43,714 nt of DNA from a bacterium (lineage in GTDB: Bacteria > Auribacterota > UBA3054). Shown here piece after piece: positions 1-43,714 of this stretch. The position numbers were made by a program, and so were the translations under genes. The stretch is from the NCBI GenBank assembly GCA_017554565.1, contig JAFZID010000197.1, forward strand, positions 1 through 43,714, read 5' to 3'. Below the pieces are notes generated by a model. It was not told the DNA's origin and searched no databases. It saw nothing but the letters and a program-made list of their open reading frames with translations. The first letter of the stretch is position 1, and the number at the start of each line of letters is the position of its first letter.

Positions 1-335
1 ACCGAGACCAGGGCCGGGATCTTCGCGCCCCGGGAGGCCGCCTGGAAACGCATCAGAGTCTCCGTGAGTTCCGCAAGCTCCCGGCTTTTGGCTTGCACCA
101 GCGTCTGTCCGTTCAAAACAATCGCTCCCTCTTCGTCAACCTCAATGACCTGCTCGTCCGGCATGAGGACCGCCTCCGTCTCCCGCCCTTCCCCCGGCAG
201 GGAAAAGCCCAGATCTCCTTCCGTCTTGTTCAAAGAGCAGGCGGACATGAAATAAATTAGAAGCAAGAACGTGCAGTCTATCATGGAAGAAATGGGGAAG
301 CTTATTTTGCCTGTTTCTTTTTTCTCCTTTCTCAT
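1..335 (-). CDS. ExbD/TolR-type biopolymer transport protein (partial, runs off left edge)
   Basis: Second of two adjacent ExbD-like proteins; the first 111 residues are present and the C-terminus lies beyond base 1. It reads MRKEKKETGKISFPISSM..., with a short charged cytoplasmic N-terminus, then one hydrophobic segment (about residues 18-37, IDCTFLLLIYFMSACS) and the start of a periplasmic domain. ExbD proteins form the pore of an ExbB-ExbD motor that uses the proton gradient to drive outer-membrane work. The conserved membrane Asp is seen in MIDCTFLLLIYFM. The start ATG (335-333) shares one base with the upstream exbD stop (TGATG), which implies translational coupling. A competing longer frame in this stretch has no ExbD character and is a shadow. 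The family is clear; whether it serves TonB, Tol or another partner cannot be told. Confidence 0.85.
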   Translation of the reverse strand, partial: MRKEKKETGKISFPISSMIDCTFLLLIYFMSACSLNKTEGDLGFSLPGEGRETEAVLMPDEQVIEVDEEGAIVLNGQTLVQAKSRELAELTETLMRFQAASRGAKIPALVS

Positions 336-745
336 CAGCTCTCCTCATAGACGGAAAAGATTATTTTCGCCAAGCCCGCTTCCGCGCAGAGCTTCACGAA
401 CTTTTTCGTTACCATGCTTTTGCTCCTTCGATCGATCCTTAAGAGCACCGTGCCCTTGGGCGTCGCTTTCGCGAAAGCCTCCAGTTCCTTTTTCGCTTCT
501 TCAACGTCCGCCTTCCTGCCGTTGATGAGGCAGCTCTCGTCCCTTAGGATCGTCAGCGCGCAGAAAGCTTCCTCGCCTTCCCTTTTCCCGAAGTTTTTTA
601 CTTCCGGAAGCTCCAGGTCCTCCGGCGTGCTGAGGTTCTGCATGGTGGCGCTGCACATGAAAAAGATCAAAAGCAAAAAGACCATGTCGATCATGGGCGC
701 CATGTCCAGCTCACACTCCGCTTTCTTTTTCCTTGGCGGCCGCAT
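335..745 (-). CDS. ExbD/TolR-type biopolymer transport protein
   Basis: 136-residue ExbD family protein. The N-terminus is basic (MRPPRKKKAECELDMAP), followed by one transmembrane helix containing the conserved Asp (MIDMVFLLLIFFMCSATM, about residues 18-35), then a periplasmic domain of about 100 residues. I start at ATG 745 rather than the longer open frame up to 844 because AAGGAGG lies five bases before this ATG and the longer form would extend deep into exbB. The start overlaps the exbB end by 35 bases. Together with the following ExbD it would give an ExbB motor with two different ExbD subunits, a layout seen in several PVC and Bacteroidota operons. Confidence 0.9.
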   Translation of the reverse strand: MRPPRKKKAECELDMAPMIDMVFLLLIFFMCSATMQNLSTPEDLELPEVKNFGKREGEEAFCALTILRDESCLINGRKADVEEAKKELEAFAKATPKGTVLLRIDRRSKSMVTKKFVKLCAEAGLAKIIFSVYEES

Positions 746-1514
746 TTTTCCTCCTTTTCGGTTTTTCCTTTCCCTCTTCTTCTCCCAGACCGAGCTTAAC
801 CCTGACTTTTTCCCTTGCCAATCCCGCTCCCGCGTATATGTCAATCAGTTCCGTCACCTTCGCCAGCAATTCCCTTTCCCTGACGTCGAAGCGGCTCTTC
901 AAAACGAAGAAGGAGACCATAGCCGGGATGCCTACTATCAAGCCCGCGGCGGTGGTAAGGAGCGCCTCCCCGATATCGCCAGCCAAAAGCTCCGGTTTCC
1001 CCATGCCGCCCAGGCCTATCTTGGAAAAGGCCTTGATCATGCCGGAAACCGTTCCCAGCAACCCCAGCATCGGGGAGAGCGCCGCGATGGTGGACAGCAG
1101 GTTGAACCAGAACTGCATGGCGATGCTTTTGCCTTCCCACTTTTCCAGTACCGCTTCTTCCGCCTGCCGCCTCTCTTCCTTGTCGAGAGGATACTTCAGT
1201 TTTTCTATCCCCGGCGCCAAAACCAGCGCCAGAACGCTTTTGCCGAGCGCCAAAAGATCGAGTGTTGCTTTAAGGTCTCTTTTGTAAAGCGCGGCCTCCA
1301 ACCTTTCCGGAAGTCCCTTGGGTATGAATTTTCCTTTGCGCGTCTCGAAGAAACTGTAAACCGTGAGCCAGACTACCACGCAGGAGCAGAGCGCCAGAGG
1401 ATACATCAGAGGCCCTCCTGTTTTGAAAAGCCCCAGGGCGGTGGTGGATAAAGATTCCTCTTCCCCGAAAGCGGAAAGCGAAGCGAAAACAAACAAAGCG
1501 ATCAATGATCTCAC
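711..1514 (-). CDS. MotA/TolQ/ExbB proton channel family protein
   Basis: 267 residues. There is a probable signal peptide (MRSLIALFVFASLSAFGEEE), then one membrane helix (about 35-57), a cytoplasmic loop, and two closely spaced helices (about 134-160 and 187-205) in the MotA/TolQ/ExbB arrangement. The stretch SPMLGLLGTVSGMIKAF is the family hallmark (GLLGTV.GMI..F). The tail is Lys/Arg-rich and cytoplasmic. ExbB pentamers surround ExbD and conduct protons. The start overlaps the end of the upstream TPR gene by four bases (1511-1514). The cleavable signal in front of the first helix is a variant seen in some ExbB proteins and absent from E. coli ExbB. Confidence 0.92.
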   Translation of the reverse strand: MRSLIALFVFASLSAFGEEESLSTTALGLFKTGGPLMYPLALCSCVVVWLTVYSFFETRKGKFIPKGLPERLEAALYKRDLKATLDLLALGKSVLALVLAPGIEKLKYPLDKEERRQAEEAVLEKWEGKSIAMQFWFNLLSTIAALSPMLGLLGTVSGMIKAFSKIGLGGMGKPELLAGDIGEALLTTAAGLIVGIPAMVSFFVLKSRFDVRERELLAKVTELIDIYAGAGLAREKVRVKLGLGEEEGKEKPKRRKNAAAKEKESGV

Positions 1515-2350
1515 GGCAGCAACTCCTCGGTGTAAGTGTTTATCAAGTGCGTCCTGGTGTAGCGGTCCCCTATTTCCAGCCAGCGCAGGATGAGCTTCCT
1601 GTGGCGCCGGTAGGCGACTTCCTTATATTCGTTGGTCAGTATCCCGGCCAGGCGGACGGCCGTTTCCCGATCCCCCGCCCGCAGAGCGCAGACGCTCCCC
1701 AAAAAGAGGCAGTCCGCAGCGACTTTTCTCTCAAGCGCCCAAAACATAGGCGGCGGCAGAAGATAAAAAAGCGCGTTCCTGAAATCCTCCTCCCGATACA
1801 AAATGCGTCCCATGTAGTAATGCCAGAGCGCCGCGGTCTCATCACTTCCTTTTTCCCAAGCAAGCTTTTCCAAGACTTCCCTGGCCTTCTTGTGATCCTT
1901 GGTCTTCCAATGGCAGATGCCCAGGTACAGCCCGGCCGCCTCTTCTTTGCTTTTAGAAAAATAGCGTTTGGCCTCCTGGCAGCGCCCGCAGTTGAAAAGC
2001 AATTTCCCGTAAGCGAAATACGGCGCCTCCGCTCCGCCGGGCCACCCGGCGGCCCAGGAATAGAGCTCCCACAATTCTTTGCCTCGTTCCAGCGCCCGCT
2101 TCTTTTTCGGCCCCCGGCGGTAGCTCTTTTCCGCCAATTCCGTCAATTCCACAGGATCCGTGAGCCTCAGCTTCGACACCTGCTCCTTTTTGGCCTGGCA
2201 CTTCATAAGGGAGCCGTCCTTGGCGTAGCGCTCGTAAACGATGGCGTTCTCTTCGTGATCCAGCAAACGCCCGCTGAAACTCTGCCCGGACTGCAGCGTA
2301 AGCCTTATCGGCAGCGCAACGGACAGCAGCAGCCAGTATGGTCTTCTCAT
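1511..2350 (-). CDS. TPR-like envelope protein of the ExbBD operon
   Basis: 279 residues from ATG 2350. The start is chosen because it overlaps the upstream stop as ATGA and begins a short signal-like segment (MRRPYWLLLSVALP). Residues about 20-65 form a small beta-rich region (SGQSFSGRLLDHEENAIVYE...), reminiscent of SH3/LSM-like modules placed before TPRs. Residues about 80-270 are helical and repeat-like, with TPR-style alternation (YFAYGKLLFNCGRCQEAKRY, LYLGICHWKTKDHKKAREVL). I do not recognise a named family. Position between a large TPR protein and ExbB suggests a periplasmic scaffold or load of the ExbBD motor, by inference. Confidence 0.7.
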   Translation of the reverse strand: MRRPYWLLLSVALPIRLTLQSGQSFSGRLLDHEENAIVYERYAKDGSLMKCQAKKEQVSKLRLTDPVELTELAEKSYRRGPKKKRALERGKELWELYSWAAGWPGGAEAPYFAYGKLLFNCGRCQEAKRYFSKSKEEAAGLYLGICHWKTKDHKKAREVLEKLAWEKGSDETAALWHYYMGRILYREEDFRNALFYLLPPPMFWALERKVAADCLFLGSVCALRAGDRETAVRLAGILTNEYKEVAYRRHRKLILRWLEIGDRYTRTHLINTYTEELLP

Positions 2351-4848
2351 AGATATCCCCTCTCCTTCGCTTCCTTTTCCGTGGCAGCCCAATCGTTCGT
2401 TCTGCCCAGCGCCTTGAAACACCCGATGCTTTTGGCGTAGGCTTGTTTCACCGCTGACTTTTCCCCCTGGTACATGACGTAAACGCGCTGGTAATAGCCC
2501 AGCGCCTCACCCGGTTTTCCCGCTTTCTGATAACAATCTCCCGCCAGCAATAGCAAAGCGGCTTTTTTCTCAGGAGGAAGCCCCTTCTGCCCCAGAAGCG
2601 CCAGGAACTTCTGCAGCGCGTCCTCCGTTTTCCCTTGTTTGAAAAGCGAAAGGCCCTGCAGCTCGTCCCTGCGGTAAAGGTCCTCCATGCGCGCAAAAGC
2701 TTCTTCGCCTTCCTCCAGATAAATTTCCGCTTCCGCGTATTTTTTCTTTTCCACGCTCATGGCGGCCAAAAAGAGCCAGCCTTCGGAGGAAGCCGGATCT
2801 TTGGGGAATTCTTCCGTCAGATACTTCGCCAAGGCTTCAGCCTCGCTTCCCTGTTTTTCCTCCGCCAGAACGAGCCGGCGCCTCAAGCTTTCCGGCCCCA
2901 GCGTCTGAAACTTCAATTTCCCCAGCCCGGCGTCGTCTTTCAAAAACAAGCAGGCCTTGGCGTAAGATCCCGTTTTGCCTTTCTGCAATTCCACCGCGGC
3001 TTCTTTTTTCAGCGCTTCCTTATAAGCCCCGGCCTCCTCCGCAAACTGAGCTCCCGCGGCCAGCGCCCCAAGCGCTTCCCCCTCCGCAAGGTCGTCCTTG
3101 GTCTTCAGCCAAAGCTTATTCGCCGCGCTCCTGGCTTTTTCCTTTTCCCCCAGGATCCGGCAGGCGCCTAGATAAGCGCTGAGCGCTTCGCCCCTGAAAC
3201 CCGGCGTTCCTTCCGCGAGCAGATACGGCTCCAGCAATTCCACAGCGAGCCTCGGCCTTCCCAACGCTTCGTAAACTTCCGCCGCCTTCAGAAGCGCGTA
3301 GCAGGCGAAATTGTCCGGTCTTTCTTTTTCCCGCGGCAGATTGTCCTTATAGGCCGCCAGCGCTTCCACAAGTTCCCCTGTGGCTCCCAGGGCGTCGCCC
3401 AGGGTGTTCTTCACCTCTTTAGCGTTATCGTACTCGGGGTAGCGCTCCAAGACCGCTCTCAGGGCCTTCTGGGCCCCGGAATAGTCTTCCTCCCGGTAGA
3501 GTATGGCCGCCAATCGGAACTCCACGTCCGCCATATGGGTATTCTTGGGATATTTTTGCTTGAAAGCTTTGAAGGTCGCTTCCGCTTCCTCGTCCAATCC
3601 CTGATAATACGCCAGCATGCCTTTCCAGTACGTCGCCTCTGCCGACAGCTTGTGCTCTTCCCCAAACTCCGCCAGCCAGGCCTCCGTTTCCATAAGAGCC
3701 GCTTTTTCCTCACCCAGGAAACCCAGCGCGCAGGCCGCGTACAGTTTCGCTTCGCCCAGCAATTCGGAGGAAGGATGTTTTTTGGCAAAATCCAGGAACC
3801 TGTCCCGCGCCCTCTGGTATTCCATGGCCCTAAGGGCGCCCTGGGCCGGCAGCAGGGCCAGCGCTTCCAATTCATCGTCTTTAAGCTTTTCTCCTAAAAG
3901 CTCCGCCACACCCTTGTCCAGCCGATCCAGGTAACCGCCTTGCAGACAGGCGTAGCAGCCCAGCTTTTTCAAGCCCACCTTTACGAAATCATTGGTGGTC
4001 ACCCTGACGCCTTCCTCGCAATAGACCGCGCACTCCGGGTAATAGCAGGCGTCGTAACAAGCCCGGGCCAATCTCGCCAGCCTCGCCTCGCCGCAGGACG
4101 CTTTGTCCGCCAGACGGTAAGCCGAGAGCGCGCCGGCGAAATTATTGCTCATGTACATTACGTCCCCCAGCCGCAGCGCCAGATAATTTCGCAAAGCTTC
4201 GGAATCTTCTTTCCTGTTCAGCGCCAGCCCTTCCCTCAGCCACAAAAGCGCAGCGTTCGCCTTCCCGGTTTCCAACAGACACCAGGAAAGATTTAGCGTT
4301 GACAGCGCCCGCAGCTTTTTCACCTCCTTCACTTCTTCCCAATAGGGCAGCGCTTCCTCGTAGCGCCCGGCCTTTGTCAGGGACAAAGCCAGATTCGCTT
4401 TCACCTCCGCCGCCTCGCCAACTCCCGCCTCCAACAGCGCGCGGAAGGTGTCCGCCGCGGACATATAAAGGCCAAGCTCCATTTCCGCCATCCCGAAGCC
4501 CAGGCGGGCGTTCCCGATCTCCGAAAACTCCGGATACTCTTTCCCCACCTTGGCAAACAGATCGGCGGCTTCTTCGAAGCGTTTTATCTTATAAGCCGCC
4601 AGGCCTCCGAAATAGGTCATACGGGGAAAATAGTTCGTCATCTCCTCCTCTTCCCCGTAGCGCGCCAGAAACGTGCGCGCCGCTAAAAAGGCGTTGGTCG
4701 CCTCTCCTCTTTTCAGCGAAGCGTAGGTAAAGCGAAACAGTCCCGCAGAATCGAGCTCGTCAAGATCCCCGGCGCGGCAAAAGCCGCACAAAGCGGCCAA
4801 GACCGCCGCAAGACACAAATCCAATTTCAGTTCGCGCGATAGATCCAC
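2347..4848 (-). CDS. Large secreted tetratricopeptide-repeat protein
   Basis: 833 residues, started at a GTG (4848) with GGAAG six bases upstream. A signal peptide is visible (hydrophobic LCLAAVLAALCGFC, cut near RAG). The rest is alpha-helical repeats across the whole length, with many TPR-type A/Y/G/A patterns such as AYKIKRFEEAADLFAKVGKE, and an Ala/Glu/Lys/Leu-rich composition. TPR arrays of this type bind protein partners; in ExbB-ExbD operons they are usually periplasmic components of trans-envelope machines. First gene of the operon at 4848 down to base 1. No catalytic motif seen. Confidence 0.85.
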   Translation of the reverse strand: MDLSRELKLDLCLAAVLAALCGFCRAGDLDELDSAGLFRFTYASLKRGEATNAFLAARTFLARYGEEEEMTNYFPRMTYFGGLAAYKIKRFEEAADLFAKVGKEYPEFSEIGNARLGFGMAEMELGLYMSAADTFRALLEAGVGEAAEVKANLALSLTKAGRYEEALPYWEEVKEVKKLRALSTLNLSWCLLETGKANAALLWLREGLALNRKEDSEALRNYLALRLGDVMYMSNNFAGALSAYRLADKASCGEARLARLARACYDACYYPECAVYCEEGVRVTTNDFVKVGLKKLGCYACLQGGYLDRLDKGVAELLGEKLKDDELEALALLPAQGALRAMEYQRARDRFLDFAKKHPSSELLGEAKLYAACALGFLGEEKAALMETEAWLAEFGEEHKLSAEATYWKGMLAYYQGLDEEAEATFKAFKQKYPKNTHMADVEFRLAAILYREEDYSGAQKALRAVLERYPEYDNAKEVKNTLGDALGATGELVEALAAYKDNLPREKERPDNFACYALLKAAEVYEALGRPRLAVELLEPYLLAEGTPGFRGEALSAYLGACRILGEKEKARSAANKLWLKTKDDLAEGEALGALAAGAQFAEEAGAYKEALKKEAAVELQKGKTGSYAKACLFLKDDAGLGKLKFQTLGPESLRRRLVLAEEKQGSEAEALAKYLTEEFPKDPASSEGWLFLAAMSVEKKKYAEAEIYLEEGEEAFARMEDLYRRDELQGLSLFKQGKTEDALQKFLALLGQKGLPPEKKAALLLLAGDCYQKAGKPGEALGYYQRVYVMYQGEKSAVKQAYAKSIGCFKALGRTNDWAATEKEAKERGYL

Positions 4849-4926
4849 TTTTTCTTCCGTTTAAAATTACTTGGCGTTCCCGCCTTATAATATATAACGG
4901 ACAAAAAAGCGAAAAAGTTGCGCGGA
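4849..4926 (-). promoter_or_regulatory. Probable promoter region of the TPR-ExbBD operon
   Basis: Short AT-rich gap between the TPR gene and the beta-galactosidase stop. On the minus strand a TATATT/TATTAT cluster (about 4888-4895) could be the -10, with only a weak T-rich -35 near 4912-4918. The later leader holds a small GGCG-GGAA-CGCC hairpin (4873-4884). No terminator for the beta-galactosidase gene is evident here. Low confidence in the exact elements. Confidence 0.3.
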
Positions 4927-8255
<3,329 letters not shown>

Positions 8256-8273
8256 ATTTATTGCGTTGTTTCA

Positions 8274-8504
8274 AATTCGTGGCACAGTGTGCCACGAATT
8301 CAAAAACGCTTAACAGCTTGCAAACGCGTAACTTCAAATTCGTGCCACAGTGTGGCACGAATTCAAAAACGGTTAAACGCTTGCAAACACGTCACATCAA
8401 ATTCGTGGCACAGTGTGCCACGAATTCAACAAAAAGGCCTCAAGTACATAAGTTGTTCATAATTGCCAACTTCAAATTTGTGCCACACTGTGGCACAAAT
8501 TTGA
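8274..8504. repeat. Array of four perfect palindromes, three at a 63-bp period
   Basis: Four inverted repeats with centres at 8287, 8350, 8413 and 8488. Copies 1-3 (8274-8300, 8337-8363, 8400-8426) have 13-bp arms and one central G; copy 4 (8472-8504) has 16-bp arms and a central C. Half-sites: AATTCGTGGCACA in copies 1 and 3, AATTCGTGCCACA in copy 2, AATTTGTGCCACA in copy 4. Every difference in one arm is matched in the other, so palindromy is kept. Copies 1-3 are spaced by exactly 63 bp, and the spacers between them resemble each other (shared CTTGCAAAC). The stretch lies between the tRNA-Arg terminator and the nuclease gene. It could be a set of operators, REP-like hairpins or nuclease targets. 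An open frame that crosses the array in one frame is a by-product of the period being a multiple of three. Confidence 0.93.
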
Positions 8505-8557
8505 TTTTTGTTTTTCTGTCTCTTTTTTCCCTACACAAATTTACCGAAAAGGAGGAC

Positions 8558-8584
8558 TTGCAACTTTTTTGCTTTTTATACAAT
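8558..8584 (+). promoter_or_regulatory. Possible promoter of the DUF1016 nuclease gene
   Basis: TTGCAA (8558-8563) and TACAAT (8579-8584) lie 15 bases apart, a short spacer, in AT-rich DNA about 50 bases before the ATG. It sits just after the fourth palindrome, so a protein bound there could control it. Confidence 0.35.
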
Positions 8585-8633
8585 GAGGTTAGACAATAAT
8601 ATTTTTAAGCCTTAACAAAGGAGCGTCGTATTT

Positions 8634-9659
8634 ATGAACCCACCAAATTATATATTCGATAAAAACAAATCTGAGAAGATTTATTCCTCCATACGATCTT
8701 TTGTAATCACTGCTCAAAACAAAATATATACAGCTGTTAATTCTGCCATGATTGTCGCATATTGGGAAATTGGAGAACAGATATTAAAACATTGCGGGGA
8801 AAACGATAGAGCAGAATATGGTCAAAACCTCCTTAAATATCTTTCTAGTCGATTAACTCCCGAGTTCGGAAAAGGCTTTGGCGAAAGCAATCTGCGTAGA
8901 ATGCGTCAATTTTATTTAGCATACCCTGTGCGCGATTCTTTATATCCCGAACTTAGTTGGTCGCATTATCGTTTGCTAATGAAGATCACAGATAAAGCTG
9001 CTCGTGATTTCTACACGGAGGAATGCGTCAAGGCCGCCTGGAGCGTTCGGCAGTTGGAGCGGCAGATCAACACGATGTATTATCAGCGGCTTCTCGCCAG
9101 CAAAGACAAAGATGCCGTTAGAGCTGAAATACAAAAAACCGAACCAAAACCGGAATATGAAAAGGTCGTCAAGAATCTTTATGTCATGGAGTTTTTACAA
9201 ATAAAGCCTGACACCAAAGTTTATGAAGAAGAAATTGAGCAGGCGTTAATCGACCACTTGCAGCAATTTCTTTTGGAGCTTGGGCGCGGTTTTTCCCTTG
9301 TCGCCCGGCAAAAGCGTTTTACGCTGAACGGACAGGATTTCTTTATAGATCTGGTGTTTTACAACTATATCCTGAAATGTTTTGTCTTGATCGATTTGAA
9401 AACGACCAAGCTCACGCATCAGGACTTAGGGCAAATGCAAATGTATGTTAATTTCTATACGAGAGAATTGATGAATGAAGGCGACAATCCGCCCATCGGA
9501 ATCGTACTATGTGCCGAGAAAAACGACGCTGTTGTCAAATACACATTGCCCGTAGATAACAACCAGATCTTCGCATCAAAGTTTTTAACCTGCCTTCCTA
9601 CGGAAGAAGAATTAAAAAGAGAATTGCGCCTGGACTCGTTTATAAAAATCGAGAAATAA
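8634..9659 (+). CDS. DUF1016/YhcG-family PD-(D/E)XK nuclease
   Basis: 341 residues. The N-terminal DUF1016_N helical domain (about 20-165) contains SNLRRMRQFYLAYP and LSWSHYRLLMKI. The C-terminal nuclease domain (about 180-335) has the fold's motif as FFIDLVFYN...VLIDLKTTK, followed by GQMQMYVNFY. The usual E-x-K is D-x-K here (IDLK), within the tolerance of the fold. The family resembles E. coli YhcG and is predicted to cut DNA; its biology is poorly known. AAGGAG lies 10 bases before the ATG. The gene runs against the direction of its neighbours, is AT-rich in its first third and richer in GC around 9000-9130, and ends five bases from lpxK with no terminator. It follows a palindrome array, and the whole looks like an acquired insert. 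Confidence 0.88.
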   Translation: MNPPNYIFDKNKSEKIYSSIRSFVITAQNKIYTAVNSAMIVAYWEIGEQILKHCGENDRAEYGQNLLKYLSSRLTPEFGKGFGESNLRRMRQFYLAYPVRDSLYPELSWSHYRLLMKITDKAARDFYTEECVKAAWSVRQLERQINTMYYQRLLASKDKDAVRAEIQKTEPKPEYEKVVKNLYVMEFLQIKPDTKVYEEEIEQALIDHLQQFLLELGRGFSLVARQKRFTLNGQDFFIDLVFYNYILKCFVLIDLKTTKLTHQDLGQMQMYVNFYTRELMNEGDNPPIGIVLCAEKNDAVVKYTLPVDNNQIFASKFLTCLPTEEELKRELRLDSFIKIEK

Positions 9660-9664
9660 AAAAG

Positions 9665-10831
9665 CTATCTGCTGCAGATCTCTTCCACCATGTGGACAAA
9701 GTTTTCTTTGCCGGTTTTGATGTTGAGAGAGACTTTGAGATAGTAAACGGGAGGGGGATTCAGTTCGAGGCCGGCTCTCACGGAGAAGCGCACGGCGTCT
9801 TTTTCCGTGATGAGGATAGCCTGGCAGTCGAAGTTTTTGGCGGTCTCGTAGATCTTCTCTATCTCGTAGCGCATGAAGCGGTGATGATCGGCGAAGAAAC
9901 GCTTGGCGTTTATTTTCGCGCCGTTCTTTTCCAGGATAGCGACGAAGCCCTCGGGTTGGGCGATGCCGGTGACGACCATGATGGGAAGGCCCTGGAGAAG
10001 CGAGACGGGAGATTCTTTTTCCGTGTGGACGCTTATGAGTTTGTCGGGCTCGTACTGGCAGGTGAGGATGTCGGCTTCTTTGTTGTAGAGACGGATGTCG
10101 GCGACGAGGTCTTCGTATTTCTCTTCGGTAAGATTTTCGGCTTTGGTGATGAAGATATGGTCGGCCCTGCTTAGGCCCTCTATGGGCTCTCTCAGAAGGC
10201 CGGCTGGCAGGATCCGGCCGTAGCCGAAGGGACAGTTGGCGTCGATCAGGACGATGTCTTTCTGGCGGCGCATTCTCAGGTGCTGCATGCCGTCGTCCAG
10301 GACTATGGTGTCCACGCCGAATTCCCGCATGGCATAGCGGGCTCCCCGCACTCTGTCGGGGTCGGTTATGACCACGACGTTCTTAAGCTCCTTGGCGAGC
10401 ATGTAGGGCTCGTCGCCGGCAATCTTGGGGGATAAGAGCAGGTTCTTGCCGTCGCAGACGACCTTGGTCTTGTTGCTGAAATCCTTGTGCTTCAGCCTGA
10501 AGCGCAAACTCGGAGAATGGGATTTGTAGCCGCGGCTAACGATGGCGACTTTTCTTCCGCCCTTGGACAAGGCCTGGGAAAGCAGCGCCACGACGGGCGT
10601 TTTGCCGGTGCCGCCCACGGTGATGTTGCCGACGCTTATGACGTAGCAGCCGGGCCAGTAGCGTTTGCAGTAGCCCTTTCTGTACATGGCGTTGCGGATG
10701 GAAACGATCCCGCCGTAAAGTTTGCCGAGGACTCTCAGGACAGGCCAGACGAGGTAGCGGCGCCAGGTGGTGTCGTTACCGGAAACGAGCCGTTTCCATT
10801 TCTGCTCTCTTGAGAGTTTGTTTTTTCTCAT
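9665..10831 (-). CDS. lpxK: Tetraacyldisaccharide 4'-kinase (lipid A synthesis)
   Basis: 388 residues, slightly longer than the usual 320-360 because of an N-terminal extension. LpxK phosphorylates the 4' position of the lipid A disaccharide at the inner membrane. The P-loop is GNITVGGTGKTP (68-79), the classic LpxK form, and the downstream DDGMQHLRMRRQKDIVLID matches the family. The start ATG overlaps the coaB stop (ATGA). Last gene of the ten-gene minus-strand run; it converges with the nuclease gene. It implies an LPS-bearing outer membrane. Confidence 0.95.
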   Translation of the reverse strand: MRKNKLSREQKWKRLVSGNDTTWRRYLVWPVLRVLGKLYGGIVSIRNAMYRKGYCKRYWPGCYVISVGNITVGGTGKTPVVALLSQALSKGGRKVAIVSRGYKSHSPSLRFRLKHKDFSNKTKVVCDGKNLLLSPKIAGDEPYMLAKELKNVVVITDPDRVRGARYAMREFGVDTIVLDDGMQHLRMRRQKDIVLIDANCPFGYGRILPAGLLREPIEGLSRADHIFITKAENLTEEKYEDLVADIRLYNKEADILTCQYEPDKLISVHTEKESPVSLLQGLPIMVVTGIAQPEGFVAILEKNGAKINAKRFFADHHRFMRYEIEKIYETAKNFDCQAILITEKDAVRFSVRAGLELNPPPVYYLKVSLNIKTGKENFVHMVEEICSR

Positions 10832-11472
10832 TTCTTTTTGGCTTCCTGCTCGGCGAAGTCTATGAGTTTTCTGGCAACGGAGGCTTTGCTGATCAAGCCC
10901 AGGCGTTCCTTTTCCTTTTTGGGATAAAGGAAAGCGGCGTTCAGTTTCCCTGAGGCGAAGCCGGCCAGGGGCTTGGAGACGTCGTTTGCCACGATCATGT
11001 CGAGGCCTTTGACAAAAAGTTTTCTTTTGGCGGAGGCTTCCATATCCTCCGTTTCCGCCGCGAAGCCAATTATGGTTCTTTTTCCCTTGTCAGGGGAAAG
11101 CGATTTAAGGATGTCTTTCGTGCGGACCAGTTCCAGGATGGATTTCTCGGCGATCTTGTGCTCTTTCTGTTTCAGCTTTTTGGCGGGCTTGAAATCGCTG
11201 ACGGCCGCGGTCATGATGAGGACGTCGCAGTTATTGAATTCCTTCTTCAGAGCCTGGTACATGTCCTCGGCGGAGACGACGGGAATGTATTTGCAGCCTT
11301 TGGGCGGCTTAAGGTTGACGGGCCCGCTGACCAAAACGCACTCATAGCCTCGCTTTATTGCTTCCCTGGCGACGGCGAAGCCCATTTTTCCGGAGCTGGG
11401 ATTGGAGAGGAAACGGACCGGATCGATGTATTCCCTGGTCGGGCCCGCGCTGACTAAAAACTTCAAAGCCAT
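10828..11472 (-). CDS. coaB: Phosphopantothenate-cysteine ligase domain protein (stand-alone CoaB)
   Basis: 214 residues. CoaB joins cysteine to 4'-phosphopantothenate using CTP. Motifs: LVSAGPTREYIDPVR and FLSNPSSGKMG near the N-terminus, MTAAVSDFKP in the middle, IIGFAAET later. I start at ATG 11472, two bases after the coaC stop, since the longer open frame would overlap coaC. In most bacteria CoaB is the C-terminal half of a CoaBC fusion; here a stop codon and a new start separate the two. No frameshift remnant is seen, as each half has its own start and is intact. Confidence 0.92.
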   Translation of the reverse strand: MALKFLVSAGPTREYIDPVRFLSNPSSGKMGFAVAREAIKRGYECVLVSGPVNLKPPKGCKYIPVVSAEDMYQALKKEFNNCDVLIMTAAVSDFKPAKKLKQKEHKIAEKSILELVRTKDILKSLSPDKGKRTIIGFAAETEDMEASAKRKLFVKGLDMIVANDVSKPLAGFASGKLNAAFLYPKKEKERLGLISKASVARKLIDFAEQEAKKK

Positions 11473-11474
11473 GA

Positions 11475-11996
11475 TTATTTCAACGCTTTCAAGATCTCTT
11501 CCAGAGGAGCGAGTCTGCCCAGGCCGCACTTGCCGCAGGCTAATTCGCCTTCCGTAGGATAAATTACTTCGACGCCTCTGTCTTTCAGTTTCTGGATGTT
11601 TTCTTTCGTGGCAGGGGCCTCCCACATGCCGTCGTTCATGGCCGGCGCCACGATCTTTCTGCCCCTGTGAGCGAGCATTACGGAGCTGGGACCGTCATCG
11701 GCGAAACCGTAAGCCAGCTTGGCGATGAAATCGGCGGAGGCCGGCAGCACTACGGCCGTTTCGCAAAGCTCGGCCAAAGCTACGTGCTCGGGGCGCCAGT
11801 CGGCGGGCTGGGCGAACTGGTCGATATAGACAGGATTTCTGGAGAGCGTTCGGAAGGTCACTTCGCCGACGAATTTCGTCGCGGCTTCCGTCATGGCCAC
11901 ATGCACGTTGAAGCCTTCCTTTACGAGAAGGCGCGTGAATTCACAGGCCTTGTAGGCCGCGATAGAGCCTGTTACGACTAAGAGAATGTCTTTCAT
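11475..11996 (-). CDS. coaC: Phosphopantothenoylcysteine decarboxylase (stand-alone CoaC flavoprotein)
   Basis: 173 residues, the length of the CoaC half alone. The FMN protein decarboxylates phosphopantothenoylcysteine to phosphopantetheine. The catalytic His is in PEHVALAE (His71), the Asn motif is PAMNDGMW (118-125), and the flap Cys is in ELACGKCGLGRL (Cys154). The start overlaps the gmk stop (ATGA), and GGAGG inside the gmk 3' end is the ribosome site. With coaB and panC it gives three steps of CoA synthesis in this window. Confidence 0.93.
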   Translation of the reverse strand: MKDILLVVTGSIAAYKACEFTRLLVKEGFNVHVAMTEAATKFVGEVTFRTLSRNPVYIDQFAQPADWRPEHVALAELCETAVVLPASADFIAKLAYGFADDGPSSVMLAHRGRKIVAPAMNDGMWEAPATKENIQKLKDRGVEVIYPTEGELACGKCGLGRLAPLEEILKALK

Positions 11997-12559
11997 TTGT
12001 TACCTCCGTAGATGATCTCTTCCAATTCACTGGCGGCCCGGTCGGCGTCGTCGTTCACGACGACGTGGTCGAACCAGACGCTCTCCGCCATCTCGCTTTT
12101 GGCTTTGGCTAATCTTCTCAAAATAACTTCTTCGCTATCCGTGGCGCGGCCTCTTAATCTTCTCTCCAGCTCCTCAAAGGAAGGCGGCATGATGAAGACG
12201 AGGTGCGCTTCCGGCATTTTTTCGTGGACGGATCTGGCGCCCTGGACGTCGATGTCCAGAAGCACGTAGTAGCCCTCCTTGAGCTGCCGTTCCACCGCTT
12301 CCCTGGGCGTGCCGTAGTAGTTGCCATGCACTGTGGCGTGCTCCAGGAAGCGGTCCTCCTTGAGCCAGGTCTGGAAAGTCTCCTGGGTTAGGAAAAAGTA
12401 ATCCTTCCCCTCCGTTTCGCCGACTCTTGGCGGCCGCGTGGTCGCGGAGACGGAGAAGCGAAGGTCGTCGTGCCTAGCCATGAGCTTGGCGACGATGGTG
12501 GATTTTCCCGCGCCGGAAGGACCGGTCAGGACAAAGGCTCTGCACTTTGGATCAGCCAT
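11993..12559 (-). CDS. gmk: Guanylate kinase
   Basis: 188 residues. Phosphorylates GMP to GDP. P-loop GPSGAGKS (13-20), GMP-binding SATTRPPRVGE, then EHATVHGNYYGTP and DIDVQGA, all family hallmarks. The start shares one base with the rsfS stop (TAATG). Full length. Confidence 0.96.
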   Translation of the reverse strand: MADPKCRAFVLTGPSGAGKSTIVAKLMARHDDLRFSVSATTRPPRVGETEGKDYFFLTQETFQTWLKEDRFLEHATVHGNYYGTPREAVERQLKEGYYVLLDIDVQGARSVHEKMPEAHLVFIMPPSFEELERRLRGRATDSEEVILRRLAKAKSEMAESVWFDHVVVNDDADRAASELEEIIYGGNK

Positions 12560-13068
12560 TACTGCTTTTTCGTTTTGGTCGTCTTTTTGGCCGCGGGCTT
12601 TTTGGCCGCGGTCTTGGCGGCGGGTTTTCTCCCGGGCTTTTTGGGGGCGGGCTTTTCTTCCTCGGGTTCTGCCTTTTTGGGCGCGGCTTTCTTGGCCGGG
12701 ACCAGGTCTTCGAAGAAGGTCTCCCTGTTGGCCCAGATCTCCTCGATGTTGTATTCCGCCCTGGCTTCTTCCGTGAAGAGGTGGACGATTACGTCGACAA
12801 GGTCGACCGCCACCCAGTTGTTGCCGGAGAGCGTTTCGTCCGCGCTGTAGGGCTTGACGCCCATGTTTTTGAGCTCTTTCAGAAGGTTCTGGCCGGCCGC
12901 CTGCATCTGCCTTTCGTTCCTGACGGAACCGACGATGAAGAAGTCCGTGATGGGAGAGAAGCCTCTGACGTCATAGATCTTGATGTCGCTGACCTGCTTG
13001 TCTTCCAAAAGCTTGCGGTAGGTGAAAACGATCTCGGGGAGGTTGGGATTTTTTGCGGTTTTTGCCAT
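12559..13068 (-). CDS. rsfS: Ribosomal silencing factor RsfS with Lys/Ala/Pro-rich tail
   Basis: 169 residues. The RsfS core (DUF143/Iojap) is residues 1-about 122, including FFIVGSVRNERQMQA and WVAVDLVDVIVHLF. It binds ribosomal protein uL14 and blocks 30S-50S joining when nutrients fall. Residues about 124-169 are a low-complexity tail of Lys, Ala, Pro and Glu (KKPGRKPAAKTAAKKPAAKK) resembling histone H1-like tails, absent from E. coli RsfS. The gene next to nadD is the common bacterial arrangement. It begins one base after the HAD-NadD stop. Confidence 0.93.
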   Translation of the reverse strand: MAKTAKNPNLPEIVFTYRKLLEDKQVSDIKIYDVRGFSPITDFFIVGSVRNERQMQAAGQNLLKELKNMGVKPYSADETLSGNNWVAVDLVDVIVHLFTEEARAEYNIEEIWANRETFFEDLVPAKKAAPKKAEPEEEKPAPKKPGRKPAAKTAAKKPAAKKTTKTKKQ

Positions 13069-13069
13069 G

Positions 13070-14305
13070 TTATTTTCCTGTATAAAGTTTTTTCGCCTGG
13101 ATAAGTTTCCAAACGTTGGAAGGAATATTCTTCTTATCTATCTTACCTTCTTTTAACTTTTGACGCAAAGCCGTGGAAGAAACAGCCGTGGCGGGACCTT
13201 TTATCAGGAGGTCTCCGGCTTTTATTTTCGCTATCTCTCCCTTGCGCTGGTAAACGGCCAGCTTTGCCAGTTTCTTGATTTTAGCGGGTTCGCGCCAGGT
13301 CCCAAAACCCAGGTAATTGTCGGAGCCCAGAAGGAAGTAGAGCTCGCAGGGCGCGAAGCGTTTTTTCAGCGTTTGCAGCGTTTCCACGGTGTAGGAAACG
13401 CCGCCTCTAGTGAGTTCGCAGCGCTCCAGACGAAAGGCGGGATCCTTCTTCAGCGCCGCGTTTATGAGCTCGCAGCGGGCTTCGTTGTCGGCGTAGATCT
13501 TGTCCTTTTTGTGCGGCGCCTGATAGGCCGGCACGAAAAGCAAAAGATCGAGTCCGAGCTGTAATTTCGCCCTTCTGGCGATGGCGATGTGCGTCTTGTG
13601 GACGGGGTCGAAGGAGCCGCCGAAGACGCCGATCTTCAGTTTGCCCCTGAAGGGCTTCAGAAGTTTCGCGATGTCTCTTGTCTTCTCGGCGTAGAGCTCC
13701 GGTTTGTAGGGCGCGACGTCGGCTTTGTCCCGGAAGCCCCAGGCCACCGCCATTACGGGGATCTTAGCGTTCCTGGCGGTCTGCATGTCCACTTCGGAGT
13801 CGCCGATGTAGATCGCTTCTTCGGGTTTGGCGTCAAGCTGCTTCAGGGCTTCCCAGACGGCGTCGGGAGCGGGCTTCCTGCTCCTCCCCTCCTTGTCGCC
13901 CAATGCGACGTCCCAAAGCGAGGGGAAAAAGCGCTTGGCCAGTTTTCTGACGGCGCGCTCCGGTTTGTTGGAGACGATGGCAACTTTGAAGCCAAGGTCC
14001 CTTAGTTTTTTCAGCTCTTCTATGATCCCGGCATAGGGCCTGGTCTTCACGACGGTATGCGCCGCGTAGTAGCGGCGCATATCCGCCAGTATTTCCGGAT
14101 ACTCCGGATCCAGGAGGCCTTTCTTTAGCGAGCGCTCCACGAGTTTGCCCACGCCGTTGCCAACGTAGCGGCGAGCCTCGCCGAGCGTTATAGGAGGCCT
14201 CTTGTGTTTGCTCAAAGCGAAATTGACGGCGGTCTGGAGATCGACGAGGGTGTCTAAAAGCGTCCCGTCAAGATCGAAGACCGCGCATTTGATGGTCTTG
14301 CCCAT
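13070..14305 (-). CDS. Fusion of a HAD phosphatase (Gph-like) and nicotinate-nucleotide adenylyltransferase NadD
   Basis: 411 residues from ATG 14305, which shares one base with the upstream stop (TGATG). Residues 1-about 220 are a HAD hydrolase of the phosphoglycolate phosphatase type: DLDGT with nucleophile Asp11 and Asp13, VSNKPER, Lys in RSRKPAPD, and IGDSEVD. Residues about 222-411 are NadD: GVFGGSFDPVHKTH (226-239), PHK (264-266), RGGVSYTVETL, LGSDN (326-330) and SSTALR (376-381). NadD makes deamido-NAD from nicotinate mononucleotide and ATP. All key residues of both halves are present, and the DNA is continuous in one frame, so this looks like a true bifunctional protein. The phosphatase substrate is unknown. 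Confidence 0.9.
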   Translation of the reverse strand: MGKTIKCAVFDLDGTLLDTLVDLQTAVNFALSKHKRPPITLGEARRYVGNGVGKLVERSLKKGLLDPEYPEILADMRRYYAAHTVVKTRPYAGIIEELKKLRDLGFKVAIVSNKPERAVRKLAKRFFPSLWDVALGDKEGRSRKPAPDAVWEALKQLDAKPEEAIYIGDSEVDMQTARNAKIPVMAVAWGFRDKADVAPYKPELYAEKTRDIAKLLKPFRGKLKIGVFGGSFDPVHKTHIAIARRAKLQLGLDLLLFVPAYQAPHKKDKIYADNEARCELINAALKKDPAFRLERCELTRGGVSYTVETLQTLKKRFAPCELYFLLGSDNYLGFGTWREPAKIKKLAKLAVYQRKGEIAKIKAGDLLIKGPATAVSSTALRQKLKEGKIDKKNIPSNVWKLIQAKKLYTGK

Positions 14306-15270
14306 CAATTCCACCAGAGCTCGCCCTCCATCTTCTGCCTGATCATATTGCGCTGCAGGAAACTTATGGCGCTCTCAAGGCCTTCCTTGGGCGTCATCAG
14401 GCTGTCTTCGTGCTCGATGGAGAGGGCGTAGTCGTAGCCCTCCATCCTGAGAGCGCCGAAGATCTGCTTCCACTGCTGTTCGCTCATGCCGTGGCCGACG
14501 GTCCTGAAGAGCCAGGCGCGGTCTCTTTCCTTGTCGAAGGGCTTCGTTTCCAGAACGCCCGTGCGGTTTGCGACCTCCGGGTGCATCTCCGTGTCCTTGG
14601 CGTGGAAGAAGTGGATCGCTTTGCCGAGGTAGCGGATGACGGAAACGATGTCCATGCCCTGCCAGATGAGGTGCGAGGGGTCAAGGTTGGCGCCTATGAT
14701 GTCGCCCACCGCCGCTCTCAAACGGAGCAGGCTGTCAGGATTGTAAACGCAGAAGCCGGGATGCATTTCCAGGGCGACGTATTTGACGCCTCCCTCTTCG
14801 GCGATCTTGGCGGCCTTCTGCCAATAAGGGATCAAAACTTCGTTCCACTGGTAGTCCAGGACTTTCCGGTACTCGGTGGGCCAGGTGCAGGTCACCCAGT
14901 TGGGCTGGTCGCCCTTGCCGTCGCCGGGACAGCCGGAGAAGGTCACCAGATGATCGACGCCCAGTTGTCCGCAGAGCTCGCAGGCCGCCTCGTAGTCCTC
15001 TTCGAACTTCGCGGCGATCTCGGGGTTGGGATGTACGCAGTTGCCGTGGACGGAGAGGCAGACCAGCTTTATCTGGTGCTTCTCGAAGGTGTCCAGGAGT
15101 TCCTGCCGGGCCTTCGGATCTTTCACGAGCTTTTTCGCGTCCGCGTGCGCCGTGCCGGGATAACCGCCGACGCCCAGCTCCATGGCCTCGACGCCCAGGC
15201 CCTTCAGGTACGCGAGGGCGGCGTCCAGGCTCATGTCAGCCAGAGCGGGACTGAATACGCACAGTTGCAT
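14305..15270 (-). CDS. Sugar phosphate isomerase/epimerase (xylose-isomerase-like TIM barrel)
   Basis: 321 residues. AP endonuclease 2/xylose isomerase-like TIM barrel. Metal-site candidates: Glu in YVALEMHPGF, Asp/His in GANLDPSHLIWQG, His in FFHAKDTE and Glu in SIEHEDS. AAGGAG lies five bases before the ATG. Enzymes of this family next to Gfo/Idh/MocA and ThuA genes usually handle inositol-, uronate- or 3-keto-sugar derivatives; the substrate cannot be read from the sequence. Confidence 0.88.
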   Translation of the reverse strand: MQLCVFSPALADMSLDAALAYLKGLGVEAMELGVGGYPGTAHADAKKLVKDPKARQELLDTFEKHQIKLVCLSVHGNCVHPNPEIAAKFEEDYEAACELCGQLGVDHLVTFSGCPGDGKGDQPNWVTCTWPTEYRKVLDYQWNEVLIPYWQKAAKIAEEGGVKYVALEMHPGFCVYNPDSLLRLRAAVGDIIGANLDPSHLIWQGMDIVSVIRYLGKAIHFFHAKDTEMHPEVANRTGVLETKPFDKERDRAWLFRTVGHGMSEQQWKQIFGALRMEGYDYALSIEHEDSLMTPKEGLESAISFLQRNMIRQKMEGELWWN

Positions 15271-15279
15271 AAGGTCTCC

Positions 15280-16380
15280 TTATTTCTTCGTGGCTTTCTG
15301 TTTTTTGAAGTAATAGGGCTTGCCGGTCTTGGCGGATTCGTAGATGCCTTCCAGGATCTGCGTGACGACGTAGGCCTGTTCGGCTTTGACCACCAGTTCG
15401 CCCTTGCCGAGGACAGCCTGCGTGAAGACGCGGGCTTCCCTGTCTTCCGAAGTCTCGGAGTGGCCGTCGTAGAAAGCGACGCCGCTGGCTTTGAGGTCGG
15501 GTTTCAGGACGTAGCGGGCGTTGTTCTTGATGCCGTTGATCCTGAGTCCGTCCTTCATGTCGGCGCCGGCAAGCGTTCCGCTGAATTCCGTGCAGGCTTC
15601 GCCGGTACTGAGGGTGTTGAGGGCCCAGCTGGATTCCACGATGATGGTGGCGCCGTTCTTCATGACGACGAAACCGAAGGCGCTGTCTTCCACGGTGAAT
15701 TTCTTGGGATCCCAGTCGCCCCAGGCGTTGCCCTGGTCAGTCTGCTTGTTGAGCTTGTGGTACGTCGTGCCGACGGCGTAGGCGGGCTCGTAGTTGTTGA
15801 GCATGTAGAGCGTCAGGTCGAGGGTGTGCGTCGCAATGTCGATCAAGGGTCCGCCGCCCTGCTGCTTCTCATCCAGGAAGACGCCCCAGGTGGGGACGGC
15901 TCTGCGCCTGATGGCCTGGGCCTTGGCGTAGTAGATGTCGCCGAAGGTGCCTTTTTCGCATTCCTTCTTCAAAAAGATGGCCTGAGGAGTGTAGCGGCTC
16001 TGGTAGCCTATTGTGAGGATGCGTTTATATTTCTTGGCGGCGTCCAGCATTTTCTTCGCTTCCTTAGAATTGATGGCCATGGGCTTTTCGCACATGACGT
16101 GCTTGCCGGCTTTCATGGCGTCCACGGAAATGAAGCTGTGGGCGAGGTTCGGGGTCAGGACCAGGACCGCCTCGATCGTTTTGTCTTTCAGGAGTTCCTT
16201 GTAGTCCTTGTAAACTTTTGCGCCGGGAACGCCGTATTCCTTGGCGGCCTTTTCCGCTCTCTCCACGATGATGTCGCAGAAAGCGACCAATTCGGAATCA
16301 GGATTGTGCTTGTGGGCCGGAAGGTGTTTGCCGTTGGCGATGCCGCCGCAACCGATGACGCCGATGCGAACTTTTTTCAT
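15280..16380 (-). CDS. Gfo/Idh/MocA-family oxidoreductase (first)
   Basis: 366 residues from ATG 16380, chosen because AAGGAG lies nearby upstream and the NAD(P)-binding fold begins at once (KVRIGVIGCGGIANGKHL). The active-site Lys is in CEKPMA, as in the family. The C-terminal beta-sheet domain follows from about residue 125 (HTLDLTLYML near residue 180). There is no signal peptide. It oxidises or reduces a sugar or cyclitol hydroxyl with NAD(P). It lies in a row with ThuA, a second family member and an isomerase. Confidence 0.9.
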   Translation of the reverse strand: MKKVRIGVIGCGGIANGKHLPAHKHNPDSELVAFCDIIVERAEKAAKEYGVPGAKVYKDYKELLKDKTIEAVLVLTPNLAHSFISVDAMKAGKHVMCEKPMAINSKEAKKMLDAAKKYKRILTIGYQSRYTPQAIFLKKECEKGTFGDIYYAKAQAIRRRAVPTWGVFLDEKQQGGGPLIDIATHTLDLTLYMLNNYEPAYAVGTTYHKLNKQTDQGNAWGDWDPKKFTVEDSAFGFVVMKNGATIIVESSWALNTLSTGEACTEFSGTLAGADMKDGLRINGIKNNARYVLKPDLKASGVAFYDGHSETSEDREARVFTQAVLGKGELVVKAEQAYVVTQILEGIYESAKTGKPYYFKKQKATKK

Positions 16381-16409
16381 TTTTATCTCCTTTTTTGGGG
16401 TGTTATTTT

Positions 16410-17144
16410 TTAATTGCTTTTTTCGATGGGTTCCAGAGGCTGCACGTTGGGGCAGTCGATCTCCGTGAGCCATTTGTCAGGCTTCACGAATTCGGCGATG
16501 TTCGTCAAAAGCTTCTGGATCTTGGGATCCTGGTAAACGGGGTAGGTCTCGTGTCCGGGCTGGAAGTAAATGACTTTGCCGTAGTAGCGCTTGAAGAAAG
16601 CGATGGAGCGGAAGACTTCGCCGCCCTGGAACCAGCCGATGGCGAGCAGCCTGTCGGGCTGCGGGATGCCAAAGGGTTCGCCGTACATTTCTTCGTGAGG
16701 GATCTCGAGGTATTCGCCCTCCAAGCCTTCGAAGATCTGGTGGTTGGGCTCCACGAACCACAGTCTTTCCTTTTCGGCCACTTCCCTCCACTTCAGCGTG
16801 CAGGGGCCGCCCACCAGGGAGCGGAAGGGTTTGGAAAGATGCGCACTGTGGAGGAAAACGATGCCCATGCCTTTCCAGACGCGGCGCACGATCTTCTTGA
16901 CGAGTTCGTCGGAAACTTTGCCGTGATAGCAGTGTCCCCACCAGAAGAGCACGTCGGTGGATTTCAGGATCTCGTCCGTCAGCTGCTGGCCGTCGTCGCC
17001 TTCATTCTGCAGAACGACCGTGGTCTTGTTGCCGGCCTTTTCCAAAAAAGCCGCGATGGTCTCGCCCATGCCGATGGGGTAGGCTTCCTTGACTCGGCCT
17101 TCGCGCATCTGCTTGTAGTTTTCGCACCAGACTGTGATGTTCAT
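16410..17144 (-). CDS. ThuA-like protein
   Basis: 244 residues. ThuA family, related to class I glutamine amidotransferases but without the nucleophile Cys. Seen: VLFWWGHCYHGKV, GIVFLHSAHLSKPF and VIYFQPGHETYPVYQ. The family was named from trehalose utilisation in rhizobia, where it works with Gfo/Idh/MocA dehydrogenases on 3-keto-sugars. The pairing here with two such dehydrogenases fits. Substrate unknown. Confidence 0.85.
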   Translation of the reverse strand: MNITVWCENYKQMREGRVKEAYPIGMGETIAAFLEKAGNKTTVVLQNEGDDGQQLTDEILKSTDVLFWWGHCYHGKVSDELVKKIVRRVWKGMGIVFLHSAHLSKPFRSLVGGPCTLKWREVAEKERLWFVEPNHQIFEGLEGEYLEIPHEEMYGEPFGIPQPDRLLAIGWFQGGEVFRSIAFFKRYYGKVIYFQPGHETYPVYQDPKIQKLLTNIAEFVKPDKWLTEIDCPNVQPLEPIEKSN

Positions 17145-17167
17145 AATGTTCCCCCGAAAAGTTTGTG

Positions 17168-18220
17168 TTAAAAATCTATCTCGACCACTTTGTTTTCCGC
17201 GGCGGATTTGGCGGCCGCGGTCATGATCTTAAGAACGCGCAGGACTTCCCAGTTCTTGACATAGGGGTCCTCCTCTTTGTGCATCGCCTTGATGAAGTGC
17301 TTGTAGAAAGCGAAGGGTTCGGGCTTCACTATTTCAAGCGGCAGCGTCTCCACCGTGTCGTGCGGACGGTACGCCATCGTTTTCGTGAAACCGTTGCCGG
17401 CTTTGATGCCGGTTATCTCCCTGGGTTTTTCAGTGTAGATGGGACGGACCATCTTGCCGTTCAAGTCCCAATCCTCCACCACCGCCGTGCCGTCGTGGCC
17501 GTAAACAACCCAGCGGGGCAGCGGCGTGAAGCAGTTGGTGTCAACCACCACTTCGATGCACTTGTTGCCGCTGAAAACCATTTCAAGCTTGAAAGCGTCG
17601 TCGCAGTCGTAGCCCGCTTCGTAAGAGTACTGGCAGTAAAGGTGCAGAAGCTTTTCCTTCATCATGAACATGATCTGGTCGATCATGTGCACGCCCCAGT
17701 CCAGCATCATGCCGCCGCCTTTTATCTTCTCGCATCTCCAGCCGCCGGGAACGCCGTTGGCGCCCTGGACTCGCGATTCTATGCGGCCGATGGGGCCCAG
17801 GAGATTCTTCTCGTAAATGTTTTTCACAATGAGGTAGTCTTCGTCCCAGCGCCTGTTCTGATGCACCATCAGAAGCGTTCCGCATTCGTCGGCGGTCTCC
17901 GCCATATCCTCGAAAAGACTGGGGTTGATGGCGGCGGGCTTTTCGCAGATGACGCCTTTGCCCGCTTTGGCGCAGGCCTTGGCGTAGAAGGGATGCCAGT
18001 CGTTGGGAGTCGCGATCAAAACGGCTTCCAGCTCAGGATCGGAGAGCATTTCCTCGTAAGTCTTGTAAACGTACAGTCCGTTTTCAACCGCTCTCTTCTG
18101 GCTCTTGGGATCGATATCGTAAATGCCTTTCGCTTCGATGATGCCGCTCTTGGCCATATGCTTGACATGGTATCCGCCCATGCCGCCGTAACCGATGACG
18201 CCGATCTTTACCGTGCTCAT
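17168..18220 (-). CDS. Gfo/Idh/MocA-family oxidoreductase (second)
   Basis: 350 residues. Begins with the Rossmann motif VKIGVIGYGGMGGYHVKH. The catalytic Lys is in CEKPAA, and GGGMMLDWGVHMIDQIMFM is the family's C-domain motif. First gene of the ten-gene minus-strand run. The leader (18221-18289) is AT-rich; an AAGGAG lies 16 bases from the ATG, which is further than ideal. No convincing -35/-10 pair could be singled out, though TATAAA-like stretches occur near 18266. Confidence 0.9.
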   Translation of the reverse strand: MSTVKIGVIGYGGMGGYHVKHMAKSGIIEAKGIYDIDPKSQKRAVENGLYVYKTYEEMLSDPELEAVLIATPNDWHPFYAKACAKAGKGVICEKPAAINPSLFEDMAETADECGTLLMVHQNRRWDEDYLIVKNIYEKNLLGPIGRIESRVQGANGVPGGWRCEKIKGGGMMLDWGVHMIDQIMFMMKEKLLHLYCQYSYEAGYDCDDAFKLEMVFSGNKCIEVVVDTNCFTPLPRWVVYGHDGTAVVEDWDLNGKMVRPIYTEKPREITGIKAGNGFTKTMAYRPHDTVETLPLEIVKPEPFAFYKHFIKAMHKEEDPYVKNWEVLRVLKIMTAAAKSAAENKVVEIDF

Positions 18221-18289
18221 AGTTTTTTAGTTTTTTCTCCTTGCTTTTTTGTTTTTGATTATTGTTTATATTTTATTAAATTTTCTTTT

Positions 18290-19207
18290 CTAGCTCATGG
18301 CGCGCAGCCTCGCCACTCTTTTCGCGATGGGCGGGTGGGTGGAGAAGAGCGAATCGGCGCTGAAAAAGGATTTCTTAAAAGGCTCCGCGATATAGAGCGC
18401 TCTGGTGGCGCCGGAGGCGCCCTTCACTTCCCCGGGATCGCCGGCTATCTTTTCCAAAGCCCGGGCCAATCCTTCGGGATTCCTGGTGAGGGAGACGGCC
18501 CCGGCGTCCGCCAGATACTCCCTTTCCCGGGATATGGCCAGCTGCACGATGGCGGAAAGAATGGGGGCGAAGATCATCAGCGCCAGGCACAATACCAATA
18601 TCAGCGCCTGCCCCTGCCCGGCTTTCCTGGAGGAGGACCGCCGGCTTCCTCCAAAGAGCATGAAGCGCCAGGCGAAGCGGGCGATCATGGCCACCGCGCC
18701 CACCAGGACGCAGACCAGGGTGGAGAAAAGAATATCGTAATGCCTGATGTGGGAAAGCTCGTGGGCGATGACGCCCTGCAGTTCGTCGCGGTTCAGTTTT
18801 TGAAGAAGACCTCTGGTGACCGCCACCGCGCTGTCCTTGGGATTCCTGCCGGTGGCGAAGGCGTTGGGCGCCGCTTCCTCCATGATGTAAACCTTCGGCA
18901 TGGGGAGGCCGCCGGCGATGGTCATCTCCTCCACCACGTTGTAAAGCTGTTTCTCAACTTTGGGATCCGCCTCTCTCGCTCCGCTCAGCGCCATGACGGC
19001 CGCGCTTCCCTTGAAATATCCGAAGAGGATATATACCGCAACGAAGACCAGGGAAAGAAAAATAATGAAGCCCTGCTCCTCGGGCGGGAAGAGTGCGGAA
19101 AGCGCCAGGCAGAAAGCCGTCAGAAGGATCGCCAGAAGCGCGACGAAGAAAACGGATTTCCGCTTGTTGGCTGCGATGCAGTCCCGGATGCTTTTCCTTT
19201 CCGCCAT
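18290..19207 (-). CDS. M48-family zinc metalloprotease (HtpX-like)
   Basis: 305 residues. Two N-terminal membrane helices (about 18-40 and 46-64), then the zinc site HELSH (149-153), two further helices (about 160-185 and 195-220) and the third ligand in REREYLADAGA. HtpX-type proteases remove damaged inner-membrane proteins. AAGGAC lies before the ATG. It follows lemA with a 12-base gap; lemA-htpX pairs are common, supporting the assignment. The tail STHPPIAKRVARLRAM is typical of the family. Confidence 0.92.
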   Translation of the reverse strand: MAERKSIRDCIAANKRKSVFFVALLAILLTAFCLALSALFPPEEQGFIIFLSLVFVAVYILFGYFKGSAAVMALSGAREADPKVEKQLYNVVEEMTIAGGLPMPKVYIMEEAAPNAFATGRNPKDSAVAVTRGLLQKLNRDELQGVIAHELSHIRHYDILFSTLVCVLVGAVAMIARFAWRFMLFGGSRRSSSRKAGQGQALILVLCLALMIFAPILSAIVQLAISREREYLADAGAVSLTRNPEGLARALEKIAGDPGEVKGASGATRALYIAEPFKKSFFSADSLFSTHPPIAKRVARLRAMS

Positions 19208-19219
19208 TTGCCGTCCTTT

Positions 19220-19762
19220 TTAGAACTTCACTTTGGGAGCCGCTTCTTCGGCTTCCGAGATCTGGAAGTATTCGTAAGGCTTGAAAGAAAAGATCTTCGC
19301 GATGATGACGCTGGGAAAACTTTCGCAGCGGGTGTTGAAGGAAAGAATGCTGTCGTTGTAATGCTGCCTGGCGAAAGCCACCTTGTTTTCAGTGGACGTC
19401 AGCTCTTCCTGCAGGGAGAGCATGTTGGCGTTGGCTTTCAGTTCCGGGTATCTCTCCACCACCGCCAGAAGTCCGTGCAGCGAGCTTGTCAGCTTGTTTT
19501 CCGCGGCCACGGAATCGCGGACATCCTTGGCGTTCAGGGCCTGGTTGCGGGCTTCTATCACTTTTTCCAGCGTTTCCTTTTCGTACTGCATGTAGCCTTT
19601 GACGCACTCCACCAGATTGGGGATCAGTTCATGGCGTCTTTTAAGCTGCACCGAGATCTGGCCCCAGGCGTTTTTTATCTCGTTTGAACCGCGGATAAAA
19701 CCGTTGTAAGTAATGACGATCCACGCAGCGACGATCGCCAGCACGACAATGCCGATAAACAT
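19220..19762 (-). CDS. LemA family protein
   Basis: 180 residues. An N-terminal membrane helix (about 2-20), then the four-helix LemA domain: YNGFIRGSNEIKNAWGQI and LIPNLVECVKGYM are hallmark stretches, and the end has FSFKPYEYFQISEAE. The molecular role is unclear. AAGGAC sits five bases before the ATG. It forms an operon with the M48 protease. Confidence 0.93.
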   Translation of the reverse strand: MFIGIVVLAIVAAWIVITYNGFIRGSNEIKNAWGQISVQLKRRHELIPNLVECVKGYMQYEKETLEKVIEARNQALNAKDVRDSVAAENKLTSSLHGLLAVVERYPELKANANMLSLQEELTSTENKVAFARQHYNDSILSFNTRCESFPSVIIAKIFSFKPYEYFQISEAEEAAPKVKF

Positions 19763-19800
19763 AACTGTCCTTGGTTTTTTATTACTTAAATTTCTTAATT

Positions 19801-19809
19801 ATTGTAGCA
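19801..19809 (-). promoter_or_regulatory. Extended -10 promoter of lemA-protease operon
   Basis: Minus strand TGC-TACAAT, about 39 bases before the lemA ATG. The -35 position is a weak TTTTTA, 17 bases upstream. Confidence 0.5.
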
Positions 19810-19935
19810 AATCCCGGCGGCCTTAAAAAGCCCGGGCGGCCTTTGGTTTTCGGTGAACTTTTCGCTTCGCCCCCAAGCCTCTCCGGCCGCGGCGGCCTCT
19901 TTTTTGGTTTCCGCCCGTCCGGCGCGGCTCCCAAA

Positions 19936-19993
19936 AGTGGATAATTCGCTTTTTCCACATTTTTATCAACAGGTTGTTTACATGTTATCCACA
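19936..19993. other. DnaA-box cluster upstream of dnaA
   Basis: Four nonamers match or nearly match the DnaA box TTATCCACA: a reverse box with one mismatch at 19936-19944, TTTTCCACA at 19951-19959, TTATCAACA at 19963-19971 and a perfect TTATCCACA at 19985-19993. The spacing is 12-22 bases. The cluster may be one part of a bipartite origin and/or an autoregulatory site of dnaA. The rest of the 19763-20445 gap is GC-rich (about 20000-20100) and then AT-rich, with no gene that I can support. Confidence 0.75.
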
Positions 19994-20159
19994 AGAGGTA
20001 TGTCCTCTTTTGCCCGACCTTTGCCCAAGCTTCGGAAGAGCGCCGCGAGCTTCCCCGGAAAGAGATCCGGACCCGCTTCCCGCCCGCCTTTTCGGCGTTT
20101 TTTGCTCTTCGGATAAATTTAAATTTTAAAGGTATTTACGCTTTGCTTTTCCTCCTCCC

Positions 20160-20188
20160 TTGCTTTTCTCGGTCCGGTTTGGTAGAGT
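20160..20188 (+). promoter_or_regulatory. Candidate distal dnaA promoter
   Basis: TTGCTT (20160-20165), 17-base spacer, TAGAGT (20183-20188) preceded by TGG. It would give a leader of about 250 bases before dnaA. Confidence 0.35.
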
Positions 20189-20276
20189 GTTACCCGTGCC
20201 TTTTATCAGACCTAGGAAAGCGTTTTCTTTCGGCCGAGATATTAACAGCCTTTTGAAACTTTTCCAAAAAACCGTC

Positions 20277-20305
20277 TTTACAAACGCGGGGGTTTTTGAT
20301 AAAGT
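20277..20305 (+). promoter_or_regulatory. Candidate proximal dnaA promoter
   Basis: TTTACA (20277-20282), 17-base spacer, TAAAGT (20300-20305) preceded by TGA. It would give a leader of about 135 bases. Confidence 0.4.
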
Positions 20306-20445
20306 GGTGCCGTTCTTTTTTTGCGAAAAAAGCAAAAGAGGACCCCAAACGAGCGCGGTGCTCTCTTTGGTGTGTGTGACCATAAAATTGAAATAATCGC
20401 TTCCCTTCGGGGGATCGTTATAACTTTATTCGTGTAAGGTTTTTT

Positions 20446-21825
20446 GTGAACGACTATCAGAGAATGTGGGAGAAAGTCCTGGACCTTGTCCGTCAGACGA
20501 CGGATCCGATGGTCTTCCATGCTTTCTTCTCTTCTGTGCAGCCTGTGTCCTTTACAGATGGACTTTTCTCGATTCAGACCAACAATCCGCTGACGGCGGA
20601 ATATGTGAAGAAGAATCTGGGAACCGTCATTGAGAGCAGTCTCTCGAAGGAAGCCCAGAGAAAAGTGACTCTGCAGGTCATCGTGAAAGATGATCCGGAA
20701 AAAGAAGATGTGACGCCTTCTTTCGAGGAGGAGCAGGAAGTCATCCCTGCGCCGGAAGCAAAAGCGCCGCGCGCCCAGGAACCGCCGAAATTGAACGCCA
20801 ATTACGTTTTCTCAAATTTCATCATCGGCCCTTCCAACCAGTTCGCCCACGCCGCCGCCTACGACGTCGCCCACAATCCCGGAACTTCCTACAATCCGCT
20901 TTTCATCTACGGCGGTTCCGGCCTTGGAAAAACGCACCTTCTGCACGCCATCGGACACGCGATCTACGAAAGGGACAACAGCAAGCGGATCCTCTACATC
21001 ACCTGCGAGAACTTCTGCTCCGATTTCCAGGCCTCTCTTTCCCTGAGGAACAACATCCATTACTTCAGGGAAAAATACCGCTCCAACTACGACGCCATTC
21101 TGATCGACGATATACAGCATCTTTCCCTCGTCAACAAGACGCAGGAAGAATTCTTCAATCTCTTCGAGTATCTCTATTCCAACAAATGCCAGATCGTCAT
21201 GACCTGCGACAAATCCCCGAAGGATCTGAAGAACATTTCCGAACGTCTCATCACGCGTTTCGAATGGGGCGTGGTGGCTGACATCCAGCCCCCTGATTTT
21301 GAGACCAGGCTCGCCATCATCAAGAACAAGTGTCTTTCCCTTGGCTTCGACATCGGCGACGACGTAGGCCGTTTCCTGGCCGAGAAGATCCAGAATCACG
21401 TCAGGGAAATAGAAGGCGTTCTGACCAGGCTCAGCATCTACGCTTCTCTTCAGAACCAGCCCATCTCCATCAAGCTGGCGAAGGAATGCCTGAAGGAATA
21501 CACTTCCGACCAGAACATCTCCATGGACGTCATCAAGAGAGCCGTGGCCGCTTATTTTGACATCAGCATCGCGGATCTCACTTCCAAAAAGCGTCCGAAA
21601 AACATCGCCAAGCCCAGGCAGCTTGCCATGTTCCTCTGCCGCTCCATGACCAACAGCTCCCTTAACGAGATAGCGGCTTCCTTCGGCGGCAAGGACCACA
21701 CCACGGTCCTATACGCCTGCCGCAAGATCGAAGAATGCAAAAACACTGACGACGATCTGAGTTCCCAGATAGACACGCTGAAAAAGTACATCATAAAAAA
21801 TAGAAGAGAAGAGGTAGACCACTAA
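20446..21825 (+). CDS. dnaA: Chromosomal replication initiator protein DnaA
   Basis: 459 residues, started at a GTG (20446) with TAAGG upstream. Domain I is residues 1-80, a short acidic linker follows to about 112, then the AAA+ domain with Walker A GGSGLGKT (156-163) and Walker B AILIDDIQ (217-224), and the DNA-binding domain with GGKDHTTVLYACRKI (414-428), whose DHTTV contacts the DnaA box. It opens the origin and loads helicase. A perfect DnaA box lies upstream. dnaA-dnaN-dciA follow each other. Confidence 0.97.
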   Translation: MNDYQRMWEKVLDLVRQTTDPMVFHAFFSSVQPVSFTDGLFSIQTNNPLTAEYVKKNLGTVIESSLSKEAQRKVTLQVIVKDDPEKEDVTPSFEEEQEVIPAPEAKAPRAQEPPKLNANYVFSNFIIGPSNQFAHAAAYDVAHNPGTSYNPLFIYGGSGLGKTHLLHAIGHAIYERDNSKRILYITCENFCSDFQASLSLRNNIHYFREKYRSNYDAILIDDIQHLSLVNKTQEEFFNLFEYLYSNKCQIVMTCDKSPKDLKNISERLITRFEWGVVADIQPPDFETRLAIIKNKCLSLGFDIGDDVGRFLAEKIQNHVREIEGVLTRLSIYASLQNQPISIKLAKECLKEYTSDQNISMDVIKRAVAAYFDISIADLTSKKRPKNIAKPRQLAMFLCRSMTNSSLNEIAASFGGKDHTTVLYACRKIEECKNTDDDLSSQIDTLKKYIIKNRREEVDH

Positions 21826-21838
21826 CTTTTCTTAAAAG

Positions 21839-21868
21839 ACGGCTCCGAAAAAAGGAGCCGTTTTTTTT
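21839..21868 (+). terminator. Rho-independent terminator of dnaA
   Basis: Stem ACGGCTCC (21839-21846) / GGAGCCGT (21854-21861) with an A-rich 7-base loop and a run of eight T, 13 bases after the dnaA stop. Confidence 0.9.
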
Positions 21869-21869
21869 A

Positions 21870-22200
21870 TGTCTATTTTTCTCTTTTTCTTATCTACAAC
21901 TTACTCACAAATTACTAATAAGTAAAAAAAATAGCGATAAGCTGTGAATAAAATGCGAAGAATTTTCCCCGCTTTTCCACATGTTGAAAACCTCCCCCTT
22001 TTTTCACTTTTCTATTCACAGCTTTTCAACCGCACATATTGACACAACTGTTTGCAAAAACTAAATTTATATTTTTATCTACTTAATTCAACAAGCATAA
22101 TGATAATAATAAATAAAGATATTTAAAGATATTTTTTTATTCCTGAAGGTGAAAAAATACAAGCGCTCTTTTTATCAACAGACTTTTAGGAGCTTCCTTG
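21870..22200. other. Probable replication origin (oriC) between dnaA and dnaN
   Basis: Strongly AT-rich, gene-free stretch with several DnaA-box-like nonamers: TTATCTACA (21890-21898), TTATTCACA on the minus strand (21943-21951), TTTTCCACA (21973-21981), CTATTCACA (22012-22020) and TTATCAACA (22172-22180). An AT-rich block at about 22060-22145 could be the unwinding element. It contains a tandem 10-base repeat AAAGATATTT (22115-22134) and a run of TAA/TGA triplets (22098-22112) that resembles DnaA-trios. The flip in gene direction around dnaA supports an origin here. Confidence 0.75.
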
Positions 22201-22227
22201 TCAGCGAAGAGGAAAATATGCTAGAAT
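22198..22227 (+). promoter_or_regulatory. Promoter of dnaN
   Basis: TTGTCA (22198-22203), 18-base spacer, TAGAAT (22222-22227) preceded by TGC. The leader would be about 32 bases and pyrimidine-rich, with no visible Shine-Dalgarno before the dnaN ATG. Confidence 0.6.
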
Positions 22228-22265
22228 AGGATAATAAAAATTTAACCTTTTACCTTTTCCTTTTT

Positions 22266-23360
22266 ATGAAATTTACATGCGCTATCTCCGACCTGCGCGA
22301 CGCCGTGCAGCTTTTGCAGCCAGTTTGTTCCAATAAACCGGCTTTCCCCATCGTGGCCAACATTCTCATCAAGACCGGCGAAAATTTCGTCGAGCTGGTT
22401 GGAACGGATCTGGACATCACCATCAAGACTTCCATTGAAGCGACTGTGGAAAGCCCCGGCGAGACCACCGTTCCCGTCCGCTACATGAGGGACACGCTTG
22501 TCAAGATCAAAAACGTCGCCCAGATCAACGTTGAAGTCGACGACAACAACGTTATAAAAATCACCGCCGGCGAAAGGATCAAATGTAATTTAAGAGGCAT
22601 GGCCGCGGCGGATTTCCCCACTTTCCCCGTTCTGAGCGAATGCGAGACCGTGACGATCCCAGTCAAGGAATTTTCCAAGATGCTTCGCTACACCGGCTAC
22701 GCCATGTCTCATGACGAACAGAGATACATTCTCAACGGCATCTGCCTCAGTTTCGGCGAGCAGCTCGACGTGGTGGCCACGGACGGGCGCCGTCTGGCGA
22801 AATACACGCTTCCCGAAGTGAAGAGCGAAAAAATGAGCCAGATAATAATCCCCACCAAAGCCATCAACATGATGCAGCAGCTGCTTATGGGCGAGGATCC
22901 CGTGGCGGTCCGCTTCTCCTCCTCCCAGGTGGAGATCACCGTTGGCAGGAACACGCTGGTGGCCAGGCTTATGGACGGCCATTATCCCGATTACAAACAG
23001 GTTCTTCCCAAGACCAAGAGTTTCTCCCTTACGCTCAATTCCGGCGATTTCTCCAACGCCGTCGAGCTTGCTTCCGTGGTCACCGACAAGAACAAACAGG
23101 GCGTGGTGAAACTGAGCCTCGCTTCCGGCAAGATGAAAGTTTCCGCCCAGACCGCCGAGATCGGCGAGAACAGCGCGGAACTGGAGACCGAATACGCCGG
23201 AGATCCCATGGACATCTCCTTCAACCCCACTTATCTCATGGACGTCTTCCGCAACATCGACGAAACGGAAGTCACCATGGACGTCATCAACCCGGTCAGC
23301 CCCACGGTCATCAAGACCAACGAGAACTTCATCAGCATCATAATGCCGATGCGCTTCTGA
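22266..23360 (+). CDS. dnaN: DNA polymerase III beta subunit (sliding clamp)
   Basis: 364 residues, normal length for the clamp. Three similar domains: FTCAISDLRDAVQLLQPVCS at the start of the first; DEQRYILNGICLSF and VATDGRRLAKYTLP in the second; and the C-terminal FISIIMPMRF in the third. It rings DNA and tethers the polymerase. The ATG is preceded only by pyrimidines. Next to dnaA, as usual. Confidence 0.96.
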   Translation: MKFTCAISDLRDAVQLLQPVCSNKPAFPIVANILIKTGENFVELVGTDLDITIKTSIEATVESPGETTVPVRYMRDTLVKIKNVAQINVEVDDNNVIKITAGERIKCNLRGMAAADFPTFPVLSECETVTIPVKEFSKMLRYTGYAMSHDEQRYILNGICLSFGEQLDVVATDGRRLAKYTLPEVKSEKMSQIIIPTKAINMMQQLLMGEDPVAVRFSSSQVEITVGRNTLVARLMDGHYPDYKQVLPKTKSFSLTLNSGDFSNAVELASVVTDKNKQGVVKLSLASGKMKVSAQTAEIGENSAELETEYAGDPMDISFNPTYLMDVFRNIDETEVTMDVINPVSPTVIKTNENFISIIMPMRF

Positions 23361-23395
23361 TATTTTTGACCAGGTCAACGCAAAAAGAAAAGAAG

Positions 23396-23417
23396 ACCGC
23401 CGGAAGGCGGTTTTCTT
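23396..23417 (+). terminator. Weak terminator after dnaN
   Basis: Stem ACCGCC (23396-23401) / GGCGGT (23406-23411) with a GGAA loop, then TTTCTTCT. The interrupted T-run suggests partial read-through into dciA. Confidence 0.5.
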
Positions 23418-23455
23418 CTCTCTAAAGGAAAAACAAGAGCCCCGCTGCGAAAAAA

Positions 23456-23743
23456 ATGAGCAAGAACCCCTTTAAGAAAAGCGACGAGCTGGTGGAGGAT
23501 TTCCTCAAAGACATCCTGGGCGACGAAAAGGGAGCCTTCATAAAGATCAGGGACGGCTGGAAGGAAAGCGTCGGCGAAGAGCTGGCCAAACACACCGAGC
23601 CGGAGGAGTTCAACAAGGGGATCCTGTACGTCAAGGTCACCGGCGCCATCTGGCGCAAAGAGCTTAAAATGACCGCCGGCAGAAAAGTGGAGGAGGTCCT
23701 GAAAGTCAAGTTCCCCATGTTGAAGAAGGTTGTCTGGCGATGA
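23456..23743 (+). CDS. DUF721/DciA-like protein (probable replicative helicase loader)
   Basis: 95 residues. Seen: RDGWKESVGEELAKHTEPEEFNKGILYVKVTGAIWRKELKM, where the W..VG..LA.HT.P..F..G.L.V.V....W..EL pattern (given here in parts) is the DUF721 signature. DciA is the helicase operator found in most bacteria lacking DnaC or DnaI. Position directly after dnaA-dnaN supports a replication role. No good Shine-Dalgarno lies before the ATG. The stop overlaps the next gene (ATGA). Confidence 0.85.
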   Translation: MSKNPFKKSDELVEDFLKDILGDEKGAFIKIRDGWKESVGEELAKHTEPEEFNKGILYVKVTGAIWRKELKMTAGRKVEEVLKVKFPMLKKVVWR

Positions 23744-24303
23744 AGGAAAAGATCCTGCTGGCTTGTTTCGACGTCTTCCGGGACGAGGAAGTCTGCCGCT
23801 CCCGGGAAGCGTTTCTCTGGCTCAAAAAAAAGAAAAGCGATGATTTCGCGGCCAGGCTCCTGACCGTAGGCTGGGAAGAAAACCGCAGGGAGACCGAGGA
23901 GATCGCCGGGGAGAATTGGCGGGCCGTCGTCCTTCTCGGCAACGGCCGGGGCGGCGAGCACAAGATAGAAAAACTGGGCTTGAACGCCCAGGGCACGAAC
24001 ATATTGGACAACCAAAGCGAAAGGTGCGGCCGGGACGTCATCATACAAGAAGGCAAAGCGGCCTATTTTTCTGTTTGGGACACGGAGAAGCTGCTGGAAG
24101 AAATGCGCGGATCCGGCATCCCCTGCCAGATCTCCTATTATCCCGGGCTTTTTCTTTGCAACGGTTCTCTTTACCGCTTGCTGCACCACGAGAGCAAAAA
24201 AGAGCGCAAACGGCCCACGCTGCTTCTGCACCTGAGCCCGGAGCGGGACATAGAAAAAGATCTGCCCGGCATCCTGGAGTCTCTGAAGCGCTCGCTCCCC
24301 TAG
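23740..24303 (+). CDS. Pyroglutamyl-peptidase I-like (family C15) protein
   Basis: 187 residues, a little shorter than the usual 200-215. Pattern matches to the C15 family: ILLACFDVFRD at the start (family ILVTGFxPF), LLGNGRGGEHKIEKLGLNA with candidate Glu77, GIPCQISYYPGLFLCNGSLY with candidate catalytic Cys140, and LLLHLSPE with candidate His164. The triad is therefore present. The family removes N-terminal pyroglutamate from peptides. The sequence is divergent (YYPGLFLCN where SxxAGxFxCN is usual), so the exact activity is uncertain. Overlaps dciA by four bases. Confidence 0.65.
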   Translation: MKEKILLACFDVFRDEEVCRSREAFLWLKKKKSDDFAARLLTVGWEENRRETEEIAGENWRAVVLLGNGRGGEHKIEKLGLNAQGTNILDNQSERCGRDVIIQEGKAAYFSVWDTEKLLEEMRGSGIPCQISYYPGLFLCNGSLYRLLHHESKKERKRPTLLLHLSPERDIEKDLPGILESLKRSLP

Positions 24304-24324
24304 ATCTGGCTCTCTAAAAGGCCC

Positions 24325-24353
24325 ATTCAATATCTGGCGCGATCTGCTATAAT
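24325..24353 (+). promoter_or_regulatory. Extended -10 promoter of nadB, leaderless arrangement
   Basis: TGC-TATAAT (24345-24353), with a weak ATTCAA 17 bases upstream. The hexamer ends only seven bases before the ATG (24361), so transcription should start at or next to the A of the ATG. No Shine-Dalgarno is present. Confidence 0.6.
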
Positions 24354-24360
24354 TAATTAT

Positions 24361-25923
24361 ATGAAAGAAAAAAATTACGAAACGGACGTTCTCGTCATCG
24401 GCTGCGGGGTAGGCGGCGCCGTTACGGCGCTGGCCGCGGCGGACAACGGCTGCAAAGTCATAATGCTATCCCGCAAGGAAGGCGTGGAGGACACCTCCAC
24501 GGTCCGCGCCCAGGGCGGCATTATCTACAAAGGAAAGCTTCCGCCGGAGGAGCTGGGCAAGGACATCCAGACCGCCGGTTGCGGCCGCTGCTGGCAGAAA
24601 GCCGTGGATCATATGACGAAGGTCGGCCCGGAATTGGTGGACAAATGGCTGGTCCAGCGGTCCGGCGTGAAATTTGACGAAGGCAAAGACGGCTACGACC
24701 TGACCAGGGAGGGCGGACACGGGGAGCCCAGGATCGCCCACTGCCGGGACAAAACGGGCTACGACATCGCCCACTGTCTTTTCGACACCGCCAAAAAGCA
24801 TCCCAACATCACGATTTTGGAAGACGCCACGGCCATCGATCTGTTGACCACCACGCACCATTCCATCGATCCCCAGGATCTTTACACGCCCACGGAATGC
24901 TTCGGGGCTTACGTTCTCCTGAACAAGCCCCACGAGATCGTGGAGATCTACGCCAAGGAAACGGTCTTGGCCACCGGCGGACTGGGACGCATTTACCTGC
25001 ACACCACCAACAACGAGAGCGCCCGGGGCGACGGCTACGCCATGGCCTACCGCGCCGGCGCCAGGCTCCTCAACATGGAGTTCGTGCAGTTCCACCCCAC
25101 CACCTTGTACCTTGAAGGCGCCAGGAATTTCCTGATCACCGAGTCCCTCAGGGGCGAGGGCGCCATCCTGAAGGACCGTCACGGCCGCACCTTCGCGGAG
25201 CACTACCACGCCATGGGATCCCTGGCCCCCAGGGACATCGTGGCCCGGGCCATCCACCATGAGATGCTGAAAGAGCAGCAGAACTGCATGTACCTTGACA
25301 TCTCCTTCAAGGACAGCGAGTGGCTGAAAGAGCGCTTCCCCACCATCTACCAGAACTGCCTGCAGTTCGGGATAGACATCACCAAGGAGCCCATCCCCAT
25401 CGTGCCGGCCGCCCACTATTCCTGCGGCGGCGTGCTGGTGGACCTTAAGGCGAGGTCTTCCATCGACAGGCTGCGGGCGGTGGGCGAAGTCAGCTGCACC
25501 GGCATCCACGGCGCCAACAGGCTTGCTTCCACTTCCCTTCTGGAAGCCGTCATCTGGGGCGCCTGCGCCGGCGAGGACATCGCCAGGAGAGTCGCGGAAA
25601 AGAAAGACTGGGCCTTCCCGGTCATCAACCGCTGGAAGGAGGAGACCGAGCCCGTGGAGACCGCCATGATCAAGCAGGACTGGATGACCATCCGGCAGAC
25701 CATGTGGAACTACGTGGGATTGGTGAGGAGCCCCAAAAGGCTCCATCGCGCCAAACTCATTTTAAGGGAACTGCAGAACGAGACGGAAACTTTTTACCGC
25801 CGGGCGGCTTTGACCGACATGATCATCGGCTTGCGCAACGGTTTGCAGTCCGCCATGCTGGTCCTTTATTCCGCCATCCTGAACCCCAGGAGCAGCGGGT
25901 GTCATTACATTGAGAACGATTAA
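24361..25923 (+). CDS. nadB: L-aspartate oxidase
   Basis: 520 residues. FAD-dependent oxidation of L-aspartate to iminoaspartate, the first step of de novo NAD synthesis. FAD site GCGVGGAVTA at the start, LTREGGHGEPRIAHCRDKTG in the substrate lid, EFVQFHPTTLY, SLAPRDIVARAI with the catalytic Arg, PAAHYSCGGV and HGANRLASTSLLEA. These fit NadB better than SdhA, FrdA or AprA. nadA and nadC are not in the window. It is followed by the sulfurylase gene after 25 bases. Confidence 0.92.
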   Translation: MKEKNYETDVLVIGCGVGGAVTALAAADNGCKVIMLSRKEGVEDTSTVRAQGGIIYKGKLPPEELGKDIQTAGCGRCWQKAVDHMTKVGPELVDKWLVQRSGVKFDEGKDGYDLTREGGHGEPRIAHCRDKTGYDIAHCLFDTAKKHPNITILEDATAIDLLTTTHHSIDPQDLYTPTECFGAYVLLNKPHEIVEIYAKETVLATGGLGRIYLHTTNNESARGDGYAMAYRAGARLLNMEFVQFHPTTLYLEGARNFLITESLRGEGAILKDRHGRTFAEHYHAMGSLAPRDIVARAIHHEMLKEQQNCMYLDISFKDSEWLKERFPTIYQNCLQFGIDITKEPIPIVPAAHYSCGGVLVDLKARSSIDRLRAVGEVSCTGIHGANRLASTSLLEAVIWGACAGEDIARRVAEKKDWAFPVINRWKEETEPVETAMIKQDWMTIRQTMWNYVGLVRSPKRLHRAKLILRELQNETETFYRRAALTDMIIGLRNGLQSAMLVLYSAILNPRSSGCHYIEND

Positions 25924-25948
25924 CTAAAAACGCCGAGGAACAAACATT

Positions 25949-27100
25949 ATGCACTACCAAATAGCGCCTCACGGCAATGAATTGATAAACCGCGTCCTCA
26001 CCGGGGCGCAGAGAGACTTTTGGCAGGAAAAGGCGGAATCTTTGCCCAGCATTACGTTGGACAAAAGGAAAGTTTACGACGTCATGATGATCGCGGACGG
26101 CGCCTACAGCCCCCTGGAGGGCTTCATGGGCTCCGAGGACTACACCAGCGTCCTCAACAAGATGCGCCTGGCCTCCGGCCTGCCCTGGCCAATCCCCATC
26201 GTATTGGGCGTCCATCCCGACAGAGCGGACGAATTCGACGTTTACGGTCACATAGCCCTCAAGGACAAGACCGGCCTGACGCTGGCCATTTTGCATCTTA
26301 CGGAAAAATACAAAGTCAACAAGGATCTTGAGCTGGCTAAGATCTACCGCACCACCAACCCGGACCACCCCAGCGTCAAATATCTCCTGGAGGAAAGGGG
26401 CGACGTTTTGCTGGCCGGCCCCATCGACGTCATCAACCGTCCGGCGGACGACTTCTTCGACACCAACCGCATGACGCCGGCCCAGACCAGGCGCATTTTC
26501 AAGGAACACGGCTGGAGCAGGATCGTGGGTTTCCAGACACACAATCCCATTTTGAGAAGCCACGAATACATGATCAAGACCGCCCTGGAGCTTTGCGACG
26601 GTCTGCTCCTGCATCCCCTGCGCTCCACCCCGCACGCCAACGCCGTGCCCACGGAGCTCAGGATGAAGTGCTACGAGACATTCATAGAAAATTATCTTCC
26701 CGAGGAGCGGGTGCAGCTGGCGGTCTTCCCCATGACCCAGCGCTTCGCCGGCCCCAGGGAGACGGTCCTTCACGCCATCGTGCACAAGAATTACGGCTGC
26801 TCGCATTTCATCGTGGGCTACGACCACGCCGGCTGGAAGGATTACTACAACGCCATCGACACCACCAGGATCTTCAGGAATTTCGGGCCTACGGAGCTTG
26901 GCATCCAGCCCATGTTCTTCGACAGAGTCGTCTATTGCAAGAAGTGCCGCGCCATGGTCACCGCCAAGACCTGCCCCCACAGCAGCGGCGACTACGTCAG
27001 CCTCACCTGCACGGAAGTCAGGGAAATGCGCCAGAAGGGCATGCCCATGCCGGAGGAATTCATTCGTCCCGAGATCGCGGAACTGTTGATGATGAAGTAA
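25949..27100 (+). CDS. ATP sulfurylase family protein with altered active-site motifs
   Basis: 383 residues, in the family of single-chain (dissimilatory-type) sulfate adenylyltransferases that make APS from ATP and sulfate. The fold-specific features are intact: PLEGFM, FGPTELGIQPMFFDRVVYC and a zinc site Cys330, Cys333, Cys342, His344. But the signature QTRNPxHRxH reads QTHNPILRSH (196-205), so Arg is His198 and the first His is Leu202; the usual RKN before YGC reads HKN (His279); and GRDHAG reads GYDHAG (Tyr291). The two arginines known to hold sulfate in other enzymes correspond to His198 and Tyr291. The codons were checked in the DNA. The protein may use another substrate, have lost activity, or be a divergent form. 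Start follows GAGGAA. Confidence 0.85.
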   Translation: MHYQIAPHGNELINRVLTGAQRDFWQEKAESLPSITLDKRKVYDVMMIADGAYSPLEGFMGSEDYTSVLNKMRLASGLPWPIPIVLGVHPDRADEFDVYGHIALKDKTGLTLAILHLTEKYKVNKDLELAKIYRTTNPDHPSVKYLLEERGDVLLAGPIDVINRPADDFFDTNRMTPAQTRRIFKEHGWSRIVGFQTHNPILRSHEYMIKTALELCDGLLLHPLRSTPHANAVPTELRMKCYETFIENYLPEERVQLAVFPMTQRFAGPRETVLHAIVHKNYGCSHFIVGYDHAGWKDYYNAIDTTRIFRNFGPTELGIQPMFFDRVVYCKKCRAMVTAKTCPHSSGDYVSLTCTEVREMRQKGMPMPEEFIRPEIAELLMMK

Positions 27101-27101
27101 A

Positions 27102-28319
27102 ATGCCGAAGGTCTTTACTCACGCGACGGGCTGCAAGATAAGCTACTGCGACACGAAGGAAGCGGAGGAGCTTTTTTGCGCGGCGGGCTGGGAGATCGCC
27201 AAACAGCCGGAGGAAGCGGATCTTTTCCTTCTGACGGCCTGCACGGTGACCCAGAAAGCGGACGCCGACTTGAGAAAGGCCGCAAGGCAGCTGAAAAACA
27301 AAAACCCCCGGGCGGAGCTTTGGATCTACGGCTGCTGGGCCAGGGTGGCGGAGAAACACGAGCCCCTGGACCGGGCGGACGCGGTGGTAAAAAGCAAGGA
27401 AGAGCTGGAAGCTCTCCTGGCGGAAAGGAAAGGCGAAGCGCAAGCCAAGCCGGAATTGGAAAGGAACAGGATCTTTGTAAAAGTTCAGGACGGCTGCGAC
27501 CGCTACTGCGCCTACTGCATCGTGCCCTTCGCCCGAGGCAACCCCAGGAGCATGCCCTATGAGGAAATAAAGGGCCGCGTCCTGGAGGCGGAAAGCCTCG
27601 GCCTCAAGGAATGCGTGCTCTCCGGGATCCATCTGGCTTCCTGGCGGGACGGCGAAAAAGACATCGCCGATCTCTGCGCCGCGCTTCTTAAGGACACCTC
27701 CATCCCGCGCCTGCGGATAAGCTCCCTGGACGTGACGGGAGCCGGAGAGAAATTAAGGAAGCTGATGCGGGAGGAGAAAAGGCTCATGCCGCACCTGCAC
27801 ATTCCCCTGCAGTCCGGCAGCGACCGCGTCCTCAGGCTCATGAACCGCCCGCTCGAAAGAGCGCAGCTCCTGGACGCCATGCAAGCTTTCCTGACGGAAG
27901 TTCCCTCTATGATGCTCTCCACGGACATCATCGTGGGCTTCCCGGGAGAAACGGAAGAGGACTTTCAGGAGACCTTGTCCTTCGTAAAGGAGATCCCCTT
28001 CGGCAAGATCCACTACTTCCCCTATTCCCCGCGGCCTGGCACGGCGGCGGCGAAAAGAGTGAAAGACTTCGTTCCGGAAAAAGTGAAGAAGGAGAGGGAA
28101 GAGCGGCTGCGCCAAGCGGCGGCGGAAGCCGCCAGGATCTGCCGGGAGCCTTTTCAGGGTCAGAGCTTCCAGGTCCTGACGGAGACAAAAGGGCCTTCCG
28201 GCTGGCTGGGCTTCACAGAAAATTACTTAAGGGTCTGCTCAAAGAAGGCTGATCTCAAGGCCAACGAGATAGCGACCCTCACCATAGACGGTAAAGAGAC
28301 AGAATTTATTCCTCAATAA
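27102..28319 (+). CDS. mtaB: tRNA t6A37 methylthiotransferase MtaB
   Basis: 405 residues. Converts t6A37 to ms2t6A37 in tRNAs reading ANN codons. The UPF0004 domain carries the first iron-sulfur cluster (Cys11, Cys47, Cys78), the radical SAM domain the CDRYCAYC motif (Cys132, Cys136, Cys139), and a TRAM-like C-terminal part follows. HIPLQSGSDRVLRLMNR and TDIIVGFPGETEEDF are family motifs. The N-terminal ATGCKISYCDTKEAE fits MtaB better than MiaB or RimO. It starts one base after the sulfurylase stop. Confidence 0.92.
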   Translation: MPKVFTHATGCKISYCDTKEAEELFCAAGWEIAKQPEEADLFLLTACTVTQKADADLRKAARQLKNKNPRAELWIYGCWARVAEKHEPLDRADAVVKSKEELEALLAERKGEAQAKPELERNRIFVKVQDGCDRYCAYCIVPFARGNPRSMPYEEIKGRVLEAESLGLKECVLSGIHLASWRDGEKDIADLCAALLKDTSIPRLRISSLDVTGAGEKLRKLMREEKRLMPHLHIPLQSGSDRVLRLMNRPLERAQLLDAMQAFLTEVPSMMLSTDIIVGFPGETEEDFQETLSFVKEIPFGKIHYFPYSPRPGTAAAKRVKDFVPEKVKKEREERLRQAAAEAARICREPFQGQSFQVLTETKGPSGWLGFTENYLRVCSKKADLKANEIATLTIDGKETEFIPQ

Positions 28320-28322
28320 GCT

Positions 28323-29003
28323 ATGTGGCAAAAAACCAAAGATTTTTTCACCGACCTCCTGTACAGAGTGATCTACTTTTTCGGCTGGTGCGGATTTAGG
28401 CTCCTTTTCTGCATCGGGCACAGGTACAGGATCCACCGCACCGACAGGAAGAAGGCTCTGAAGGGCAGGAAGCAGGGAGTGCTCGTGGTGGCCAACCACG
28501 CCAGCTTCCTGGATCCCGGGATCGTCGGCATCATCTTCTTCCACCGCATCTGGTACCTGGCCAGACAGTCGCTTTTTGAGAACAAGTCTTTCGCCTGGCT
28601 CATCACCGCCGTTGGCGCGCTCCCCATTTCCAGGGAAAAGCTTGACCTTGCCACCCTGCGCCAGGTCAAGACCTACATAGAAGAGGGCCGCGACGTTCTG
28701 CTCTTCCCGGAAGGAACGAGAACGGACGACGGCGAGCTGCAGCCCGGCCAGGCCGGCGTCGGCTTCTTCGCGGACAAAGTGAAGGCGGACATCCTCCCCG
28801 TCTATGTCAAAGGCTCCTTCGAATCCTGGCCCAAGAGCGGAGAATATCACTTCGCCAAGCTTGATTCCATCGTCGGCGACCTGATCCCCTACGAACACTG
28901 GCAGACGCTGCCCAACGGCCGCGAGCGCTACCAAATGATCGCCGACGGCATCATGGAAAAACTCGCGGAACTGAAAAAGGAACTGGAAGAAATAAAGAAG
29001 TGA
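28323..29003 (+). CDS. plsC: 1-acyl-sn-glycerol-3-phosphate acyltransferase
   Basis: 226 residues. Adds the second acyl chain to make phosphatidic acid. Acyltransferase motif NHASFLD (58-64, His59/Asp64) and FPEGTR (129-134). An N-terminal hydrophobic helix (about 12-32) anchors it at the membrane. The C-terminus is a charged helix. The stop overlaps the fmt start (GTGA). It lies three bases after mtaB. Confidence 0.9.
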   Translation: MWQKTKDFFTDLLYRVIYFFGWCGFRLLFCIGHRYRIHRTDRKKALKGRKQGVLVVANHASFLDPGIVGIIFFHRIWYLARQSLFENKSFAWLITAVGALPISREKLDLATLRQVKTYIEEGRDVLLFPEGTRTDDGELQPGQAGVGFFADKVKADILPVYVKGSFESWPKSGEYHFAKLDSIVGDLIPYEHWQTLPNGRERYQMIADGIMEKLAELKKELEEIKK

Positions 29004-29956
29004 AGGAAAGACAGGGCATACTTTTCCTCGGCACGCCCCCCATGGCGGCCGACTGCCTGAAAAGGCTCATAAAGGACGGAAGACCGGTCACGGCGGTCAT
29101 CACCCAGCCGGACCGGCCGGTGGGCCGGCACCGGATCGTAACGCCCAGTCCCGTCAAGCAAGCCGCAGAAGAAGCCGGCATCAGCGTTTACACCCCGGAA
29201 AGCCTGAAGACCGAAGAAGTCAAAGCGCTTTTCGAGGAGCTTTCTCCCAAGGTCGCCGTGATCGTGGCCTACGGCAAGATCATCCCCGCGAACCTTCTTA
29301 CCATCCCGGAAAGCTTCATCAATCTGCATTTCTCGCTTCTTCCCCTCTACCGGGGCGCCGCCCCGGTGCAGCGAGCCCTCTATGACGGCAGGACGGTGAC
29401 GGGCGTCTCCATCCAGTACCTGTCGCCAAAATTAGACGCCGGCGACATCATTGCCGAGGCTCCCTTCACAATAAACCCCAAAGACACCACTGAGACGCTT
29501 TGGGAGCGTTCTGTGGCCATCGGAGCGTCGCTTCTGACCAGAGTGGCCGCCAGTCTTCTGGAAGGCCGCCTCCCGGCCACCCCCCAGGACGAATCGAAAG
29601 CCACCTACGCCGCCAAGATGTGCCGCGAGGACGGCTTCATCGACTGGACCTGGAGCGCCAAGATGATCCACGATCACATCAGGGCCTGCAACCCCTGGCC
29701 CGGCGCCGTGACCTGGCGCAAAGGCAAGGAGATCAAGCTCTGGAAAAGCGAGTGGCCCGTCCCCGACCCCGGCCCCCTGGGCATCCCGGGAGAAATAACC
29801 GTCGCCAAAAAAGAACTTTTCATTTCCGCCAGGGACGGCTTCATTAAAATAACGGAGCTTCAGCCCGCCGGCGGAGCCCGCCAGACGGCGGAAGCCTTCG
29901 TCGCCGGCCTCCGGGGCGAAAAAGTTTATCTGGAAAACAAGCCAGAGGGAATCTGA
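29000..29956 (+). CDS. fmt: Methionyl-tRNA formyltransferase
   Basis: 318 residues, from a GTG overlapping the plsC stop. Formylates initiator Met-tRNA. Seen: ILFLGTPPMAADCL, VAYGKIIP, NLHFSLLPLYRGAAPVQRAL (the SLLP.YRG.AP signature), and the C-terminal domain ending ALRGEKVYL-like. The order fmt-rsmB is common in bacteria. There is no def gene in front. Confidence 0.95.
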   Translation: MKERQGILFLGTPPMAADCLKRLIKDGRPVTAVITQPDRPVGRHRIVTPSPVKQAAEEAGISVYTPESLKTEEVKALFEELSPKVAVIVAYGKIIPANLLTIPESFINLHFSLLPLYRGAAPVQRALYDGRTVTGVSIQYLSPKLDAGDIIAEAPFTINPKDTTETLWERSVAIGASLLTRVAASLLEGRLPATPQDESKATYAAKMCREDGFIDWTWSAKMIHDHIRACNPWPGAVTWRKGKEIKLWKSEWPVPDPGPLGIPGEITVAKKELFISARDGFIKITELQPAGGARQTAEAFVAGLRGEKVYLENKPEGI

Positions 29957-31164
29957 TGGCGAAAGTCTCCCCCGCCAGGGCCCTGGCCCTGAAAGCCCTC
30001 CTCGCCTGGCGCCAGGATCCCGAAAGCCATCTTGAGCAGCATCTGAAAGGCCTGCCGGATCCCAAAGACCTCGACCTGGCCTACACCATCTGCCGCGGCG
30101 TCCTGAAAGAAAAGACATTCCTGCAAAAAGTTGTCGGCCGCTACCTCGTCCGCAAAGGCAAAAACCTTCCGCTCCCTGTCGAGCTCATCCTTCTCCTCTC
30201 CGTTTACCAAAGACTTTTTCTGGAAAAGATCCCCCAGTACGCCATCGTTTCCGACGCGGTGGAACTCTGCAAAGAGAAGAAGCCCGCTTTCTCCAACCTC
30301 GTCAACGCCATTCTCAGGAACCTTGAAAGAGATTTGGAATCCGGCTTCGATCCAACAAAAGAACCGCTTTCCCTCGAAGAACGCTATTCCCATCCCAAGG
30401 AACTCATAGACCTCATAAAAGAGGAAACCAAAGACGAAGCGCTAATTGAACAGATCCTCAAATGGGACAACGCAAAACCGAAAGCTTTCCTGAGACGCAA
30501 AAACGGCAGCCACGAAGAATGTCTTGACGTAAAAGCCGTCGTCCAAAGCGACGACTTCAAAAACGGAAAAATCTACTTCATGCAGCTCTGGTCGCAATCC
30601 GTCGCCAACGCCGCGCCTGTAAAAGACGGCGACCAAGTTCTCGACCTCTGCGCCGCCCCCGGCGGCAAAAGCCTCGCCCTTCTCGACAGAGCCAAAATAA
30701 AACTCACCGCCTGCGATTTCTCCGAAACCAGACTCGCGCAATTAAAAGAAAACTTCGCGCGCCTCGGCTACGCAAACGCTCCCAACATCACGATAAAGCA
30801 ACTGGACGCCCGCAACGCAGACCAAGCGTTCCCCCCGGCTTCTTTTGACCTCGTCCTCCTTGACGCCCCCTGCTCCAGTTTAGGAACGATCCAGCGCAAT
30901 CCCGAGCTCAGATGGCGTTTCAAATTAGAGCAGCTCGCTGAATACGCCGCGCTGCAAAAAAGCATTCTCCAAGCCGCAAAAACCCTCGTCGCCCCCCAAG
31001 GCTATCTCCTTTACGCCGTCTGCTCCTTTGCCAAAGCGGAGCGCGAAGCCACAGACCTCCTTCGTCAAGACAAAACCTGGACTCTCGTCAAAGAAAAGCT
31101 CACCTATCCCGGTGAGCAAGACAGTTTCGACGGCGGCTACTACTCCCTCTGGCAAAAGAACTGA
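29956..31164 (+). CDS. rsmB: 16S rRNA (cytosine-967-C5)-methyltransferase
   Basis: 402 residues. N-terminal NusB-like domain (1-about 140), then the SAM-dependent RNA m5C methyltransferase: LCAAPGGKS (231-239), DAPCSSLG with Cys306, and YAVCSFAK with the catalytic Cys356. The start shares one base with the fmt stop (TGATG). Codon and base use shift gradually to lower GC toward its end, near the AT-rich island. No terminator is visible downstream. Confidence 0.94.
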   Translation: MAKVSPARALALKALLAWRQDPESHLEQHLKGLPDPKDLDLAYTICRGVLKEKTFLQKVVGRYLVRKGKNLPLPVELILLLSVYQRLFLEKIPQYAIVSDAVELCKEKKPAFSNLVNAILRNLERDLESGFDPTKEPLSLEERYSHPKELIDLIKEETKDEALIEQILKWDNAKPKAFLRRKNGSHEECLDVKAVVQSDDFKNGKIYFMQLWSQSVANAAPVKDGDQVLDLCAAPGGKSLALLDRAKIKLTACDFSETRLAQLKENFARLGYANAPNITIKQLDARNADQAFPPASFDLVLLDAPCSSLGTIQRNPELRWRFKLEQLAEYAALQKSILQAAKTLVAPQGYLLYAVCSFAKAEREATDLLRQDKTWTLVKEKLTYPGEQDSFDGGYYSLWQKN

Positions 31165-31243
31165 ACTGGCGCTACAGGAAGAAAGCCTTTTTGGCAAAGG
31201 CCAGAATTTAAAGCCAAGAAACAAGTTATTAATTTTATGCATA

Positions 31244-31272
31244 TTGATTTATAAAAACAAATTTTATATAAT
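31244..31272 (+). promoter_or_regulatory. Promoter of the AT-rich secreted-protein island
   Basis: TTGATT (31244-31249), 17-base spacer, TATAAT (31267-31272). Close to consensus. Start of transcription about 36 bases before the first ATG, which has an AGGAAAGAG ribosome site. Confidence 0.7.
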
Positions 31273-31314
31273 AAGTTAAAACCTGGCCCATATTTATCAT
31301 CTGAGGAAAGAGTT

Positions 31315-32481
31315 ATGAAAAAAATATTGCTGCTGTTTAGCCTTTTGATATCTTTCAGTCTTTGCGCGGAAAACGTATCGGTAAAACCTGCGGGTGAAGG
31401 CACCGCGGAAAGCCCTTATTTGTTTGACCGTTTGGAGAACTTCTTCTGGCTCAGAGATAATATCCTGGACATGGATCCTAATGTCCCGGTTTGTTGCAAG
31501 CAGACAAAGGACATCGACGCCAGCGCGACGCAAGAGGGCGGAGATTACACTTGGCAAACGATAAAATTTAACAGCCACATCTTCGCTTATGATGGTCAAT
31601 GTTACACCATCTACGGTCTTGAACCGGAAGATAAAGGAGCTTTGTTCGGGGCCGGGTATCTTCAGCTAAAAAATATCAGGATACAAGGCGCCGAAGGGAA
31701 AAAGACCTGCACCTTGGCAAAAGGCTTAGATTCAGAGCCAAACAAAAAAGGTTATTTTGAGAACTGTCACGTAAAAGGGTTCTTAGTGGAAATGCCGGCT
31801 TTGGCAGACATAGTCAGAGGCAGAGATATTAGAATTGAAAATTGCGTTGCCGAAGCGGATATAGACGAAGGGGAATTAAAAACGAGCGGTGTGTTAATGT
31901 CTCATGTGATTGCGAGGGGGGGAAAAAACATAATAAAAAACACTTGCTTCAAAGGAAAAATAAAAACAAAACCGTTAACGCAAGTTAGCGGTTTGGCTGT
32001 AACGGTGTCGGTGGGAACTGTGTTTAACAACACCGAGCTAACCATAGAAGATTGTTACACAGATTTCGCTGTAGAATGCGATCCGGATGACAGGCACTCC
32101 GTTGCTGGATTAATACGCACAGCGTTCATAGACATGCATACTAACGAAGTTTTGAACATCGAGCGTTGTTATACAGCGTGTGAAACAAGCGAAAAAATAG
32201 ATTATAGCAGCGCTTTAATCTATCAATTGACCAACACTGTCAACACAATAAACATCAAGGATTGTTATTACAGAGAAGCGCCTAATTTCACGGACGATTT
32301 GGCTATTGCCAAGACCGATAATGAAATGAAACAGCGGGCGACGTTTGAAAACTGGGATTTTGAAAACGTTTGGGATATCGACGAAGGCGAAGGAATGCCG
32401 TTCTTAAGATGCGAGATTCCCGAACCATATGTATTGTTTATTGTGCTGCTTTTCGCTTTGTTAAAAAGACTAGAACGATAA
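31315..32481 (+). CDS. Secreted GLUG-like beta-helix protein with PEP-CTERM-like tail
   Basis: 388 residues. Signal peptide MKKILLLFSLLISFSLCAEN. The middle is repetitive and beta-rich with GLUG-like turns (AYDGQCYTIYGLE, GALFGAGYLQLKNIRIQG, IENCVAEADI, IEDCYTDFAV), typical of right-handed beta-helix surface proteins. The end IPEPYVLFIVLLFALLKRLER is Pro-Glu-Pro, a hydrophobic segment, then basic residues: a PEP-CTERM-type sorting signal. Its last third is very similar to the protein at 34971 (TFENWDFENVWDIDEG). Probably attached to the cell surface. AT-rich compared with rsmB before it. Substrate and partner unknown. Confidence 0.8.
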   Translation: MKKILLLFSLLISFSLCAENVSVKPAGEGTAESPYLFDRLENFFWLRDNILDMDPNVPVCCKQTKDIDASATQEGGDYTWQTIKFNSHIFAYDGQCYTIYGLEPEDKGALFGAGYLQLKNIRIQGAEGKKTCTLAKGLDSEPNKKGYFENCHVKGFLVEMPALADIVRGRDIRIENCVAEADIDEGELKTSGVLMSHVIARGGKNIIKNTCFKGKIKTKPLTQVSGLAVTVSVGTVFNNTELTIEDCYTDFAVECDPDDRHSVAGLIRTAFIDMHTNEVLNIERCYTACETSEKIDYSSALIYQLTNTVNTINIKDCYYREAPNFTDDLAIAKTDNEMKQRATFENWDFENVWDIDEGEGMPFLRCEIPEPYVLFIVLLFALLKRLER

Positions 32482-32501
32482 AACCGCAAAGGGAAAAAAA
32501 T

Positions 32502-33968
32502 ATGATAAACAGAAGCAAAAAGGCATTCTTGATGTTGTTAATTGCGATTCTGGTAGGCTTGATTCCTTTAACAACATATTCTTCTCAGGATGAATATTTA
32601 AGCATTGGTGGTTCTTCGCATTTGGCAGTTGGAAAACCAAATGCGGCATACAATGTAAGTTATTATGTTAACGGAACGGTTTTTGGTTGTGACTTTTGCG
32701 CTTACGAAATAGTGGATGGCAACATTTATGGCAATTGTCTTGCCGAAAATGATCCCAACGATCAAAATCTTGGCCTTATATTTAATGCGCCTAATTACGA
32801 ATGCATGTTATTCGTTTCGGCATTGCTAAGATATCAGTTAAACACATATCCTTTTACATATCACCAGCTTGGCGACTTTAGGCTTATAAAAGTCCAAAAA
32901 CCGTTTTTACAAACCATGAGAACTGGGTTAAACGGCACGGTTTATGAAAATAACAACACAGCTGTGCCAATACATTGGAATATAGATGACGATGACCGAT
33001 CAGGGTTTGGCGTAGTACATCCTAATATTAGTTACGGAGAAGATTATAGGCAGTACGAATTTCTGTCTGAAAACGGCGTTGACGATGATCTATATTGTAT
33101 ACAAGCTTGCGTAACGAATGTGGATTTAAACACTTCTGGCTGTAATTTAAAAATAAAAACGCCGGATTCAATGCGTTTGTGGTATACCCAAAACAAAAGC
33201 GCACTATGCTGTGACTCCAACAGCGTGTTTGAGACTAATTGTGATATTGTTAATTGGTTCAACACACACGCCAATTCACCAGGGAACAGATTGTATGTTG
33301 AATGGGTAGTTCCGCCTAACACGACAACAAACGAATATATTGAATTTTATTGTAACGGAGTTCAATTTGCCAAATTGCGCTATAAGGGTTATGCGCTTTC
33401 CAATCCGGCGTATATTAATATGCCAACAAAATCTGAAAGAACATTCTTTGAGGGGTTTTGCGAATTAGACGGATGCGAATGGGGAATAAACAAACAGGGC
33501 AGTATGCGGCTTCCTGATCGCAACTCAATCGCGGAAGCGGTTGACCCACACTGGTCACGATATGGGGAAACGTTTGTTGCGACCAAAACAAGTCCTGTGT
33601 GTCCAGACATCTATACTTTGCAGAATGGGGCATACAGTAATTTTGTATGTCGCTGTATGAGCATGGATACTTTCAACAACCATAACTATTTATTTGAAGA
33701 AGCTGACGCTGCTGCCTTTTTCACCATACTTAATTTTTGGACATACAATTATCTTGACATAGATTTGCATGGCGCTCTTGGCGATATTGTTTATTACAGT
33801 GGTCCTTTTGCTGCAACGAGAGTACCTTCCAATTGGCTGACAAATTGCAGACCTTCATGGGATATATTCACAAGCCGTTTTTTCAATCAACCAAAGATTG
33901 TTCACAATCCATATCAACTCGAATCTACCAGAGCCATTTTAGATACATATGTTATAGATTTGCCATAA
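32502..33968 (+). CDS. Secreted Cys-rich protein of unknown family
   Basis: 488 residues from ATG 32502, with AAAGGGA upstream. A longer frame to 32370 is rejected because it runs into the preceding gene. N-terminal membrane or signal segment (KKAFLMLLIAILVGLIPLTT). The body is rich in Cys, Asn and Tyr (for example GCDFCAYE, SALCCDSN, FVCRCMSM), suggesting an extracytoplasmic, disulfide-bonded fold. No motif I recognise and no PEP-CTERM tail. AT-rich. Second gene of the four-gene island. Confidence 0.75.
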   Translation: MINRSKKAFLMLLIAILVGLIPLTTYSSQDEYLSIGGSSHLAVGKPNAAYNVSYYVNGTVFGCDFCAYEIVDGNIYGNCLAENDPNDQNLGLIFNAPNYECMLFVSALLRYQLNTYPFTYHQLGDFRLIKVQKPFLQTMRTGLNGTVYENNNTAVPIHWNIDDDDRSGFGVVHPNISYGEDYRQYEFLSENGVDDDLYCIQACVTNVDLNTSGCNLKIKTPDSMRLWYTQNKSALCCDSNSVFETNCDIVNWFNTHANSPGNRLYVEWVVPPNTTTNEYIEFYCNGVQFAKLRYKGYALSNPAYINMPTKSERTFFEGFCELDGCEWGINKQGSMRLPDRNSIAEAVDPHWSRYGETFVATKTSPVCPDIYTLQNGAYSNFVCRCMSMDTFNNHNYLFEEADAAAFFTILNFWTYNYLDIDLHGALGDIVYYSGPFAATRVPSNWLTNCRPSWDIFTSRFFNQPKIVHNPYQLESTRAILDTYVIDLP

Positions 33969-33987
33969 TATTAGTTGGAGAAAAAAC

Positions 33988-34953
33988 ATGAAAAGATTTT
34001 TGTTTAGTTTTTACATGATTTTATTATCTTCGTTTGTTCTCGGAATAGACTCTGATGAATATACGCTTTTGTTAGAAAAGGCGGAGCAAACTCCCGCCAT
34101 CATTTTTGACAAGGAAGATTTTTCTTGGGACAAATATCCGGCAGAGGTAAAAGCACATTTTTTAGATGGTGTTAAAGCGCAGAACGAACTTAATAAACTG
34201 GCTCCTTCAACAACGATGCCATTGCTTTTTGACTTTGTAGAAAATGGGAGTCATGCCGAAAAACAAATAGCGATATATTTGGAAAAACATGGATATTACA
34301 CCAATAGTTATTTCGAAGTGATATATAAGCAAATAAGGAATCAAAACGGTATCAGTTGCGGATACAGCGGATTGGGGAATCTGGCTTTTCCATGGTTAAC
34401 TAAAAAACACAGAGGCAAAGATTTCAACGAATACGAGATCCAATACTTCTGGTGGGTCTATGACAGAAAACACCTTCAGAACATTTGGCAAAACTGGTAT
34501 CAGTGCTGGCAGGAAGAAAACGCTAAGCCAGAACCGAGAAAATATGTGCAGAAGCGTTTGATTTCTGACGTGTTGTGTCTGGGCTTTTATCTTTTTCCTT
34601 ACTTGGCGGAAAATTTGATAAATGACAAAAGTTTGGAAGATATAGTTGATGAGTTAAGGTCTTATTCCTGTTTTTCCATCAGGGGCGATTTTTTAACATG
34701 GTGGGAAGAAAACAGCGAAAGATATTCTTTTCCGGAAGCAAAGGGCTGGGAACATGCGTTAGAGATTCTTAACCGGGGAAAGTTAATGGTTAGTAAATCC
34801 GCCATGGAAAACATGCCTGTTTGGCACGAGCTGGCGGAGGCTTATTACTCTGGGAACATAAATCGGTATTGGTATTATTTTCTTTCCGACAAAAACGAAA
34901 TAACGGAAGAAGACATTACCGAAGCGATTTGCAAATCAATTGAAGACAAATGA
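33988..34953 (+). CDS. Secreted Trp/Tyr-rich protein of unknown family
   Basis: 321 residues. Signal peptide MKRFLFSFYMILLSSFVLG. The rest is helical, acidic and rich in Trp and Tyr (FWWVYDRKHLQNIWQNWYQ). No recognised domain. It sits 19 bases after the previous gene, so probably the same transcript. AT-rich. Confidence 0.75.
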   Translation: MKRFLFSFYMILLSSFVLGIDSDEYTLLLEKAEQTPAIIFDKEDFSWDKYPAEVKAHFLDGVKAQNELNKLAPSTTMPLLFDFVENGSHAEKQIAIYLEKHGYYTNSYFEVIYKQIRNQNGISCGYSGLGNLAFPWLTKKHRGKDFNEYEIQYFWWVYDRKHLQNIWQNWYQCWQEENAKPEPRKYVQKRLISDVLCLGFYLFPYLAENLINDKSLEDIVDELRSYSCFSIRGDFLTWWEENSERYSFPEAKGWEHALEILNRGKLMVSKSAMENMPVWHELAEAYYSGNINRYWYYFLSDKNEITEEDITEAICKSIEDK

Positions 34954-34970
34954 TCTTCAAGGAGAATATT

Positions 34971-36170
34971 ATGAAAAAAGCGTTGCTGTTTGTTTGCATT
35001 TGGGCATGCGTTTGCTTGGCTTTGGCCGACGGCGTTTCCGTTGCGCCTAAAGGAGAAGGGACGCAAAAAGCTCCTTATCAAATTACGCAGATGGGAAACT
35101 TTGTGTGGCTGTCGCATCAAAGCGACATGATCGATGCCGGAACAACAATTTATTGCGTTCAGGAAAACGATATTGACGCGGTGGAGACGGAAGAATGGCA
35201 GAGTTTCCCTGGTATTGAAACCAACAACATTAATGGTGAAAACAAAGGGGCCTGGACTTTGAATTATGACGGCCAAGGTTTTAAAATAGAAAATCTTTGC
35301 ATTAGTCAAACCAAAGGTTTTTACAGCGCGCTGTTTTGCTTAGGCAGCTTCCAATTGAAAAACATCAATATTAACGGAGTGAAAAGCAAGGTGCCGTGGG
35401 GAAGCACGGGAATTTTGGTAGGAAACATGGGAGCCGGGTATATAGATAATTGCCATATAAGCGGAACAAATATTCGCGCCACGGCCGGTTTGATCCAGGA
35501 AGTAATCGTTCCGTCGGGAGGAAGCGTTGAAATCAGCAATTGTTCTGTAGAAACAGATTTAACAAACGCTTGGGCGGGGGTAATAGAGCAAGTGCATGTT
35601 TATGGAACGCTAGTAATTAGAAACACATCTTACAAAGGAAAAATTACTATCGGGGATGAATCTGGCGGAGACGTAATTTCAGCTGGCTTTGTCAAAGGAT
35701 TGCAGTTGGAAGAAAAACATGCCAAAGTGATCATCGAAGACTGTTATTCTGCTGCCGAGATAAAATGCGCTAATTCTTATTTAGGTCTTTCCGGATTTGT
35801 AGGCATAATTAACAACGCGAATTATGGAGAACCAGTTGACATTGAGATCAACCGCTGTTATTCCACGGGATCAATAAGCAACACAAGACCTTGGGGCAGC
35901 GCTAGTTTTCTGACCGTGGTGTACGGATGCGAACCGGTGGTAAAGGATTGCTACTATAATTCCACGACGTTAAAAAAAGCTGACAAATACGCGCTTCCCA
36001 AGACAGAAGAAGAGATGAAACAATTGGCCACTTTTGAAAATTGGGATTTTGAAAATGTCTGGGATATAGACGAAGGCAAGAGTATGCCGTATCTCGTATC
36101 AACGCTTCCCGAGCCGTGCGGAATGGTTGCCTTGCTTTTGCTAACTTTGCTTTTAACGAGAAGAAAATAA
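34971..36170 (+). CDS. Secreted GLUG-like beta-helix protein with PEP-CTERM tail
   Basis: 399 residues from ATG 34971 with AAGGAG upstream; an in-frame ATG at 34950 overlaps the previous stop and would spoil the signal peptide. Signal peptide MKKALLFVCIWACVCLALADG, GLUG-like repeats (NYDGQGFKIENLCI, FQLKNININGV, IEDCYSAAEI), and the tail LPEPCGMVALLLLTLLLTRRK, a good PEP-CTERM sorting signal. A paralogue of the protein at 31315: same layout, and TFENWDFENVWDIDEG is shared exactly. Exosortase itself is not in the window. Last gene of the island. Confidence 0.82.
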   Translation: MKKALLFVCIWACVCLALADGVSVAPKGEGTQKAPYQITQMGNFVWLSHQSDMIDAGTTIYCVQENDIDAVETEEWQSFPGIETNNINGENKGAWTLNYDGQGFKIENLCISQTKGFYSALFCLGSFQLKNININGVKSKVPWGSTGILVGNMGAGYIDNCHISGTNIRATAGLIQEVIVPSGGSVEISNCSVETDLTNAWAGVIEQVHVYGTLVIRNTSYKGKITIGDESGGDVISAGFVKGLQLEEKHAKVIIEDCYSAAEIKCANSYLGLSGFVGIINNANYGEPVDIEINRCYSTGSISNTRPWGSASFLTVVYGCEPVVKDCYYNSTTLKKADKYALPKTEEEMKQLATFENWDFENVWDIDEGKSMPYLVSTLPEPCGMVALLLLTLLLTRRK

Positions 36171-36183
36171 AAATGCAAAAAAG

Positions 36184-36216
36184 AAAGGCGGGAACGAAAG
36201 TTTCCGCCTTTTCATT
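36184..36216. terminator. Bidirectional terminator between convergent genes
   Basis: Stem AAAGGCGGGAAC (36184-36195) / GTTTCCGCCTTT (36200-36211) with a GAAA tetraloop. T-rich on both strands after the stem, so it can serve the island on the plus strand and the GH120 gene on the minus strand. Confidence 0.85.
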
Positions 36217-36217
36217 T

Positions 36218-38164
36218 TTAGAATTCTTTGGCGAAGGGGCCTGGGAGGATCTGGCCTTCGCGTTTGTTGCCGTCGAAGTCGGTGTCGAAAACGATGGGCG
36301 TGCCGTCGGGGTTCTCGAAGGGCTGGTCGGGCTGGAAGGCTTTGCCCAAGGTTTCCGTTGAGATCATGTTTACCTGGTGGTTTTTGATGATCTCGTAAAG
36401 GTTGGTCTTGAGGGTGTATTTTCCGTCTTTTTCTTCCAGTTCAAGGAAGACTTTGCTTTTGTCGTCAACGAAAGGCGCTTTTTCTTTCTTCCAGGGCTTG
36501 GCGCCTCCCAAGTAAACGTTGCCCTGGCACCAGACCGGGAGATAGCGGAAGTGGAATTTTTCCAAGGTTTCCATATCGGGCGTTTCGTTGTCCATGTCAA
36601 AGTTGGCGATCCATTCCTCATAGGTCGGAAACTCGTCGAAGACGGAGGTGCCGGTCTCGGTCTTGAATTTGTAGTTGTCTCTCTTGATAAAGATATTGTT
36701 GTAGATCCTGTCGTCGCCGTGAAGGATGGTCATGAAGCCCATGACTTCCGTGCGGTGCGGGATGTGATAGGGCGTGTAGCGTTGACGGAGTTTTCCTTCC
36801 ACCATGCCGTCGCAGCCGTCGTCTATGGAGGCGATGGGGCCGGTTATTATATTGTGCACAAGGGCGAAGCCTTCAGTGGCCATACGGAAGGAAACGTCGG
36901 AGAGGAGAATGTTGTTGTCTATGAGAGTGGGGCCGTGGCCGACTTCCACGAAGATGTCCTGGCTGCCCATGCCGCCTGGCAAGTATGTTGCGTAGGGCGG
37001 GCGGTGGTTGTCGTGCAGCAGATTCTGGGTTATGCGGGTGCCCTGGGCTTCCCAGTCCGTCCAGATGCCCATGACGCAATGGTGGATGTGATTGCGCCTT
37101 ATAACGACGTCTATGGCGGCGTGGAGCTTGATGCCGGCTACTTCGGCGCCGCCCAGTTCCATCATGTTGTTGATATGGTGGATGTGGTTGTCCTCGATAA
37201 GCGAGAAGACGCCGCCCATGCGGCCTATGATGCCGCCCTGCTCGCAGTGGTGGATGTTGTTTCTTCTTATGATGTGCGAGCCGATTTTTTCCTTGAGCCA
37301 GCCGTGGTACTGTCCGCGGCAGACCGCGTCGCGCTCCATCTGCGTCGGGCTTTTGACGTGCTTATATGTGAAGAAGTGTTCGTTTTCGGGATCTAAGTAT
37401 TTGCCTACGCAGATGCCGGCGCACTTAGAGAGGCTGATATCGCAGTCTTCTATTGTCCAGCCTTTAGACCAATGCGGGCCTATCATGCCGTCCTGGAAGG
37501 CGGCGGGCGGCGCCCAGGTCGTGGCAGCCTTGTTGATCTTGAAGCCTTGGACTGTGATGAAGCCAATACCTGTTTTGGAGGGGAAGAAGCATCTTCTGCG
37601 GACGTTGATCTCAACTTTCTCTTTGTTGGGATCCTTGCCTTGGAAATTGGCGAAGAATATGGTCTTGCCGTCCTTCTTTTCAAAGAACCATTTGTAAATG
37701 GAATTATCGGGATCCCAGGAATAATCGGTTTTTTTGCCTTCCAAACATTCCTCCAGGCTCCCCGCTTCGTAGAAGGCCTGGTCGTTCATGTAGAGCGAGC
37801 CGGTGTGCTTCGTTCTGCCCGCAAAATACCAGTCGCCGTAAACGAAGGTGGAGTAAGGGTCGTAGTCTCCGAAAATAGAATCATCGACTTCCGCGGTCCA
37901 GACGGTGCCTTTGTAAAGTTTCCAATTCGTCAGAAGCTCGGCGCCGGTTATTTCCGCGCCCAGGGGTTCGGCGCTGCGATACGTTATCCGCTGCTCTTCG
38001 GTTCCGGCGTTCTTGGGATCGACGTATTCGCGGTAAAGACCGGGGAGGACAACTACCTCATCGCCGGGCTTGGCAATTTGCGCGGCGTCAATGATCTTTT
38101 GAAAAGGAGCTTCTTTGCTGCCGTTTCCGGCGGACTTGGCATGGGCGTCAACGTAGATGATCAT
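36218..38164 (-). CDS. GH120 beta-xylosidase (right-handed parallel beta-helix)
   Basis: 648 residues, close to the known GH120 enzymes (about 640). Cleaves xylose from xylo-oligosaccharides. I recognise the family by VEINVRRRCFFPSKTGI, FITVQGFKI, AATTWAPPAA, GLIGP-type and WSKGWTIEDCDI motifs, and by the beta-helix rungs with NHIHH. Candidate catalytic residues are Asp370 in WTDWEAQGTR and Glu407 in DIFVEVGHGP, matching the Asp and Glu reported for the Thermoanaerobacterium enzyme as I recall it. A loop of about 14 residues (388-402) is inserted between them. There is no signal peptide, so it is likely cytoplasmic. It starts two bases after the DUF1835-like stop. Confidence 0.85.
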   Translation of the reverse strand: MIIYVDAHAKSAGNGSKEAPFQKIIDAAQIAKPGDEVVVLPGLYREYVDPKNAGTEEQRITYRSAEPLGAEITGAELLTNWKLYKGTVWTAEVDDSIFGDYDPYSTFVYGDWYFAGRTKHTGSLYMNDQAFYEAGSLEECLEGKKTDYSWDPDNSIYKWFFEKKDGKTIFFANFQGKDPNKEKVEINVRRRCFFPSKTGIGFITVQGFKINKAATTWAPPAAFQDGMIGPHWSKGWTIEDCDISLSKCAGICVGKYLDPENEHFFTYKHVKSPTQMERDAVCRGQYHGWLKEKIGSHIIRRNNIHHCEQGGIIGRMGGVFSLIEDNHIHHINNMMELGGAEVAGIKLHAAIDVVIRRNHIHHCVMGIWTDWEAQGTRITQNLLHDNHRPPYATYLPGGMGSQDIFVEVGHGPTLIDNNILLSDVSFRMATEGFALVHNIITGPIASIDDGCDGMVEGKLRQRYTPYHIPHRTEVMGFMTILHGDDRIYNNIFIKRDNYKFKTETGTSVFDEFPTYEEWIANFDMDNETPDMETLEKFHFRYLPVWCQGNVYLGGAKPWKKEKAPFVDDKSKVFLELEEKDGKYTLKTNLYEIIKNHQVNMISTETLGKAFQPDQPFENPDGTPIVFDTDFDGNKREGQILPGPFAKEF

Positions 38165-38166
38165 AA

Positions 38167-38823
38167 TTAGGCTTGTTTGGTTGCGGTTCGGCGTTTCCTG
38201 ATCAGATCTAAAAAGAGCTCGTCGGAAAGGCCGTAGTCTTTGTCCCAGGTTAAAAGCAGTCTGACCAGCGCGTTTTCGGAAAGCGCGGCGTTTTCGTCGA
38301 TGATATCGGTGATCTCGTTCTGCTCTTCCTGAAGGGTGAGGAAAAGCGCGGCGGCTTTCTTCATTTCCGGCCAGAGCAAGGGATCGCTTTTGAAAGCTTT
38401 TTTCTCTATGAGGAGCGTTTGGTACCAGAGATTGGCGTTTTGAAAGGCGGAAAAAGCAAAGGAGCGCAATCCCTGGTTGTTTTTGAATTCGTCGATAAGC
38501 TTTATGGTGACGGGAAGCTCGCGGCCCAATTGCGCAAGGTAAGCCAGAATGGTAAGCAGGTTCATTTGGCAGAAAGCCTCGAAGCCGAAAACCAGCGTCA
38601 GCTCTTCCAAGAGAAGCTTGTCTTTTTGGGGGAGTGCTCCTATGACTTTTTCCGCGTATTCCGCTTCGCTCTCGTTGTGGTAGGCGGCGCGGGCTTTTAT
38701 GAAGGCGGGAGAAAAGACCTCGCTGTCGCTTGGTCCTGCGATCATTGTTTCCCTCATGGGCGCGCCGTCAGGGTAGAGATCCTTGATGGCGTCTCCGGGG
38801 ATAATGAAAACGGGGGCGGTCAT
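38167..38823 (-). CDS. DUF1835-like protein
   Basis: 218 residues. The pattern VFIIPGDAIKDLYPDG, then APMRETMIAGP, then LEELTLVFGFEAFCQMNLLTI resembles the DUF1835 fold (nucleoside-like pocket), but the match is from memory and weak. The C-terminal half is helical. The start overlaps the panC stop (ATGA). It is the gene before the GH120 enzyme, so it may belong to the same transcript. Function unknown. Confidence 0.5.
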   Translation of the reverse strand: MTAPVFIIPGDAIKDLYPDGAPMRETMIAGPSDSEVFSPAFIKARAAYHNESEAEYAEKVIGALPQKDKLLLEELTLVFGFEAFCQMNLLTILAYLAQLGRELPVTIKLIDEFKNNQGLRSFAFSAFQNANLWYQTLLIEKKAFKSDPLLWPEMKKAAALFLTLQEEQNEITDIIDENAALSENALVRLLLTWDKDYGLSDELFLDLIRKRRTATKQA

Positions 38824-39689
38824 TTCTTGGGCGTGGTGAGCCAGACGTTGTCTATGAGCCTTGTGGTGCCGAAATAGACGGCCAGGGCGACGAGGATCTT
38901 CTGGCTTTTTTTGAAAGCTTTGACTTCCTCAAGGGTTTCCCGGTCGCAAACGCTGATGTAATCTGTTTTGGCCAGAGGAGACGTCGCGATGATTTTGGCG
39001 ATGAGCTTTTTCGTTTCCGCGGCGCTTTTGCCTTTCGCTACGGCGTCTTTGGCGGCCTTGAGGGATCTGGAAAGCACGAGGGCCTCTTTCTTTTCCTCTG
39101 AGTTCAGGTATTTGTTGCGGGAGCTTAAAGCCAATCCGCTCTTTTCCCTGATGAGGGGGCACTCCACGATCTTTATGGGGAAGTCCAGGTCCCTGACCAT
39201 GCGCTCAAGGATAAGAAGCTGCTGGGCGTCCTTCTTGCCGAAGCAGGCGAAGTCGGGCTGCACGAGGTTGAAGAGTTTGGAGACGACGGTGCAGACGCCT
39301 TTGAAGTGGCCTATTCTTCTGGCGCCGCAGAGAAATCTTGAGAGCGCTTCCTCGTTCACCCAGGCGGAGCGATCGTCAAAGTACATTTCCTTGGGCTGAG
39401 GTGCGAAGACCGCGTCGGCGCCCATTTCCTGGCAGATCAGAAGATCTTCCTTTAAGGTGCGGGGGTATTTGGCGAAGTCTTCGTTGGGGCCGAATTGGGT
39501 GGGGTTGACGAAAACCGAGACCACAACGGCGTCGGCCAGCTGGCGGGCTTTTTTGATAAGCGAGGCGTGGCCGGCGTGCAGGGCGCCCATGGTGGGAACG
39601 AGGGCGATGGTCTTGCCGTCTTTTTTGGCGCTTTTTATGAATTTGCGCAGCGCCGCTTTGTTCTTGAGGAGCAGAGGAGCCTTGTTCAT
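38820..39689 (-). CDS. panC: Pantothenate synthetase
   Basis: 289 residues. Joins pantoate and beta-alanine using ATP. Motifs: VPTMGALHAGH (31-41), VNPTQFG, FGKKDAQQL, LALSSRNKYL. GGGAGG lies just before the ATG. panB and panD are not in the window. Precedes CoaC and CoaB in the CoA pathway. Confidence 0.96.
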   Translation of the reverse strand: MNKAPLLLKNKAALRKFIKSAKKDGKTIALVPTMGALHAGHASLIKKARQLADAVVVSVFVNPTQFGPNEDFAKYPRTLKEDLLICQEMGADAVFAPQPKEMYFDDRSAWVNEEALSRFLCGARRIGHFKGVCTVVSKLFNLVQPDFACFGKKDAQQLLILERMVRDLDFPIKIVECPLIREKSGLALSSRNKYLNSEEKKEALVLSRSLKAAKDAVAKGKSAAETKKLIAKIIATSPLAKTDYISVCDRETLEEVKAFKKSQKILVALAVYFGTTRLIDNVWLTTPKK

Positions 39690-39702
39690 ATTGCCTCCCC
39701 TT

Positions 39703-40032
39703 TTATTCGCTTTTGGGCGTTTCGGAGGGATCTTCTTTCTTTTCCTCTTTCTTGGCGTCCTCGGCGGTCTCGGCGTAGTTCATCTGCAGCATGGCGATCT
39801 GGTCGTCAAGAAGGTCGGATTCCTCTTTGGAGAGATTGCCCTTGGATTTTTCCCGCAGCATGACCAGGGAATCGATGAAATAACGCGCGCCCTGCAGATC
39901 GACTTTCGTTTCGTGGGTTTCGGGGTTGGCGATCTTGCCAAGGTTGACCATGGCCAATTGGGCGAAATTGAAGATCAGCATCACAAAAAGATGGCTGTTG
40001 TGATCGTGCGCATGTTCATGCTCTTCACTCAT
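39703..40032 (-). CDS. DUF1844 family protein
   Basis: 109 residues. The family core is FVMLIFNFAQLAMVNLGKI, QGARYFIDSLVMLREKSKGN and LLDDQIAMLQMNY. A His-rich N-terminus (HEHAHDHNSH) could bind metal, and there is a charged C-terminus. The family is widespread in PVC and Deltaproteobacteria; its function is unknown. AAAGGAG precedes the ATG. Upstream gene of panC, 13 bases away. Confidence 0.88.
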   Translation of the reverse strand: MSEEHEHAHDHNSHLFVMLIFNFAQLAMVNLGKIANPETHETKVDLQGARYFIDSLVMLREKSKGNLSKEESDLLDDQIAMLQMNYAETAEDAKKEEKKEDPSETPKSE

Positions 40033-40065
40033 AATAAACTCCTTTAATGATTGTTTACAAAAAGA

Positions 40066-40074
40066 ATTATAGCA
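40066..40074 (-). promoter_or_regulatory. Extended -10 promoter of the DUF1844-panC operon
   Basis: Minus strand TGC-TATAAT, about 33 bases before the ATG at 40032. The -35 position has no good match. It lies just after the terminator of the metallopeptidase pair. Confidence 0.6.
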
Positions 40075-40082
40075 TTTGCCAT

Positions 40083-40121
40083 AAAAAACGCCCCGGTTTG
40101 CCTATGAGACAAATCGGGGCG
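40083..40121 (-). terminator. Rho-independent terminator of the metallopeptidase pair
   Basis: Minus strand stem CGCCCCGATTTG / CAAACCGGGGCG (one mismatch) with a 9-base loop, followed by a run of T. Confidence 0.88.
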
Positions 40122-40142
40122 GGCGAAGGGCCGGCGCATTCG

Positions 40143-41363
40143 TTATTGCCAGCCGTATTTTTTAGCAATTTCAGTTAGCTGCTCTTCCGTCACCGGGAAG
40201 CGCCAGAGCTGATAATACTTGATGAGGTTCTGGCCGGTGGCGACGTTCAGGGCGGCCAGGGCCACCGGGAGACGGTCCTCTTCTTTTTCGATTTTCGGAA
40301 CGCCTTTTTCATTCAGTTCCACGAAGAGGCGGTACCATTTTTTCATGACGTCCCAGCCGTAAACTTTGACAATTCTTTGGAAGAAGCCGTTGATCTCGTC
40401 GCTGTCAAGCGAGTCGTAGGTCCTTTCGCTGTTTCCGAGGTAGGCGTCGCCGTAGCAGAGGAAGAAGCGGTCGGCCAGTTTCTTTATGGGCATCCTTATC
40501 TCCGTGGAGAGCGGCAAATAGTCCGTTCCCTTCCAATAGATGCCGAGGTAGTCGGCGCTGGGCATGTGGGAGAAGGCGTAGGTCAGTTTGAAGTTGGCGT
40601 GGAATTCCGCGCAGGGGCCGCTCCAGATGTAATAGTCGCCGATGCCGTCGTCGAAGTTGTGGCCCATCTCGTGGGTCCAGCCGAAGCTCATGATGCCCTG
40701 CTTGAATTCTTCCAGCGTCTGGGGCACGAAGTCCATGGTAAGCACGATGGGGTTGCCGGCGTAGGCCCAGGCGTAGGCGTTGGGCGTCTCCTCGATCTTG
40801 GAGAGCGCGCCTTCGAAGGGGCGGTTGCCGGTCAGCTCCATCATGGCGGCGTAGGCTTCATCCAGCCAGCCCACCATTTCCTTTTCCCACTTTTCGCCTT
40901 TCCAGTTTTTCTTCTGCAGAGAAACTATCATGTAGTTCCCGGTGAGGGCCTGCAGCGGAGTTTCAAGGGTCGCGGTCTTGACTTCCAAAAGGGAGGGAAG
41001 GGAGATCGTTTCGCCGTTCTCTTTGGCAAGCGTGAAGACGCCCTCTACGGCCGGGCCCTGCGGGGAACGCGTTCTTGCGCTGTCGGGGTAATACATGGCG
41101 GGGCCCCAGCTGGCTTCCGAGGAGGGCTCCAGGGCGATGTCCAGGTTTTCCTCCCAGGTCTCGTTTTCGCCGCGCCAATGGGCCACGAATTTCGTTACCT
41201 TGTAACTTTCGGAGGAAGGATTCTGGAAGGTGTATTTCGCCCAGTTCCAGCCGTTGCTCATCCAGCCGCGCTCAGGAGTCAGGGCGGCGTTTACGACGGG
41301 GCCGAAATTCGGCGCGGCGAAGACGGAAAGGGAGGCGAAAAGCAGGAAAAGGAATTTTTTCAT
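40143..41363 (-). CDS. Secreted M60-like zinc metallopeptidase (second of tandem pair)
   Basis: 406 residues. Signal peptide MKKFLFLLFASLSVFAAP. An N-terminal beta domain (about 20-130), then the peptidase with GWTHEMGHNFDDG: zinc site His231-Glu-x-x-His235 and third ligand Glu253 in GPCAEFHANF, 18 residues on. That spacing fits M60/enhancin-like enzymes (PF13402), many of which cut mucins and other glycoproteins. The C-terminus QNLIKYYQLWRFPVTEEQL is shared with the next gene. The ribosome site is weak. Confidence 0.8.
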   Translation of the reverse strand: MKKFLFLLFASLSVFAAPNFGPVVNAALTPERGWMSNGWNWAKYTFQNPSSESYKVTKFVAHWRGENETWEENLDIALEPSSEASWGPAMYYPDSARTRSPQGPAVEGVFTLAKENGETISLPSLLEVKTATLETPLQALTGNYMIVSLQKKNWKGEKWEKEMVGWLDEAYAAMMELTGNRPFEGALSKIEETPNAYAWAYAGNPIVLTMDFVPQTLEEFKQGIMSFGWTHEMGHNFDDGIGDYYIWSGPCAEFHANFKLTYAFSHMPSADYLGIYWKGTDYLPLSTEIRMPIKKLADRFFLCYGDAYLGNSERTYDSLDSDEINGFFQRIVKVYGWDVMKKWYRLFVELNEKGVPKIEKEEDRLPVALAALNVATGQNLIKYYQLWRFPVTEEQLTEIAKKYGWQ

Positions 41364-41381
41364 GGTGTTCTTACGATTTGA

Positions 41382-42617
41382 TTACAGTCCGTATTTGTCC
41401 GCGGCGGCTTTGAGGGATTCTTCCGTCACCGGGAAGCGCCAGAGCTGATAGTACTTGATGAGGTTCTGGCCGACGGCTTTGTTCAAAGCGGCGAACTGGA
41501 AGTTGACTTTTTCTTCCGGGGTCGCGGGGGGCGCCATGCCTTTGTCTTTGACGGCGCCGATGATGCGGTACCACTTCTTGATGGGATCCCAGCCGTAAAC
41601 TCTCACGATCCTCTGGTAGAAGGACTGAATCTCGTCGCTGTCCAGCGTTTTCCAGGATCTGGTCTGGTCGGCCAGGTATTTTTCGCCGAAGAGTAGGAAG
41701 AAGCGGTCGCCCAGCTTGGTGATGGGAATGCGCTCGTCTTTGTCAACGGGCAATACGTCGGTGCCTCTCCAGCGGATGCTAAGATATTCCCTGGAGGGCA
41801 TGTGGTCGAAGGCGTAGAGGACTTTGATGTTGGCCTGGAACTCCGTGCTGTCGTGGTCCCAGCGGAGGAACTCCGTCAGGTCGCAGTCGAAGTTGTGGCC
41901 GACTTCATGCGCCCAGCCCCAGCTCATGAGGCCCTGCTTGAATTCGCTGATGGTGTCGGGGACGTAGAGGCCGGTTAGGGTCACGGGGTTGCCGGCGTAG
42001 GCCCAGGCGAAGCGGTTGGGGGATTCCTTCATGCCGGTGATCTTGCCGTCGAAGGGCTTGCGGCCGACCAGATCGACGTAGCATTCGTAAACTTCGTCCA
42101 TCCACTTCAGCATGTCTCTCTGCCAGAGGCCGCCGTCGAAGCGGGATTTCTGGAAGGAAACGTAGATGTACTGTCCGGTGATGGCGGCCAGGGGCTCCTC
42201 GAGGACGGCCCTTTTGGTCTTGAGCTCGAAGGGCAGGAAAGTGGCCTTGCCTTCTCTTTTGACTCTGAAGCGGCCTTTCATGACGACTTTGCCGTCGGGC
42301 ATCTTCTCGAACATGTCTTTGGGAAGATAAGTGTCGTGCAGCCATTTGGCTTCCTTGCCGGGGGCGACGGTGACGTCGACCTTCTGGGTCCAGGGTTCGG
42401 AATTCTCCGTGCCGATCCACTGGGCTTCCATCTCTTCGATGGTCCAGTCTTTCTGTCCGGAGTTTTTGAAGACGAATTTGGCTTTGTTCCAGGCGCCGAC
42501 GTCGAAGCCGATGTCGAATTCCGGGCCGGCTTTGACGCTAAGGGCGGTGGGAGCGGCCGGATCGGCCAAAAGCGTTACGGCGCCGAAAAGGGCGAGGAAA
42601 AGGGTCGTTTTTAACAT
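41382..42617 (-). CDS. Secreted M60-like zinc metallopeptidase (first of tandem pair)
   Basis: 411 residues. Signal peptide MLKTTLFLALFGAVTLLADP. Same layout as its neighbour: beta domain, then WGWAHEVGHNFDCDL with zinc ligands His237 and His241 and Glu259 in DSTEFQANIK (18 residues on). AAAGGAG is seven bases before the ATG. The two genes are 18 bases apart and share long stretches, evidence of a tandem duplication. The active-site-adjacent residues differ (DDGIGDYYIW against DCDLTEFLRW), so the targets may differ. Confidence 0.8.
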   Translation of the reverse strand: MLKTTLFLALFGAVTLLADPAAPTALSVKAGPEFDIGFDVGAWNKAKFVFKNSGQKDWTIEEMEAQWIGTENSEPWTQKVDVTVAPGKEAKWLHDTYLPKDMFEKMPDGKVVMKGRFRVKREGKATFLPFELKTKRAVLEEPLAAITGQYIYVSFQKSRFDGGLWQRDMLKWMDEVYECYVDLVGRKPFDGKITGMKESPNRFAWAYAGNPVTLTGLYVPDTISEFKQGLMSWGWAHEVGHNFDCDLTEFLRWDHDSTEFQANIKVLYAFDHMPSREYLSIRWRGTDVLPVDKDERIPITKLGDRFFLLFGEKYLADQTRSWKTLDSDEIQSFYQRIVRVYGWDPIKKWYRIIGAVKDKGMAPPATPEEKVNFQFAALNKAVGQNLIKYYQLWRFPVTEESLKAAADKYGL

Positions 42618-42663
42618 AGGGGCTCCTTTGGGTGGAAATTATTCATTTAGTTGTTTCAAAAAA

Positions 42664-42692
42664 ATATTAGCAAAAACAGGAACGGCAGTCCA
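42664..42692 (-). promoter_or_regulatory. Promoter of the metallopeptidase pair
   Basis: Minus strand TGGACT (42692-42687), 17-base spacer, TAATAT (42669-42664) preceded by TGC. Leader of about 40 bases. Confidence 0.55.
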
Positions 42693-42776
42693 TGTATTTT
42701 TAGTCATGTTTCGGCTGTAAATTTCCTTATTGAACGCGCAGGCGGTCCGGCGCCGGGCGGCGCTTTGCTGCTGACT

Positions 42777-42804
42777 TTGATTTTGGAGCCGGGTTTGGTA
42801 TAAT
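42777..42804 (+). promoter_or_regulatory. Promoter of the membrane pyrophosphatase gene
   Basis: TTGATT (42777-42782), 16-base spacer, TATAAT (42799-42804) preceded by TGG. Leader of about 50 bases. The remaining sequence between 42693 and 42776 is GC-rich with nothing else I can name. Confidence 0.65.
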
Positions 42805-42859
42805 ACCTAATACTATTTTTTTAGTTAATTTCCTTTAACCCCATTCATACTTAGGTGCT

Positions 42860-43714
42860 ATGAAAAAACACTCCTTAGTCGCTCTGGCTCTGATGGGCGC
42901 CGCCTCCGCTATGGCCGCTCCTGAAGCTCAGAGTGCGGGTTGTTTCGCGCAATCCGCCCCCTATCTTGCCGTCGCGGCCGCCGTTCTGGCGCTGCTGGTG
43001 GCTTTCATCTGCTACAAGAGCATGGTCAAGGCTCCGGAAGGCTCCCCTCGCATGATCGAGATCGCCGCCTACGTCCGTGAAGGCGCCATGGCTTATCTCC
43101 GCCGCCAGTACAAAGTAGTGGGCGCGGTCTTCGCGATCCTCTTTGTCATCTTCGCTATTCTGGCCATCTTCAAGATCCAGAACCCCTTCGTTCCGATCGC
43201 CTTCCTTACCGGCGGCTTCTTCTCCGGTCTGTGCGGCTACATCGGCATGAACACCGCCACCAAAGCCAGCTCCCGTACCGCTCAGGGCGCTTCCGAAGGT
43301 TTGAACCGAGGATTGCAGGTCGCCTTCCGTTCCGGCGCCGTCATGGGTCTTTGCGTGGTCGGCCTTGGTCTTCTTGACATCTCCCTTTGGTGGATCATCC
43401 TTGACAAGCTGGTCTTCACGGCCGGCAACATGGCCGACGGTCTTTCCATCTGTGGCCTTGACCTGGTCCACGCCGGCACCGACAATGCCCACAAATACAT
43501 CGAGATCACCACGACCATGCTGACCTTCGGCATGGGCGCTTCCACCCAGGCCCTCTTCGCCCGTGTCGGCGGCGGTATCTACACCAAAGCCGCTGACGTA
43601 GGCGCCGACCTGGTCGGTAAAGTTGAAGCCAACATTCCGGAAGACGACCCCCGCAACCCCGCCACCATCGCTGACAACGTCGGCGACAACGTGGGCGACG
43701 TTGCCGGTATGGGC
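42860..43714 (+). CDS. hppA: Membrane-bound ion-pumping pyrophosphatase (partial, runs off right edge)
   Basis: The first 285 residues are present, open to the window end. Hydrolyses pyrophosphate and pumps H+ or Na+ across the inner membrane. The tail of the visible part holds the catalytic signature FARVGGGIYTKAADVGADLV with Asp-rich follow-on (GKVEANIPEDDPRNPATIAD, then NVGDNVGDVAGMG). REGAMAYLRRQYK after the first helix is also typical. The N-terminus (MKKHSLVALALMGAASAMAA) looks like a cleavable signal peptide before the first membrane helix. The determinant of K+ dependence and ion type lies beyond the edge. A TTAGGTG precedes the ATG. Confidence 0.95.
   Translation, partial: MKKHSLVALALMGAASAMAAPEAQSAGCFAQSAPYLAVAAAVLALLVAFICYKSMVKAPEGSPRMIEIAAYVREGAMAYLRRQYKVVGAVFAILFVIFAILAIFKIQNPFVPIAFLTGGFFSGLCGYIGMNTATKASSRTAQGASEGLNRGLQVAFRSGAVMGLCVVGLGLLDISLWWIILDKLVFTAGNMADGLSICGLDLVHAGTDNAHKYIEITTTMLTFGMGASTQALFARVGGGIYTKAADVGADLVGKVEANIPEDDPRNPATIADNVGDNVGDVAGMG

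What the first reader, a model, noticed from the sequence alone, without database searches (positions are those of the whole stretch)
25949..27100. ATP sulfurylase with four substituted active-site positions
The family signature QTRNPxHRxH is QTHNPILRSH, RKNYGC is HKNYGC and GRDHAG is GYDHAG. Two of the lost arginines are those that bind sulfate in characterised enzymes. The zinc site and fold motifs are intact and the gene is full length, so this is not a decayed pseudogene. The enzyme may handle a different oxyanion or nucleotide, or have a new role. It lies after nadB with no APS reductase or kinase nearby.
Basis: partly seen in the sequence, partly recalled or inferred. Interest (0 to 1): 0.7.

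Follow-up and report, generated by a model that had tools for sequence, protein, structure and literature searches.

The report
ATP sulfurylase relative with altered active site
A gut bacterium carries a protein with the fold of a sulfate-activating enzyme that lacks most of the residues used to bind sulfate and do the chemistry, yet evolution protects it strongly, so it probably does some other job while a different enzyme activates sulfate in the same cell.

Summary
The 383-aa ORF is a full-length Sat-fold protein (model pLDDT 90; top PDB match is the M. thermolithotrophicus ATP sulfurylase). Its motifs are QTHNPILRSH / HKNYGC / GYDHAG, and the zinc site is intact.

The set is fixed in all seven genus genomes that hold the gene. 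dN/dS is 0.025-0.09, as low as nadB. In other genera of the order the same gene, in the same nadB-sat-mtaB place, carries different catalytic losses. Only one genome keeps nearly canonical residues.

The genome has no second Sat, but it has a full CysD/CysN-C sulfurylase plus a separate APS kinase, and no APS or PAPS reductase was found. Sulfate activation is therefore covered elsewhere.

Best reading: a replaced ATP sulfurylase kept as a pseudoenzyme (about 0.5). A new acceptor substrate or residual sulfurylase activity are rivals. Decay is unlikely. Inactive Sat-like domains are already known (T. denitrificans 3CR8, E. histolytica APS kinase), but fused to APS kinase rather than free-standing. 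No function was shown here.

The parts
25949..27100 (+). Sat-like protein, 383 aa, with altered active site
26534..26563 (+). QTHNPILRSH (residues 196-205): canonical QTRNPxHRxH with R198 to H and H202 to L; Q196, T197, N199, H205 kept
26624..26644 (+). Place of the GxxKxxD mobile loop (residues 226-232), here S..H..A; S or T at 226 in the genus, H229 and A232 fixed
   Evidence: loop role from PMC3779200
26783..26800 (+). HKNYGC (residues 279-284), R279 to H
26816..26833 (+). GYDHAG (residues 290-295), R291 to Y; G, D, H, A kept
26936..26980 (+). Zinc site C330 C333 C342 H344, intact
27005..27022 (+). TCTEVR (residues 353-358) in place of SGTxxR; the PPi/transition-state arginine R358 is kept
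   Evidence: residue role from PMC3779200
24361..25923 (+). nadB (L-aspartate oxidase), 25 bp upstream; directly upstream of the Sat-like gene in every order genome where both lie on one contig
27102..28319 (+). mtaB-like tRNA methylthiotransferase, starts right after the Sat-like stop codon
13082..13627 (-). nadD core match; shows that NaMN adenylyltransferase is encoded elsewhere

Best explanation
The gene descends from an ordinary homo-oligomeric ATP sulfurylase (Sat) in an ancestral nadB-sat-mtaB operon. In this order sulfate activation is supplied by CysD/CysN-C plus CysC. The Sat active site then lost its sulfate and pyrophosphate residues in different ways in different genera, while the fold stayed under strong purifying selection. 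The present protein is most likely a pseudo-sulfurylase: it no longer makes APS at a useful rate and is kept for a non-catalytic role. That role may be as a nucleotide-binding regulator, or as a scaffold for another protein such as the free APS kinase or NadB. Shown: fold, substitutions, fixation, purifying selection, presence of CysDNC, absence of detectable reductases. Inferred: loss of activity, the order of events, and the role.
For: Four of four reported positions, plus three loop residues, are changed from residues kept in essentially all reference Sats. The counterpart of L202 is essential in human PAPSS1, and the counterpart of H198 binds sulfate in structures (PMC11697783, PMC3779200). 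dN/dS is 0.025-0.09 within the genus and 0.056-0.074 in genus g2, as low as nadB and below mtaB, fmt and rsmB. Protein identity across the order (55-57%) is higher than for DnaA and DnaN (43-49%). Other genera lost different residues: g2 has QTKRP and F/Y in place of R365; G013 has HTHNP and GRNHAD. CysD (479 bits, cut-off 413), CysN-C (875 bits, cut-off 715) and CysC (273 bits, cut-off 139) are in the genome. No CysH in any of the 8 genus genomes and no AprA in the order. Reciprocal pattern: G012, whose Sat is nearest to canonical, has a CysD and CysN below TIGR cut-offs and a kinase domain without a readable P-loop. Precedent: inactive Sat-like domains in T. denitrificans and E. histolytica APS kinases.
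Against: No activity data. N199, H205, R358 and the DHAG residues are kept in this genus, so an adenylate site may persist and some catalysis cannot be excluded. The new residues at the pocket hardly vary (1 of 19 active-site positions variable against 41 of 383 overall; P = 0.08 for pocket neighbourhoods). That would also fit a new ligand. Enrichment of changes at active-site positions, among conserved positions, is significant for g2 and G013 but not for this genus (P = 0.11). No partner protein was identified.
Confidence: 0.5

Rival explanations
1. A true adenylyltransferase that acts on a different acceptor. The pocket with H198, L202, H279 and Y291 would take a less acidic or larger substrate than sulfate.
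For: The residue set is fixed through about 0.9 synonymous changes per site. Groups that hold the AMP part (T197, N199, G290, H293) and R358 are kept. The Foldseek tail includes CoaD and NadD, adenylyltransferases with organic acceptors.
Against: The first HxxH histidine, needed in the one Sat where it was mutated, is Leu. Other genera show different residue sets. The obvious acceptor suggested by nadB, NaMN, is served by a normal NadD.
Confidence: 0.2
2. Still an ATP sulfurylase, with rearranged or weaker catalysis, or acting in reverse to make ATP from APS and PPi.
For: Scores above curated sulfate adenylyltransferase cut-offs. R358, H205, N199 and DHAG are kept. Q196 and the A294 main chain could still contact sulfate.
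Against: Loss of R201, H205 and GxxKxxD equivalents together. In the A. [quoted passage not shown] CysDNC makes it redundant, and no APS-consuming reductase was found.
Confidence: 0.22
3. A gene in decay after replacement by CysDNC, not yet lost.
For: Lineage-specific active-site losses, and presence of a replacement enzyme.
Against: dN/dS at or below about 0.09 in two genera. No frameshift or stop in the full copies of the order. The split copy in G014 is a run of N. The copy missing from G004 goes with missing dnaA, nadD and nadB, so it is an assembly gap.
Confidence: 0.05

Closest known systems
Homo-oligomeric ATP sulfurylase (Sat), zinc-containing kind, e.g. M. thermolithotrophicus 8A8D/8A8G and T. 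thermophilus 1V47
   Same: Whole fold (TM 0.92-0.93 to 8A8D/8A8G), domain order, zinc site, AGPRE, DHAG, R358
   Different: R198H, H202L, R279H, R291Y, loop GxxKxxD lost, SGT to TCT; a second sulfurylase is present in the genome
Sat-like domain of T. denitrificans APS kinase (3CR8; Gay et al. 2009) and of E. histolytica APS kinase
   Same: Sat fold without ATP sulfurylase activity in those proteins; predicted to stabilise the hexamer in T. denitrificans (PMC13213808)
   Different: Those are fused to APS kinase. This protein is free-standing, keeps the zinc site and scores much closer to canonical Sats. The 3CR8 residues were not compared one by one here
Divergent Sat-like protein of Sulfurovum mangrovi (WP_318532963.1)
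   Same: Annotated sulfate adenylyltransferase with zinc motif kept and active-site residues lost (AANPLNRAHE, GSNHGG)
   Different: Only 27% identical and with a different set of replacements; no sign of common origin of the changes
CysD/CysN ATP sulfurylase
   Same: Same reaction as canonical Sat; encoded in this genome
   Different: Unrelated fold (PP-loop CysD with GTPase CysN)

Membership tests
ATP sulfurylase (Sat) family, by homology | Score above curated family cut-offs over full length | tested here: met
   TIGR00339 363 vs 323; PRK04149 438 vs 387; PF01747 260 vs 24
ATP sulfurylase (Sat) family, by homology | Sat fold | tested here: met
   AlphaFold2 model pLDDT 90, pTM 0.89; TM 0.92 to 8A8D
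Catalytic ATP sulfurylase | QXRN sulfate/phosphate loop with Arg | tested here: not met
   R to H198
Catalytic ATP sulfurylase | HXXH with both histidines | tested here: not met
   First H is L202, second kept
Catalytic ATP sulfurylase | GRD loop arginine | tested here: not met
   Y291
Catalytic ATP sulfurylase | GxxKxxD mobile loop | tested here: not met
   S/T..H..A
Catalytic ATP sulfurylase | SGTxxR with Arg365 equivalent | tested here: inconclusive
   TCTxxR, arginine kept
Catalytic ATP sulfurylase | APS formation from ATP and sulfate | not testable with these tools
   Needs purified protein
Pseudoenzyme of the Sat family | Lost catalytic residues with purifying selection on the protein | tested here: met
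Pseudoenzyme of the Sat family | No catalytic activity | not testable with these tools
   Needs assay
Pseudo-Sat domain of APS kinases (3CR8 kind) | Fusion to an APS kinase domain | tested here: not met
   383-aa protein ends after domain III; CysC is on another contig
NaMN adenylyltransferase replacement suggested by nadB | Absence of an ordinary NadD | tested here: not met
   NadD above cut-off in window 13082-13627

The most novel reading that the evidence does not exclude
The protein is an active nucleotidyltransferase of the Sat fold with a new acceptor, fixed in a genus of ruminant-gut bacteria and possibly tied to NadB, which would be a first non-oxyanion substrate for this family.
Probability: 0.15. 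Interest if true: 0.7.

Novelty: new variant of a known kind. Interest (0 to 1): 0.45.

Why it matters
The A. vinosum structure paper states that the Sat substrate site is virtually identical in all metabolic settings. Here is a clade in which that site changed in several different ways while the protein stayed under selection, in genomes that carry the other, unrelated sulfurylase. It makes the question of what Sat does besides making APS directly testable. It also warns that annotation pipelines call such genes sulfate adenylyltransferase: this one passes NCBI's own cut-offs. Pathway predictions for rumen sulfur use would be wrong if they rest on it.

Tried and rejected
Replacement of NadD, suggested by the nadB neighbour: rejected, NadD is in the window. 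Loss of the gene in G004 as a sign of dispensability: rejected, since dnaA, nadD and nadB are missing too. Frameshift in G014: it is a run of N. Sat-specific acceleration in the genus: the stem is long (0.52), but DnaA and DnaN show the same, so it is genome-wide. Viral relatives: none confirmed. Papers on free-standing inactive ATP sulfurylases: none found with the terms used. The 3CR8 paper itself is not held. The one genome-contig scan was made with a single sequence and reaches close relatives only, so the wider spread of this residue set outside the phylum is not known. Fisher test for excess change at active-site positions is not significant for this genus alone.

Full report
Observation. 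The ORF at 25949-27100 (+) encodes 383 aa and is a complete Sat: PUA-like domain at residues 5-164 and ATP-sulfurylase domain at 173-381, above the NCBIfam cut-offs for sulfate adenylyltransferase. The phmmer alignments to solved enzymes place H198, L202, H279 and Y291 at positions that are R, H, R and R in the Sats used for comparison. The zinc ligands are kept. The AlphaFold2 model has pLDDT 90 and matches 8A8D at TM 0.92. Two further changes were not noted: the GxxKxxD mobile loop is S/T..H..A, and SGTxxR is TCTxxR.

What the positions do. In A. vinosum Sat (PMC3779200) Arg201 binds the sulfate and Asp237 of the GxxKxxD loop; Asn202, His205, His208 and Arg365 form the PPi and transition-state set; Ala299-NH binds sulfate. 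In human PAPSS1 (PMC11697783) single mutation of H425 abolishes activity, and R421 and R522 hold sulfate in docking. Our protein lacks the equivalents of R201, H205, R296, G231, K234 and D237. It keeps those of Q199, T200, N202, H208, D297, H298, A299 and R365. The lost half is the sulfate and PPi side; the kept half is mostly the AMP side. That last sentence is inference from the residue list.

Is it fixed? Seven of eight genomes of the genus have the gene, with identical residues at the four positions. The eighth, G004, also lacks dnaA, nadB and nadD, which lie on the same stretch in the others, so the absence is an assembly gap. dN/dS is 0.025-0.09 within the genus, similar to nadB (0.022-0.056) and lower than mtaB, fmt and rsmB in nearly all pairs. 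In genus g2 it is 0.056-0.074. The protein is under strong constraint.

The order. Fifteen genomes in five genera were searched. The Sat-like gene sits directly after nadB, and before mtaB where the contig allows. The copies form one group on the tree, though not a starred one (89/96), nearest to Bacillus and cyanobacterial Sats by identity. Active sites differ by genus. G012: QTRNPLH, RKN, GRD, SGSxxR, with the mobile loop altered. G013: HTHNPIH, RKN, GRN. G009-G011: QTKRPI[HY], HKN, GR[DN], and R365 replaced by F or Y. This genus: QTHNPIL, HKN, GYD. Different losses in different lineages fit loss of one shared constraint (catalysis) better than one shared new reaction. Among positions conserved in reference Sats, active-site positions changed more than others in G010 (P = 0.0003), G009 (P = 0.014) and G013 (P = 0.02), but not significantly in this genus (P = 0.11) or G012 (P = 0.10).

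Genome context. The own genome has one PF01747 protein only. It also has CysD (479 bits), CysN fused to APS kinase (875 bits) and a separate CysC (273 bits). CysD-type matches are found in 14 of 15 order genomes. G011, 74% complete, shows only a weak PF01507 hit and a CysC-type domain at a contig start. No CysH was found in the eight genus genomes; G009 and G010 have one with a NirA-like sulfite reductase beside it, and G012 has a CysH-sized PF01507 match near a NirA-like gene. No AprA in the order. Sulfotransferase-family proteins are present in 13 of 15 genomes, so PAPS for sulfation is a plausible use of CysDNC. In G012, whose Sat is closest to canonical, CysD and CysN fall below the TIGR cut-offs and the fused kinase lacks a readable P-loop. 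This reciprocal pattern, from one genome, fits one working sulfurylase per lineage.

Interpretation. The most likely account is replacement of Sat by CysDNC, followed by loss of Sat catalysis and retention of the protein for something else. Two known cases show that Sat folds can be kept without activity: the T. denitrificans APS kinase 3CR8 (Gay et al. 2009, cited in PMC13213808 and PMC6715247) and the E. histolytica APS kinase. In T. denitrificans the domain is predicted to stabilise the hexamer. A free-standing counterpart acting on CysC or another partner is a testable idea, but there is no direct evidence for it here. A new acceptor substrate and residual sulfurylase activity remain possible.

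Limits. No activity, structure or interaction was measured. The genomes are metagenome assemblies, 64-93% complete for the order, so single absences are weak, while the CysH absence in eight genomes is firmer. The wider distribution of this residue set beyond the phylum could not be surveyed.

Noticed in passing
L067 8424-10259 (G012): CysN-APS kinase fusion whose kinase part reads LLLITGCKDAGKKPLARR where a P-loop is expected; CysN part scores below TIGR02034 cut-off. A second possible pseudoenzyme of sulfate activation.
   Followed up: partly
L093 286-1323 (Sulfurovum mangrovi, WP_318532963.1): Annotated sulfate adenylyltransferase with AANPLNRAHE and GSNHGG in place of QTRNPxHRxH and GRDHAG, zinc motif kept: another likely non-sulfurylase under this name.
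   Followed up: partly
L091 (Sinorhizobium chiapasense plasmid pA): An unannotated open frame joins a pyruvate-kinase-like N-terminal part to a Sat-like part (HSRNLVHRGHE, GRDHSG).
   Followed up: no
L035 and L036 (G003 contigs C4 and C6): The dnaA to rsmB region occurs on two contigs of one genome bin with the same identities to the window; probably assembly redundancy, not a duplication.
   Followed up: no
L043, L044, L046 (genus g2): Sat-like copies with QTKRP (Asn to Arg at the phosphate-binding position) and Phe or Tyr in place of the SGTxxR arginine, also under purifying selection.
   Followed up: partly
window 14410-19687: Two large proteins (667 and 840 aa) without Pfam matches; the homologue of the 840-aa one appears interrupted or divergent in G003 and G005.
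   Followed up: no
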